From positions 186,001 to 250,000 of the forward strand of contig NZ_JAVJSQ010000014.1 of the NCBI RefSeq assembly GCF_040219335.1: a stretch of DNA of 64,000 bases. Reading direction: 5' to 3'. Source of the DNA: Gimesia sp. (lineage in GTDB: Bacteria; Planctomycetota; Planctomycetia; Planctomycetales; Planctomycetaceae). The translations under genes and the position numbers were made by a program. This document shows, piece after piece, positions 1 to 64,000 of this stretch; the first letter of the stretch is position 1, and every line of letters begins with the position of its first letter. A model generated the notes under the pieces. It saw only the letters and a list, made by a program, of their open reading frames with translations, was not told where the DNA came from and did not search any database.

Positions 1-444
1 GTTATGACGTTTCATAACACCGGCAAAACCACGACCTTTACTGGTTCCAACCACGTCAATGTGAGTCACTTCATTGAACAGCGAAACGGTAAGCTCGTTA
101 CCCACTTCACAGCCATGATCCTCACCATCCACGCGAAACTCTTTAATAAATCGCTTGGGCTCACAACCCGCCTTGCCGGCAACGGCCACACCCGCTTCTG
201 TACGTTTTTTCTGACGCTTACTGTCCAGGGCGGCAACATGACCACGCTCACTGCGAGCAGACAGACGACGAGGCTTATCACCAAAACCGACCTGAACCGC
301 TTCGTAGCCATCGGTGTCTAACGTGCGCACCTGCAAAACATGGCAGGGGCCAGCCTGAATCACCGTAACAGGAACCAGGACTCCATCGTCGTAAACTTGG
401 GTCATTCCGACCTTTTTACCCAGCAGACCGACAGGCATACTCAT
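1..444 (-). CDS. rplC: 50S ribosomal protein L3 (partial, 3' end outside window)
   Basis: The 148 N-terminal residues of ribosomal protein L3 are present; the rest lies beyond base 1. L3 binds 23S rRNA near the peptidyl-transferase centre and starts 50S assembly. The protein opens [16 protein letters not shown], the family signature around GxKxGMTQ, and continues with the [14 protein letters not shown] strand and the [11 protein letters not shown] segment at the cut edge. The ATG at 444 was taken; the second ATG at 438 also fits the family. It follows rpsJ in the same orientation, the normal S10-operon order, but after a 161-bp gap that is long for this operon. Identification is firm; only the start is slightly uncertain. 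Confidence 0.96.
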
Positions 445-605
445 CACCCTTAAACAACGGGAACAGAGCTTCTACGAAATCCGCCCGCAGGCGAAAGCAA
501 GAAGCATAGCACCACCAGCGATCAAATCGCCGGATCCCTAACCAATCAAGCAGACCCGGCGCAACACCAGACCCGCGAGCATCATAACGAAAACTTTATA
601 AAGAA

Positions 606-938
606 CTAGTTTCCGCCAGCGGACGCCTTAATTTTAATATCAACCCCAGCAGGCAGAGACAATTTATTCAAAGCATCAATCGTCTTGCCGGTTGGAGACA
701 AAATATCAACCAAACGCTTATGAGTCCGAATTTCAAACTGCTCACGAGATTTCTTATCGATGTGAGGTCCCTTCAGAACCGTATATCGCTCAATCCGCGT
801 CGGCAGAGGAATGGGGCCATGCACAATCGCACCGGTTCGCTTCGCCGTATCAACAATATCTGCTGCCGACTGATCCAACACGGAGTGATCATAAGCTTCC
901 ATGCGAATTCTAATTCGCTCTTGACTCGCAACGGCCAC
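606..938 (-). CDS. rpsJ: 30S ribosomal protein S10
   Basis: S10 is part of the 30S head and, with NusB, of antitermination complexes. About 110 residues, normal family length. Visible motifs are the N-terminal [13 protein letters not shown], the long loop [19 protein letters not shown] and the C-terminal [11 protein letters not shown]. No ATG is available at the start: a TTG at 941 and an in-frame GTG at 938 are both possible. A good Shine-Dalgarno (GAAGGA) lies 5 nt before the TTG and 8 nt before the GTG; the GTG is preferred because of spacing and codon frequency. The gene heads the S10 operon and is preceded by its own promoter candidate at 1009-1037, not by tuf as in many bacteria. Confidence 0.95.
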
Positions 939-1008
939 CAATAAATTCCTTCACTAAAATATGACTCAGACCCTGTTTAGACAACTTTCTCGCACAGGGA
1001 AGCGAGCA

Positions 1009-1037
1009 ATATTACTGGGAGCCTCACCGGTTGTCAA
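1009..1037 (-). promoter_or_regulatory. Candidate sigma-70-type promoter of the S10 operon (rpsJ)
   Basis: On the minus strand a perfect -35 TTGACA (1037-1032), a 17-bp spacer and a -10 TAATAT (1014-1009) lie in the 269-bp gap between fusA and rpsJ. Transcription would start near 1002, giving a leader of about 64 nt with the Shine-Dalgarno at its end. Inferred from consensus match only; it would make rpsJ-rplC independent of fusA. Confidence 0.6.
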
Positions 1038-1210
1038 CAACCCCAACAAAGCAGAAAATGCTTTTTTTGAAATTCCGACATTCCAGTTCAACCAGCGACC
1101 CAGCCACTGTTCATTTGAAACCTGCCACGCAACTTTCAAAATCGTAGACGTGACAAGTTACACATTCACCCCCTGGATACCAAGGCTGCCACGTCTCAAA
1201 TTTTTAAAAA

Positions 1211-3310
1211 TTATCCAATCATCTCTTTTAAAACGCTCTGTGGAGCCGCTGCATACTTCAATGGCTCCATCGAGAACGAGGCCCTCCCCTGCGAGAGACT
1301 GCGAATCTGGGTAGAATAGCCAAACAATTGTGAAAGAGGGGCTTCCACTTCCATCACACACAAATCTCCGCGCCATTCACTGTTGAGCACATTGGCATTC
1401 CGCGAACTGAGATCTGCCTGGATATTACCACGAAATTCATCAGGCGTTACGACTTCCATTTTCATGATCGGCTCGAGTAACTGAATCTTCGCATCCATAA
1501 TACATCCATGCAATGCCTCGGACGTGGCCGCCTCGACTGCAACATCGTTGGTCTCGCCTTCGCGAGACTGTGCATCCAATACCACGAACTGCACATTCAT
1601 CAAAGGAAACCCAACCTGGCCGCCCCCATCGACACCCAACCGCAGTGTCTCCATCAACTCTTTTTCCAATTCGGGATCCAGCACATTCGGCTTCAACTGG
1701 CTCTTGACGGAAATCGGCTTATCCCCTTTGAAGGGCTCCAAACGCAGCTTGACTTTGAAATACATATTCCCGTTGGCTGAAGGACGATTGAATTCGACCT
1801 CTTTCTCGACAGCCGCAGCAACAGTTTCCCGATAACTCACGCGCGGCTTATGCACTCGCACACTCAAGTTAAACTCTTTCTGCATTCGGTTTCGTAACAC
1901 CTCCAGATGCAATTCGCCCATCCCGGAAACAATGGTCTGTCCCGTCTCCTCGTTAGCCACTGCTTTAAACGTGGGATCCTGACGGGACAGCTTCTGCAAT
2001 GTCTCTTCGAGCTTCTTCCGATCCGCGCTCGACTCCGGCTCTACCGCCATCGAGATCACAGTCTCCGGAAATGAAATGGTTTCCAGCAGTATCGGGTTTC
2101 GAATATCGCAGAGCGTATCACCAGTCACAGCCTCTTTCGGTCCGATCACCCCGATGATATCTCCTGCGTCAATACTGTCTGTCTCAACCTTTTCACGCGC
2201 CCCGGCCTGCACGCGCCACAACTGACTGACCAGCTCTTTCTTGCCGGTCCGCGGATTCAACAGGCGACTGCCACTCTTCAACTGCCCCGAGTAAACACGC
2301 ATGAAACACAAATCGCCGTGCTTGTCCGCCTGAATCTTGAAGACGAGCCCACACATCGGATCATCCACACTGGGGCCGCGCGTCTCATGCTCACCGGCCT
2401 CGCCCCCCCGCTTTTTGGGTTGCGGATTAATTCCCTCGACCGGCGGCCGATCCAGCGGACTGGGCAGGAAACTCGTCACACCATCCAGTACGGGCTGGAC
2501 ACCAATGTAATTCAGAGAGGAACCACAGAAAGTCGGCTGCAGATCCCCCTTGAGCGTTGCCTCACGGAGCAATCTGATAATGACATCCTCTGCGATATCT
2601 TCAGTCTCGTAATACTGCTCCAGCACCGCTTCATCGAGCTCAGCGACCGACTCCAGCAATTTGGCACGCCACTCCTGTGCCTTTTCCAGATAGGCCTCCG
2701 GAATCTCCTGCACTTCGAACTGATCTCCCATCGACTCCTGGTCATAAAACAGGGCCTGCATCTTAATCAGGTCAATCACACCACTGAAAGAATCGCCGGT
2801 TGATGTTGTGCCTTCACCAATGGGAATCTGCAATGCCACGGGATTAGCGCGCAAGCGTTTCTTAATCTCTTCGAACGTCCGTTCGAAGCTGGCGCCGATA
2901 CGGTCCATCTTGTTGATGAAACAGATGCGGGGCACATTGTACTTATCCGCCTGCCGCCAGACCGTTTCACTCTGCGCCTCAACCCCTTCCATCGCACTGA
3001 AGACCACGACCGCACCATCGAGTACGCGCAGACTTCGCTCGACCTCAGCGGTAAAGTCGACGTGCCCGGGAGTGTCGATAATATTGATCGTGTGCCCGTT
3101 CCACTTGCAGGTAATCGCCGCAGAGTAGATCGTGATTCCCCGCTTCGCTTCCTCTTCGTCGAAGTCGGTTGCAGTCGTACCTTCATCCACCCCACCCGGG
3201 CGGTGCAGGAACTTGGCGTAGTAGAGAATCCGCTCGGTGGTCGTCGTTTTACCGGCATCAATATGTGCGATAATCCCGATGTTTCTGATCTGATCTATTG
3301 AAGTTGACAT
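1211..3310 (-). CDS. fusA: Elongation factor G, mitochondrial/spd-like type
   Basis: Translocation GTPase of 699 residues. G1 AHIDAGKTTTTE (15-26), RGIT of switch I (58-61 region), G3 DTPGH (79-83) and G4 NKMD (133-136) are all present, followed by domain II, the SGMGELHLEVL segment of domain III and domains IV-V. The switch I neighbourhood (RGITIYSAAITCKW) and the stretch around VERSLRVLDGAVVVFSAMEG look closer to mitochondrial EF-G and to the spirochaete-planctomycete-deltaproteobacterial (spd) EF-G branch than to E. coli FusA; that placement is inference. An extra basic/acidic insert (KKRGGEAGEHETRG) lies before domain II. The gene follows rpsG but behind a strong terminator, and tuf does not follow it. 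ATG at 3310. Confidence 0.95.
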   Translation of the reverse strand: MSTSIDQIRNIGIIAHIDAGKTTTTERILYYAKFLHRPGGVDEGTTATDFDEEEAKRGITIYSAAITCKWNGHTINIIDTPGHVDFTAEVERSLRVLDGAVVVFSAMEGVEAQSETVWRQADKYNVPRICFINKMDRIGASFERTFEEIKKRLRANPVALQIPIGEGTTSTGDSFSGVIDLIKMQALFYDQESMGDQFEVQEIPEAYLEKAQEWRAKLLESVAELDEAVLEQYYETEDIAEDVIIRLLREATLKGDLQPTFCGSSLNYIGVQPVLDGVTSFLPSPLDRPPVEGINPQPKKRGGEAGEHETRGPSVDDPMCGLVFKIQADKHGDLCFMRVYSGQLKSGSRLLNPRTGKKELVSQLWRVQAGAREKVETDSIDAGDIIGVIGPKEAVTGDTLCDIRNPILLETISFPETVISMAVEPESSADRKKLEETLQKLSRQDPTFKAVANEETGQTIVSGMGELHLEVLRNRMQKEFNLSVRVHKPRVSYRETVAAAVEKEVEFNRPSANGNMYFKVKLRLEPFKGDKPISVKSQLKPNVLDPELEKELMETLRLGVDGGGQVGFPLMNVQFVVLDAQSREGETNDVAVEAATSEALHGCIMDAKIQLLEPIMKMEVVTPDEFRGNIQADLSSRNANVLNSEWRGDLCVMEVEAPLSQLFGYSTQIRSLSQGRASFSMEPLKYAAAPQSVLKEMIG

Positions 3311-3420
3311 CCTGGTCCTGCCATTCCAACTGAAATTGAATCACAAAAACAAAAACCCAACTGCCGTGAATCCCCTATTGGACTTCAACCGGCCAGCTGG
3401 CTTCAGACTTTTCAATCTAC

Positions 3421-3470
3421 AAAAAAAAAGACGCAGCAGGCAATGGTTTATCACCATCGCCAGTGCGTCT
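3421..3470 (-). terminator. Rho-independent terminator between rpsG and fusA
   Basis: On the minus strand, about 20 nt after the rpsG stop, AGACGCA (3470-3464) pairs with TGCGTCT (3435-3429), with an inner stem GGCGATGGT/ACCATTGCC, and is followed directly by eight T (3428-3421). This is a strong intrinsic terminator inside the usual rpsL-rpsG-fusA unit. No convincing promoter was found between it and fusA, so fusA may depend on readthrough or an unrecognised promoter. Confidence 0.85.
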
Positions 3471-3489
3471 AATTGATCGTTACTTTGCC

Positions 3490-3969
3490 TTAGCGTGAGA
3501 AGGCGAAGTGAGCAAATGCCTTGTTCGCTTCAGCCATACGATGAATATTCTCACGGGTAGTGATGGCAGTACCTTCTTTTTTGTGTGCAGACAGAATTTC
3601 GTCAGCCAGACGAACTTCCATCGGACGACCTTTCTTGCCGCGAATCGCAGCCAGAATCCAGCGAATCGCCAGAGTCTGCTGACGCTTAGGATTCACAGGG
3701 GTCGGCACCTGGTAAGTAGCACCACCCACGCGCTTCGAACGAACTTCAACACTGGGCTTAACATTTTCGACAGCCTGTGTGAAAACTTCGATCGGCTCAA
3801 CATCGGGAATACGCTCTTTGATGCGATCCAGAGCTGAGTAGAACACGTTTTGAGCAATGCTCTTTTTGCCATCATGCATCAGACAGTTAACAAACTTGGA
3901 AGCCAGCAGTGAATTGAACCGCGGATCTGGCTTCAGCTGAGTCGCACTGGCTGTAAACTTCTTGCTCAT
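3490..3969 (-). CDS. rpsG: 30S ribosomal protein S7
   Basis: Primary 16S rRNA-binding protein that nucleates the 30S head. 159 residues, the usual length. Family features include the [21 protein letters not shown] region, the [27 protein letters not shown] block (residues about 63-90) and C-terminal [11 protein letters not shown]. It lies 96 bp downstream of rpsL in the same direction and ends about 20 nt before a strong terminator. In other bacteria S7 represses its own operon by binding the rpsL-rpsG spacer; the 96-bp spacer here could serve that purpose, but no structure was assigned. Confidence 0.97.
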
Positions 3970-4065
3970 TCCATCTTTTCCTCTGACATTTGCCTCAGCA
4001 CCTCACGGGGCACTGATGAATGTAATCAAACTGTGTGAATTTTATATGCTTGATAAACCAGGCGA

Positions 4066-4437
<372 letters not shown>

Positions 4438-4518
4438 CGAGATAACCCATCTTCGTTCAATGCTTGAACTTCAATAATAACTTCTATTTACAGGCAGCCA
4501 TTGTAACAAATGACCACT

Positions 4519-4547
4519 ATTATATGCAATTAATTCCCTGTTGCCAG
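4519..4547 (-). promoter_or_regulatory. rpsL: Candidate proximal promoter of rpsL (str operon)
   Basis: Minus strand: -35 CTGGCA (4547-4542), 17-bp spacer, perfect -10 TATAAT (4524-4519). The start point would be near 4512, about 75 nt before rpsL. Consensus match only. Confidence 0.6.
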
Positions 4548-4562
4548 AGTTAGGAACGGGAC

Positions 4563-4591
4563 AATGTATCCAGCCTGCAGGCATCCGTCAA
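4563..4591 (-). promoter_or_regulatory. rpsL: Candidate distal promoter of rpsL (str operon)
   Basis: Minus strand: -35 TTGACG (4591-4586), 17-bp spacer, -10 TACATT (4568-4563). With the element at 4519-4547 it would form a tandem pair 44 bp apart, an arrangement common for ribosomal operons. The spacer contains the palindrome GCCTGCAGGC. Confidence 0.5.
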
Positions 4592-4668
4592 GTCTCACGA
4601 ATCACCCAATTCGGGATCTGAGACAAAGTGAATTCTGCTCGCAGACCAGATACGCTTCCTTTATTCCT

Positions 4669-9036
<4,368 letters not shown>

Positions 9037-9131
9037 TGTGCACGCTCCTTATTTTCTGAACTATGTATGATCAGAGTTTGATCATGAAAAGAAACCTCAC
9101 CCAGTCAACACGTCTCATCACTGAGCACGCA

Positions 9132-12845
<3,714 letters not shown>

Positions 12846-13188
12846 TAAGATGATCTTTTCTACTTACCTGGTGCCAGATGTGGGATTACTCCGCGCAAAC
12901 CGCTCACGCGGCTGAATGGAGCACTTGCCATGGATAGCGAGGAACCGCAGCGCGTACCTCGAGAGAATACAGCCCCGACTGCTGCATGAAAAGCGAATCG
13001 CTCGACGAAATTAAAGCCTGGTAAATCGCTCAATACTACTTTGCTATTCAAAAGAGAGTACAATGAGTCGATTGCTTAGACCATATGGGACTGACACGAT
13101 GACTGATCGAAGCAGATAACTAAAGGAAACAAATCTATCAGCAACAAGGACATGCAACCAAGTGAGGTAGTCCTGAAACACAGTAAAC

Positions 13189-13237
13189 AAAAAAGCCAGC
13201 CTGCGCAACGACACACTATCGCACCGCAATCTGCAGG
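13189..13237 (-). promoter_or_regulatory. Possible attenuator hairpin at the start of the rpoB leader
   Basis: Immediately downstream of the predicted rpoB start point, the minus strand holds CCTGC and GCAGG as an outer stem around an imperfect inner stem (13237-13200), followed after CTGGC by six T (13194-13189). The inner pairing relies on G-T pairs and is weak, so this is only a candidate transcription attenuator. Confidence 0.3.
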
Positions 13238-13242
13238 AACTT

Positions 13243-13271
13243 ATTCTAGACTGTCAAACAGCACACTTCAA
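13243..13271 (-). promoter_or_regulatory. Candidate rpoBC promoter
   Basis: Minus strand: -35 TTGAAG (13271-13266), 17-bp spacer, -10 TAGAAT (13248-13243). The start point would be near 13236, giving rpoB a leader of about 390 nt. It lies just beyond the hairpin that follows rplL, as expected for an internal promoter that separates rpoBC from the ribosomal protein genes. Confidence 0.55.
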
Positions 13272-13318
13272 TTGCACGCGGAAAAAAACCATATAAATGT
13301 ACATAGTAACACAAGACT

Positions 13319-13352
13319 AACCTGTGCCAAAGCAAGCTTCAGCACAGGTTAA
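13319..13352 (-). other. Hairpin in the rplL-rpoB spacer (attenuator or processing site)
   Basis: The inverted repeat TAACCTGTGC/GCACAGGTTA with a 14-nt loop lies 30 bp past the rplL stop. On the minus strand it is not followed by a T-run, so it is more like a partial attenuator or RNase processing site than a full terminator. E. coli has both an attenuator and an RNase III site at this same place between rplL and rpoB. Confidence 0.6.
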
Positions 13353-13381
13353 ATCCAGATGGCTTTTTCCTCAGCGACGAT

Positions 13382-13795
13382 TTACTTAACTTCAGCGGAA
13401 CCGCCTGCTTCTTCAACTTCCTTAACCAGAGATTCAGCATCTTCCTTGGAGACACCTTCTTTCAGTGGTTTAGGAGCACCTTCTACCAGTTCTTTGGCTT
13501 CCTTCAGACCGAGGCCTGTGGCGCCACGAACGACTTTAATCACAGGAATCTTATTGTCGCCGAATCCGGTCAGAATGACGTCGAATTCAGTCTTTTCTTC
13601 AGCAGCTTCTTCGCCAGGACCACCAGTAGCAGGGCCAGCCATCATGACGGCGCCACCGGCTGCAGCTTTGATTCCATGAACTTCTTCGAGGTAATCAGCC
13701 AGTTCTTTAGCCTGGAGCAGAGTCAAACCAGCAATTTTGTCGCCCAGTTCTTTGGTTTCTTCACCAAATTCAGTTGTTGCTTCGGCTGTCGCCAT
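13382..13795 (-). CDS. rplL: 50S ribosomal protein L7/L12
   Basis: Stalk protein that recruits translational GTPases, 137 residues. N-terminal dimerisation segment, an Ala/Gly/Glu-rich flexible hinge (residues about 45-70, with [19 protein letters not shown]), and a canonical C-terminal domain with [25 protein letters not shown]. The hinge is somewhat longer than in E. coli L12 (121 residues in total). It lies 132 bp after rplJ and before the rpoB leader. ATG at 13795. Confidence 0.97.
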
Positions 13796-13927
13796 CTTCT
13801 CTTTCCTTTCGCACGAATGCGTAAAAAAAATCTCTCAATAGTGTAAATCAAATCAACGCCGCTACGTCACTACGGTCGTTGCTACAAATTTATGAATATC
13901 CGCCTCAGGGAGAGACAGACCGGCCGT

Positions 13928-14446
13928 CTATCCTTCTTCGCCTTCGGCGATCGACTTGATCTGCCCGACCACGGTTCCACCGGGCCCTTTGATTGCACCT
14001 GCAAGCTGTGAACCAGGCCCGAGGATTCGACCGACAATTTCTGCGATCAGTTCCACACGACCCGGGCTCTTGCTCAGCTTGGTCACGTCATCGGTGGACA
14101 GCGAGGTTCCCTCTGTCAGCCCACCCTTGATGTCGAGCTCCTCGATATCCTTGGCCCATTTGCTCATCTCTTTAGAGAGCTCAACGATATCTTCGCCACC
14201 CCAGACCAGAGTTGAAGGCCCCTTCAGAACCTCTTCCAACCCCTCAATGCCTTTATTGGCAAATGCCCGTCGAGCGAGTGAGTTCTTGACTGTCAGAGCA
14301 GTGAGCCCCTTTTCCTGCAACTTGATACGAAAACTGTTATCAGTAATCGCATCCACTTTTGCAGAATCTATCACGACGAAGTCGCGGACATCGCCGATCT
14401 GGGATTCAATCTCCGAGATGATCATTTCTTTTACAAATTTACTCAT
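13928..14446 (-). CDS. rplJ: 50S ribosomal protein L10
   Basis: Base of the ribosomal stalk; binds 23S rRNA and carries the L12 dimers through its C-terminal helix. 172 residues, typical. The N-terminal half shows VIDSAKVDAITDNSFRIKLQ and the KNSLARRAF motif typical of L10; the C-terminal helix (LIAEIVGRILGPGSQLAGAI) is the L12-binding part. It lies 81 bp after rplA. In E. coli the L10-L12 complex represses its own leader; no such leader was assigned here, and the upstream spacer is short. Confidence 0.96.
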   Translation of the reverse strand: MSKFVKEMIISEIESQIGDVRDFVVIDSAKVDAITDNSFRIKLQEKGLTALTVKNSLARRAFANKGIEGLEEVLKGPSTLVWGGEDIVELSKEMSKWAKDIEELDIKGGLTEGTSLSTDDVTKLSKSPGRVELIAEIVGRILGPGSQLAGAIKGPGGTVVGQIKSIAEGEEG

Positions 14447-14527
14447 TGGATCTCTTCCAGCTTGTTAAACGCCGAAAACAGCAATATGTGATGTGATATA
14501 AAATCTGTCAGGATTCGACGCTCCCCA

Positions 14528-15232
14528 CTAGAGGGCAACAGAAATCCCCGGGCTCATGGTTGCCGAAACGGCGACGTTTCTCACATAAGCACCTTTGACC
14601 GAAGAAGGACGCAAGCTGTCCAGATACTTCAGCATCGCCTGGATATTTTCGATTAACTGAGTTGGTTCAAACGACATTTTCCCAACCCGGCAATGCACGT
14701 TTCCACCAGCGTCGACACGAAATTCGACCTTACCAGCCTTGTAATCTTTCACTGCAGTCTCCACATCCTGGGTAACAGTACCAGCACGGGGCGAAGGCAT
14801 CAGACCGCGGGGACCAAGCACACGACCGAGCGGACCAACCACACCCATCATATCGGGAGTTGCGATCGCGACGTCAAAGTCAAGCCAGCCACCTTTAATT
14901 TTGTCAGCCAGATCTTTACCACCGGCGGCATCTGCACCAGCAGCCTCTGCTGCTTCCAGATTGGCGCCCTGGGCAAACACAACAACCCGCTGCGCTTTAC
15001 CAATTCCGTGTGGAAGAATAATGGAACCACGCACCAGCTGATCTGCCTGGCGGGGATCAACACCCAGACGTACAGCCAGTTCTACAGTCTGGTCCATTTT
15101 GACCGGCTTGATAGCAGCTGGCAAATCGCTATCCAGCGATTTCAGCGCCCCTACAGCTTCTTCCAGACTGACAGTACCGAGGCCTGACAGCTTTTCATTG
15201 TAATGCTTTATCCGCTTGGATTGTTTTCCCAT
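14528..15232 (-). CDS. rplA: 50S ribosomal protein L1
   Basis: L1 forms the mobile stalk near the E site; 234 residues, the family length. Visible: [27 protein letters not shown] (two-part rRNA-binding signature, residues about 52-78), [20 protein letters not shown] and the C-terminal [12 protein letters not shown]. It lies 80 bp downstream of rplK. L1 autoregulates the L11-L1 pair in other bacteria. ATG at 15232. Confidence 0.97.
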
Positions 15233-15312
15233 GACTCTTTTATCCGGTAAACGTGCTGTTTGTATTGATGAAATCTGATACTACTTGAGGGCAGCCTGCC
15301 GCCCGTTTCAGA

Positions 15313-15738
15313 TTATTTTTCGACTTCAATGCCCATGCTGCGGGCAGTTCCGGCAATAATCTTGGCAGCCTGATCGATGTTCGGTGCATTCAGGTCTTCG
15401 AACTTGGTCTTGGCGATTTCCTTCAGCTGATCAACGGTCACTTTGCCGACCTTGTTCTTCTTAGGATTCCCTGCCCCTTTAGCAACCTGAGCAGCCTGCT
15501 TGAGCAGAACTGCAGCCGGAGGACTCTTCAGGACAAAGTCGAAAGAACGATCGTTAAAGACACTGATCACAACAGGAATCGTCGTTCCTGCCATATCTTT
15601 GGTACGCTCGTTGAACTGCTGCACAAACTGCCCAATATTGACACCATGTGGCCCCAGGGCTGTACCAACTGGAGGAGCCGGGGTAGCCTGACCACCGGGA
15701 ATCTGAACTTTTACTTCTGCAACAAGCTGCTTAGCCAT
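15313..15738 (-). CDS. rplK: 50S ribosomal protein L11
   Basis: GTPase-associated-centre protein, 141 residues. The N-terminal proline-rich switch ([20 protein letters not shown]) and the rRNA-binding C-terminal domain ([29 protein letters not shown]) are canonical. The prolines that confer thiostrepton sensitivity elsewhere are present. It is the first ribosomal gene after nusG (74-bp spacer). ATG at 15738. Confidence 0.97.
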
Positions 15739-15812
15739 TTTGACCGACTTTCAAAACACTTTATAAACAGGTGAATCAAATATATCTTTTTAATGCCGAG
15801 TCTGGTGACTCG

Positions 15813-16397
15813 TCACACTTTTTCAATTTGCCAGTATTCCAGCTCTGAAGGTGTCGGACGGCTGAAGATCTCAATCAGAACCGTCACTTTACCACTGGCT
15901 TCATCAATGGCATCAATCGTGCCTTCGAAGCCTTCAAACGCACCATCTTTAATTTTGACGACATCGCCTGTCTGGAAATCCAGTTTAATTTTGACAGGTG
16001 TTTCTTCCTTGGTCTCTTCACGACCCAGCATACGGGAAATCTCATGCTCCTGCATCGGGATCGGCTGACCAGCGGCCCCGGTAAAGTCACCAACGCCATT
16101 CGTTGACCGCACCAGATACCAACTGTCATCGTTCAACTCCACCTGGATCATCAGATAACCAGGATAGAGCTTGCGTTCATAAACGCGCTTCTTGCCACCT
16201 TTTGTTTCAACAACTTTTTCAGTGGGGATGATAATTTCCCCAAAGTACTCCTCCAGGCCGTCCCGCTTAATTCCCCGCAACAGGGCATCACGAATCGATT
16301 TTTCGCGATTGCTTTGTACCTTCAGTACGTACCACTGCCGCTTCTCTGATCCCTCCGAATTTTCAGAGGTTGGTTCAGAACCCGAATCATTACTCAT
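15813..16397 (-). CDS. nusG: Transcription termination/antitermination factor NusG
   Basis: RNA polymerase elongation factor that couples polymerase to Rho or to the ribosome. 194 residues: an acidic Ser/Glu-rich N-terminal extension of about 20 residues, the NGN domain ([18 protein letters not shown], residues 22-39, with [13 protein letters not shown]) and the C-terminal KOW domain ([18 protein letters not shown]). It sits between secE and rplK, its near-universal neighbourhood. ATG at 16397. Confidence 0.96.
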
Positions 16398-16523
16398 GAG
16401 ACACCTTCAATCAGACCTTCGACGACAACAAAAGCCCTGATTTAATTCGAATGCGACAAACAAAGAGACCGTCAAAAACCGGAATCGCCCATAATGAGCA
16501 GGAAGACCATTTTATTCAAGAAG

Positions 16524-16543
16524 CAGAGATCAAAAAATCTCTG
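16524..16543 (-). other. Small hairpin between secE and nusG
   Basis: CAGAGAT and ATCTCTG (7-bp perfect stem) flank a 6-nt A/T-rich loop about 30 bp after the secE stop. No T-run follows on the coding strand, so it is more likely an RNA-stability or processing element than a terminator. Confidence 0.4.
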
Positions 16544-16573
16544 TTATTCGCTGAATGCCAGGCATATTCTGCT

Positions 16574-17005
16574 TCAAATCCTGAGAAAGCCGATCAACTG
16601 GAAGAGGGCCTGCCAGAACAGATCGAATGCCAGCAGCAGAAACGCCAACAGAAACATGACCACAATCACGACTGTCGTCGAACGCCACAGCTGCTCCTTG
16701 GTTGCCCAAGTCACCTTGCTCACCTCGGCTTCCACCGAAATCAGGAAGTCAGCAAACCGGGGAAAATTCACCAGACGGTATGCCAACCATGCGGAAATCA
16801 CGACCACTCCGACCGCAATCCCCTTCTGCAGCCCTGCAGACATCCCCAGGGGCAAAACGTTATACAGCGAATAGGCGCCAAAAATCGCCACAGCCACCAG
16901 GCCGATCGCAGTTAACTGACGCACCAGGCGCCCCTGATTCCTTTTATATAAACCACCACTAACCAGAGTGGCAGAAAATGCTTGTTCCGATTTGGATTTA
17001 GCCAT
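16574..17005 (-). CDS. secE: Preprotein translocase subunit SecE
   Basis: Membrane subunit that clamps SecY in the Sec translocon. 143 residues with three predicted membrane segments (about 33-53, 62-80 and 111-133), the E. coli-like three-helix form. The conserved amphipathic segment EVSKVTWATKEQLWRSTTVV (residues about 93-112) precedes the last helix. It lies directly upstream of nusG, as in most bacteria. ATG at 17005. Confidence 0.93.
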   Translation of the reverse strand: MAKSKSEQAFSATLVSGGLYKRNQGRLVRQLTAIGLVAVAIFGAYSLYNVLPLGMSAGLQKGIAVGVVVISAWLAYRLVNFPRFADFLISVEAEVSKVTWATKEQLWRSTTVVIVVMFLLAFLLLAFDLFWQALFQLIGFLRI

Positions 17006-17134
17006 GAGACCGACTTACTAACTAGCAGATACCTATGGTGTGAACCACTGGAACCGCAAACCTGCTTTCCTGAGCCAACACCTGGCTGAAACTCAATCAG
17101 CCAACGCCGACATCAACAGTAAAACTTTAATAAA

Positions 17135-17207
17135 CACGGGCGGAGGGACTTGAACCCCCAACCGCTGGATTTGGAATCCAGTGCTCTGCCAATTGAGCTA
17201 CACCCGT
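17135..17207 (-). tRNA. trnW: tRNA-Trp (CCA anticodon)
   Basis: A 73-nt cloverleaf: acceptor ACGGGTG/CGCCCGT with one G-T pair, D-arm GCTCAATTGGCAGAGC, anticodon stem-loop CTGGA-TTCCAAA-TCCAG with anticodon CCA, and T-arm with GGTTCAAGTCC. The 3' CCA is not encoded. It lies between rpmG and secE. Confidence 0.97.
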
Positions 17208-17296
17208 CCACAACATTGAACTGACCAAACAGATTTGACCACCGGAAGTAACTCAAAACAACGCACACCAGCTCACAAAATCCCGGTCAGCAAGCC

Positions 17297-17452
17297 TTAT
17301 TTCTTGCGCGACTCTTTGTGCAATGTGTGACGCCGCAGCTTGGGGCAGTATTTCATCAATGAAAGCCGCTCAGTGCCGCGAGTCTCCTTACTGACCCGAT
17401 AGTTTCTCATACCAGTCTCAGTACACTCTAACCAAACATATTCACGTGCCAT
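17297..17452 (-). CDS. rpmG: 50S ribosomal protein L33 (partly Cys-depleted)
   Basis: A 51-residue protein read directly from the sequence: MAREYVWLECTETGMRNYRV followed by SKETRGTERLSLMKYCPKLR and RHTLHKESRKK. The WLECTETGMRNY and KKYCP..RKHTLHKE-like segments identify L33 of the large subunit. Zinc-binding L33 has two CxxC pairs; here only the first Cys of each pair remains (C10 in ECTET and C36 in YCPKL), so zinc binding is unlikely. The position between tuf and tRNA-Trp-secE is the standard one. ATG at 17452, stop TAA at 17297-17299. Confidence 0.93.
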   Translation of the reverse strand: MAREYVWLECTETGMRNYRVSKETRGTERLSLMKYCPKLRRHTLHKESRKK

Positions 17453-17507
17453 AACAGCCCTCAGCCCCCACGGACATCAATTTCACAAATCAACTGTAAC
17501 TTGAAGA

Positions 17508-17535
17508 TGTCCACCCCGCCAAAACAGGGTGGACA
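17508..17535 (-). other. Hairpin between tuf and rpmG
   Basis: A perfect 9-bp stem TGTCCACCC/GGGTGGACA with a 10-nt loop lies 33 bp after the tuf stop. On the minus strand ATCTTC follows instead of a T-run, so full termination is doubtful; partial attenuation or RNA processing after the highly expressed tuf is more likely. Confidence 0.55.
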
Positions 17536-17567
17536 CCACTTATCTTCAAACCGAAGCGATCGTTCGA

Positions 17568-18764
17568 CTACTCGACGATCTTGGTAACCACACCAGAACC
17601 GACGGTACGACCACCTTCGCGAATCGCGAAACGGCTACCTTCGGACATGGCGATTGGCTTACCGAGCTCAACTTCAACTTCAACGTTATCACCAGGCATA
17701 CACATTTCTGCGCCACCCCGCAGCGTGGTTGAACCGGTTACGTCAGTAGTACGGAAGTAGAACTGCGGACGATACCCGTTGAAGAACGGAGTATGACGAC
17801 CACCTTCTTCTTTGCTCAGTACGTACACCTGACCTTCGAACTTGGTATGCGGAGGAATGGAACCGGGAGCAGCCAGAACCTGACCACGCTCGACGTCTTC
17901 CTTCTTGGTACCACGCAGCAGGATACCAACGTTGTCACCAGCCAGACCCTGATCCAGAGTCTTCTGGAACATTTCAACACCGGTACAGGTTGTTTCCTGA
18001 GTGTCACGCAGACCGACGATTTCAACCTTGTCACCAACGTTGATCTTACCAGCTTCGATACGACCGGTTACCACGGTACCACGACCAGCGATAGAGAACA
18101 CGTCTTCGATCGCCATCAGGAATGGCTTGTCTGCTTCACGCTCGGGGGCGGGAATGTCGGCATCGAGAGCATCCATCAGCTCACCAATACAGGCGTTGAA
18201 TTTTTCGTCGCCGGGGTTATCCAGAGCACCTTTGGCGTTACCACGAACGATGGTAATGTCATCGCCGGGGAAACCGTACTTGGTCAGCAGCTCACGAATT
18301 TCCATTTCAACCAGCTCGAGCAGCTCTTCGTCATCAACCAGGTCACACTTGTTGAGGAAGACAACCAGAGCAGGCACGTCAACCTGACGGGCCAGCAGGA
18401 TGTGCTCACGAGTCTGGGGCATGGGACCATCAGCAGCAGACACAACCAGGATTGCACCATCCATCTGGGCAGCACCGGTGATCATGTTCTTGATATAATC
18501 CGCGTGACCGGGACAGTCAATATGAGCGTAGTGGCGAGTTTCGCTTTCATATTCCACGTGACTCACAGCGATCGTCACAGTCTTGGTTTCGTCACGAACG
18601 GTTCCGCCCTTCGCAACATCAGCATAACTCTTGAGTTCAGCAAGACCCTTGTGAGCCTGAACTGCGAGCAGTGACGCAGTCAGAGTGGTCTTACCATGGT
18701 CGATGTGTCCAATCGTACCAACGTTTACGTGCGGCTTTGTTCGCTCAAAGACTTCCTTAGCCAT
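17568..18764 (-). CDS. tuf: Elongation factor Tu
   Basis: Delivers aminoacyl-tRNA to the ribosome. 398 residues. G1 GHIDHGKT (19-26), G3 DCPGH (83-87) and G4 NKCD are canonical, as are domain II ([13 protein letters not shown]) and domain III ([16 protein letters not shown]). Switch I is not canonical: where nearly all bacterial EF-Tu have ...ARGITIN..., this protein has [14 protein letters not shown] (53-66), so the Arg-Gly of RGITI is replaced by Lys-Thr while the Mg-coordinating Thr (T64) is kept. It is located between the four-tRNA cluster and rpmG, not after fusA. The promoter is shared with the tRNAs, as no separate one was found. Confidence 0.97.
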
Positions 18765-18905
18765 CTCTCTTTAAAACCCCTTTTTCAGGCCCGCACTCGA
18801 GGACCTGAACAATAAAACCAACAAAACAATTAGCGAGGTAAAAACAGGAGTCACCCCTCGCACGCAAGAGGCACACACCTCCTGAGAACCACATTTAACG
18901 ATAAT

Positions 18906-18983
<78 letters not shown>

Positions 18984-19022
18984 ACTTTTTGAGAATTAAA
19001 CCGAAACGCGCTTCTATTCAAA

Positions 19023-19093
19023 AGCGGGTGAAGGGAATCGAACCCTCACGACCAGCTTGGAAGGCTGGGGCTCTACCATTGAGCTACACCCGC
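19023..19093 (-). tRNA. trnG: tRNA-Gly (UCC anticodon)
   Basis: A 71-nt cloverleaf: acceptor GCGGGTG/CACCCGC, anticodon stem-loop CCAGC-CTTCCAA-GCTGG with anticodon TCC, T-arm GGTTCGATTCC. Third of four clustered tRNA genes. Confidence 0.97.
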
Positions 19094-19134
19094 GTCTAAT
19101 TTTACGTGACTCAGTCACTTCCAATTCTTTTGAA

Positions 19135-19216
19135 TGGGGGAAGCAGGATTCGAACCTGCGAAGGCGTAGCCACCAGATTTACAGTCTGGCCCCTTTGGCC
19201 GCTCGGGAATTCCCCC
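19135..19216 (-). tRNA. trnY: tRNA-Tyr (GUA anticodon)
   Basis: An 82-nt class II tRNA with a long variable arm. Acceptor GGGGGAA/TTCCCCC, anticodon stem-loop CCAGA-CTGTAAA-TCTGG with anticodon GTA, T-arm GGTTCGAATCC. Second of the cluster. Confidence 0.97.
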
Positions 19217-19301
19217 TCCCAACCAGCCGAAGCTGGAAGTCACAAGTTGTAATCTGGTAACAATTTAAATAATAAAACCGCCTCAAATCGCAACTAAAAA
19301 G

Positions 19302-19374
19302 AGCTAGCGGTGGGAATCGAACCCACAACCTTCGGTTTACAAAACCGATGCTCTGCCGATTGAGCTACGCTAGC
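19302..19374 (-). tRNA. trnT: tRNA-Thr (UGU anticodon)
   Basis: A 73-nt cloverleaf: acceptor GCTAGCG/CGCTAGC, anticodon stem-loop TCGGT-TTTGTAA-ACCGA with anticodon TGT, T-arm GGTTCGATTCC. First gene of the tRNA-tuf transcription unit. Confidence 0.97.
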
Positions 19375-19476
19375 CTGTCAAACTGAGACTAAACTAGCAG
19401 GCTTCAAGCCTCATGAACCTGAACAACTCGCCTGGCTAAAGAGGTACTTTCCCCGCCGAAACTCAGTAAGCAGCTC

Positions 19477-19504
19477 AATATAGCAATCAGAGACCTGCTT
19501 GCAA
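19477..19504 (-). promoter_or_regulatory. Candidate promoter of the tRNA-tuf unit
   Basis: Minus strand: -35 TTGCAA (19504-19499), 16-bp spacer, -10 TATATT (19482-19477). The start point would lie about 95 nt before tRNA-Thr(UGU). Consensus match only. Confidence 0.45.
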
Positions 19505-19732
19505 GTGAGAACGACAGGCTGATTAGAAAAAATTGTTATCTTTTCTTAATGCTCTATGCCTATGCGGTCTAAGATTTTCCAACTCATTGGAATCTGTTTT
19601 CAGAACGGCAGAAAACGCCGCTTCATCCATGGGTTTCACAGCCTACTGAGTTACCCCTCCAAGTTCAATGAACAAAGCCCGAAAGGCCTGTAATCCAGAC
19701 AGAAAACCGGCGTACAGGTTCACCGCGCATAC

Positions 19733-19767
19733 AAAAAGCAGGCATGATTTCACAGAATCATGCCTGC
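19733..19767 (-). terminator. Rho-independent terminator of the sigma factor gene
   Basis: Minus strand: a perfect 12-bp stem GCAGGCATGATT/AATCATGCCTGC with a 6-nt loop, followed immediately by TTTTT. It lies 54 bp after the sigma gene stop codon. Confidence 0.92.
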
Positions 19768-19821
19768 TCAAGGGGAGAACTCACTAACAGATCCAGTTTA
19801 CCGGAACTGATGAGCCTGCTT

Positions 19822-21492
19822 TTATATTCCCGGGATTTCCACCCGTTCCACCTGGGTAATCCGTCGCAGTTTTTTCAGAGCACGGGATTCCAATTGACGA
19901 ATCCGTTCTTTCGTGACTCCGAAGCGATCGCCTACCTGTTCAAGTGTCTGAGGTTCATTGCGGGCATTCAAACCATAACGATAGATCAGAATGTCCTTTT
20001 CTCGACCATCCAGCTGGTCCAGAATACTCATGATGACTGCGTGTTGCTTCTGGTTGATCAACTCTTCCCGGTACTGACTTTCCCGTTCATCAGTCGACTG
20101 AAAGAACAGTTCGTCGTTCCCCGTACGGAACCGGTCGAGGACCTTATATTCCGCCGGGATTGACCGGGCGTAGTTTTTCATAATTGCCCAGCTGGCGTAA
20201 GTCGAGAATTTATTACCTTTGGTGTAATCAAATTTTTCGATGGCACGAATCAGGGACATGTTGCCGTCACTGACCATTTCGAAGAAGTTGCCGCCCGGAC
20301 GAATGTGCCGCTTGGCAATCGAAACCACCAGTCGCAGGTTACTGCGGATCAGGAAGTTCTTCACGTCCGTGCTCTCATCGAACAGCTTCTCAATCTGATC
20401 CATGTCCCTGGCTTTCGGACGATTCGGATCCAGTTTTTCCTGAATCTGTGCCGCCTTGTATTTCAGGAAGTTCAATTTTCTGAAGTAATAAGCCTCTTCT
20501 TCCCGCGTGAGCAGCGGAATGGAATACAGGCTGGCCAGATACGGAGGCAGCCCGGGAGGCGTACGTACTTTCTCATTCGACTTATCGACTTCCGGAGCCG
20601 GTCCCAGGATGACCTTTTCCGCACCGGACTGATCGAATTCGTCGCTGTACATGTAATCGATGGTCTGGGCATGCAGGCGTGCTGCCCGTGCTTCGGAGAT
20701 GATCCGATAGATGCTGGCCTTGGTTCGGCAGTAACGCCGCGCCAGCTTATCTACGGGAATGCCCCGTCGGAAGCTGTTGTAGATATCACGTTTCTGCTGA
20801 TCCGTGATCTTTTCTGGTGCGTTCGGAAATATCGCCAATTCTGGATTCTCCCGATCAAAATTTTTCAGGGTATAGCGAATCGTTTCTGGTGAACGATTCA
20901 TGTGCCGTGCGATACGACGACTGATTTCGGCGGGGCAGCCCCCATACCGGGCAAGTCGTCTGGCGCGGCGTAAAATTTCTTCGCGATCTTCGTCACTTAA
21001 CTGACTGAAATTCATGCTGCGGACGACATGCCCCTTATTGTTTTGCAGATAACGGTCCACGGATGATTTCAGAAATCCGACACGCATCCGACCATTAAAC
21101 CGGAAGCGGCGGCTGACCAGCCCCTTATCGCGCCAACGGTCGACAGTCTTGGTAGAAATGTTGAACTTCTTACTCAGATCCTGAACGGTGAAAACGTCTT
21201 CTTCCACGTCTTCGACGTCAATCTCAGCGCTCTCGGACAGGTCCTCAATGAAGCACCGCACATCATGCATGACGTCGCTGCCAATAATCATCAGGTCCGG
21301 ATAAATCTCGGAGCGATATGTGGTGATCTGTTTGCAGATTTCCGGGTACTGATACTCCTGCTCCAGATCAATCTCTGTGAGAAGAGCTTCTGCACGGTCC
21401 ATCTGCGCCAGTTTGACATCGTGAGGTGCATACTTCACCTGTTGATCTGCCAGTTGCTTCATGGCCGGATTGTTATATTTTGAGCTGATCAT
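19822..21492 (-). CDS. Sigma-70 family factor with N-terminal multi-HTH extension
   Basis: A 556-residue RNA polymerase sigma factor. Residues 99-149 form an excisionase/MerR-like HTH (FTVQDLSKKFNISTKTVDRW then a wing to SVDRYL). Residues about 186-212 (AEISRRIARHMNRSPETIRY) and 245-268 (IPVDKLARRYCRTKASIYRI) look like two further HTH units. A region 1.2-like stretch follows at 316-340, region 2 at 377-452 (LRLVVSIAKRH, then DGNMSLIRAIEKFDYTKGNK and FSTYASWAIMKNYARSIP) and region 4 at 486-548 with the -35-binding VTKERIRQLESRALKKL. Only about 34 residues separate regions 2 and 4, so region 3 is missing or very short. It is monocistronic between a promoter and a strong terminator. Its role as primary or alternative sigma factor cannot be decided from sequence. 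Confidence 0.9.
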   Translation of the reverse strand: MISSKYNNPAMKQLADQQVKYAPHDVKLAQMDRAEALLTEIDLEQEYQYPEICKQITTYRSEIYPDLMIIGSDVMHDVRCFIEDLSESAEIDVEDVEEDVFTVQDLSKKFNISTKTVDRWRDKGLVSRRFRFNGRMRVGFLKSSVDRYLQNNKGHVVRSMNFSQLSDEDREEILRRARRLARYGGCPAEISRRIARHMNRSPETIRYTLKNFDRENPELAIFPNAPEKITDQQKRDIYNSFRRGIPVDKLARRYCRTKASIYRIISEARAARLHAQTIDYMYSDEFDQSGAEKVILGPAPEVDKSNEKVRTPPGLPPYLASLYSIPLLTREEEAYYFRKLNFLKYKAAQIQEKLDPNRPKARDMDQIEKLFDESTDVKNFLIRSNLRLVVSIAKRHIRPGGNFFEMVSDGNMSLIRAIEKFDYTKGNKFSTYASWAIMKNYARSIPAEYKVLDRFRTGNDELFFQSTDERESQYREELINQKQHAVIMSILDQLDGREKDILIYRYGLNARNEPQTLEQVGDRFGVTKERIRQLESRALKKLRRITQVERVEIPGI

Positions 21493-21814
21493 TATTCCCC
21501 ACCCTCTTTTATGAATGTTCCGGGAAACCCAGCGTGTCCGTCACAATGTTGTCTCCGGGTTTTCATCTCTTCTACGTCTGAAAAGACGAATTTGAGAGTA
21601 AAAAGTTCACACATAAATTATTTTAGCCAAAGAAAGTTGGAATTCACCTGCAGATTGCCCGTTAAACCCGAATCCATCAGACACAACCAAGAGCAAACTG
21701 TTTATTTTCATACACTTACAAAAGCAACGCGTAATTTACCTCCATATTGTCGAGAGCCCCTTACCCCTTAAAAACAATACGATTTGCGCTCCCAGGGGCT
21801 CCCCGAAATCACAA

Positions 21815-21838
21815 AAATGTGTGAAATATCTCACATTT
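21815..21838. promoter_or_regulatory. CRP/FNR-family-type operator palindrome
   Basis: AAATG-TGTGA-AATATC-TCACA-TTT: a perfect TGTGA-N6-TCACA palindrome at 21820-21835 with A/T extensions, identical in half-sites to the E. coli CRP consensus. It lies at about +24 to +39 of the predicted sigma transcript, a position where a bound regulator would be expected to repress. The cognate protein is not in this window. Confidence 0.6.
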
Positions 21839-21865
21839 CAAAGTCGACACCCTGCATTCAAAAAT

Positions 21866-21894
21866 AGTATACATATGAATTAACTAGTTGTCAA
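21866..21894 (-). promoter_or_regulatory. Candidate promoter of the sigma factor gene
   Basis: Minus strand: perfect -35 TTGACA (21894-21889), 17-bp spacer, -10 TATACT (21871-21866). The start point would be near 21859, leaving a leader of about 367 nt before the sigma ATG. It is one of the best consensus promoters in the window. Confidence 0.7.
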
Positions 21895-22182
21895 CCATCT
21901 TGTACACCGCCCTGTTGTAGAAAACTCCCGAAGTCTCCCCAGTGTACATAAGGATCGAAATGAATAAATTTCTTACCACCAGCTACCGCGAATCCATCAA
22001 GATCTCTTTACCTTTGCTCACAGACAGATACGATGAAAGATGCTGGTTTGAGCGGTCTCTTAGCCTGAGGTACGCTGTTACCGGTATCCCTGTCTGATAT
22101 CAGTACGTATTTCGTGCGTTCTGCATTTGAAGTATCTCCGTTGGAAACTTCAGCATATTCTCTCTGAATAGCGGGTAATCTC

Positions 22183-23805
22183 ATGTTGCAGCGTGGTTCC
22201 AGCTCTCTCCGCAAGCGTCCTCATCAGTGGATCACTCTCGTTGCATTGATTTGTTTGACGCTTTTGGCAACTTCTTCAGCAGCCCCCCGCAAGAACACCA
22301 AAAAGAAGCTCCCCCCGCTGAATCTGCCTCCCCTGAAAACCCAGGAACAGAAGATGCAGCTGCTCGGCTACATCCGACAGAACATGCCCACGCTTCGGCA
22401 GGGAAGTCGCGTGAGCTTCAGCTCCCAGGACCTTGACAAAGCACTTGCCCTGGAACTGGGAGACACTGCTTCCCAGGCAGCACCGCTGATCGACGATGAA
22501 ACCTTTATCCGTCGTGCCTCGCTGGATCTGACCGGCACTTTGCCCTCCGCCGAGAAAATCAAAACATTTGTCGCCGATCAGAATTCAAATAAACGGTCAG
22601 ATTACATTGATGAATTGCTTGAAACCGAAGCATACGCACGCAAATGGGCCCGCTACTGGACCTCGGTCATTTTCTACGAAAGTGAAGCCAACAAACGGCG
22701 GGTTAATCCCGAGGCGCTCGAAGACTGGCTCGCAGAACAATTTCGTAAAGGCGCCCCCTGGGATTACATCACGGTCATGCTGATCTCAGCGACTCCCGAA
22801 CGAAACAAGAAAAAAAAGAACGATTATGGTCAGGATTACGGGCCCAACAACTTCGTCCTCGCCTGTGAAAACAAATCGACTGAACTGGCTTCCGAAACGG
22901 CCCGCATCTTCATGGGCATCAGCATTCAGTGTGCTGAATGTCACGATCATCCCTTCGACAACTGGAAACGAATTCAGTTCCACGAACTCGCCGCCTTCTT
23001 CCACCCGTATACCTACAAGATGCCCTCTCAGGAAGACCCCACCGTCAGCACCGTAGTGAAACCCCGCTTCCTGCTCGGTGAGAAACCGTATGAAAACATG
23101 AAATCCGATGCGCGTCGCGTCTCGATTGCCGCTTACCTCGCTTACAATCCTCAGAACTACTGGTTCGCCCGCTCTTATGTGAACCGTATCTGGAGTGAGC
23201 TGATTGGCGATGGCTTTTACGACGTAGACAGCCTGGGACCGGACGGCGATGTCGTTCACAAGCCGATCGTCAATCGTATCGCGGCGAACTTCCGCTACAA
23301 GGATTTTGACCCGAAATGGGTCTTTCGACTGATCATGAATTCCCAGGTTTACCAGCGGGAAATGCGGACCATGGACTCCCCCTCGGAACTCTTTACAGCC
23401 ATCCGCCCTGCCCGACTGCGACCGGATGTAGTCGCCAATTCGGTAGCGCATGTGATCGGCGAATATCCCCAGTTGCGGAAAGAGATCGACACCGTCTTCG
23501 ACATGAACCCCTCTCTCCCCCAAAGCACCCTGGAAGGCTCGATTCAGCAGGCGCTACTGCTTATGAACCAGCGTGAACTCCAGCAGGCATTGTCGCAGAG
23601 TGAACTCAAACAGAAGTTACTGGGTATCAGATCGAACGAGGAACTGGTGCAGTCACTCTACCTGAATGTGCTGGCCCGTAATCCCACGCCGGATGAACTT
23701 CAGCGCAACGTCAGCTACCTGCAAAGCTCGGAAAAACGGGACGAAGCGGTAGAAGACCTGCTCTGGGTCCTCGTTAACTGCACCGAATTTCGTACCAAAC
23801 GCTGA
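22183..23805 (+). CDS. Secreted DUF1549/DUF1553 (planctomycete cytochrome-like) protein
   Basis: A 540-residue exported protein. An N-terminal basic stretch and hydrophobic segment (WITLVALICLTLLATSSAA, residues about 16-34) look like a signal peptide. DUF1549 follows (DDETFIRRASLDLTGTLPSA, residues about 104-123), then a CAECHDHPF motif that fits a CxxCH haem-binding site, then DUF1553 (SYVNRIWSELIGDGFYDV, and a C-terminal NVLARNPTPDELQ segment). Such proteins are very abundant in planctomycetes and are nearly always followed by DUF1501 proteins, as here (24-bp gap). Biochemical function is not established; a role in polysaccharide breakdown or surface redox chemistry is speculation from genomic context. 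Confidence 0.88.
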   Translation: MLQRGSSSLRKRPHQWITLVALICLTLLATSSAAPRKNTKKKLPPLNLPPLKTQEQKMQLLGYIRQNMPTLRQGSRVSFSSQDLDKALALELGDTASQAAPLIDDETFIRRASLDLTGTLPSAEKIKTFVADQNSNKRSDYIDELLETEAYARKWARYWTSVIFYESEANKRRVNPEALEDWLAEQFRKGAPWDYITVMLISATPERNKKKKNDYGQDYGPNNFVLACENKSTELASETARIFMGISIQCAECHDHPFDNWKRIQFHELAAFFHPYTYKMPSQEDPTVSTVVKPRFLLGEKPYENMKSDARRVSIAAYLAYNPQNYWFARSYVNRIWSELIGDGFYDVDSLGPDGDVVHKPIVNRIAANFRYKDFDPKWVFRLIMNSQVYQREMRTMDSPSELFTAIRPARLRPDVVANSVAHVIGEYPQLRKEIDTVFDMNPSLPQSTLEGSIQQALLLMNQRELQQALSQSELKQKLLGIRSNEELVQSLYLNVLARNPTPDELQRNVSYLQSSEKRDEAVEDLLWVLVNCTEFRTKR

Positions 23806-23829
23806 CAGCTCAAACACGGGAATCACCCC

Positions 23830-25113
23830 ATGCAATCCGATGCGCTCCTCCATCTGAATTTAAATCGCCGCGGGCAGTTCACCCGTCGGAATTTTCTGCA
23901 GGCCGCCGCTCTCGGTGTCGCCGGCTCACCGCTGCTCAGTCAGATTCAGCTCAATGCTGCCGAAATGAAAAAGCAGGGTCGCGCCTGCATTCTACTCTGG
24001 CTGGCAGGTGCCCCCAGTCAGCTGGAAACCTGGGACCCCAAACCAGGATCTCCCAATGGAGGCGAGACAAAGAAAATCCAGACGCAGACCCCGGGTATCG
24101 AAATTGCCCACTACTGGCCCAAGATCGCATCCGTCATGAACGACATCGCCCTCATTCGCTCGATGACCGGTAAAGAAGCGGCCCACGAACGGGGCACTTA
24201 TCATCTGCATACAGGACATCGCATGCTGGGCATTGAGAAGTTCCCGCACTTCGGCTCCGTCGTCGCCCGTGAACTGGGAGATCCGAATTCCGATATCCCC
24301 AATTTCGTCAGCATCGGACAGACGCTGAGCTCCGGCTTTCTGGGTGTGCAGGTTGCTCCATTCATCATCGACCGTCCCGGTCAACTGCCCGATAACGTCA
24401 CCAGCGATGCCTCCGCTGCCCGCCAGCGGCGACGACTTGCCCTGCTCAGCCAGCAGGAACGTGATTTCGCCCGGGCTGGTGCCGAAGTGCTCGTGCAGGA
24501 GCAGAGTAAACTCTATCAAAAAGCGAGCATGATGATGACTTCACCCCGCCTCAAGGCGTTTGAGTTCGACGGGGAATCCGAAGACATGCAGACCGCTTAC
24601 GGTAAAAATCAACTGGGTCAGGGACTGCTGGTCGCCCGCAGACTGGTGGAAGCCGGCGTCCCCTTTGTGGAAGTCCGCAGTAACGGCTGGGACATGCACA
24701 GCAGCATTTTCCGCAACATGGAGCGTCGTGCGGCTGATGTCGATCAGGGACTGTCTCAGCTCCTCACCGACCTCAAGTCGCGGGGCCTTTTGGAGAAAAC
24801 ACTCGTCCTCTGTATGGGAGAATTCGGCCGGACTCCGAAAATCAATGCCCGCCCCCCTGCTCCCGGACGCGATCACTGGGTTCGTAATTTCAATCTCCTG
24901 ATGGCAGGCGCCGGCATCAAGGGGGGCCAGGCCATCGGCAAAACCGATGAGAACGGCCAGGAGATCACCGACAATCCAGTGCAGGTCGAAGACCTCTTCC
25001 AGTCCATGTGTAAAGCGATGGGCATCAACGCCGACATGGAACTGCACACCCCCATCGGTCGTCCCGTCCGCCTCGTCGATGGCGGCGCAGTGATCAAAGG
25101 CTTGTTCGGCTGA
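23830..25113 (+). CDS. Tat-exported DUF1501 protein
   Basis: A 427-residue protein. The N-terminus has a twin-arginine signal (TRRNFLQAAALGVAGSPLL, residues about 18-36). The DUF1501 body has the family features AGAPSQLETWDPKP, GTYHLHTGHRM, GWDMHSSIF and GEFGRTPKIN ... PGRDHW, with many His/Asp residues arranged like an alkaline-phosphatase/sulfatase-type metalloenzyme, to which DUF1501 is distantly related. No catalytic assignment is possible. It is translationally close to the upstream DUF1549/1553 gene and the two probably act together outside the cytoplasm. Confidence 0.88.
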   Translation: MQSDALLHLNLNRRGQFTRRNFLQAAALGVAGSPLLSQIQLNAAEMKKQGRACILLWLAGAPSQLETWDPKPGSPNGGETKKIQTQTPGIEIAHYWPKIASVMNDIALIRSMTGKEAAHERGTYHLHTGHRMLGIEKFPHFGSVVARELGDPNSDIPNFVSIGQTLSSGFLGVQVAPFIIDRPGQLPDNVTSDASAARQRRRLALLSQQERDFARAGAEVLVQEQSKLYQKASMMMTSPRLKAFEFDGESEDMQTAYGKNQLGQGLLVARRLVEAGVPFVEVRSNGWDMHSSIFRNMERRAADVDQGLSQLLTDLKSRGLLEKTLVLCMGEFGRTPKINARPPAPGRDHWVRNFNLLMAGAGIKGGQAIGKTDENGQEITDNPVQVEDLFQSMCKAMGINADMELHTPIGRPVRLVDGGAVIKGLFG

Positions 25114-25369
25114 GCCTCTACCCAATGGTCCTCAAACAGTATCTTCGGCTGCACCCGAATTTTCATGCCCCGTCTCGTGACAGGATGGCGATCCATGTCC
25201 GCAATTCACGAAACCCGGGTTAATCGAAAACAAGCTTCAAAAAGACTTGGCAGCACTCCGTGACAAAACGTATGATAAAGGAGAGAGCTGCTCCCTCTGT
25301 GGCTTTATGGCACCCCCTTAACCCTTATTCTGATTCACTTTACGCAAATACGAATTTACAGGCCGATTC

Positions 25370-27439
25370 ATGACCAGCATCGCTGTTCCTTGTCCGCAAT
25401 GCAAAAAAAAGCTCAAACTCCGCGATAAAAGTCTGCTCGGCAAAAAAGCCCGTTGTCCGAACTGCAAACACGCATTTGTCCTGCAGCTGCCCGAAACGGC
25501 GGCGGTCCAGAGTTCAGGCTCTACGTCCGCAGCTCCTTCCACGGAGCCGACGCCCCCTCCCGTCCAACAACGACCGGAAGAAATTACACCTCCGCCCTCT
25601 TCTGCGGAAATTGAAGAAGTCAAAATAGATCTCGCGCAACCCAAGGCTCCCGTTGTCGGCACTTCCGCGAAATGGGTTCCCGATGAACCAATCGAGCCGG
25701 CTGCACCCGTGGCTCCCACACCACCGCCGCAACCACAGAATCAGTTTCCGCAGATTGATACCTCAGGTTCGGCCTCTTCAACCACAGAAACACCACAAAT
25801 TGATACAGGTGCCGACAGTGGTGGCTTCCCGAACATCGCCGTCGAATCATCCGAGAATGCCGGCGTCGCCCGCATGCGTGAGTTGCGCCGCAAAAACGCC
25901 AAGCGTCGTAACATCACCATCGTCTCGGTAATTGGCCTGCTCCTTGTCGTCGGCGTCGGTGGTTACTTTGCCTGGCCACAGGTTGAGCAGTCTATGACCG
26001 CCAAACCAGCGGTCCCAGTTCAACCGCAGACGAACAATGCCACGCCTGCGGCTCCCGTTACTCCCGCTGTCAGCCAGAAACAGGAAGTCGCGGCCAGCCC
26101 GACATCTGGAGAGCCAATTCGACTGCTCTACGTCCCCGCAGGCACCCGCGTGCTGATTCACATGCACCCTGCTGCCCTCTGGGAACCCGGTTCACAGGGA
26201 GAAGAATTCCGTGCCTGCCTCGGGCCATTGGGAATCTGGGCCGAACAGAAAATCAAAGACATCTGCATGCTGGAACCGGCACAGATCAAGGAACTTACTA
26301 TCTGCCTGATCCTCGGCTCTCCCGGTGCCCCGCCCGAATATGCAGCCGTGATTCGCCCTGTCGAGCCCATCAAACGCTCAGCGCTGATCGCCCAGTTCGA
26401 CGGACAGCGGCTGGATGATTACAGCTTTCCCGTTTATTCGGGAGGCAAGAATTCCTACATGATCGTCGACGAAAACACTTACGTGATTGGCCCTCCGGGT
26501 GCAGATCGCGCCGCCGAGATGGCAGATGCCCGCGAGTTTGAAAGCAGCACTTCCCCGGGCATTGAATCGATCCTGAAACAGTCCGACCGGGACCGTCACC
26601 TGACACTGGTCTTCGATCCCGATGAAGTCCGCCGTCAACAGGATGTCCTCGTACCCGAAAAAGCACACCCCTTCCTCAATGAGTTTCTGGACTGGGTCGG
26701 CGATGACGTGGAAACCATCTCCTGGAGCATGCATCTGAATCCCGATGACTTCTATTCGGAATTCACTTTCCGCAATACCACGATGATCCGTCCCCCACAG
26801 TTGGCGAACAATCTCAAGAGCAAACTTGATCAGCTGCCCCACGACATGCTCGAAGGGGTCCGCAAAATGAATCCGGGTACCGTCGGCAGCCGGAAAGTAA
26901 TCGGTCGCTATCCTGCCATGCTCAAAGCCTTCAGTATGGCCAACAATGAAAAAACGGGCGAACGCTACGCACAGCTTGTCAGCAGTCTACCCGAACGGGC
27001 TGCCCCCAACCTGGCACTCGCCAGCCTGCTCGCCTGGGATGAATCGACGCGAACAAACTTTGACGTCGAAGTCAAACCACGGCCTACCGGCCCCAAACTG
27101 CCGGATAAGGTGGTCGACCGTCTGAAAATGAAGGTCGATGTCGACTTCCGTCGTACTCCACTGCAGGAAGCCTTTGCTTATATCGGCGAAGAAACCAAAA
27201 CCAATATCGAACTCGATGGGGAAGCCCTCAAGCTGGTCGGTTATACAAAAAACATGCCCCAGACCATGAACCTCGGAATGGTTTCCGGACTGGATGCCAT
27301 TCAGGCAATTTTCAATGTGAAAGATCAGGATCAGTTATGCCTGGTGATTGATGAAGGCAAAAAAACTGCCACAATCACCAGTAAACCCTACGCGAAGAAC
27401 AACAACCTGACGATCTTCGCGTTTCCACCGAAGCCATAA
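25370..27439 (+). CDS. Membrane protein: zinc ribbon, Pro-rich linker, TM, STN-like C-terminus
   Basis: A 689-residue protein of unknown function. Residues 8-32 form a small zinc ribbon (C8, C11, C29, C32, MJ0042 type). A Pro/Ala/Gln-rich linker follows to about residue 165, then basic residues and one membrane helix (183-202, IVSVIGLLLVVGVGGYFAW), giving an N-in orientation with about 480 residues outside. The C-terminal part (about 590-665, VDVDFRRTPLQEAFAYIGEE, then a DAIQAIF segment) resembles the short secretin/TonB N-terminal (STN) domain. The next gene, 35 bp downstream, has the same architecture in miniature. Both probably belong to one envelope complex; this is inferred from shared layout. 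Confidence 0.75.
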   Translation: MTSIAVPCPQCKKKLKLRDKSLLGKKARCPNCKHAFVLQLPETAAVQSSGSTSAAPSTEPTPPPVQQRPEEITPPPSSAEIEEVKIDLAQPKAPVVGTSAKWVPDEPIEPAAPVAPTPPPQPQNQFPQIDTSGSASSTTETPQIDTGADSGGFPNIAVESSENAGVARMRELRRKNAKRRNITIVSVIGLLLVVGVGGYFAWPQVEQSMTAKPAVPVQPQTNNATPAAPVTPAVSQKQEVAASPTSGEPIRLLYVPAGTRVLIHMHPAALWEPGSQGEEFRACLGPLGIWAEQKIKDICMLEPAQIKELTICLILGSPGAPPEYAAVIRPVEPIKRSALIAQFDGQRLDDYSFPVYSGGKNSYMIVDENTYVIGPPGADRAAEMADAREFESSTSPGIESILKQSDRDRHLTLVFDPDEVRRQQDVLVPEKAHPFLNEFLDWVGDDVETISWSMHLNPDDFYSEFTFRNTTMIRPPQLANNLKSKLDQLPHDMLEGVRKMNPGTVGSRKVIGRYPAMLKAFSMANNEKTGERYAQLVSSLPERAAPNLALASLLAWDESTRTNFDVEVKPRPTGPKLPDKVVDRLKMKVDVDFRRTPLQEAFAYIGEETKTNIELDGEALKLVGYTKNMPQTMNLGMVSGLDAIQAIFNVKDQDQLCLVIDEGKKTATITSKPYAKNNNLTIFAFPPKP

Positions 27440-27474
27440 GTTCCCTATCGGATTCGTAGTCGGGGTGATTACCC

Positions 27475-28341
27475 ATGGATGTCACCACCTTTCATTGCCC
27501 ACACTGTCGTGCTGCGCTCCGCGTGCGCGGCAGACAGACCGCTGGCACCCGCTTCCACTGTCCCGACTGTGAACAACCGCTGCAAATCACGACTGCTGAA
27601 GAAGGAACGCTCTCACTTTCCCCCGTTGAATCCGAGCCCGTCCCCCAGGGCCCGTCACCGCTGGCTCTGAAAACCACAGCCGTACTGACTTCAATACGAC
27701 AGGGTCTCAAATATCTGGCAGCCAGTCCCGTATTGCTGTCCTGGATCGTGGCCGGCACCGGAGGGCTGGCGATCCTGCTGATGATTCTGTTCGATGAATC
27801 ACCCACGATCCCTCAACCTGAAATCGATGCGAGTGTCATAGCAGACGAAAACCAGGAACCAGCGGCAGATCAGCCACTGTTACCCGAAGTCGCGGCGGAA
27901 CCAGAGCCGGTTGTACCAGAGCCAGCAGCGCCTGATATTCCAGCAGCACCAGCGGCAGATCAGTTTGCTCATCAGCCCCTGATCGCGGTCAAACCGAAAC
28001 AGATCCCGCCGCTGGTGGCACGTAAACCGGAGCCCCAGGACGAACCAGCGGTTCCTGCAACCGATGTAACAGTCGCCCTGCAAATCCCGATCCTCGAGTT
28101 TCGTCAGTCCGAAGAAATACCGCTGGGCACACTGATCTCGCAGTTCGAAGAGATGCTCGACACCAAATTTCTGATTGCCGACAATGTCAAAAACGATCCA
28201 CGGTTACTCGAAACGCCGGTCTCGTTCTCGCAGAAGAACACGAACCTCTCCCGCCTGCTGACGCAAATATTGAGCGAAGCGGCACTGACATTCTCTGTCA
28301 AATCAAATAAGATTCACATTGAGAGAGCGGAAGGCTCCTGA
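27475..28341 (+). CDS. Membrane protein: zinc ribbon, TM, Pro/Ala stalk, STN domain
   Basis: A 288-residue protein of unknown function. The zinc ribbon has the same spacing as its neighbour (C8, C11, C29, C32). One membrane helix lies at about 83-104 (LLSWIVAGTGGLAILLMILF). A long Pro/Ala/Glu stalk follows, and then a clear STN-like domain (about 200-284: LGTLISQFEEMLDTKFLIAD, then VSFSQKNTNLSRLLTQIL and NKIHIE). STN domains occur at the N-termini of secretins and TonB-dependent receptors; finding one at the end of a membrane protein with a cytoplasmic zinc ribbon is unusual. Partner proteins are unknown. Confidence 0.72.
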   Translation: MDVTTFHCPHCRAALRVRGRQTAGTRFHCPDCEQPLQITTAEEGTLSLSPVESEPVPQGPSPLALKTTAVLTSIRQGLKYLAASPVLLSWIVAGTGGLAILLMILFDESPTIPQPEIDASVIADENQEPAADQPLLPEVAAEPEPVVPEPAAPDIPAAPAADQFAHQPLIAVKPKQIPPLVARKPEPQDEPAVPATDVTVALQIPILEFRQSEEIPLGTLISQFEEMLDTKFLIADNVKNDPRLLETPVSFSQKNTNLSRLLTQILSEAALTFSVKSNKIHIERAEGS

Positions 28342-28388
28342 AGTCCTCCCGCACCGTTAATCAAGTTCGCCCTGTTGCGAACCAGTCT

Positions 28389-28404
28389 GCCCGTCAGCGG
28401 GCTT
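28389..28404 (+). other. Short hairpin after the STN protein gene
   Basis: GCCCG-TCAG-CGGGC, a 5-bp stem with a stable 4-nt loop followed by TTAA, lies about 50 bp after the stop codon. It is too short with too few T to call a terminator with confidence. Confidence 0.3.
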
Positions 28405-28424
28405 AACCATAGTTAGCTCTGAAC

Positions 28425-28724
28425 GTGAAACTCGACGACAAAGTCTGTTACTGTTTTCATATCAGTAAACGCAAAATCATCAACCATCTTCGCATTCATC
28501 GCCCCCGCCGGGCCAGTCAATTGAGTGAATGCGGCGGAGCAGGCACGGGCTGTGGCTGGTGTGTCCCTTACCTGAAACGCTATTTCGCCGAATACGAAAA
28601 AGCGGCCGCCGAAGATTCCGGGAAGATCACGGATCTGCAGGAAGACAGCATCACCGCTGAAGAATACGCCGAGCAGCGGGATCAGTACATCCAGAGTGGC
28701 AAAGGGACGCCCCCTGCCAGATGA
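28425..28724 (+). CDS. BFD-like [2Fe-2S] protein
   Basis: A 99-residue protein resembling bacterioferritin-associated ferredoxin and the BFD domain of NirB and related enzymes. Cysteines at 8, 10, 43 and 46 give the CxC-x32-CxxC pattern that binds a [2Fe-2S] cluster, with an additional C36. The C-terminal half is acidic and helical, with no further domain recognised. The start is GTG (GTG-AAA-CTC). It precedes the ABC transporter genes in the same direction by 35 bp, but a functional link to export is not evident. In other bacteria Bfd reduces bacterioferritin to release iron; that role is plausible here but no bacterioferritin gene is in the window. Confidence 0.82.
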   Translation: MKLDDKVCYCFHISKRKIINHLRIHRPRRASQLSECGGAGTGCGWCVPYLKRYFAEYEKAAAEDSGKITDLQEDSITAEEYAEQRDQYIQSGKGTPPAR

Positions 28725-28759
28725 CCGCTTGAAATCTTACCTCTTCCGAGATCACAGTC

Positions 28760-29509
28760 ATGCCCGCTTCTGGAATGAATTCAGTTCCCGCTTCTGCCGC
28801 AGAACAGGAAGTCCTGCTCTCGCTGCAATCGATTTCCAAGACGTACACGACGGGCGATGTGAAAGTACCGGTGTTGCACCATGTGGATCTGGAGATTTAT
28901 GCGCGGGAATTCCTGGTCATTGTCGGTCCCTCCGGCTCGGGGAAGAGTACCCTGCTGAATATCGTAGGAGGCATCGACACGCCGACCGAGGGCGAAGTCT
29001 ATTTTCAGGAACAGAATGTCTCCCGCTTTAACGAGCAGCAGCTCACGCGTTATCGTCGCGAAAACATCGGCTTTGTATTTCAGTTCTACAACCTCGTGCC
29101 GACATTGACCGCGCGGGAGAATGTCATTGTCGCCGCCGACATCAGCGCCGACCCCATGTCCCCCGATGAAGCGCTGGAACTGGTGGGACTCTCAGACCGC
29201 GCCGAGCATTTCCCAGCTCAGCTTTCGGGGGGTGAACAGCAAAGAGTCGCCATCGCGCGGGCCCTGGTCAAACAGCCGGAACTGTTGCTCTGCGATGAAC
29301 CGACGGGCGCCCTCGACTTAACCACCGGCCGCAAAATCCTGGGTGTTCTGGCCGATCTGAATCGTGAGCTGGGCAAGACCGTTGTGATCATCACTCATAA
29401 CTCGGCCATCGGACAGATGGCCCGACGCGTGGTCCGCATCGGCTCAGGCACCATCGCAGAGGCTCGTCTGAATCCACATCCCATTGCCGCTGAGCAGGTT
29501 ACCTGGTAA
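28760..29509 (+). CDS. ABC transporter ATP-binding protein (MacB/LolD type)
   Basis: A 249-residue ATPase. Walker [10 protein letters not shown] (56-64), the family-specific [20 protein letters not shown] segment (Q-loop), signature [15 protein letters not shown], Walker [13 protein letters not shown] and the switch His in IITHN are present. Sequence type is that of the LolD/MacB/FtsE class that works with FtsX-fold permeases by mechanotransmission. Its stop overlaps the start of the permease gene (TAATG), so the two are translationally coupled. The substrate could be a lipoprotein, peptide or small molecule; sequence does not say. Confidence 0.92.
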
Positions 29510-31893
29510 TGAAAGTGCTGCACCGGAAATTACTGCGAGAACTGCTGGCGGCCCGCGGGGTTCTGATTGCCATCATCAGTATCATCGCGGTCGGCATCGG
29601 CTGTTTCATCGCCATGTTTTCGACCTATGACAATCTCGAGTATTCCCGGCAGAACTATTACCGGCTCTGTCATATGGCTGACTTCTCGATCGAACTCAAG
29701 AAGGTCCCCCTGGGTGATCTCGAGGCGATCGCGCAAACGCCGGGCGTAACCAATGTTCTGCCACGCATTGTCTTTGAAGTCACCGCCTCACTCGAAGACG
29801 TCGAAAAACCCCTTTCCGGAAAAGCGGTCTCGCTGCCCGAACATGAAAACGCACCGATTAACAGCATCGTCATCAAGCAGGGTAGTTACTTCACCGATCA
29901 GCGACAGGAAGAGGTCATCGTCAACGATGCTTTCGCCCGTGCACATAACCTGCGGCCCGGCGATCACATTCAGTTGATTCTCAACAACCGACTACAGGAT
30001 CTGCTGATCGTCGGCACCGCCATCAGTTCCGAATTTGTCTACCTGATCGGCCCTGGTGGACTCGTGCCGGAGCCGGAAAGTTACGGCGTGTTCTATCTCA
30101 AACATGACTACGCAGAAGATGTCTTCGGATTTGAAGGAGCGGCCAACCAGATCCTGGGACACCTCGCCCCGCAGTACCAGAGCCCTAACCGTGTCCGCCA
30201 GATTCTGGATCAGTTGGAACTCGAACTCGAAGACTACGGCGTCTTTTCCACGACCCCGCTCTCGCAGCAGTCCTCGCACTGGTTCCTGAAAAATGAGATC
30301 GATGGACTCAAAATCAGTGCCACTATTCTGCCCACCATCTTTTTGATTGTCGCGGCTCTGGCTTTGAATCTGCTCATGTCACGGATGGCCGAACAGCAGC
30401 GAACCGTGGTCGGAACCCTCAAAGCCCTGGGCTATTCCAATCAGGAGATGTTTCGGCACTTCATTCAGTTTGGCCTGCTGATCGGGATGGCGGGAGGCAT
30501 CCTGGGAACCCTGCTGGGCTACTCCCTGGCCGGAGCCATGACGGCACAGTATCGCAATTTTTTCGAATTCCCCTCGCTGACTAATCAGATGTATCCCCGT
30601 GTGATTCTGCTGGGCATGCTGATCAGCGTCTTCTTTGCGGTGCTGGGAACATTCCGAGGGGTCCGTACTGTCGTGCGTCTCTCACCGGCGGAAGCGATGC
30701 GGCCCAAACCGCCGCTACGGGCCCGGCGGATTTTATTGGAGCGAATTCACGTCTTCTGGCAGGCACTCGACTTCCGCTGGCAGATGGTTTTGCGCGACAT
30801 CTTCCGGAATCGAACTCGCACCATTGGCGGACTGCTCTCGGCGACCGTCGGGGCGATGCTGCTGCTGGTTACCTTTTCCATGTACGACTCCGCCTTCGCA
30901 CTACTCAACTTTCAATACGATAAGCTGCTGCTCAGTGATATCGACCTGACCTTCAAAGACGACCACGACTACTCCGCGTACTTCGAAGCCCAACAGATCC
31001 AGGGAGTCGATTATGCAGAACCGCTGTTCCAGGTCGGCTGCACGCTGCAGAACGGCATCCATGAAAAGAAAACCGGTATCACCGGGATCCTGCGAGACGC
31101 GCGACTGACCATTCCCCGCGACACCGAGGGGAACCGGGTTGAAGTCCCCCCCACCGGTTTACTGGTCACACGCAAACTGGCCGATATTCTGCACATCCAG
31201 GCGGGAGACTCGATCCGCATGGTTCCCGTTTCCGGCGATCGCATTCCCCGCCAGGTCCCCGTCATGAAAATCATCGACAGTTACCTGGGGTTGACGGTTT
31301 ACGCCGACTTCCATTACCTGAACCGTTTGATGGGCGAAGCCGATTCGCTGACCAGTGTGCAACTCAAAACGAATCCTCGACCGGAAGTGACGCGAAAAAT
31401 ATATCGGCAACTGAAACGGGTCCCGGCGATTCAGACGGTAAATTCCATCCGTGACCAGAAAGACAAACTGCAGGAAGTACTCGTCGACCAGATGATCGTG
31501 ATGATTGTCGTGGTGATCGTTTTCTCCTGCCTGATCTTTTTCGGCAGCATTCTCAATGCATCACTGATTTCGCTATCCGAACGCCAACAGGAAATCGCCA
31601 CGCTGCGGGTACTGGGATACACTCCCGGCGAAGTCGGCTCGATCTTCCTCCGCGAAAGTTTCTCTGTTAATCTGCCCGGCATCCTGCTGGGTCTGCCCGC
31701 CGGTTACTGGGCTTCCAAAGGCATTAACATCGCCTACGATACCGAACTGTTCCGCATGCCATTTACCATCTACATGCTGAGTTGGGTGATGACGGTCGTC
31801 CTGGGCATCCTGTTTACGCTGATCTCACACTGGCCGGTCCAGAAAACCATTCATAAAATGGACTGGCTCCAGGCGTTGAATGTAAAGGAATAA
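29509..31893 (+). CDS. ABC transporter permease, FtsX/MacB-like, two FtsX domains
   Basis: A 794-residue inner-membrane protein. One N-terminal membrane segment (residues about 13-37) is followed by an extracytoplasmic domain, a first FtsX block with three helices (about 266-400), a further helix at about 440-460, a second extracytoplasmic domain, and a final three-helix FtsX block (about 660-780: MIVMIVVVIVFSCLIFFGSI, SERQQEIATLRVLGYTPGEV). The internal duplication is of the long-permease type (two FtsX units per chain) instead of the 4-TM MacB. It overlaps the ATPase gene by one base and is followed after 2 bp by the adaptor gene, forming a tripartite export unit. Confidence 0.9.
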   Translation: MKVLHRKLLRELLAARGVLIAIISIIAVGIGCFIAMFSTYDNLEYSRQNYYRLCHMADFSIELKKVPLGDLEAIAQTPGVTNVLPRIVFEVTASLEDVEKPLSGKAVSLPEHENAPINSIVIKQGSYFTDQRQEEVIVNDAFARAHNLRPGDHIQLILNNRLQDLLIVGTAISSEFVYLIGPGGLVPEPESYGVFYLKHDYAEDVFGFEGAANQILGHLAPQYQSPNRVRQILDQLELELEDYGVFSTTPLSQQSSHWFLKNEIDGLKISATILPTIFLIVAALALNLLMSRMAEQQRTVVGTLKALGYSNQEMFRHFIQFGLLIGMAGGILGTLLGYSLAGAMTAQYRNFFEFPSLTNQMYPRVILLGMLISVFFAVLGTFRGVRTVVRLSPAEAMRPKPPLRARRILLERIHVFWQALDFRWQMVLRDIFRNRTRTIGGLLSATVGAMLLLVTFSMYDSAFALLNFQYDKLLLSDIDLTFKDDHDYSAYFEAQQIQGVDYAEPLFQVGCTLQNGIHEKKTGITGILRDARLTIPRDTEGNRVEVPPTGLLVTRKLADILHIQAGDSIRMVPVSGDRIPRQVPVMKIIDSYLGLTVYADFHYLNRLMGEADSLTSVQLKTNPRPEVTRKIYRQLKRVPAIQTVNSIRDQKDKLQEVLVDQMIVMIVVVIVFSCLIFFGSILNASLISLSERQQEIATLRVLGYTPGEVGSIFLRESFSVNLPGILLGLPAGYWASKGINIAYDTELFRMPFTIYMLSWVMTVVLGILFTLISHWPVQKTIHKMDWLQALNVKE

Positions 31894-31895
31894 CC

Positions 31896-33275
31896 ATGTC
31901 CCGAAAATCCATCCTGATCACAGTCGGCCTGCTGGCGGTGCTGGGGTTGTATTATCTTTTCAGCGACGCGCCACAGCCGGTGGATGTCACAGCCGCGGAG
32001 ACAGGCACCGTCAAGGCGTTCATCGAAGAACGCGCCAAGACCAGCCTGCCTCGCATCTATCGCATCGCCATGCCGCTCAACGGGCGGGTGATGCCCATCA
32101 CCGTGCAGGAAGATGAACAGGTCACCCAGGGACAGGTGCTCGCTGAGATGGATACCTCCGACCTGGATGCCGAAGTCGCGAAAGCCCGGTATCGCGTGGA
32201 ACAGTATGCCCGCAAAATCGTCGAACAGTCCGACAATCGCCTGGAAGATAACTCGCTCGACCAGTTTGATGAGTTCCTGAAATCGATGAATCTCACCGTC
32301 GAAGCCGCCAGCAAACAGCAGGATGCCAGTAAAGCCAAATGGACTTACGCGCGGGACGAGTACGACCGCAAGTACCAGCTGTTTCAAAAGAACGCGCTGT
32401 CGGCCAGTGAACTCAGTGAAGCAGACCTGTTCAAAAAACAGAGTGAGATCGATTACCAGAAAGACATTCTCACCTGGCGGTCCCTGCAGGCCATTCAAAG
32501 TGCGATGCAGATTGGCAAAATCTCGATTCAGAAATACAAAGAGAAGAAAGTCCTTTCCGAAGCAGTCCTGCAGGAAGAGAAGAAAGAAGCAGAGTCTCAG
32601 CTCGAGCAGTTACAGCGCGACCGCAACAGGGCCACGATGCGGAGCCCCATCGATGGAACCGTGCTGGCGAAACACTTCTCCAACGAGCGTACACTGCCCG
32701 CCGGCGAAATTTTGCTCGAACTCGGTCAGCTGGATGATCTCGAAGTCGAAGCCGATGTCCTCTCTCAATACGTGGGCAACATCCACGTCGGCTCCCCCGT
32801 CGACATCGAAGGCCCTGCCCTCGGTCCTGATCCCGTGCAGGGAAAAGTCATACGGATCTATCCCAAGGGCTTTACCAAGATCTCTTCGCTGGGCGTCGAA
32901 CAGCAGCGAGTGAAGGTCATCATCGGCTTCAACCGCAACATCTTCAAACAGCTGCAACAGCAGCAGCGGACTCTGGGCACCGACTTTCGGGTGCGGGTTA
33001 AAATCTACACGGACATCAAACCGGATGTAGTCAAGGTCTCTCGCTCAACACTGTTCCGCAACGGATCAGGTCAGTGGCAGGCCTATGTGGTTCGGAATAA
33101 CCGTACGGTGCTCGTCGATGTCGAACCGGGGGTGATGAACGATTTCGAAGCGGAGATCAAAGCGGGAGTCAAAGCCGGTGATCGACTGATCGTCGCCCCC
33201 AGTATGAATCTGACTTCGGGACAGTCAGTGGAACCGCACCTCATTAAGAACCTGGAGCGGTCCCCGGCTGACTGA
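31896..33275 (+). CDS. HlyD/RND-type periplasmic adaptor (membrane fusion protein)
   Basis: A 459-residue adaptor. One N-terminal membrane anchor (ILITVGLLAVLGLYYLFS, residues about 5-22), a lipoyl half (GRVMPITVQEDEQVTQGQVL), a coiled-coil hairpin rich in Gln/Lys/Glu (about 90-235), the second lipoyl half (RATMRSPIDGTVLAKHFSNE) and beta-barrel/membrane-proximal domains (RSTLFRNGSGQWQAYVV). It would bridge the ABC permease to an outer-membrane channel; no TolC-like gene lies nearby. It ends 5 bp from the convergent Hsp20 gene with no terminator in between. Confidence 0.9.
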   Translation: MSRKSILITVGLLAVLGLYYLFSDAPQPVDVTAAETGTVKAFIEERAKTSLPRIYRIAMPLNGRVMPITVQEDEQVTQGQVLAEMDTSDLDAEVAKARYRVEQYARKIVEQSDNRLEDNSLDQFDEFLKSMNLTVEAASKQQDASKAKWTYARDEYDRKYQLFQKNALSASELSEADLFKKQSEIDYQKDILTWRSLQAIQSAMQIGKISIQKYKEKKVLSEAVLQEEKKEAESQLEQLQRDRNRATMRSPIDGTVLAKHFSNERTLPAGEILLELGQLDDLEVEADVLSQYVGNIHVGSPVDIEGPALGPDPVQGKVIRIYPKGFTKISSLGVEQQRVKVIIGFNRNIFKQLQQQQRTLGTDFRVRVKIYTDIKPDVVKVSRSTLFRNGSGQWQAYVVRNNRTVLVDVEPGVMNDFEAEIKAGVKAGDRLIVAPSMNLTSGQSVEPHLIKNLERSPAD

Positions 33276-33280
33276 CCTGT

Positions 33281-33919
33281 TTAGAAGCTGGTGCCGGATG
33301 CACTGTTGATCGGAATCTGACGCGGCTTTTCTGTCGAAGCCTTATCCAGCTCGATGCTCAGAATTCCGTTTTGCACGGAAGCAGAGACCTTATCCGGATC
33401 GACGGCAACAGGCATGGGAACCGAACGTCGGAACTGGCCTGAGGGACGTTCGCTCATCCGCACAGTCTGACCGGCGGTGGTTGTTGTTCCGGTGCTACGT
33501 GTTCCGGTCACTGTCAGCATATTGCCGGCCAGTGTGATGTTAATCTCTTCGGCAGTTACGCCGGGCAGATCAATGTAGACCTGAACCTGCTCGTCCAGTT
33601 CCATCAGATCGACTCGGGGAACCCAGACGGGGTCGTTCCCAAACAGGCCCAGACGATCCAGCGCCCGCTCTCCCTGTTCGACGGCGACCCCCAGCAGCTT
33701 GTCGAACTCGGTGCGCAGCCGCTCAATGGAATTCGGAATGCCCGTAGAGTCAGATTGCTTGCCTGTAGATGATTCCTGCGACTCCGACTGGCTGGATTCG
33801 GACTGGGTCGATTCTGAATAGGTAGAGCCAGACTGTTCGGCCTGGGTCTGTTCCGTGGACGCTTCTTCGGTATGAATATAAACGGGATCCGGCTGGCCCG
33901 GTTGATCGGCTGATGACAT
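33281..33919 (-). CDS. Small heat shock protein (Hsp20 family)
   Basis: A 212-residue ATP-independent chaperone. The alpha-crystallin domain runs from about 110 to 205 (LDEQVQVYIDLPGVTAEEIN; RSVPMPVAVDPDKVSASVQN; GILSIEL). The C-terminal IPI motif (PRQIPINS) that locks oligomers is present. The first 60 residues are an unusual low-complexity tract of Ser, Gln, Glu and Thr with repeated SES/TQS units, much longer and more polar than the hydrophobic N-terminal arm normal for Hsp20. ATG at 33919 has a good GAGGAG 7 nt upstream. No CIRCE element or clear heat-shock promoter was seen upstream. Confidence 0.9.
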   Translation of the reverse strand: MSSADQPGQPDPVYIHTEEASTEQTQAEQSGSTYSESTQSESSQSESQESSTGKQSDSTGIPNSIERLRTEFDKLLGVAVEQGERALDRLGLFGNDPVWVPRVDLMELDEQVQVYIDLPGVTAEEINITLAGNMLTVTGTRSTGTTTTAGQTVRMSERPSGQFRRSVPMPVAVDPDKVSASVQNGILSIELDKASTEKPRQIPINSASGTSF

Positions 33920-34128
33920 GCTAAACTCCTCTTCCGAGTGCGACTGACGTCGCGCTCATTTCAAATGTGATGTTCCACAAAAGCGCTTCCCCTGCGGGTG
34001 GAATCCACTTTTGACTGTATTGTCTCACATCTGATTCGAACTGCCAGTAAAAATCTTGAAAATTACCGGCGGATTTTATGAGGGAGCTGTCATTGACTGA
34101 CTATAGTAAGCCGATTGAAGCGGTCAGG

Positions 34129-34380
34129 CTATTTCGCGCCGGAGGTCAGACTGGTATCTTCTTCCTCGACAGCACAGGAGCCGGCGGCCGTCGCGTGATC
34201 TTGCTCTTTCATCTTGTCGCCGACTGAGCAACCACCGCACTGGGAGCAGCCTTCGACCCCATCGATATTGTTCAGACCGCCACATGAGCCTTTGATACAC
34301 CGGTTGCTGAAGATCACACCAACGGCCATCCCCGCGAAGGCCAGGGCAAAGATTCCCAGAGCAAACAGGACTGTTGACAT
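34129..34380 (-). CDS. nqrM: Na+-NQR maturation protein NqrM
   Basis: An 83-residue protein: one N-terminal membrane helix (residues 3-25) followed by a Cys-rich cytoplasmic tail (C28, C33, C45, C48, C51, C69). This is the pattern of NqrM (formerly DUF539), which supplies iron for the NqrD/NqrE Fe centre in Vibrio. Its position right after apbE at the end of the nqr operon supports the call (2-bp gap). A longer frame overlapping it on the same strand is not the gene, as it lacks the membrane segment and Cys pattern. Confidence 0.9.
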   Translation of the reverse strand: MSTVLFALGIFALAFAGMAVGVIFSNRCIKGSCGGLNNIDGVEGCSQCGGCSVGDKMKEQDHATAAGSCAVEEEDTSLTSGAK

Positions 34381-34382
34381 AA

Positions 34383-35453
34383 TTACTGCTCCTCACCGAA
34401 CTGCTTCTGCCAGGCAGGCGAGAAGCGTTCTGTAAAACCGGCGTCTGTTTTCACGATAAAATAAGCGGCGATGTCCCGCTCTTGTACCCAATTATACCCC
34501 TCAGCGGGGCCTAATACCATCAGGCATGTCGCGATCGCGTCGCAATTCATGCAGGTTTGCCCCACCACGGTGACCGAAGCGAGCCTATGAGTCGCCGGTC
34601 GCCCGGTACGGGGATCAATGGTATGTGAATAGCTGACGCCATCCACCTCATAAAAATTACGATAATTGCCCGAAGTCGCCATCGACAGGTCGGACAGAGG
34701 AACAATCTTCTGCACCACCCGGGTTTCACTCACCGGCTTTTCGATGCCGACCTTCCAGGCTTCGCCGCGCTGATTGACGCCCCGGGCCCGCATCTCGCCA
34801 CCGATTTCCACCAGGTAATTTTCGATGCCGCGTGACTCGATGAGTTCGGCAACCGCATCGACACCGTAGCCTTTTGCGATAGCCGACAGATCGACGTACA
34901 CGTCGGGAATCAGTTTCTTCAGTGCCGCAGGTGACTCCTGCACCTGGATATGATGATAACCCACCTTCTTGCGGGCCGCTTCAATCTTTTCGTCCGCAGG
35001 CAGCGTTTTCTTGCCAGGATCCGGACCAAAGTGCCACAGGTTGACCAGTGGGCCGACGGTCATATCGAAGGCCCCGTCACTGTCCTCGCTCAACTCGAGA
35101 CCGGCAGCGACGACTTTGACCACGGCAGGTGCGACGGGTAACCATTGATCTGGTTCTGCCCGGTTGAACAGAGACAGTTCCGAATCTTTGATGTAGGTCG
35201 ACATCTCCTGGTTGATTTCCACGAGCAACTGATCGACATCTTTTTTCAGCTGCCCGCTATCAACCTGTTCTTTCGCAGGGGAACAGACCGTAATGTGATA
35301 GGTCGTTCCCATCGTCGGGCCTTCGATCTGCTGCTTCTGTAATGCAGCAGAACCGGGGCCTGACTCATCATTCCGGCACCCTGTGACCTGCAGGCAACAC
35401 AGCAGCAGGCCGAGAGTCCAGAACCACGCGGAATGTCTGTTAACCGAAGTCAT
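34383..35453 (-). CDS. apbE: FAD:protein FMN transferase (lipoprotein)
   Basis: ApbE transfers FMN from FAD onto Thr residues of NqrB and NqrC. 356 residues from the ATG at 35453. An N-terminal hydrophobic segment and lipobox VTGC (C26) predict a lipoprotein on the outer face of the membrane, where the acceptor threonines lie. Family motifs: [48 protein letters not shown]. The start overlaps the end of nqrF by 14 bp, indicating translational coupling; a more upstream start would add residues lacking signal-peptide character. The target motifs are found in the NqrB and NqrC of this operon. Confidence 0.94.
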
Positions 35454-36663
35454 CGTACCGGACGTTCTCAGGTTCAACTCCCAGATCATCCAGCATGTTA
35501 CGTACGGCGGACAACATCATTGGCGGACCACAGATGTAGTACTCACAATCTTCCGGAGCAGGATGCTTACTCAGGTATTCGTCCAGCAGTACCTGGTGGA
35601 TGAAGCCCTGCAGACCGGTCCAGTTGTCTTCCGGCATCGGATCTGAAAGCGCGATATGCATCTTGAAGTTCGGGAAGTCTTTTTCGATTGCCCGGAATTC
35701 ATCTTCGTAGAACATTTCACGCATACTGCGGGCACCGTACCAGTAGGAGACCTTCCGGTTGGTTTTGCGTTCTTTGAAGAGTTCGTAGATGTGAGATCGC
35801 AGGGGAGCCATACCGGCACCACCACCGATGTAGATCATTTCGGCATCGGTTTCCTGGATAAAGAACTCACCGTAAGGACCGGAGATAGTAACTTCATCAC
35901 CTGGCTTCAGGTTAAAGATGTATGAGGACATCTTCCCGGGAGGAGTGCCATCCGGTGCGCGGGGCGGAGGTGAAGCCACTCGCACGTTGAGCATGATAAC
36001 GCCTTTTTCGCCCGGATAGTTGGCCATGGAGTAAGCCCGGATGACCGGCTCTTCGACCTTGGACTCGAACCGCCAGAGATCGAATTTGTCCCAGTCTTCT
36101 TTATATTCATCGGGGATGTCGAATTCGCTGTATTTGATATGGTGCGGCGGGGCTTCGATCTGAATGTATCCACCCGGCTTGAAGTTCACGTCTTCGCCGA
36201 CGGGCAGTTCCAGAACCAGTTCTTTAATGAAGGTCGCCACGTTGTCGTTGGACTTAACCTTACACTGCCATTTCTTGGTTTCGAAGACTTCAGGTGGTAC
36301 TTCGATGTCCATGTCAGCCTTGACCGGCACCTGACAGGAAAGCCGGCAGCCTTCACGGACTTCGCGGTTGTTAAAGTGAGAGCGTTCGGTCGGCAGGATA
36401 TCACCGCCGCCCTCGAGCACGCGAACCTCACATTGAGCACAGGTTCCCCCACCACCACAGGCAGATGAGACGAAAATCTGATTCTCGGCGAGAGCGCTCA
36501 ACAGCTTCCCGCCCACGGGAACTTCGATTTTCTTCTGCTCGTTCACAGTAATTGTGACGTTACCGGAGGCAACCAGTTTTGATTTCGCGACCAGAATGAT
36601 GGCGACCAGGGCCAGCACAATGCCCGTGAACATCACCACGCCTAACAGAATTTCTATACCCAT
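35440..36663 (-). CDS. nqrF: Na+-NQR subunit F (NADH dehydrogenase, FAD and 2Fe-2S)
   Basis: Electron-entry subunit, 407 residues. One N-terminal membrane helix (5-25), a ferredoxin domain with [2Fe-2S] ligands C69, C75, C78 and C110 ([11 protein letters not shown]), an FAD-binding domain ([11 protein letters not shown]) and an NADH-binding domain ([31 protein letters not shown]). It is the full canonical length and lies 43 bp after nqrE. It takes electrons from NADH and passes them through the Fe centre and flavins to ubiquinone or menaquinone while Na+ is exported. Confidence 0.96.
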
Positions 36664-36706
36664 GATTAAACTTTAACCGCTCAATAAATTAGGAAAATGT
36701 TAAGTC

Positions 36707-37318
36707 TCAGAGCTGGATACCGGAGAAAGCCATGAAGGCCATCGCCATCAGTCCAACGGTAATAAAGGTGATGCCCAGACCGCGTAATCCCGGCGGAACG
36801 TCACTGTATTTCATTTTCTCCCGCACGCCTGCCAGCGCCAGGATCGCCAGTGCCCAGCCGACACCGGAACCGAATCCGAAGACGCAGCTTTCGGGGAAGT
36901 TATAATCGCGTTCCACCATAAACAGGGTTCCCCCCAGGATCGCGCAGTTCACGGTAATCAGTGGCAGGAAGATCCCCAGCGAGTTGTAGAGAGCGGGAAC
37001 GAACCGGTCGAGGGTCATTTCCAGGATCTGTACCATCGCTGCAATCACGCCGATGTAACAGATCAGACCGACGAAGGTCAGGTCGACATTGGGATAGCCG
37101 GCCCAGGCCAGTGCCCCCTTCTTCAACAGGTGCTGATAGATGATGTTATTGACGGGAACGGTAATCGTCTGAATGACGACCACAGCGATCCCCAGGCCAA
37201 AGGCAGTCTTCACATTTTTGGAAACGGCCAGAAAGGTACACATTCCCAGGAAGAAGGCCAGTGCCAGGTTTTCGACAAACAGACACTTGATAAACAGGCT
37301 CAGATAATGCTCTAACAT
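36707..37318 (-). CDS. nqrE: Na+-NQR subunit E
   Basis: Membrane subunit, 203 residues with about six helices. Cysteines at 27 (GMCTFL) and 125 (TVNCAI) correspond to the pair that, with two of NqrD, ligates the intramembrane iron centre. It is homologous to NqrD in inverted topology. It starts 1 bp after the end of nqrD, indicating tight coupling. Confidence 0.95.
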
Positions 37319-37319
37319 G

Positions 37320-37943
37320 TTATGCTTCCTCCACCTGATCGGTTTTCCAGACTCTCAGAGCCCAGATTGCGAAGCCAATAATAAAGAATGCACTGGGAGG
37401 TAATAACATCAGGCCGTTGGCTTCGTACCAGCCGCCTTCCCGGGTCAGTTTCATCAGAGGGATTCCAAACAGGCTCCCCGAACCGAATAACTCTCGGAAG
37501 AAGGCCACCAGCATCAAAATGGCACTGTAACCCAGCCCGTTTCCGATCCCGTCCAGGAAGCTGATGCCAGGCTCGTTTTTCATCGCGAACCCCTCGGCAC
37601 GCCCCATCACGATACAGTTGGTAATAATCAGCCCCACGAACACGGACAGCTGCTTGCTGATTCCGAAGGCGAAGGCCTTGAGGAACTGATCGACCAGGAT
37701 CACCAGTGAGGCGATGATCGTCATCTGCACGATAATGCGGATACTGCCGGGAATCTGCAGACGGATCGAAGCGACTGCGGCGTTCGAGCAGGCGGTCACC
37801 AGGGTTACCGCGATACTCATCACGAGTGCGGTCTCCATCTTGGTTGTTACCGCCAGAGCGGAACAGATTCCAAGGATCTGCAACGCAATCGGGTTGTTAT
37901 TAAAAATCGGTCCGGTCAGAACCTCTTTTTGCCGTGAATTCAT
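37320..37943 (-). CDS. nqrD: Na+-NQR subunit D
   Basis: Membrane subunit, 207 residues with about six helices. Cysteines at 27 (LGICSAL) and 110 ([13 protein letters not shown]) complete the four-Cys site shared with NqrE. A 1-bp gap separates it from nqrC. Sequence is typical through [14 protein letters not shown] and the C-terminal helix. Confidence 0.95.
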
Positions 37944-37944
37944 A

Positions 37945-38748
37945 TTACTTTCCCTCCTTTTCCCGAACTCGTTCGAGATAAGGCTTAAATCCTAGATCAC
38001 CCAGCCAGAAATCCAGCAGGTGGGTTACGCCGCGAGAGGTAATGGTGGCTCCCGAAAGGCCGTCCACTTCGTGTTCCGCATTGGGGGAGTCCGGATTGAC
38101 GCTCCCCTTAATGACTTCGATATCGGGCTGGAAGTCGTTATTGTAGACTTCTTTGCCTTTCCATTGTGCCTTCCATTTGGGGTTATCGACTTCACCACCC
38201 AGCCCGGGTGTTTCCCCCTGTTCGTAGAAGGTCAACCCCTGCACGGTGGTCAGGTCGGTCTGCAGAGCCAGGAAGCCCCACATGGTAGACCAGAGACCCT
38301 TTCCGCGGACGGGCAGAACATACTGTGTCAGCTGACCGTTCTCATCGTTGATCAGGTAGACCCAGGAATAATTTTCGCGACGTTTGATCCCGGCGATGTC
38401 CTTGCTGGGCTCGATTGCCGAGCTCAGTTTGGGATTGTCTATTGCCGCCTTCTGGTCGTATTCCGCAGGATTGGGGAACAGTTCCTTGTCGTCGGTTACG
38501 ACTTTTCCGGAGTCGAGATCAATGATAATCCCCTCAACCCGTTCGTCATAAATCTTCATGACGTTCTTCGCGTCGTCACCCGGTTGGATCAGGCCCGCCA
38601 CGGAGAGGATGTTCTTTTTACGTTCAATCTCTTTATTCAGTTCCTGCTTGCTGCGCAATCCGACCGCAGCCCCGGAAACCAGAATCGAGCAGACCACACA
38701 CAACGTGGCCGATACGATAAATGTGAAACCTATTGAATCACGCGACAT
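37945..38748 (-). CDS. nqrC: Na+-NQR subunit C (covalent FMN)
   Basis: A 267-residue subunit with one N-terminal helix (7-30) and a periplasmic domain. The flavinylation motif [10 protein letters not shown] places covalent FMN on T235. The ATG at 38748 ([10 protein letters not shown]) was chosen over a start 48 bp upstream because family members begin this way; it overlaps the nqrB stop by 11 bp. The flavin transferase is encoded in the same operon. Confidence 0.94.
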
Positions 38749-39982
38749 TTCGCGCCAACCTTCTTTTAATGTTTGCTTGAACCACGTAATAATCAATCAG
38801 AGGAGCGAAGACGTTGCCGAACAGAATCGCCAGCATGATCCCCTCTGGATACGCAGGATTGACCACCCGAATCAGGATTGTCATTCCCCCAATCAAAATT
38901 CCATATAACCAGCGTCCGGTGTCAGTCATCGCTGCGGAGACCGGGTCGGTCGCCATGAAGACCAGACCGAAGGCCAGGCCGCCGACAACCAGATGCCACT
39001 GCGGAGGCATGGCGAACATCGCGTTGGTATTGCTGCCGATCATCCAGAGCAGTGTGGCTAAGCCCATCGATCCAGCAAGCACACCTGCCATCACGCGCCA
39101 GGAACCGACGCCGATCAGGATCAGGAAAATCGCGCCCAGCAGACAGGCCAGAGTCGAAGTTTCACCCATGGACCCCTGAATGGTTCCCAGGAACGCCTGT
39201 GACCAGGAGATACCGAGGCCTCCCTCAGAGATAGGGTTGGTGACTGCTTTCATGCCGACTTCGGGAGCAGCAGTTGCCATCTGCCCTAATGAAGTAGCAC
39301 CACTGAAGCCATCAACGGCGGTCCAGACAGTGTCACCCACGATCTGTGCCGGATAGGCAAAGTAGAGAAACGCACGCGCCGTTAAAGCGGGGTTAAGGAA
39401 GTTTTTCCCTGTACCGCCGAAGATTTCTTTACCGACGACCACACCGAAGCTGATGCCCAGTGCAACCTGCCAGAGCGGAATCGTGGGAGGCAGCGTTAAC
39501 GGGAACAGCATCCCGGTCACCAGGAAGCCTTCGTTGATTTCGTGACGCCGCACGATACAGAACAGACCTTCCCAGGCCCCCCCTACGGCCATACAGACGA
39601 TGTAAACGGGCAGGAAGTAGAGTGCCCCATGCACCAGGTTGGAGAGCAGGCTGTTCGCATCGGGAACCACGCCCAGCGAGGACATGATCGCGCCCCGCCA
39701 GCCCGGAACCGATTCGATGCCCATGGTACTCATCGCCGCATTGGCCTGATACCCGGTGTTATAAAGTGCCATAAACACACAGGGCAACAGAGCCACAATG
39801 ACCATACTCATCATGCGCTTCAAGTCGATGGAATCGCGCACATGAGAGGCTTCACTGGTCACTTCACCCGGCGTATACAGGAAGGTATCCTGCGCTTCGT
39901 AAAGTGGGTAAAGCTTCTCGAACTTACCACCTTTATCGAAGAGGGGGTGCATCTTATCAAGAAGATTTCGTAACGGCTTCAT
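38738..39982 (-). CDS. nqrB: Na+-NQR subunit B (covalent FMN, riboflavin, ion path)
   Basis: Main membrane subunit, 414 residues with about ten helices. The flavinylation motif GFSGATSLG gives covalent FMN on T230, close to T236 of Vibrio cholerae. Other conserved parts are [20 protein letters not shown] and the C-terminal [20 protein letters not shown]. It lies 219 bp after nqrA, the longest spacer of the operon, and overlaps nqrC. Confidence 0.96.
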
Positions 39983-40201
39983 TTCGAGGTTTATCTTTCC
40001 TGTTTGACAGCCCCTGAATCAGGCTCAGGCGGGCCATCAGCAACTTTGACTGTCTCTGACTGCGAGCCGAAACGAATACGTTCCAGAGCGATCAGTCAGG
40101 CTGACATCTTTCAAAACAAATTGAGTTATCCGGCTTACAATCACACACAGTGAAGGCTTGGCGAGTTTCACAGTCAAAGCCCTTCCCGGGCCAGCACTGT
40201 A

Positions 40202-41548
40202 TCAGCCCTCGATTTCAATTTTGGTCAAATTGTCTCGCAGCAGTGATCCGTAGTTGTATTTGCCCGGGCAGACAAACGTGCACAACGACAGATCTTCTTC
40301 ATCCAGCTCCAGGCACCCCAGTAGTTTTGCCTGTTCGGTGTCTTCTGTAATCAGTGCCCGCAACAGGAAGGTCGGCAGGATATCCAGCGGCATTACTTTT
40401 TCATAAGTGCCGATGGGAATCATGGCTCGCTTACTACCTTCAGTGGATGTAGTGAAAGGCACTTTCTTGCCTTTACCGATCCAGGAAGAAGCAAACACAG
40501 GCACGACCGAAAACTTATTGAACCCGGGGCCCATCCAGCCCAGGAAGTCACGGTGTGTTCCCTCTTTGAGCGCGGTAACCTGCAATGCATAGCGTCCCAG
40601 GTAGGCAAAGGGGCCTTCGGCTGTCCGGCCGGCGAGAGCAGAACCGGAAATCACCCGATCGACGCCTTCTTCCAGGTTGCCGTCCGTCAGGTCAGCCAGA
40701 CTGGCTCCCATGATGGTTTTCATCAGTTTCGGATTCTTAACCACAGGACCCGCGATAGAAATCACGCGTTCGTTGTAAAGCTGACCGGTGCTAAAGAGTT
40801 TGCCAATCGCGATCACGTCCTGGTAGTTGATGTACCAGACGGTTTTCTTATCACTGACCGGATCGAGGTAATGAATGTGTGTGCCAGGGAGACCTGCGGG
40901 GTGCGGGCCGCCGAATTCTTCGACTGTCACAAAATCCAGTTCGCAGCCTGGCAGATTGGTTCCCGGTGCTTTACAGAGATAAAGCTTGCCTTCGGTCAGT
41001 GTCTTCAGAACCTGCAGACCCTGTGAGAATGCACGGGGCTCTTCGCTCAAGACCACTTCCGGTGGTGGAGCGAGAGGATTGGTGTCGATGGCGGTCACAA
41101 AGATCGAATGCGGAGTCGACTCGGGTGAGGGCACTTTGCTGTAAGGACGGGTCCGCAGACTGGTCCAGAGTCCGGACTGCAGCAGGTTCTCTGTAACTTG
41201 CTCGCGGGTCAGACTGGCGAGCTGACCTTCTTCGTAAGAAGTGAAGGTCTCTTCTTCTTCGCCGGCGAGCTCAATCACCAGGGATTGAAAAACGCGTTTT
41301 GCACCGCGGTTGATTTCAGTCACTTTCCCGGCAGCGGGAGCGGTGTAGATGACGCCTTCGATCTTTTTGTCGCTGAACAGCAACTGACCTTTTTTAACGG
41401 TATCACCGACTTCAACAGCCAGCGTCGGTTTCATACCGATATAGTCCGGGCCGATTAAAGCAACTGATCGAACTTGTGGCCCGTTTTCGATCAAAGCGGA
41501 AGGCTCACCTGCGATGGGCAGATCCAGCCCTTTTTTAATTGTAATCAT
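40202..41548 (-). CDS. nqrA: Na+-NQR subunit A
   Basis: First gene of the operon; 448 residues from the ATG at 41548, where the protein begins [16 protein letters not shown], the family N-terminus. An in-frame extension upstream would add 27 residues that do not match. Conserved segments: [47 protein letters not shown]. The cytoplasmic subunit contacts NqrB and lies near the quinone site. The C-terminal [13 protein letters not shown] is conserved in this family. Confidence 0.95.
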
Positions 41549-41666
41549 TGAATTATGAACCTGAATGCAACGAGTGTTTCTGACTGACTCGCCTGATGTG
41601 GTATCAATCACCACCTGAATGCTGTACAAATCCGATTAAGGGCGTTTCTGCTGTGTGCTTGCTGTT

Positions 41667-41695
41667 TTTATAGGCGCAAGATCTCTAGTGCCCAA
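41667..41695 (-). promoter_or_regulatory. Weak promoter candidate upstream of nqrA
   Basis: Minus strand: -35-like TTGGGC (41695-41690), 17-bp spacer, -10 TATAAA (41672-41667), about 110 nt before nqrA. The -35 matches poorly. Confidence 0.3.
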
Positions 41696-41940
41696 TAATT
41701 CGCGGTTATTTTACACAGATCCCCCTCGTTTTGTAGTGAAAGCAGGGAACAAATTGGATCATTTTCCATTCTGTATCAGAAAAGCTCGATTCGTAGTTCA
41801 TTCAGCACCTTTTCCGCGATTCTCAATGCTGAGAACCGATGCGTAATGCCTCCGATTGCCACGCATATCAGGTCTTTCCAGGAGAATCTCCCAGCCTGTT
41901 TCCTGATGTCTCAATCCGATTTCAACGCTTTTGATCACTC

Positions 41941-41977
41941 AAAAAAAACCACCTGAGAACAACACGCTCTCAGGTGG
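41941..41977 (-). terminator. Rho-independent terminator after the Gfo/Idh-DUF1080 gene
   Basis: Minus strand: a perfect 10-bp stem CCACCTGAGA/TCTCAGGTGG with a 9-nt loop, followed by eight T (41948-41941). It lies 39 bp past the stop of the upstream gene. Confidence 0.92.
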
Positions 41978-42015
41978 CGGGATTTGACTTTGATGGTTTA
42001 GAGTTTAGTTTCGGC

Positions 42016-43698
42016 TTACAGTTCCAGCAACTTTACATTCTTATACCAGACTTTGTGTCCGTGGTCCTGAAAACCGATGTAACCTTTCCTCGGGAAGTCT
42101 TTGACGGCTGCTTTGAACTTGTGTGAAGAACCATCCAGACGCTTGCCCGGCTCGGTCCATTCATCTGCATTCAGTTTGGCAACAACTTCACCATTCACGG
42201 CGACGCTGATGTGCGGCCCCTTACAGGTGATTTCAAAATGAGTCCATTCGCCAGGTGCGCTGGCCAGATTCTTTGCAGGTGACACGAGGTCATAGATCGC
42301 ACCGAAATCGTGCATACCAGTGCCGTCACCACTCAAGACCTGCGCTTCGAAGCCGGTCTGCACGGGATTCTTCAGATCACCCACGCGGAAAAAGATTCCG
42401 GAGTTGCACTCTTCAGGCATCTTGACATCACACTTGAATTTGAAATCACCAAATTCTTTATTGTAGACAATCAGGTAACCACCCGACTTGTAAGGCACCA
42501 GTGCGCCGTTTTCAATCGGGGCTGCAATCTTCTTACCGTTGCTGCACATCCAGCCTTTGTAGTTTTCGCCGTTGAACAGCAGCTTCCAGCCTTCTGCTTT
42601 TTCCGCTGCAGTCAGCTTATTATCTGATTCTGAAGCACCGGAGTCAGCCACATCGAGCCTGGCCAGCTTCTTCGCAGCCTGCTTTTCAGCTTTTTCCATC
42701 ACGCTTGCCAGGGTGACTTCTTTGCCACCCTGCCGTTTACTTTCGTCAGCAGCTTCCATGAATGCGTAAATTTCCAGTGTCTCTTCAGGGCTTACAGGCG
42801 GCTTGCCGGTACGGAAGAACTTCACGATCTCCACCAGCAGTGGCTTGTAACCGTCGTAACCACCCACGGCGACTTCACCGTTTTTACCGACTGCGGTTCC
42901 ACCATAACCTTTAGGGGTTCCTTTGCGAACACCAGCGAAATGCCCTTCACGACCACCGGCCCATTTGCCGGCGACTTCATCCCGATCAGCATTGCTGACT
43001 GTACGGGTGACAGACTCACAACCAGGTCCCATCACGGTAAACAGAGTTTCGACACCGTGGATCCCGTACCAGTAGAGGTCGGGGTGAGTGCTTTCCAGCG
43101 AACAGGGGCTGTGGGTGCTGGCCTTCATGATCTTCCCCTCTTCGCCGTTCCGCAGACGCTGTGCGCCCTTGGCAAACCGCAGTGATGAAGATGAGAACAT
43201 GGGAGTATTGTATTTTTTGGAGAGTTCGAACAGAGCGACGGCATCGGTCAGCGAGGCAGCAATCGGCTTGTCGATGAAGACCGGCTTGCCTGACTGGAGA
43301 ACTGGCAGCGCCTGTTTCAGGTGCGGACGACCATCGTTTGTTTCGAGGAAGACCACATCGACTTTCTCCAGCAGTGCGGGAATGGAATCGACGATTTCCA
43401 CGCCCATTTCTTTCACCTGCTTCGTATAGCCGGGAACGCGGGAGACACTGGATTCAATATCCGGGCTTCCCTTGGGATAAGCGGCAACGATTCGACAGCC
43501 GGCCAGATCCCCTTCCGGATTGCCGGTATTCAGCATCTTGGTGAAGGCAATCGCATGCGAGGTATCCAGGCCGATAATCCCGGCTTTGAGCACCTTCTTG
43601 GCATCTTCAGCGGAGACGGAGCTGCCCAGGGCGACTGTTAACAGCAGCAGGGCGCAACAGGCCTGACAGAAAAGACGTTTAAAAAGTCCAGAGTTCAT
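42016..43698 (-). CDS. Secreted Gfo/Idh/MocA-like protein fused to DUF1080
   Basis: A 560-residue exported protein. An N-terminal signal peptide (residues 1-30) precedes a Gfo/Idh/MocA-like Rossmann domain (about 36-345; FIDKPIAASLTDAVALFELS is the EKP-type motif). The nucleotide-binding loop reads AGIIGLDTSHA (39-49), lacking the GxGxxG glycines of active dehydrogenases. A DUF1080 (3-keto-disaccharide hydrolase, concanavalin-like) domain fills about 365-560 (GWKLLFNGENYKGW; PEECNSGIFFRVGD). Both domain types are amplified in planctomycetes and associated with glycan degradation. The upstream neighbour is a sulfatase; a strong terminator follows. The reaction is unknown, and the loop change makes NAD(P) use doubtful. 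Confidence 0.85.
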   Translation of the reverse strand: MNSGLFKRLFCQACCALLLLTVALGSSVSAEDAKKVLKAGIIGLDTSHAIAFTKMLNTGNPEGDLAGCRIVAAYPKGSPDIESSVSRVPGYTKQVKEMGVEIVDSIPALLEKVDVVFLETNDGRPHLKQALPVLQSGKPVFIDKPIAASLTDAVALFELSKKYNTPMFSSSSLRFAKGAQRLRNGEEGKIMKASTHSPCSLESTHPDLYWYGIHGVETLFTVMGPGCESVTRTVSNADRDEVAGKWAGGREGHFAGVRKGTPKGYGGTAVGKNGEVAVGGYDGYKPLLVEIVKFFRTGKPPVSPEETLEIYAFMEAADESKRQGGKEVTLASVMEKAEKQAAKKLARLDVADSGASESDNKLTAAEKAEGWKLLFNGENYKGWMCSNGKKIAAPIENGALVPYKSGGYLIVYNKEFGDFKFKCDVKMPEECNSGIFFRVGDLKNPVQTGFEAQVLSGDGTGMHDFGAIYDLVSPAKNLASAPGEWTHFEITCKGPHISVAVNGEVVAKLNADEWTEPGKRLDGSSHKFKAAVKDFPRKGYIGFQDHGHKVWYKNVKLLEL

Positions 43699-43898
43699 AA
43701 TGTTCCTCTATCGTGGATGACAGGTAAGCTGATACGGAAACAGGCAGGGAAAGCGACTGCGTCTGCACAGAAGGTGCCGCCTTCGATTTCCTTATGAATG
43801 TTTATAAAATCGATTATGGTCAACCCAGTGAACCAAATGCAATCGCACGGCGGCTGGGAGTCGGAATTTTCAGCGTTTCCTCCGCAAAGTGATGCAAC

Positions 43899-45374
43899 TC
43901 AATCGGCGTAGTCTTTGCCATTCAGGCTATCAACCACTGAATGCTGCCAGCCTTCCAGGGCGGCTTTCATCTTCTTGAACCGCTGCGGATCCTGTTTGGA
44001 CAGATCATGCTGTTCGGATGGATCCTGCTTGAGATTATACAGTGTGAATTTCGGCGTCCCCTTTTTGTTTTCCATTTTCAGGACTTTATAATCGCCGTCG
44101 ATCAGTGCAGCAGAACCCGGAAGTTTATCCTGGGAATACTGTGTTTTCAGACTGCCTGCATCGGCATCCGGAACCGGTCCGGGTGGGTTGGGTTTGCCGG
44201 GAGACTGCTGTTTCTGCAGCGCCAGTAGAATATCCGTGCTGCGTTTAGGATGCCCCTTCGTGGGATAGGTCCAGAAACCCATCGGTTTGTTACGGGACAT
44301 TTTGTGTCCTTCGATGAGGGGCAGCAGGCTTTCACCATCCAACGTAGGCTGATGTGAGACCTTCGCGCCGGTCACAGCAAGCACTGTCGGATAGATGTCA
44401 ATGGTGCCGCAGGGCATGTCTGAGATTTCCGGTTTCTTGATGACCGCTGGCCACTCGATCAGGGATGGCACGCGAATGCCCCCTTCCCAGAGGTTCCCTT
44501 TATAACCGGCCAGACCGCCGGTCGCCTGAGAGCGGGGTCCGTCTTTTTTGAACTGGGGAGGTCGGGGACCGTTATCGCTGGTGAACCAGAGCAGAGTATT
44601 TTCCGCGAGCCCCAGATCACGGAGCTGCCTTCTCAGATGCCCCATTGCGCGGTCGACGCCGCTGATTTCACCAAAATAGTTCTGGAAAGCAGAATTCTGA
44701 TTGGGATACAGGGATTTGAGTTCGTCCACCGCCTCGTGGGGCAGATGCGGATTACCAAACCAGATGACTGCCAGGAAGGGCTGCTCTTTTTTCTGAGCTC
44801 CCTTCATGAAGTCGAGCGCCGCATCGACGGTGACGCGAGAACTTTCTCCCTTGAGCTGCTCGACCATTCCGTTATGGCTCATGTAAGGATCGTTTTCATA
44901 GAAGTTCGGACTCGAAACCCATTCGTCAAAGCCGCTGTTCCCCGGAGAGACAGGACTGTTAGCCTGCACCGAACCGAGGTGCCATTTCCCGAAGTGACCG
45001 GTTGTGTAACCGGCAGACTTGACCGCCTCAGCGACTGTGACTTCCTGCGGACGCAAGGTATGTCCCCAGCTGAAGCAGGCGAAGCGGTTCGGGTGTCGTC
45101 CGGTCAGAAAACTGCCTCGAGTAGGCGAACAGACGGGCGCTGCTGCATAAAAGCGGTCCAGCCGCAGACCAGAGGCAGCCATATCATCCAGATGCGGCGT
45201 CTTGATTACGGGATGTCCGTTAAAGGAAGTTTCGCCCCAGCCCTGGTCGTCGGTCATGCAGAGCACGATATTCGGCCGTGCTGCTTTTTCAGCGGCGTGC
45301 AGGCTGACAAGGGTACTGGAGAAACAGAATCCACAGAGAAGGAGCAAAGCGGAGCAGACGAAGCGACGTATCAT
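43899..45374 (-). CDS. Secreted arylsulfatase-type sulfatase
   Basis: A 491-residue enzyme from the ATG at 45374. The N-terminus is a signal peptide (residues 1-28). The metal-binding TDDQGWGE (41-48) and the formylglycine signature C82-S-P-T-R-G are intact, followed by TGRHPNRF and GKWHLG. The TSDNGPR motif supplies further metal ligands, and the C-terminal GDYKVLKMENKKG is family-typical. C82 would be converted to formylglycine by an FGE or anSME not in this window. The substrate is likely a sulfated polysaccharide, as is usual for marine planctomycetes. A more upstream start would place 43 residues before the signal peptide and is rejected. The Gfo/Idh-DUF1080 gene follows 200 bp downstream. 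Confidence 0.93.
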   Translation of the reverse strand: MIRRFVCSALLLLCGFCFSSTLVSLHAAEKAARPNIVLCMTDDQGWGETSFNGHPVIKTPHLDDMAASGLRLDRFYAAAPVCSPTRGSFLTGRHPNRFACFSWGHTLRPQEVTVAEAVKSAGYTTGHFGKWHLGSVQANSPVSPGNSGFDEWVSSPNFYENDPYMSHNGMVEQLKGESSRVTVDAALDFMKGAQKKEQPFLAVIWFGNPHLPHEAVDELKSLYPNQNSAFQNYFGEISGVDRAMGHLRRQLRDLGLAENTLLWFTSDNGPRPPQFKKDGPRSQATGGLAGYKGNLWEGGIRVPSLIEWPAVIKKPEISDMPCGTIDIYPTVLAVTGAKVSHQPTLDGESLLPLIEGHKMSRNKPMGFWTYPTKGHPKRSTDILLALQKQQSPGKPNPPGPVPDADAGSLKTQYSQDKLPGSAALIDGDYKVLKMENKKGTPKFTLYNLKQDPSEQHDLSKQDPQRFKKMKAALEGWQHSVVDSLNGKDYAD

Positions 45375-45753
45375 ATTGTGACCTCGGGGTTGAATCGGGG
45401 AGGCAGGTAAGCGAGTCGATATTTCATCCTGTCCCAAATCAGACAGGGCGCCAAGGTTCTTTCCCGGGCCGGCACTGATTTTCTGCAAAGTTCTTCTGAG
45501 CACGCTCTCATGCCTGAAATGCCGGGTTCGGGAGCCTGAATTGCCGTGCTGATGATTGCATCCCCCCTGCCTGCTCGGCTATACTTCTCACGTGTATCCG
45601 GACCTCCCTCTGAACTGACGTCGATTGCTGTTTTCCCCTGCCACAATCAACTTACGTCTTCAAGGCAATGATTGAGACTGCCCCAGCCTCATTCGGGGCA
45701 CGTTTGAGAGTCGTTCCAGAATTCCAGAGAAATACAGAGGAACCCCAGGCAAC
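45375..45753. other. Divergent sulfatase-ROK intergenic region, 379 bp
   Basis: It contains the ROK promoter candidate and a small hairpin TGCCCC/GGGGCA near 45680-45702. No convincing promoter was found for the sulfatase and no open frame with a product. Confidence 0.55.
45556..45585 (+). promoter_or_regulatory. Candidate promoter of the ROK kinase gene
   Basis: -35 TTGCAT (45556-45561), 18-bp C-rich spacer, -10 TATACT (45580-45585). The start point would lie near 45592, about 160 nt before the ROK gene. Confidence 0.5.
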
Positions 45754-46767
45754 ATGAATCCGACAAAGCCTCAAGAACCTTATTTTGTCGGCATTGATAT
45801 CGGTGGTACGAACGTCAAGGTCGGTATCGTTGATGATGCCGGCCAGACACTTGCCTTCTGTAAAACGAGCACCGACGTCCCTTCAGGCGTTGAGGCGGGC
45901 CTGAAAAACATCTACCAGGCCATCGACGATGCCCTGGCTAACTGTCGGCTGACGATGGATGACATCAAAGCCATCGGTATCGCCACTCCCGGCACGATGG
46001 ATATTCCCGGGGGCAAACTGGTCGATCCGCCGAACCTTCCGACCTGGAAAGGTTTTCCGATCCGCCAGACCGTCTGTGATCATTACGGCGGCAAACCGAC
46101 GATCTACCAGAACGATGCCAACGCGGCCGCCTATGGAGAATACTGGATCGGCGGTGCCCGCGAGGCTCATAGTCTGGTGTTCTGGACACTGGGCACGGGC
46201 ATTGGATGTGGTATTATTATAGACGAAATGATCATCGAAGGTCGTCACTCACACGGAGGCGAATGTGGACACATCGTCATCCAGATGGATGAAGGACGGT
46301 TATGTGATTCAGGACAATATGGTACACTCGAAGCTTACGCGGGTGGCACGTCCCTGGTAAAGCGCTGCCAGGAACAGCTGGACGCCGGTCGCGAGTCCGT
46401 CCTGAATGACATGCTGCAGCAGGGCCAGGAACTGACTCCCCTGCTGATCTCCGAGGCCGGAGAACAAAACGACGAACTGGCAACAGAGCTGATTATGGAA
46501 TCCGCCCGCTGCCTGGGAGTCGGCACGACAAACCTGATGCACACCATCGATCCGGACATGGTTCTGTTCGGCGGTGCAGTGACATTCGGAGGCAAGGGTA
46601 CTGCCCAGGGAGATCGTTTCCTGCAGCGCATCAAGGAAGAGGTCCAACAACGCGCGTTCTCGGTTCCCTACGAGAACACGATCATCGACTACGCAGAACT
46701 CGGAGCAGACGCCGGATACATTGGCGTCGCCGGCTGTGCGCGACTGGCCTGCCTCAAAGCAGAATAA
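45754..46767 (+). CDS. ROK family sugar kinase (glucokinase-like)
   Basis: A 337-residue kinase of the ASKHA fold. The phosphate-1 motif GIDIGGTNVKVGIVDD (residues 9-24), the catalytic-region YQNDANAAAYGEYWIGGARE and the phosphate-2 motif WTLGTGIGCGIII are clear. The ROK zinc signature CxCGxxGCxE is degraded: the sequence reads LCDSGQYGTLE, keeping only the first Cys. The preceding SHGGECGHIVIQ keeps the zinc-site His. It is likely a glucokinase or a related hexose kinase; the exact sugar is not determined. RBS GAGGAA lies upstream of the ATG. lepA follows 65 bp downstream. Confidence 0.88.
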   Translation: MNPTKPQEPYFVGIDIGGTNVKVGIVDDAGQTLAFCKTSTDVPSGVEAGLKNIYQAIDDALANCRLTMDDIKAIGIATPGTMDIPGGKLVDPPNLPTWKGFPIRQTVCDHYGGKPTIYQNDANAAAYGEYWIGGAREAHSLVFWTLGTGIGCGIIIDEMIIEGRHSHGGECGHIVIQMDEGRLCDSGQYGTLEAYAGGTSLVKRCQEQLDAGRESVLNDMLQQGQELTPLLISEAGEQNDELATELIMESARCLGVGTTNLMHTIDPDMVLFGGAVTFGGKGTAQGDRFLQRIKEEVQQRAFSVPYENTIIDYAELGADAGYIGVAGCARLACLKAE

Positions 46768-46778
46768 AATTAAAACGT

Positions 46779-46801
46779 GCCCGGTAGAATAAACGCCGGG
46801 C
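46779..46801 (+). other. Small hairpin between ROK gene and lepA
   Basis: GCCCGG and CCGGGC form a 6-bp stem around an 11-nt A/T-rich loop. No T-run follows, so it is probably not a terminator. Confidence 0.35.
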
Positions 46802-46832
46802 GGTCTGAACGACAGGAAACCGAGATACCTTT

Positions 46833-48641
<1,809 letters not shown>

Positions 48642-48657
48642 TTCGACTCGAGCGGAA

Positions 48658-49008
48658 CTACTCTTCGACGTCTGCCAGTAATGCTTCGAGCGCCTGGGTG
48701 CAGCCTTTCATTGAGATCACAGCCTGCTCAAAGTTGGTGTGCAGTGATGCTTCCGGCGCATCCAGTGCAAACTGATCAGTGGCTTTGCGGAGCCGACTGA
48801 TTTTTTTGCGGAGCATCTTGAGATACGCGTCCGGATCATCCACGCGGGTTTCCAGTGCCCGCGAAGCATCAAAGACAGCCCGCGTGATTCCCATGAGCTC
48901 CGGGTAATCGTCGACTTCATCGCAGTGCTTGATAAACGTGCGCACCATCCAGGCATGCGCCAGGACCACCTGACTGCGCTCTACCAGTTCCTGTTTGCTG
49001 ATCGACAT
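48658..49008 (-). CDS. Conserved hypothetical helical protein
   Basis: Not recognised. A 116-residue protein from the ATG at 48658-49008 (a TTG at 49032 is also in frame). The sequence is predicted mostly helical (ELVERSQVVLAHAWMVRTFI; DPDAYLKMLRKKISRLRKAT) with an acidic C-terminus. It has no signal peptide, no membrane helix and no metal-binding motif. It lies convergent to lepA and downstream of the paired lipoprotein genes, with which it might be cotranscribed. Real coding is supported by codon pattern and clean fit between neighbours. Confidence 0.6.
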   Translation of the reverse strand: MSISKQELVERSQVVLAHAWMVRTFIKHCDEVDDYPELMGITRAVFDASRALETRVDDPDAYLKMLRKKISRLRKATDQFALDAPEASLHTNFEQAVISMKGCTQALEALLADVEE

Positions 49009-49127
49009 GACGTCACTCTGATTGAAACTCAACGTCTTTCACCGGCGGGCACCTCGATGGTCCCGCACTTCATCGCTCTGAAAGTAACGCTTCAGAAGCA
49101 GACATGCAAGAGTGGGCTCAGCTCGAA

Positions 49128-49823
49128 TCAGATGGCATGAGTGAAGTCGTCGCCGCGGTAGTACTCATAGAACAGACGGCCGATTTCATCGCTGAGTCGC
49201 GAGAGGTACTCTTTCTTGAACTTGGAGAACGTGACTTCCGAGGTCGCCCGCGGAGCCCTGAGCGGATAGAAGGACGTGATCTCTTTGCTGTAGAGTTTAT
49301 CGCCTTCGCCGTTTTCATCCATTTCATAGACCGTGACCATCCCTTCGGCGCGACCACGGTAGAGGTCAGAACTGTTTTCTTCGTAGAGACTGTATTTATG
49401 CAGTTCGATATGAATCACGTATGTCACATCGAAGGCTTCGCCGATTTCTTCCGGCTTGTCCCAGTCCGGGTTCTCATCCATCCAGGCACGAATCCGATCA
49501 GGATTGACCATCTTCACTCCATGCTGATGCAACTGGAAGGTGGTGTACTTCGCCAGGTCGTTGTGAATGCCATCGAAGTTGTACTGCAGTTCCAGTGGTG
49601 CATAACAGACGATCGCGACGGTTACATCCTTGTCGGTCAGTGACTTTGAAGTCTGGGCATCGAAGTCCGGCTCAATCGAAGGCGGCCCCCCGATCAGGTA
49701 ACCCAGCAGGATGAAATAGTTGCAGCCCGACAGCGTCGTACACAATATCAGCACCAGTGCCAGCTTGCTGACTGCCTGCAAAAACCGTTTATGAATACGT
49801 TGTTTCAACGAAAAACTGTTCAT
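49128..49823 (-). CDS. Lipoprotein, paralogue of the upstream gene
   Basis: A 231-residue lipoprotein of unknown function. The ATG at 49823 has a good GAAGGA 7 nt upstream. The signal sequence ends in lipobox LSGC (C34). The body shares an aligned pattern with the protein encoded just upstream: RGRAEGMVTVYE versus RGKAYGTVSAYE, and FKKEYLSRLSDEIGRLFY versus FRKKYLDRIADQIGRFFY. The first part (VTVAIVCYAPLELQYNFD) resembles a TolB-N/GNA1162-like small domain that binds DNA-free partners, but this is only an impression. The gap to its paralogue is 68 bp. Confidence 0.8.
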   Translation of the reverse strand: MNSFSLKQRIHKRFLQAVSKLALVLILCTTLSGCNYFILLGYLIGGPPSIEPDFDAQTSKSLTDKDVTVAIVCYAPLELQYNFDGIHNDLAKYTTFQLHQHGVKMVNPDRIRAWMDENPDWDKPEEIGEAFDVTYVIHIELHKYSLYEENSSDLYRGRAEGMVTVYEMDENGEGDKLYSKEITSFYPLRAPRATSEVTFSKFKKEYLSRLSDEIGRLFYEYYRGDDFTHAI

Positions 49824-49891
49824 CGTGTGATCCTTCACAACTCCGAATTGATGTTCTGGTCTGCTGTCCTGCACCAAACTGAAAGTGACGA

Positions 49892-50590
49892 TTAGTAAAT
49901 TTCTTCACTGGAATGGTAGTTATAGAAGAAGCGACCAATCTGATCGGCGATGCGATCAAGGTATTTCTTTCTGAAGACTTTGGGAGATTCCTGTTCAATT
50001 GAGACCGGCATATGGCTCGGAAACTCTGAGGTGTAGTTGGTCTCGAAGACAGACAGTGCCCGGCGATACCCGTCGACATCCTGCACTTCATAGGCAGAGA
50101 CGGTACCGTATGCTTTTCCGCGAAGCAGGTTCGGGCTGTTGGGCTCGCGGTAATCGAACTCGTCGATGTCGACGTGAATGATGTAATCGACCTCGAAGTT
50201 TTCCGCCAGTTGATCCACGTCGTTCCAGACGCCACCGTTGTCATCGAGCCAGGTCGCGACTTCACCGGTATCCTGAACCACGATTTCCCGACGCTTCAGA
50301 TCGTAAGTAATCTGTTCCAGCAGATCGTAATTCAGGGACGGATAATCGGAACGGATCGATTCGGGAGTCGAACAGATCACCAGGACCTTTTTATGTTCTT
50401 CCGACAGATCGATGTTGGTCCGCCTGGTAAATTCGCAGGTGACCAGGGGATCGCCAAAGAATAATTTTCCGGCCATTACGCCCAGAGAACATCCGCTGGC
50501 CTCCAGACAGACCAGCGCCAGCAGCACCACGACGCAATAGCGTCGGGGAGTGGAGAGTCTGCTTTCGATCTGTTGTTTCAGTCGCATCAT
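49892..50590 (-). CDS. Lipoprotein, paralogue of the downstream gene
   Basis: A 232-residue lipoprotein of unknown function. The ATG at 50590 was chosen because AAGGA lies 8 nt upstream; three further in-frame ATG codons exist nearby (50608, 50599, 50587). The signal ends in lipobox ASGC (C34). The protein has a beta/alpha pattern (KKVLVICSTPES; VDYIIHVDIDEFDYRE) and the conserved C-terminal DQIGRFFY segment. The pair is a tandem duplication that has diverged considerably. Confidence 0.8.
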   Translation of the reverse strand: MMRLKQQIESRLSTPRRYCVVVLLALVCLEASGCSLGVMAGKLFFGDPLVTCEFTRRTNIDLSEEHKKVLVICSTPESIRSDYPSLNYDLLEQITYDLKRREIVVQDTGEVATWLDDNGGVWNDVDQLAENFEVDYIIHVDIDEFDYREPNSPNLLRGKAYGTVSAYEVQDVDGYRRALSVFETNYTSEFPSHMPVSIEQESPKVFRKKYLDRIADQIGRFFYNYHSSEEIY

Positions 50591-50679
50591 TTCAGCCATC
50601 CTTGGCATGAACCGCTAAGATTTGTTGTGATAGATTTGATTTGAAAGGCGGGTTCTCACGCGCTGATGTGGCGTAAGTA

Positions 50680-51171
50680 TTAACATGTCATCCTGAAAGC
50701 CCACTCCATCACGGTGATCGAAGTCAGACCACAGATCAGCCAGAGCAGACAGAGTTCAGGATTGGAGATCAGCCAGAGCCGTCTGTGATACACACTGATC
50801 CAGGACCAGGGAATCATAGCCAGACAGACCAGTGCCAGAATCAACCCGGACGTATTGGCCTGGGCAGACTGACTTAACTGACCTCGAACAAAATGTGAAA
50901 AGGAAGTTGTCATCCCACAACTGGGACAGGGAATTGAGAATTGATTTTTGATGACGCAGGGTGCAAAACCGAGTTGTTGATGTGAACCGAAGCCTCGCGG
51001 ATCCGGCTGAATTCGAATCGCAACCCAAAATCCGCCGATCAGAAACAGACTCCAGCAAATCAACAGCAGCCGCAGTTTCCATCCAATGGGCATGCCCGGA
51101 TGTAATTCACGCAGCGCCGACAACAGCCGATTGTCTGATGTTCTGGCAGTGGGTTTGGAATTGAAATTCAT
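50680..51171 (-). CDS. DUF2752 membrane protein
   Basis: A 163-residue protein with three predicted membrane helices (about 33-52, 113-131 and 140-158). The hallmark CPSCGMTTSFSHFVRGQL of DUF2752 lies between the first and second. The two cysteines of CPxCG may bind metal or form a disulfide. Function is unknown for the family. It lies 95 bp downstream of dapF and 89 bp upstream of the lipoprotein pair; co-transcription is possible. Confidence 0.85.
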   Translation of the reverse strand: MNFNSKPTARTSDNRLLSALRELHPGMPIGWKLRLLLICWSLFLIGGFWVAIRIQPDPRGFGSHQQLGFAPCVIKNQFSIPCPSCGMTTSFSHFVRGQLSQSAQANTSGLILALVCLAMIPWSWISVYHRRLWLISNPELCLLWLICGLTSITVMEWAFRMTC

Positions 51172-51266
51172 TGTTGAGAATGAGAGAAGCCGAGGTTTAT
51201 CAGTTCTATAATTTTACTGCAAGACCAGATCCGGAAAATGTCCGTCTGCTCCTCACAGGCTACCAT

Positions 51267-52106
51267 TTATTGAGGCCCCGTCCAGATTCCCTCGTAGACT
51301 TCGACAGCAGGACCGGTCATATAGACTTCTCCCGCCTCGGCCCACTCGAGCCGTAAATCACCGCCGGGCAAGTGGATAAGCACATTTCGTTCAGACCGAC
51401 CCGTCAAAACACCGGCCACCGCAGAAGCACAGGCTCCGGTGCCACAAGCCTGGGTTTCGCCGGAACCTCGCTCCCAGACGCGCATCTTCAGTTCAGAAGG
51501 AGAAACGACTTCGATGAATTCCGCGTTGACCCGATTGGGGAACATCGGATGCACTTCTACTTTCGGTCCGATGCCATGCACCCAGTGATCATTGAGTTCG
51601 TCAACGAAGGTAATACAGTGCGGGTTCCCCATGGATACACAGGTCACTTTCAGGCTCTGATCACCCAGATCCAGATCGGCATCGACCGGGGGATCGCCGG
51701 GGAGCAGCGTGGGAATCTCGGCGCTTTTGAGAATCGGCTGTCCCATGTTGACCCGCACCTGACTGACGCGGCTTCCCGCCAGTTCCAGGTCCAGATGCAG
51801 TACACCAGCACCGGTTTCGATCTTCAATGTCTGCTGTTTCGCGATCCCATGATCGTAAACGTACTTCGCGACACAACGCACGCCGTTCCCGCACATTTCC
51901 GACTCACTGCCATCTGCATTGAACATCCGCATGCGGGCGTCGGCTTTTTCCGACGGGCAAATCAGAATCAGTCCGTCCGATCCGATGCCTTTGTGCCGGT
52001 CGCTGACCGCCATCGCCAGGCTGGCAATGTCCTCTGGGAGGGACTCTTCAAAACAGTTGACATAGACGTAGTCGTTGCCGGCTCCGTGCATCTTGGTAAA
52101 TTTCAT
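51267..52106 (-). CDS. dapF: Diaminopimelate epimerase
   Basis: Converts LL- to meso-diaminopimelate for lysine and peptidoglycan synthesis. 279 residues from the ATG at 52106, where the family N-terminus [17 protein letters not shown] begins. The catalytic Cys pair is C72 (EMCGNGVRC) and the Cys of [12 protein letters not shown] longer frame upstream translates an 18-bp tandem repeat and is not used. Presence of dapF supports a DAP-type peptidoglycan, as now accepted for planctomycetes. Confidence 0.96.
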
Positions 52107-52115
52107 CGTCGCTTT

Positions 52116-52151
52116 TCTTTTCTCTGATCTTATTCTTTTCTCTGATCTTAT
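52116..52151. repeat. Perfect 18-bp tandem duplication upstream of dapF
   Basis: The 18-bp unit TCTTTTCTCTGATCTTAT occurs twice without mismatch at 52116-52133 and 52134-52151. It lies 10-45 bp upstream of the dapF ATG, in the region of its ribosome-binding site: on the minus strand each copy contains AGAGAAAAGA. It could be a replication-slippage product that changes dapF leader length. Confidence 0.9.
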
Positions 52152-52195
52152 ACAGGCTCTGGACAATTCCCGTCAGCCCTGGAATGTATTCTCTA

Positions 52196-53215
52196 TTATT
52201 CTGGCGTTTTCAGCCCCAGAAAGATACTCCGCCGCAGGGCATTATCGCGTCCGGAAAACGCATCTTCGTTTCCGGGCAGGATATTTTCCAGCGTGGTGGC
52301 CATCATGTGGAACTTCGCATCCACATCATCTGCATAATGCACCAGCAGTGCTTCCGGGGTATGCGGGGCGATGGGCGAGCCCCATTCGGGCAGATTCTGA
52401 TGCGAGACAATCATATGTTCCAGTCGCAGCAGTGTCTCAGGGCTGAGTTCCTCAAATTTTCGGGCGTGCTCCCGTACGAGATCGCGGCCCAGCAGGATAT
52501 GGCCGATCAATCGTCCCGCTGGTGTATAGCTGGAGGCATGCGGTTTGTAATCGAGTTCGATCAGCTTGCCGATGTCGTGCAGGATGGCCCCTGCTACCAC
52601 CAGAGATTTGTTCAGCGGCGGTTGCATCTCCCGGTAATAGTCGCTGTATTTGTCGGCCAGATAACAGGCGGTCCGTGTAACTGAAAGTACATGTTCCAGA
52701 AAGCCTCCGGTGAACGCATGATGATTTCTGCTGGCCGCAGCGATCACTTTGATCTGGTCTGCATATTCATCCAGGATGTCCAGCACCAGATCGCGCAAGG
52801 GTTCCTCGGTAATCTGTTCGCGGGCAATGTCCGTCAGCTCTGCAAACATCTCAACACTGGAGTAACGAGAACGTTTAAAATACAGGCCGGAGTCGAATCC
52901 ATCCTCGGCGTCTTCGTCATTCACTGGACGAATGCGGTCAATGTCCAGTTGCGGACCGTACTTACTTTCGTCATAGCGGGCACGGACTTTGTAGAACTCC
53001 CCCTCGCTCCAGTTGGTCTCACAGTCTTCAAACCAGGTAGTGTCGCTCCAGATCATCGCGGTGGCCACTGTCGCATGGTCGCGGAACTGGACCCGAAAAT
53101 AAGGTTTCCCGTCCCGCGTGTTGGAACGCTGCCGGGAAACAAGCAGGACAAAACTGTCCGCCATCTGTCCGGGTTCCATTTCACTCAACAGCATCACTTC
53201 TTTTGCGGTGTTCAT
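52196..53215 (-). CDS. YhaM-like 3'-5' exoribonuclease (OB-fold plus HD domain)
   Basis: A 339-residue protein. The N-terminal third is an OB-fold (FVLLVSRQRSNTRDGKPYFR, TVATAMIWSD) and the C-terminal two thirds an HD phosphohydrolase domain (HHAFTGGFLEHVLSV, AGAILHDIGKLIEL, RLEHMIVSHQ, HYADDVDAK). This is the domain order of Bacillus YhaM and Staphylococcus CbfA, which degrade RNA and ssDNA from the 3' end. All HD metal ligands (H, HD, H, H, D) appear present. dapF lies 90 bp downstream. Confidence 0.87.
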   Translation of the reverse strand: MNTAKEVMLLSEMEPGQMADSFVLLVSRQRSNTRDGKPYFRVQFRDHATVATAMIWSDTTWFEDCETNWSEGEFYKVRARYDESKYGPQLDIDRIRPVNDEDAEDGFDSGLYFKRSRYSSVEMFAELTDIAREQITEEPLRDLVLDILDEYADQIKVIAAASRNHHAFTGGFLEHVLSVTRTACYLADKYSDYYREMQPPLNKSLVVAGAILHDIGKLIELDYKPHASSYTPAGRLIGHILLGRDLVREHARKFEELSPETLLRLEHMIVSHQNLPEWGSPIAPHTPEALLVHYADDVDAKFHMMATTLENILPGNEDAFSGRDNALRRSIFLGLKTPE

Positions 53216-53641
53216 ATCGTCTGCCCTCAGTATGTGTTTCAGAAGATAATTTCTCTTCGCATTTTAGGGCCGAAGTGCCGTAAGTGCAAAAGAGGATGTT
53301 CAGTGTCCCTCACACAATACCAGACTTATTGCTCCACATATACGAATAGGAGTCCCTCTGTCCGAACCTGGCCTGGAAGCCCAAAACCCTTTCATTTCAG
53401 CACTTGAAAGGAGTCCCGCTTTGCGATAAATATATTTAAGACGAATCTCGCCTGTTTGATCAGATCTGAGCAAAATGCATCTCGGAAAAGATTGAAACCC
53501 TGCTATAATAACAGGAGCTCAATAACGGCAAACAGGCTCGCTCCTACCCGTGGTGAATTTCAGATTTTTGACCTGTTTTTGCCGATAAACTCAATGCGCG
53601 GGTCAAGCAACCAGACTTTTTTCAATTGGAGATTATTTTCC
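53216..53641. other. Divergent intergenic region upstream of the HesB gene, 426 bp
   Basis: An in-frame extension of the HesB gene through this region has no family match and was rejected. Apart from the extended -10 element at 53501-53509, nothing was recognised. Confidence 0.6.
53501..53509 (+). promoter_or_regulatory. Extended -10 promoter candidate of the HesB/IscA gene
   Basis: TGC-TATAAT is a perfect extended -10 element. No good -35 is found 17 bp upstream. The start point would be near 53516, about 125 nt before the gene. Confidence 0.45.
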
Positions 53642-53980
53642 ATGGCTGTCACAATTACTGAAAATGCTTCCAACGAACTGAAGCGTTTCAAAGAGAATTC
53701 CAATTACAGTGAAGATTCTCTCTTACGTATCGGGATCGTTTCCGGTGGTTGCAGTGGTTTCTCGTACGACTTTAAATTCGTTGAACCAGCTGAATACAAC
53801 GAAGAAAACGATACCATTTCCGAACAACACGGAGTGAAAGTCGTTGTCGACAAGAAGAGCAGCCTGTTCCTCGACGGTACCACCGTAGACTACTACGAAG
53901 GCCTCGACAAACGCGGTTTCACATTCGATAACCCCAATGCTGTCAAATCCTGCGGATGCGGCAGCAGCTTCTCTGCCTGA
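53642..53980 (+). CDS. HesB/IscA/ErpA-like iron-sulfur assembly protein
   Basis: A-type Fe-S carrier, 112 residues from the ATG at 53642 with GGAG 10 nt upstream. The three conserved cysteines are C37 ([10 protein letters not shown]), C104 and C106 (SCGCGSSF). Which client proteins it serves is unknown; the window itself encodes Fe-S proteins such as NqrF and the BFD protein. A strong terminator follows. Confidence 0.93.
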
Positions 53981-54041
53981 TTGAGTCTCTAACCGGGCTG
54001 ACCCCCCGCCTCAATCCAGAGTATTCCGGATAAAGATTTTG

Positions 54042-54070
54042 CCGAGGAGCAGAGATTGCTCCTCGGTTTT
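54042..54070 (+). terminator. Rho-independent terminator of the HesB/IscA gene
   Basis: A perfect 10-bp stem CCGAGGAGCA/TGCTCCTCGG with a 5-nt loop followed by TTTTCTTTG, 61 bp after the stop codon. Confidence 0.93.
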
Positions 54071-54314
54071 CTTTGTTTTAGGACGCCGCTCGTTTACATT
54101 GATAGTACAGCAACCTGCGGCTCGCATTGACCGGTTAAGCGAATTCCGGTGAAAGGCTCCCGAAAATCACCATTTACGGGGGCATTCTCAGAGCCAGTCT
54201 GCGGCTTCCCACCGGAGTCCCCGGTCGCTATAACTCAGATTGTCGGTGCTGCTGAAACAGTTTACCGGCATCTTTAACCTGTTAGAGACAATCAACACGA
54301 AGGAAACGATCACA

Positions 54315-55097
54315 ATGAAACTGGAAGGGCGAAATGCGCTCGTGACGGGCGCCTCCCGGGGCATCGGTCGAGGATGTGCGATTGAAATGGCCAAAGCAGG
54401 CGCCAATGTGGCGATCAATTATCGCTCCCATCCCGAAGAAGCGGAAGAAGCAGCTGAAGAAGCCCGCTCTTACGGCGTGAAAGCCATCACTGTCCAGGCT
54501 GATGTCTCTGATCAGGCCTCAGTCGAAGCCGCTGTGGCCAAGACTGTTGAAGAGTTTGGCAGTCTTGAGCTATTCGTTTCCAACTCTGCCTACAGCGATC
54601 GGGAACTGATCCTGGAAGCCGATATGGAAGGTTTCAAACGGACCATCGATGTGACCATGTGGGGTGCCTTTTTTGGCGTTCGGGCGGCTGCCGCCCAGAT
54701 GACCAAACAGGGTTCAGGAGGCTCCATTGTCGTCATCAGCTCTCCGCATGCGGTCATCGCGATTCCGACCTCAGCCGCTTACAACATGGCGAAAGCCGCC
54801 ATCGACCATATGGCACGTACCGCTGCCATCGAATTCGCTCAACATCGCATCCGTGTGAATACCGTCCATCCCGGCTGGATTGACACTCCCGGTGAGCGGA
54901 AGTTCTTTACTGATGAGCAGTTGCAGGCAGGTGCGGAAAACATCCCCTGGAAACGACTGGGAACCCCGAATGAAGTCGGCAAACTGGTGACTTTCCTCTC
55001 CAGTCCCGATGCCGATTACATGACCGGCGGTACTACCACGATTGATGGTGGAATCAGCCTGCCCTGGTGGTCCAATCGGGCCGAGGGTGCACAGTAA
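54315..55097 (+). CDS. Short-chain dehydrogenase/reductase
   Basis: A 260-residue classical SDR from the ATG at 54315, with AAGGA upstream. Cofactor motif TGASRGIG (residues about 11-18), NNAG-equivalent SNSAYSD, catalytic Ser in VVISSPHAV and catalytic YNMAK (Tyr and Lys) are present, as is the C-terminal FLSSPDADYMTGGTTTIDGG. Residues near the cofactor loop (NYRSHPEEAEE) suit NADPH. It resembles glucose 1-dehydrogenase and 3-oxoacyl-ACP reductase equally; substrate unknown. It stands alone, closed by a terminator. Confidence 0.9.
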   Translation: MKLEGRNALVTGASRGIGRGCAIEMAKAGANVAINYRSHPEEAEEAAEEARSYGVKAITVQADVSDQASVEAAVAKTVEEFGSLELFVSNSAYSDRELILEADMEGFKRTIDVTMWGAFFGVRAAAAQMTKQGSGGSIVVISSPHAVIAIPTSAAYNMAKAAIDHMARTAAIEFAQHRIRVNTVHPGWIDTPGERKFFTDEQLQAGAENIPWKRLGTPNEVGKLVTFLSSPDADYMTGGTTTIDGGISLPWWSNRAEGAQ

Positions 55098-55128
55098 ATC
55101 CGGCAGGGATTCCGGGCCAGAACCCAGT

Positions 55129-55188
55129 CAGGACCAGATGCCTCAACTCATTTAAAAATAATGACTTGAGGTTGCTCTGGTCCTGTTT
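55129..55188 (+). terminator. Large hairpin terminator after the SDR gene
   Basis: CAGGACCAGA (55129-55138) pairs with TCTGGTCCTG (55176-55185), with a second stem CCTCAA/TTGAGG inside, followed by TTT. The T-tract is short, so termination may be incomplete. Confidence 0.7.
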
Positions 55189-55350
55189 ATCCGGATCAGA
55201 TACACTACATAGTCCCGCCTGAGACAGAATCAAGACCAGGATGCATTCAGAGCGCTCTTCTGATTTCCTGAAGATAAGACTAAGATTCTCTATCCGGAAA
55301 CGAATTGCCCGAACCCAGATTTGACCAGGGAACTGCCCGAGGACCCCAGA

Positions 55351-56241
55351 ATGGCTGACAGTCAAAATCAAATTGAATTAAAAAATCCGGCTGTCGCTGC
55401 AGTGCTCGGGTTCCTGATTCCAGGAGCAGGTCACTTTTACCAGGGCCGCACCTTTAAAGGAGCGATTTACTGCTTCTGTATTCTGAGCACGTTCTTCTGT
55501 GGAATGGCACTGGGCGACTGGAAAACGGTCTATTATCAGTCCTGGCAGGGGAAGCGGAATCTGGGTTACTTTGCCCAGGTTGGAGTCGGTCTGCCGGCCC
55601 TGCCCGCACTGGTACAGAACTCCCGGTTCCATAAACAGGCGGCGCCAGGCAACCTGGCCCGCAACGATCTGGATGCAGGCTATTTTCAGTCGCAGCCTTA
55701 CCAGATGGATCTGCCACTGGAAGCTTCTTTTGAAGGAACGCTGCTGGATCGAGGCAATGACGGAAAAACCATCAGCGGTGTGCTGGAGGGCACCATCCGG
55801 TTGAAATCCATCGATGGTGAGTTCGGACCTGAGGTCAGAGGTGCCTTCGAGGGCACCCTGGACGGAAAACCGATTGACCCCCTGGAACTGGCGGATCCGA
55901 TCGGAATCGGGCTGCCTCTGGGAGGAAATCAGCGCAGAGCCCTGGAGTGTGCGGTCATCCGCAAAGAGGGGGGACAGCGAACCGACACCGGACACATTGA
56001 AGGGAGTATTCCACGGCCTTTCCTGAACTGGTTCGAGATGCCACTCAGTGAAAGTGAGCTGGATGACATCAATAAAGAGCTGGGAAAACGGTATGAGTTT
56101 GCCGTCGTGTTTACCTGGATCGCGGGTCTCCTGAACCTGCTGGCGATCTGGGACGCGTTTGAAGGCCCTGCCTACGGCCGGGGAGACGAGGAGGAAGAAA
56201 AGCCATCCTCCGACAAAGAGCCTTCACCCGCCACAACGTAG
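55351..56241 (+). CDS. Membrane protein with TM2-like N-terminus
   Basis: A 296-residue protein of unknown function, conserved-looking in planctomycetes. From the ATG at 55351 (GAGGA upstream). The first 60 residues resemble a TM2-type hairpin (AVLGFLIPGAGHFYQGRTFK, then a second helix ICFCILSTFFCGMALG-like segment). The middle 150 residues are soluble, with repeated LEG-T/FEGTL strands (EASFEGTLLDR, VLEGTIRLKS, GAFEGTLDG). A C-terminal helix (FAVVFTWIAGLLNLLAIWDA) is followed by a charged acidic tail. It probably forms a small unit with the 68-residue membrane protein 56 bp downstream. Confidence 0.72.
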   Translation: MADSQNQIELKNPAVAAVLGFLIPGAGHFYQGRTFKGAIYCFCILSTFFCGMALGDWKTVYYQSWQGKRNLGYFAQVGVGLPALPALVQNSRFHKQAAPGNLARNDLDAGYFQSQPYQMDLPLEASFEGTLLDRGNDGKTISGVLEGTIRLKSIDGEFGPEVRGAFEGTLDGKPIDPLELADPIGIGLPLGGNQRRALECAVIRKEGGQRTDTGHIEGSIPRPFLNWFEMPLSESELDDINKELGKRYEFAVVFTWIAGLLNLLAIWDAFEGPAYGRGDEEEEKPSSDKEPSPATT

Positions 56242-56297
56242 ACACCTATTCACACCACTCTCTCCATTTTAACATAAGCCAGAAAAGGCACATCAAC

Positions 56298-56504
56298 ATG
56301 TCTGTTTCACTTCTATTCGCGAACCAGGTTAATGCGATAGTTTACCTGATTCCCCTGTTGGCGGTGATCAGTCTGGTTTATAATGCGACCCGTTACGAGA
56401 TTCCTGAAATTATTATCAAACGTTCGATACGTTTTTTCTTTACAGCAATCATCATCATGGGGGCCTTGATGACGTTGCTGGCAGTACTTTCCTGGAATCT
56501 GTGA
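56298..56504 (+). CDS. Small membrane protein, unknown function
   Basis: A 68-residue protein with two predicted helices (11-29 and 45-65) joined by the charged loop NATRYEIPEIIIKR. No family was recognised. Its spacing behind the TM2-like gene and the hairpin directly after its stop support it as a real gene. Confidence 0.65.
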   Translation: MSVSLLFANQVNAIVYLIPLLAVISLVYNATRYEIPEIIIKRSIRFFFTAIIIMGALMTLLAVLSWNL

Positions 56505-56505
56505 A

Positions 56506-56522
56506 CACTCAGGCACTGAGTG
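56506..56522 (+). other. Hairpin after the small membrane protein gene
   Basis: CACTCAG-GCA-CTGAGTG: a perfect 7-bp stem with a 3-nt loop starting 2 bp after the stop codon. There is no T-run, so termination is uncertain. Confidence 0.45.
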
Positions 56523-56684
56523 ACATATCGAGTCAGGTTGACCCGCCAAAAAGCGATTTCGACTTCATAAAAAAACATCTTCAATTCTACAGATACAATT
56601 GCACTTTCAACTATTGTTGAGCATACTCAGACGATTGCGGGGTTATGGATTCCCTTTCTGCAATAGTTAGGTTGGGATTACTTT

Positions 56685-57788
56685 ATGCAGATTAATGGAC
56701 TAGCACTTACAGATATTGTAGATCTGGCAGATCACGCGGATCTGTTTGAATTACTGGATAATGAAAGTGTCTACACCCTTTCTCACCAGGGCGTAACGGC
56801 CGGGTTTTCCAGCGTGAAAGCCATTAGTCGTTCTACGGGTATTGAGACACGCCGCCTGCTGCAGCCCGATCTCTGTCCACTGGACATTGCGGTCGCGATT
56901 GCGGAGAAACTCCAGTTTCGCGTCGGCTTTGACTGGAACGAGTGTCCGGCAATTCTGCTCTGTCATTCACACACCAATAACCAGTCAGCCCGTCAGCTCT
57001 GCGATCAGCTTTCCGAAAAGCTGGGCGTACCGACAGAACGCTTCATCCCCTTCAATTATGGCTGTGTCGGCTTTGTACAACTCCTGAACCGGGCCGCACA
57101 ACTGCTGCAGGAACTCCCCGAACGGGTACATATCCCGCTGCTCACGGTCGAAACCCCCGAGCACTGGCACGATTCGTCTGACAAAGCGTTCTGCGGCATA
57201 GTTTCCGCCGGCGCCACCGGCACCACCCTCTGGCGTGGACCGGGACACGAACTGCTGCACGTAGAGACCGCTGTCGAGATCATTCCTGAAGAACGTCGTA
57301 AACCCGACGTCCCTCTGTTCTGGACCGAACAAGGCGACATGTTCGATTTCCGTGGTCAGCCCGAGCATAAGCTTGTGATGCACATGGATGGGGAATCGGT
57401 ATTCCTGAATGGCGTTGATTTCATGTTGAATGCCTGCCTGAAATCATATCACGAAGTTGCCGACGAACCCGGCCGCATCCTGATTGCCCCGCATCAGCCC
57501 AGTGGCAAGCTGCTCAAAGCGATGATTGCAGCCGCGAAGCAGGTACCCATCGAAGCCGACTTCCTGAATAATCTGCCCAACTACGGCAATTCCATCTCGT
57601 CGACAATCCCCACGATCCTGGCACGTCTGGAGCAGGTTGTCAGCCAGAACGGATATGAACCGGCCACACCCGGCGATCTGATTCTGTTGCCCGCAGCAGG
57701 GATTTGTATGGATCGCCTGACAGACGCCATGTGCATTGGTCGTGCCGCCATCCGCTGGCAGCCGGGTCGCTATCACGAAGAAGCCTGA
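56685..57788 (+). CDS. KAS III (FabH)-fold beta-ketoacyl synthase-like protein
   Basis: A 367-residue thiolase-fold protein. The catalytic triad of FabH-type condensing enzymes is visible: Cys127 (FNYGCVGFVQ), His270 (APHQPSGKLL) and Asn302 (YGNSISSTIP). The remainder is divergent from FabH, especially the N-terminal half (residues 1-90). It could join a short acyl-CoA to an acyl carrier protein, or form a ketone or hydrocarbon head-to-head product. No acyl carrier protein or other lipid gene lies nearby, so the pathway is undetermined. The stop codon lies within a hairpin shared with the convergent gene. Confidence 0.82.
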   Translation: MQINGLALTDIVDLADHADLFELLDNESVYTLSHQGVTAGFSSVKAISRSTGIETRRLLQPDLCPLDIAVAIAEKLQFRVGFDWNECPAILLCHSHTNNQSARQLCDQLSEKLGVPTERFIPFNYGCVGFVQLLNRAAQLLQELPERVHIPLLTVETPEHWHDSSDKAFCGIVSAGATGTTLWRGPGHELLHVETAVEIIPEERRKPDVPLFWTEQGDMFDFRGQPEHKLVMHMDGESVFLNGVDFMLNACLKSYHEVADEPGRILIAPHQPSGKLLKAMIAAAKQVPIEADFLNNLPNYGNSISSTIPTILARLEQVVSQNGYEPATPGDLILLPAAGICMDRLTDAMCIGRAAIRWQPGRYHEEA

Positions 57789-57811
57789 AGCCTCTCTGAG
57801 AGGCTCTCAGG
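57784..57811. other. Hairpin joining two convergent stop codons
   Basis: CCTGA-A-GCCTCTC-T-GAGAGGC-TC-TCAGG: nested inverted repeats that span the TGA of the plus-strand KAS-like gene and the TGA of the minus-strand ATPase gene. The gap between the two stops is only 18 bp. No T-run is present on either strand. Confidence 0.6.
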
Positions 57812-58589
57812 CAGCGTCTCGTTCAAATCCGCGGGTTCCAAAGGCTTCGCGACCTTCGATGATCGAGCCCTTGTCGAACCGCTTTCCGAAGTACAGCGCC
57901 TGGGCTGATTCGTCGCTGAGCACGGTTTCCGCGTCCCCACTGACGAGTACCTGCCCCGCACTGATGATATAGCTGCGGTCCGTAATGGTCAGTGTCTCAC
58001 GTTCACGGTGGTCCGTCAACAGAATCGAGATCCCACTGTCACGCAGGTCGGCAATGATATCCTGAATATCATGAATCGTAACCGGGTCAATCCCGGTGAA
58101 AGGTTCGTCCAGCAGAATCAGTTCCGGAGAGCTGGCCAGGCAGCGGGCAATTTCCAGACGCCGACGTTCCCCCCCGGAGAGGGTCGAAGCAATCTGCTTC
58201 CGCTTGGCGGTCAATCCGAACTGATCCAGCAGTCGATCGACGGTCTCGCGTCGCTGACGGCGATTCAGGTCGAGGAACTCCAGGATGGCGTAGATGTTGT
58301 CTTCAATCGAGAGTTTGACAAAGACACTCTCATCCTGAGGCAGGTACCCCATGCCCTTACGCGCCCGTTTGTACATGGGCCAGGAGGTGACATCGGTATC
58401 TTCCAGGTAGACACGGCCCTTCGTGGGAGCAACCATTCCACAGGCCATGCGGAAGGTGGTCGTCTTACCGGCCCCGTTGGGTCCCAGCAGACCGACGATC
58501 TCGCCCCGTTCCACGAAAAAATCGACGCCGTCGACGGCCCGTTTACCCGGATAATCCTTGACCAGACCGACGCATTCCAGCAATGGCAT
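57807..58589 (-). CDS. lptB: LptB-type ABC transporter ATP-binding protein
   Basis: A 260-residue ATPase from the ATG at 58589. Walker A GPNGAGKTTT, the Q-loop segment GMGYLPQDESVFVKLSIEDN, signature LSGGERRRLEIARCLA, Walker B LILLDEPFTGIDP and switch His (LLTDHRERET) match LptB, the ATPase that extracts lipopolysaccharide from the inner membrane. The C-terminal region past 235 is longer than in E. coli LptB (241 residues). No LptC, LptA, LptF or LptG gene is nearby. Planctomycetes have LPS-type outer membranes, so the role is plausible; a general export ATPase cannot be excluded. Confidence 0.85.
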   Translation of the reverse strand: MPLLECVGLVKDYPGKRAVDGVDFFVERGEIVGLLGPNGAGKTTTFRMACGMVAPTKGRVYLEDTDVTSWPMYKRARKGMGYLPQDESVFVKLSIEDNIYAILEFLDLNRRQRRETVDRLLDQFGLTAKRKQIASTLSGGERRRLEIARCLASSPELILLDEPFTGIDPVTIHDIQDIIADLRDSGISILLTDHRERETLTITDRSYIISAGQVLVSGDAETVLSDESAQALYFGKRFDKGSIIEGREAFGTRGFERDAA

Positions 58590-58696
58590 CGTAGCCGTCC
58601 TCCTTGACGAAACTGCAACTCGAAAATTAACGAACACGGATTTTACTACATTCGAGGATCTGGCTGAATAGTGATTTTCAGCGGAATTCCCCGGCT

Positions 58697-60565
58697 TTAG
58701 CGAATGCGTTTCATGCGGGTAAAATTGGGGTAAAAGGGGAACGACAGCTTGGCATAGGGGTCCTTGGGATAAGATCCGGGAGCCGTCTGATGGTAGAAAA
58801 ACCGTTTGAGCGGTCCCACATCGGGTGAGTAGCCGCGACCATCATTCATAAACGGAATTCCATGCGGCCAGTAGATCATGAAGGCTTTCCCGACCAGGGC
58901 TGTACGCGGGACGGCGTGACGACGTTCTGCCCCCCGGTCATTGCCCCACAAACGACTGTCGGCACTGCGGGCGGAGTTATCGCCGAGCACGAAGAATTCT
59001 TCATCAGACATTTGTGCAAACGTGACTTTCTGGTGATGATCTTCATACTCACGACTCCAGGCAGCCGGATCGTAGAGGAGCTCCCAGAGATGTTTATGCT
59101 CGCCTGGAATTTCCAGCTTCTGATAATACTCGTCCGCACGGTAGTAGATGTCTCTTTGCAGCAGCAGATGGGAGACGTTGAAATTGAGTCCCCGGCCCGC
59201 GATTCCCGCTGGTGCCAGGTCGCCTTCCCGTGGATCGTGTGTCGCTGTCGGCTTGTACTCTGACTTGCCCTGCAGTTCCACCAGATCCCCGTCAATCCAG
59301 AGACAGAGCCGCTGATCGACGTTCGCAAACATGATCTGATGAGCGCCCGCTCCCTGCAATGAGGTTTCGACGGTCGTTAATTCGGTCTCCACCGGTTCGG
59401 GGTTGGGATAATCTTCCACGTAGTAGAGGGTCGCTTTGCCGGTCTTTACGTCAAACTTGACGCGGTAATGCCGATCGCCGCGCATCAGTTCCACGAACAG
59501 TTCTCCTTCGGCATTCTCGATCTCTACATCGAAACTGAGTGTGAGATCCCCGACCCAGAAGGCAGCGTCGTAGATGTAATATCCCTCGGTGGTACCCCCG
59601 GTGTAGCTGTTATAGGCGGTAAAATCACTGATCAGTCGGGGCCGGGGAGGAGAGGACAGGATCGACTGCTGAAACAGTTCCGGGTTTTCCTGGAGCAGAG
59701 CCCACTCTGATGTCTGAGGCACCACATGCTGATAGCGCAGCCATTCCAGTTTCGCGTCAGCCTGCTTGAGGGATTCCCCCTGATATTGATAGGCCCGCGA
59801 TTCCTGATCGATCACCCAGTTGGACTTGCTCAGCCTCTGGAACTTCGTCTCGCCGGCGGCTACCTGCTGCATGGGAGACCAGCGTTCGGGCCAGCCATAC
59901 TGCAGAATTTCGCGGGGTGGATAATCATCATCATAGACCAGTTGCTGAACCGTCAGCTGTTTTTCCAGGTTGTCTTTGCGGAGAATCTGAAACGGTTCCT
60001 GATCGCTTTTGCGGGCGTAAACATCGCCGCGGGAAATCTGGATTTCCTCGCCAGGCAGTCCGACCAGGCGTTTGATGTAATTGGTCTGCGACGCCTCCGG
60101 ATATTTGAAGACAATCACATCCCAGCGATCAGGATCGCCGAACTCAAAGGGGAATTTATTGACGATTATCCGATCCCCGGTAAACGGCATCGCTTCCCGC
60201 AGGTCAGCATAGTAGCGACAGTTGGGACAGAGCGCACCGGTCACTTTTAAATCGGGTCGGTAATACTCTGTCTTCTCAATCAGTTCATCACTGGCACCGA
60301 CGGCATATTTGACGCCACATGAAGGACAGGTCAGCTCCTTGTGCCGACCGTAGAGTGTGGGGGCCATGGAACCGGTGGGAATGACGAACGCTTCAGCCGA
60401 ATAAGCCCGGAACACAAATGCGAACACCAGCGCAATAATGATCGATTCGATCGTATCGCGGACTTCATTATGGCGGGAACGAGGAGTTTCGGACTCAGCC
60501 TGTTTTTTCTCAGCCCGTTCTGCCAGAAATGTTTTCAGCTTTGATTTCTCGATTTTTTTGGTCAT
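58697..60565 (-). CDS. Signal peptidase I with zinc-ribbon and beta-sandwich insertions
   Basis: A 622-residue membrane protease from the ATG at 60565 (a TTG 9 bp upstream is less likely). One membrane helix (39-57) precedes box B with catalytic Ser66 (PTGSMAPTL); catalytic Lys165 lies in NYIKRLVGLPGE. Between them is a zinc ribbon (C80, C83, C113, C116). After YVKRLVG-type box D the protein contains a long insertion (about 190-520), whose second half (LTLSFDVEIENAEGELFVEL; HQIMFANVDQRLCLWIDGDL) resembles a concanavalin/LamG-like beta-sandwich. Box E, FFVLGDNSARSADSRLWG, closes the catalytic fold. Normal SPase I is 250-330 residues. It is paired with a second enzyme of the same design just upstream. 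Confidence 0.88.
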   Translation of the reverse strand: MTKKIEKSKLKTFLAERAEKKQAESETPRSRHNEVRDTIESIIIALVFAFVFRAYSAEAFVIPTGSMAPTLYGRHKELTCPSCGVKYAVGASDELIEKTEYYRPDLKVTGALCPNCRYYADLREAMPFTGDRIIVNKFPFEFGDPDRWDVIVFKYPEASQTNYIKRLVGLPGEEIQISRGDVYARKSDQEPFQILRKDNLEKQLTVQQLVYDDDYPPREILQYGWPERWSPMQQVAAGETKFQRLSKSNWVIDQESRAYQYQGESLKQADAKLEWLRYQHVVPQTSEWALLQENPELFQQSILSSPPRPRLISDFTAYNSYTGGTTEGYYIYDAAFWVGDLTLSFDVEIENAEGELFVELMRGDRHYRVKFDVKTGKATLYYVEDYPNPEPVETELTTVETSLQGAGAHQIMFANVDQRLCLWIDGDLVELQGKSEYKPTATHDPREGDLAPAGIAGRGLNFNVSHLLLQRDIYYRADEYYQKLEIPGEHKHLWELLYDPAAWSREYEDHHQKVTFAQMSDEEFFVLGDNSARSADSRLWGNDRGAERRHAVPRTALVGKAFMIYWPHGIPFMNDGRGYSPDVGPLKRFFYHQTAPGSYPKDPYAKLSFPFYPNFTRMKRIR

Positions 60566-60707
60566 CAATGCCAACCTGTCAATTTATCGCATGCGAAAGC
60601 GGAACCAGCTTTGTTCGCCCGTTCCCATTATTCGCCGTTCGCGCTGGTTTATGGGCGTTTTTCTTCAAATGAGACGAAAAATGATCATAAAGAAAACCAA
60701 CCCCTGA

Positions 60708-62414
60708 TCAGTGAATATAGCGAATCCGGGAGAAATCTGGAATGCGTATGTGTCCGATATGATTCCCGAATTTGACTTCCCCCTGCCGGGAGGGGAGATG
60801 CACCAGAAAAGGCTTACCCAGCAGGTACTTGCGATCCACCTTGCCATCCGCCCAGCTCCGACTGTCCAGCGATACCGGGCTGTTATCTCCCAGTACGAAA
60901 TAGCTGCGTTCGTCGAGCTCGTAGGGCTCTTCCACGCCGTGCAATCCCTTGCCGCGGGTGTAGTGAATATCGCGATATAACTTCAGATCGGCTACCTGGA
61001 CTCGTGCCCCCTGACAGCCAAAGCGAACCGGCTCGCGGATCTCCTTCCGCGGGGTGGTACTCTCAGAGAAGAGCAGCGGCTGATAGAGCAGCTTTCCATC
61101 GACGGCACACAGAACCTGGCGATCCATGACGGACATCTCGAGCCGCACGGGGTCGGAACGGAACGCGTCATGCAGGGGTTCGCTGCGGAGTGGCTGCTGC
61201 TGGTCGTCGACCCAGAGTGACACCTGCTGCTGGGCGAAGTCGATCAGCGTACGAAACTGATGCTGTCCATTCTGCATTTCGACCGCGAAGGCCCCTTCCC
61301 TCCCGGAGACCTGCAGCTGACACTCAAACATAAAGTCATGCACGGGAATCGCTTTCTGATTCTCCACGCCCGAATTATAAGCGTAATCATCGACGACCGG
61401 AGCCACATGCGATTTCTCATACAACAGTGCCAGCGCATAACGGAACTCTTCATCCTCGGACTGGTTTAACCACCGCTGGCAGTCATCGGGGGAGAGTGCC
61501 CCATGACAGGTGAGCTGCTGTTTCTGTTCATCGTAGTGCACTGCGCCGATTACCGGTTCCGGCAGATCCACTTCTGCGGGCCAGGCTTCCAGTGGGACGC
61601 TTGTTTCGTGGTGTCCCCCCTGTCGGATCCAGTGCTGGTATTTTACCCACGACCAGTGTGATTCCGCCAGAGGATTGTCCTGATCGGCGGTATGCACAAA
61701 GCCGTGCTCACGAGGCGACCAGCGGTTGCTCGCCCCGCCTGCGTCGTCATCTACTTCCACGGGCATGAAACGGGGCTGGAAAAAATCGTCGTCCTGGGGC
61801 TGATAGCGATTGTCATACACGAGTTGCCGCACCGCGCGTTGCGTTTTCAATTCTTTCCGCTGTATCTCACCGTTGACGTAGAGATCCCCCTGCTTGACCT
61901 GCACCTTTTCTCCGGGCAGTCCCACAACCCGTTTGACATAAGCCTGGGTAGGTTTGATCGGATTCTGAAACACGACGACCTCCCAGCGGCGGGGTGGTTT
62001 CAGATAGTAGGCGTGTTTGAAGACCAGCAGCTGATCACCTTCGTTGCGGGGCACGTGGGTCAGATCAATGGAATTCGTATTGCAGTTGGGACAGGTCGCG
62101 TACTCGCCCACACCCGCGTTGAGATCAGCCTCTCCGGAGGCTCCCTGGAAACGGTTTGCGGAAACCGATTCGTCGTAGGCGACTCCGTAAGTAAACGAAT
62201 AATGACAGCGGGGACAGGTAACCTGTTTGTGATAACCCAACAGTGATGGGGCCATCGAGCCCGTTGAGATCATATAACCTTCCGCTTCGAAGGTCCGAAA
62301 GAGAATCACGGCGATTGCGAGTGCGACCACAGACTCCACCACCATCCGCATCAGGCTGGTTCGCTCGGGAACTTCTTCTGTGCTGGAATCGGTTTGAAGG
62401 GATGATTGGTGCAT
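60708..62414 (-). CDS. Signal peptidase I paralogue with the same inserted domains
   Basis: A 568-residue second signal peptidase. One membrane helix (22-42), Ser53 (STGSMAPSL), zinc ribbon C67, C70, C108 and C111, and Lys161 (AYVKRVVGLPGEKV) parallel the downstream gene. The long insertion ends with VRLEMSVMDRQVLCAVDGKL and VADLKLYRDIHYTRG. Box E, YFVLGDNSPVSLDSRSWADG, is intact. Both active-site residues remain, so both paralogues should be active. The two genes differ in most of the insertion, suggesting different substrates. The gap between them is 142 bp. Confidence 0.88.
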   Translation of the reverse strand: MHQSSLQTDSSTEEVPERTSLMRMVVESVVALAIAVILFRTFEAEGYMISTGSMAPSLLGYHKQVTCPRCHYSFTYGVAYDESVSANRFQGASGEADLNAGVGEYATCPNCNTNSIDLTHVPRNEGDQLLVFKHAYYLKPPRRWEVVVFQNPIKPTQAYVKRVVGLPGEKVQVKQGDLYVNGEIQRKELKTQRAVRQLVYDNRYQPQDDDFFQPRFMPVEVDDDAGGASNRWSPREHGFVHTADQDNPLAESHWSWVKYQHWIRQGGHHETSVPLEAWPAEVDLPEPVIGAVHYDEQKQQLTCHGALSPDDCQRWLNQSEDEEFRYALALLYEKSHVAPVVDDYAYNSGVENQKAIPVHDFMFECQLQVSGREGAFAVEMQNGQHQFRTLIDFAQQQVSLWVDDQQQPLRSEPLHDAFRSDPVRLEMSVMDRQVLCAVDGKLLYQPLLFSESTTPRKEIREPVRFGCQGARVQVADLKLYRDIHYTRGKGLHGVEEPYELDERSYFVLGDNSPVSLDSRSWADGKVDRKYLLGKPFLVHLPSRQGEVKFGNHIGHIRIPDFSRIRYIH

Positions 62415-62642
62415 CGCAACTTACAACAGAAGACAGTGAATTCAGCTGAACCCGAGATCCAGCCAGCGGTAATCAGGGGTCTCATTTTAATAGATCCTGC
62501 AGGGCTCTGGAAATAGCGGTTCACTGTCTCCCTGCACAGATCGCTGCATTTCTTTCGTAGAAACAACAGTGATGATCACCAGCAGCCAGTGAGACGAGCA
62601 ATTCAGCTCTGATCTGACTTTAAAACATGGAATTGAAACCAC

Positions 62643-63287
62643 TTAGCCCACAAAGCAGAACAGCAGCAGCATGCAGATCCAGATCACGCCCAGGAAATGC
62701 CAGACAACCGAGCAGGCATGGACGCCCCAGTGATACTCATGGTCGTACTCGTAGAGATAGGCTTTGTAAATCACATAACCGAGTACACCAAAGGCCACGA
62801 TGAAATGCACCGCGTGCAGCAGCACGAAGGCAAACAGCATGCCGTAGCTGCTGAGGTAGCGATACGAATCCTGGGCCGGGTCGAGTGAGAGCAGCAGTTC
62901 GCCGTGCTGGCTTAAGACGTTCATCAGTCCCAGGGTCTGGATCACAAAGAAAGCGCCGCCGAGCAGGAAGGTGAGGTTCAGGCAGTTGCGAAACTGTTGC
63001 TGCTTTTCCAGCCGGACGTAATACAGTGAGCGGTGAATGGTAATACTGCCCAGGATCAGCAGCGCGGTGCTCAACCAGAGAATCGGAGGGATCACCAGGT
63101 TAATGGGCTGGGATGCCTGGGCCATGCTGGTGCGTACAACCACGTAGGCCAGCAGTCCTCCGACGAACAGAACCGCGATGCTGAAGAGGAAGATGGCCAG
63201 CCCGAAATCCCGCTGACTGAGTCGGTCGCGGGATGTGAACAACATCGCGCAACGATCACGAATTGAGCGGCTCCGGTAAGTAGGCAT
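62643..63287 (-). CDS. Cytochrome c oxidase subunit III family protein
   Basis: A 214-residue membrane protein with five predicted helices, the short subunit III form. From the ATG at 63287 (MPTYRSRSIRDR). Typical features: LFVGGLLAYVVVRTSMAQ in the second position, LLHAVHFIVAFGVLGYVIYK and the terminal HWGVHACSVVWHFLGVIW with HxxxxxWHFL. It belongs to the haem-copper oxidase subunit III family; it may work with coxA/coxB genes to the right of the window. It lies downstream of the subunit IV gene with a perfect hairpin in the gap. Confidence 0.87.
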   Translation of the reverse strand: MPTYRSRSIRDRCAMLFTSRDRLSQRDFGLAIFLFSIAVLFVGGLLAYVVVRTSMAQASQPINLVIPPILWLSTALLILGSITIHRSLYYVRLEKQQQFRNCLNLTFLLGGAFFVIQTLGLMNVLSQHGELLLSLDPAQDSYRYLSSYGMLFAFVLLHAVHFIVAFGVLGYVIYKAYLYEYDHEYHWGVHACSVVWHFLGVIWICMLLLFCFVG

Positions 63288-63334
63288 GCTGACCTGCCAT
63301 CGCACTGAAAGCGAAAAACGAAACGTGGAATATC

Positions 63335-63362
63335 AGAACTGAGCCTCCTGTGGCTCAGTTCT
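63335..63362 (-). other. Hairpin between subunit IV and subunit III genes
   Basis: A perfect 11-bp inverted repeat AGAACTGAGCC/GGCTCAGTTCT with a 6-nt loop, 32 bp after the subunit IV stop. T residues follow only on the plus strand, so on the coding strand it is probably an RNA-stability or partial termination element. Confidence 0.6.
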
Positions 63363-63393
63363 ATTTTCTGTCACAGCCCGGGCAAATTCAAGA

Positions 63394-63930
63394 TTACTTC
63401 TTATCAGCGGCTGGCTTTTCAGGAGCCGGCTTCGACTCTGCTTCAGGAGCTTTCTCAGCCTTCGCCTCGGGAGCGGCCTTTTTTTCGGCTGCTTCAGGGG
63501 CTGCCGCTGGTGCAGCCTGCTCGCCAGCCGGGGCAGCGGGCGCGGGTGCAGCGGTTGGTGCAGCTTCTACTGGTGCGTTATCTTCCTGGAATCCCTTGAC
63601 GTAATTATCGTAAGCATGCGAATCGAGGAGGATCATACAGAGGAAGAAGGCCGCAAAACAGATCGAGAAGAAGAAGGTGATGCGGTTCAATGGTTTGTCG
63701 TACCAGAGGTGCATAAAGATGAAGACCACCAGGGATGCCTTCGCTGTCGCGATCGCCATGGAGACAATCACATCCAGGCTGCCGGTATCGTACTTGGCAG
63801 CTTCCACGGTCACGATGGTCAGAAACACCAGGGCCAGGAAGACACCGACCAGCACTTTTACCGGAACGATGTGTACGTGGCAGCTCTGAGCTTCTTCTGC
63901 GTGAGCATCACTTTCAACATGATCTGACAT
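63394..63930 (-). CDS. Cytochrome c oxidase subunit IV-like protein with Ala/Pro/Lys tail
   Basis: A 178-residue protein. Three membrane helices occupy residues about 24-109 (VLVGVFLALVFLTIVTVEAA; ASLVVFIFMHLWYDKPLNRI; FFFSICFAAFFLCMILLDSH), the layout of prokaryotic subunit IV. The C-terminal 70 residues (109-178) are a low-complexity tract of Ala, Pro, Glu and Lys, not part of the family fold. The 70 bp before the ATG at 63930 show no promoter; the gene is probably cotranscribed with oxidase genes beyond the right edge. Confidence 0.85.
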   Translation of the reverse strand: MSDHVESDAHAEEAQSCHVHIVPVKVLVGVFLALVFLTIVTVEAAKYDTGSLDVIVSMAIATAKASLVVFIFMHLWYDKPLNRITFFFSICFAAFFLCMILLDSHAYDNYVKGFQEDNAPVEAAPTAAPAPAAPAGEQAAPAAAPEAAEKKAAPEAKAEKAPEAESKPAPEKPAADKK

Positions 63931-64000
63931 GATGAATTCTTTCGTCTCTTTATCTGTTTCACTTCGAAGTGGCGAACCACTCCTTGAGGAATTACTTGGA

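Follow-up and report, generated by a model that had tools for sequence, protein, structure and literature searches.

What kind of enzyme is encoded by a pair of adjacent, unusually large signal peptidase genes in the planctomycete Gimesia sp., and what might their additional domains do? Model bacteria depend on signal peptidase I for viability. Domain II of this enzyme is variable and, to our knowledge, has no settled function, and the planctomycete envelope has long been debated. The window, the whole stretch of 64,000 nucleotides that was analyzed, contains copy A (58697..60565, 622 amino acids, ATG at 60565) and copy B (60708..62414, 568 amino acids); these genes and all features described below lie on the reverse strand.

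Both proteins passed the cut-offs of Pfam family PF10502 (110.8 bits for copy A and 109.1 bits for copy B; cut-off, 22.9), with matches in split pieces, and of NCBIfam TIGR02227 (99.9 and 100.4 bits; cut-off, 47). They are identical at 151 of 608 aligned positions (E = 7e-46), indicating that they are paralogues, and they are the only PF10502 matches across the whole genome. The catalytic residues of copy A are Ser66 (PTGSMAP; codon 60368..60370) and Lys165 (YIKRLVGLPGE; 60071..60073), which align with S91 and K146 of Escherichia coli LepB. Those of copy B are Ser53 (62256..62258) and Lys161 (61932..61934). The dyad was invariant in 36 sequences for copy A and in 30 for copy B. Box E, with the pattern GDN...S.DSR in both copies, was placed by an alignment including LepB at residues 528 to 538 of copy A (GDNSARSADSR; 58952..58984) and 509 to 519 of copy B (GDNSPVSLDSR; 60858..60890). 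Upstream of Ser, Kyte-Doolittle analysis found one hydrophobic segment per copy as the N-terminal membrane anchor, at residues 42 to 60 of copy A (60386..60442; maximum, 1.88; next best, 0.85) and 21 to 39 of copy B (62298..62354; maximum, 2.35; next best, 0.80). Judged by sequence, copies A and B are type I signal peptidases (S26A) of working type.

Two inserts interrupt this fold. The first follows shortly after the catalytic Ser, ahead of a strand starting with G-D, and is a loop with four cysteines: C80-x2-C83 and C113-x2-C116, with G-x-H ahead, in copy A (60218..60328) and C67-x2-C70 and C108-x2-C111 in copy B (62082..62216). The second, of about 330 residues, lies between Lys and box E, where the alignment places domain II of LepB. 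Its first half comprises residues 198 to 307 of copy A (59645..59974) and 188 to 324 of copy B (61443..61853); its second half comprises residues 308 to 482 (59120..59644) and 325 to 490 (60945..61442), respectively. S26A enzymes have their catalytic domain outside the inner membrane, and since the single hydrophobic segment precedes Ser, this insert would also lie outside the membrane. An earlier note on this DNA had proposed that location, together with twin signal peptidases whose Ser/Lys dyads are intact, a four-Cys insertion between the two catalytic residues, and more than 300 inserted residues ahead of box E, and the present data agree with it on each point. The catalytic residues that it named for each copy were also correct.

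LepB, represented in the comparison by solved chains such as 1b12, 1kn9, and 1t7d, likewise has the Ser/Lys dyad with the boxes that surround these two residues, has box E, and carries inserted residues between Lys and that box, and its C-terminal R-[IM]-x-x-I-H aligns with the tail R-[IM]-x-x-I-[RH] found here. However, the interval from Lys to box E is 127 residues in LepB (K146 to G273), compared with 363 in copy A (K165 to G528) and 348 in copy B (K161 to G509). LepB also has no Cys loop after Ser, has two membrane segments where copies A and B have one each, and contains a stretch between Ser and Lys, known as the beta-ribbon, that is missing here. The chlamydial signal peptidase I, CT020, is about twice normal size. 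It is reported to have diverged greatly from its nonchlamydial counterparts (PMC1403754), and it belongs to another PVC phylum. Among the titles and abstract openings listed from the open-access literature, we found no paper on planctomycete signal peptidase architecture; one paper has lepB as a cloning control (PMC12758564).

The earlier note knew of no description of this design. Wider comparison showed that it extends beyond these two genes. The profile of the lectin-like insert matched 272 of 294 sampled Planctomycetota genomes, leaving 22 without a match. Twenty chosen loci yielded 24 distinct frames that match the profile, and in every one the lectin-like domain lay ahead of a GDN box. 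A broad scan, of whose 482 relatives the best 80 were kept, gave 79 loci, and 76 of these carry planctomycete titles. The lectin-like insert is a trait of the phylum, and because the pattern is conserved over family and phylum, it exceeds chance; this conservation rules out a design unique to the two genes. The four-Cys loop was found in several planctomycete lineages, including that of Gimesia sp., and other lineages carry the lectin-like insert with a short loop lacking the cysteines. The two inserts therefore have separate histories and are not one design. Most sampled planctomycetes share the same lectin-like region at the place of domain II, and its combination with loops that have or lack the cysteines provides a natural series on the role of domain II.

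For phylogeny, 215 insert-bearing frames were collected, of which 156 were parsed by pattern; the two window proteins brought these to 158, and removal of 5 duplicates and 3 pattern-truncated rows left 150. The tree contained 127 rows: all 39 non-ribbon rows, the two window proteins, all ribbon rows from locus L075 onward, and 20 ribbon rows drawn at random from the earlier loci. The A clade comprised 44 rows (SH-aLRT, 95), and the B clade comprised 22 (SH-aLRT, 100) and spanned Planctomycetaceae, Isosphaeraceae, and Gemmataceae. In this tree, A and B are sister clades that predate the sampled planctomycete families. Rows from other phyla came from L120 only, a Bacteroidales record. Transfer to Bacteroidales is unlikely, because both L120 copies fall among Gemmataceae rows, and the record is therefore probably mislabeled or mixed.

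Copy A is followed on its strand, 59 bases past its stop codon, by lptB (57807..58637; start codon uncertain), encoding the ATPase of the LPS-export ABC transporter. It scored 306.7 bits with TIGR04406, for which the NCBIfam equivalog cut-off is 240, and the second-best ABC ATPase in the genome scored 132.7 bits. Adjacency was counted wherever the sequence extended 900 bases or more past the frame. Of the 42 A-clade frames that could be tested in this way, 32 were followed by an lptB-like gene and 10 were not; such a gene also followed 5 of 9 short-loop frames and, among the remaining frames with a ribbon, 12 of 21, but none of 15 B-clade frames and none of 15 "ghost" frames, in which the loop is Cys-less. 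The neighbors in L143 and L147 also passed TIGR04406 (310.7 and 340.3 bits), and the other neighbors were recognized by tblastn only. The adjacency recurs in distant lineages and provides a concrete candidate partner for the signal peptidase. The earlier note did not mention this linkage.

We consider it probable that copies A and B represent a planctomycete-type variant of the general signal peptidase in which domain II has turned into a docking or scaffold domain with a lectin fold, and that they have a genetic link to envelope building. One N-terminal anchor would hold a Ser/Lys catalytic domain that cuts signal peptides outside the inner membrane. As the sequences show, the variable domain II is replaced or enlarged in Planctomycetota by an insert, of 219 to 418 residues across 49 sequences, that ends in the lectin-like region. 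Because PF10502 matches nothing else in the genome, the two copies would share general signal peptide cleavage. Copy A, which probably forms an operon with lptB, may do the general, envelope-linked job, and copy B may be an old, diverged copy serving part of the substrates. In one alternative, copy B is a specialist for a single class of substrate, giant or surface proteins for example, and is dispensable for general export. We regard this as a tentative possibility: the separate B clade across three families and the lack of lptB neighbors fit it, whereas the catalytic residues and both inserts are retained in copy B.

The insert itself could instead be a passively enlarged domain II that adds bulk or stability and has no partner, an explanation that we find somewhat unlikely. 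In favor of this, the insert takes up the place of the variable domain II and itself varies widely: the span from Lys to box E ranged from 238 to 544 residues among the frames compared, and mean column identity in the lectin-like region was 22%. In that region, only D33, D110, P138, and D165 were invariant in the 44-row alignment (A6; 44 of the 49 A4 sequences), and an R-D-x-x-Y motif is nearly invariant in the insert. The invariant Asp, this motif, and the presence of the insert in 272 of 294 genomes argue against a passive role and suggest a kept function. In the reading that we prefer, the lectin-fold domain would not be a second enzyme but a scaffold or docking surface that keeps the peptidase close to its substrates or to the machinery of the envelope.

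The four cysteines can likewise be read in two ways. Loops of this family occur in three states, with four Cys, as Cys-less ghosts, and short as in E. coli. Among 134 long loops, 114 had both CxxC pairs, 15 had none, 2 were irregular, and 3 were clipped by the search pattern, so that the four Cys are nearly all-or-none. The ghost loops form one clade (SH-aLRT, 97) inside a Phycisphaerae-type clade in which ribbon rows also occur. The G, the H, the four Cys, and a further G were invariant in the 37 of 49 A4 sequences picked for a regular ribbon (alignment A7, which leaves out Cys-less, very long, and odd loops). The pairs are spaced 29 residues apart in copy A and 37 in copy B, and they often read C-P-x-C and C-P-N-C. 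Two CxxC pairs are shared with zinc ribbons and rubredoxin, and weak matches driven by Cys spacing were found in the PDB (zinc finger, 0.0032; rubredoxin, 0.006) and in Pfam, where the copy A loop scored best with Zn_ribbon_4 (18.0 bits, below the cut-off of 30.3). In contrast to those domains, this loop sits inside a peptidase beside the catalytic Ser and outside the cytoplasm, its metal is putative, and one clade lacks the Cys altogether. Zinc at the loop is thus a putative assignment from the Cys pattern. Two disulfides in place of a zinc ribbon would suit a loop that topology places outside the cytoplasm, and domain II of E. coli LepB contains a disulfide. We nevertheless judge disulfides rather unlikely: the paired CxxC motifs are what zinc ribbons typically show, the 15 ghost loops have lost the four Cys together where two disulfides could go singly, and additional CxxC pairs occur ahead of Lys in L143 (Scalindua), L140, and L145. 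In the zinc reading that we prefer, the four Cys would hold one zinc and stiffen a loop by the substrate groove. Their job is probably structural, because one clade keeps the loop without any of them.

The relatives of the large insert bear on what its second half might bind. Scanned as single sequences against Pfam and NCBIfam, the inserts produced no match above a cut-off, and the copy A lectin-like region matched no Pfam family at an E value of 0.1. In profile comparisons, the second half matched 27 LamG_3 domains of the same genome at a probability of 86.8% (hhalign; 124 columns) and 30 DUF1080 domains at 73.2% (58 columns). Of 32 LamG_3 matches, 30 domains were fetched and the three shortest left out as short, and the DUF1080 set held 30 of 40 matches. 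Control sets gave 0.9% (PQQ_2; 25 of 81 matches), 0.5% (F5/8C), and 0.2% (LptB), and the reversed profile gave at most 0.3%; the LamG_3 and DUF1080 sets matched each other at 55.5%. The copy B region matched the lectin-like insert profile at an E value of 2.8e-38, its sequence being itself part of that profile. The first half had no relative in the five profile sets tried (0.2% or less). The best Pfam E value among the 44 lectin-region members was 0.0024, short of the curated cut-offs, and the nonlectin family BT_MCC_alpha (0.0033) scored on a par with the lectin-like families. The best PDB matches were galectins (E = 0.008) and laminin (0.76), followed by unrelated proteins. The likeness to LamG, concanavalin, and DUF1080 domains proposed in the earlier note is thus borne out at the level of profiles: the second half appears distantly LamG/concanavalin-like, and a beta-sandwich may be expected from this weak similarity. 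Unlike LamG_3, DUF1080 (3-keto-disaccharide hydrolase), and galectin domains, the region stays under the curated cut-offs and is embedded in a peptidase rather than forming a separate domain.

That the lectin-like domain binds a glycan, such as LPS core, wall, or surface polysaccharide, and ties cleavage to sites of envelope glycan, as the earlier note suggested, is unlikely in our estimation. Among the closest relatives detected for this domain are folds that bind carbohydrate or are related to glycans (LamG, DUF1080, and galectin), and the frequent lptB-like neighbor in the A clade points the same way. However, concanavalin-type folds often bind no sugar, the four invariant residues would fit a fold core or calcium equally well, and the ghost clade retains the domain, yet all 15 of its frames lack the lptB neighbor. 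Highly doubtful is the further proposal that a lectin-fold domain II senses LPS or some other glycan of the envelope, with copy A working beside the Lpt export machinery that is encoded next to it and a metal ribbon at the active site setting substrate access, so that protein maturation is coupled to outer membrane building; this scheme would, if true, make the general signal peptidase of a whole phylum an envelope-sensing enzyme.

Smaller S26 proteins accompany the large enzymes in some genomes. An extra short S26 frame was present in at least 7 of 40 relatives, and the large enzymes are therefore not the sole ones everywhere. In the Gimesia sp. genome, PF00717 matched three frames, of 136, 205, and 208 amino acids.

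The two type I signal peptidase (S26A) genes adjoin each other on the minus strand, copy B (568 amino acids) at 62414..60708 and copy A (622 amino acids) at 60565..58697. Pfam and NCBIfam signal peptidase models match both above their cut-offs, with the matches broken into pieces by inserts, and 9 of the 10 PDB sequences listed as matching copy A belong to signal peptidases I. The family identity and sizes proposed in the earlier note therefore hold, as do the catalytic residues named there, S66/K165 in copy A and S53/K161 in copy B. The copies are identical to each other at 151 of 608 aligned positions. When they were compared with E. coli LepB, the C-terminal tail aligned, as did box E and the catalytic Ser and Lys. 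However, both copies carry, after the Ser segment (PTLL|IGD in E. coli), a roughly 60-residue loop containing two Cys pairs (C-x2-C and C-x2-C) that LepB lacks, and both are missing a 12-residue LepB stretch downstream of the loop position, the beta-ribbon. The distance from Lys to box E is 363 residues in copy A and 348 in copy B, compared with 127 in LepB, and the large insert occupies the place of LepB domain II. Thus, the four-Cys insert between Ser and Lys and the insertion of more than 300 residues before box E, both noticed earlier, are confirmed. A single hydrophobic segment precedes Ser in each copy, so that, given the S26A topology, both inserts should face outward.

Copies A and B were the only frames matching PF10502 in the Gimesia sp. 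genome (7.9 Mb, 99.99% complete). PF00717 had three matches, small frames of 136, 205, and 208 amino acids that we assume to be LexA-type proteins. Because there is no other PF10502 frame and the PF00717 frames are small, type I signal-peptide cleavage in this organism most likely falls to copies A and B, which would both cleave preproteins outside the inner membrane. Among 40 relatives, the source genome included, at least 7 (G199, G202, G205, G227, G238, G241, and G249) have an extra short S26 frame of 223 to 356 amino acids; within the genus, at least 2 of 17 have one.

The second half of the large insert was aligned across 44 sequences, in which the Asp of VGDL, the Asp of NVD, one Pro, and the Asp of RD-x-YY are invariant. 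None of the 44 members reached a curated Pfam family, and copy A's own region had no Pfam match. The best E values, each in 1 of the 44, were for galectin (0.0024), the non-lectin family BT_MCC_alpha (0.0033), Laminin_G_3 (0.0053), and DUF1080 (0.0063); GLEYA appeared in five members, PA14 in four, and Laminin_G_2 in two. A PDB profile search gave galectins (E = 0.008) and laminin (0.76), followed by an outer surface protein and a kinase. In profile-profile comparisons with domains drawn from the same genome, the insert scored 86.8% over 124 columns against 27 LamG_3 domains and 73.2% over 58 columns against 30 DUF1080 domains, whereas the controls PQQ_2, F5/8C (five short sequences), and LptB scored 0.9%, 0.5%, and 0.2% and the reversed insert profile scored at most 0.3% against all five sets. 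LamG_3 and DUF1080 scored 55.5% against each other. Since the similarity to LamG_3 and DUF1080 exceeds that of the controls and of the reversed profile, a concanavalin-type sandwich is the probable fold of the second half, in agreement with the LamG/DUF1080 likeness suggested in the earlier note; such a lectin-fold domain could provide a docking or scaffold surface. The first half of the insert matched none of the five sets. Besides copies A and B, the insert profile had two matches in the genome (E = 0.3 and 0.4), which we count as noise.

PF10502 is present in all 199 Planctomycetota genomes sampled, and 272 of 294 genomes of the phylum have a match to the insert profile (145/155 in the good-quality subset). 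In 20 loci picked from the matches listed, the insert domain precedes the GDN box in all 24 distinct frames, and pattern searches found the Ser motif in 23 and the Lys motif in 18. A broad scan of 84,980 species gave at least 482 relatives. Of the best 79 loci, all have planctomycete record titles apart from L076 (titled "bacterium"), L149 (titled "uncultured bacterium"), and L120 (titled "Bacteroidales"). In the tree, L149 groups with the Planctomycetota genome G155, and L120 is the sole row from another phylum. The L120 record (Bacteroidales bacterium UW1SPNA076) bears both A-type and B-type planctomycete signal peptidases and is probably mislabelled or mixed, because both group with Gemmataceae rows. 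Together, these 79 loci and the tree are weak evidence on whether the insert occurs outside Planctomycetota. We found no description of planctomycete signal peptidases of this architecture in the open-access collection searched, and to that extent the earlier note, which knew of none, was right. The insert-bearing signal peptidases are real and conserved; they represent a variation within a known enzyme family rather than a new type of system.

The A clade (44 rows; SH-aLRT, 95) and the B clade (22 rows; 100) are sisters, with a branch support of 88. Because Planctomycetaceae, Isosphaeraceae, and Gemmataceae are each present in both, the tree dates the duplication before the split of these families; it is not recent. 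Of the 31 genomes in the family sample, 30 have relatives of copy A. The two genes are often, not always, adjacent, being far apart or on separate contigs in genomes G199 and G221. In two loci, L219 (1327-5082, minus strand) and L220, a second insert-bearing signal peptidase stands in tandem with a frame (1,252 and 1,263 amino acids, respectively) in which about 850 residues precede the motif of the catalytic Ser. A Pfam search with the initial 800 residues of the L219 frame gave no family at an E value of 0.001, and this may be nothing more than a long GC-rich open frame.

Across the 37 sequences selected for having a regular ribbon, G, H, the four Cys, and G are invariant. Among 158 parsed rows, the loop carries both CxxC pairs in 114 and no pair in 15 ("ghosts"); 2 loops are irregular, 24 are short as in E. 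coli, and 3 were cut off by the extraction pattern. The His after Gly is found in 102/116 ribbon loops, 15/15 Cys-less loops, and 0/24 short loops, and several ghosts retain, for example, S-P-x-T-G at the position of the first Cys pair. The tree was built without loop residues by a quick search with SH-aLRT only and was midpoint rooted for drawing. On it, the ghosts form one clade (97) nested in a 25-row clade (97), which includes ten ribbon rows as well; most titles there are Phycisphaerae or Planctomycetota. The three loop states need three changes, compared with a shuffled mean of 36.2, a count that cannot separate gain from loss, since the root was not inferred. The simplest reading is that the ghosts arose by Cys loss, and the all-or-none absence of Cys fits a single four-Cys site. 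Because the loop exists without Cys in ghosts, any metal at this putative site would be structural, and the loop might act as a metal-stiffened lid or wall beside the substrate groove. Further CxxC pairs lie directly before the catalytic Lys, in addition to the post-Ser ribbon, in loci L143 (Candidatus Scalindua; frame at 4925), L145 (4123), and L140 (1741). Locus L068 (frame at 1898, minus strand) has an insertion with C-L-E-C-H, a heme-c-like CxxCH, just before the Lys, and the short-loop enzyme of L059 (frame at 1401) has two Cys-Pro motifs (MVCPNGH and IMCPYDG) in domain II rather than after Ser.

The gene after copy A, 59 bases downstream on the same strand and absent from the earlier note, is lptB (TIGR04406, 306.7 bits; cut-off, 240), scoring far above every other ABC ATPase of this genome. 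LptB serves as the LPS-export ATPase in model bacteria. In relatives, lptB-like genes were defined as same-strand tblastn matches to this LptB (E ≤ 1e-10) within 1,800 bases; the two neighbors checked, in L143 and L147, pass TIGR04406. Among frames placed in the tree with at least 900 bases downstream, such a gene follows 32/42 in the A clade, 0/15 in the B clade, 0/15 ghosts, 5/9 short-loop frames, 12/21 other ribbon frames, and 0/1 in one Phycisphaerae ribbon group. Counted by locus irrespective of clade, the values are 40/71, 16/26, 0/4, and 8/18 in four locus sets; over all frames, they are 65/168. The pair ranges from relatives of Gimesia to Candidatus Scalindua and lineages with short loops; for that reason it is probably ancestral in the phylum and lost in several lineages, including the ghost clade. 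At the sequence level, these are genuine S26A proteins with intact catalytic residues, conserved inserts, and a conserved gene pair. Copy A may be a general enzyme tied to envelope building and copy B an old specialist. If the sandwich binds sugar, LPS would be a reasonable guess for the ligand, given the link to lptB and the likely fold. According to one study (PMC8871954), almost every phylum has lptB, and Planctomycetes have a largely reduced Lpt set, which makes the task of LptB less sure there than in model bacteria. Facing lptB on the plus strand (56685-57788) is a frame that matches the C-terminal model of ketoacyl-ACP synthase III (ACP_syn_III_C), and upstream of copy B on the minus strand (63394-63930) lies a frame for cytochrome c oxidase subunit IV (COX4_pro).
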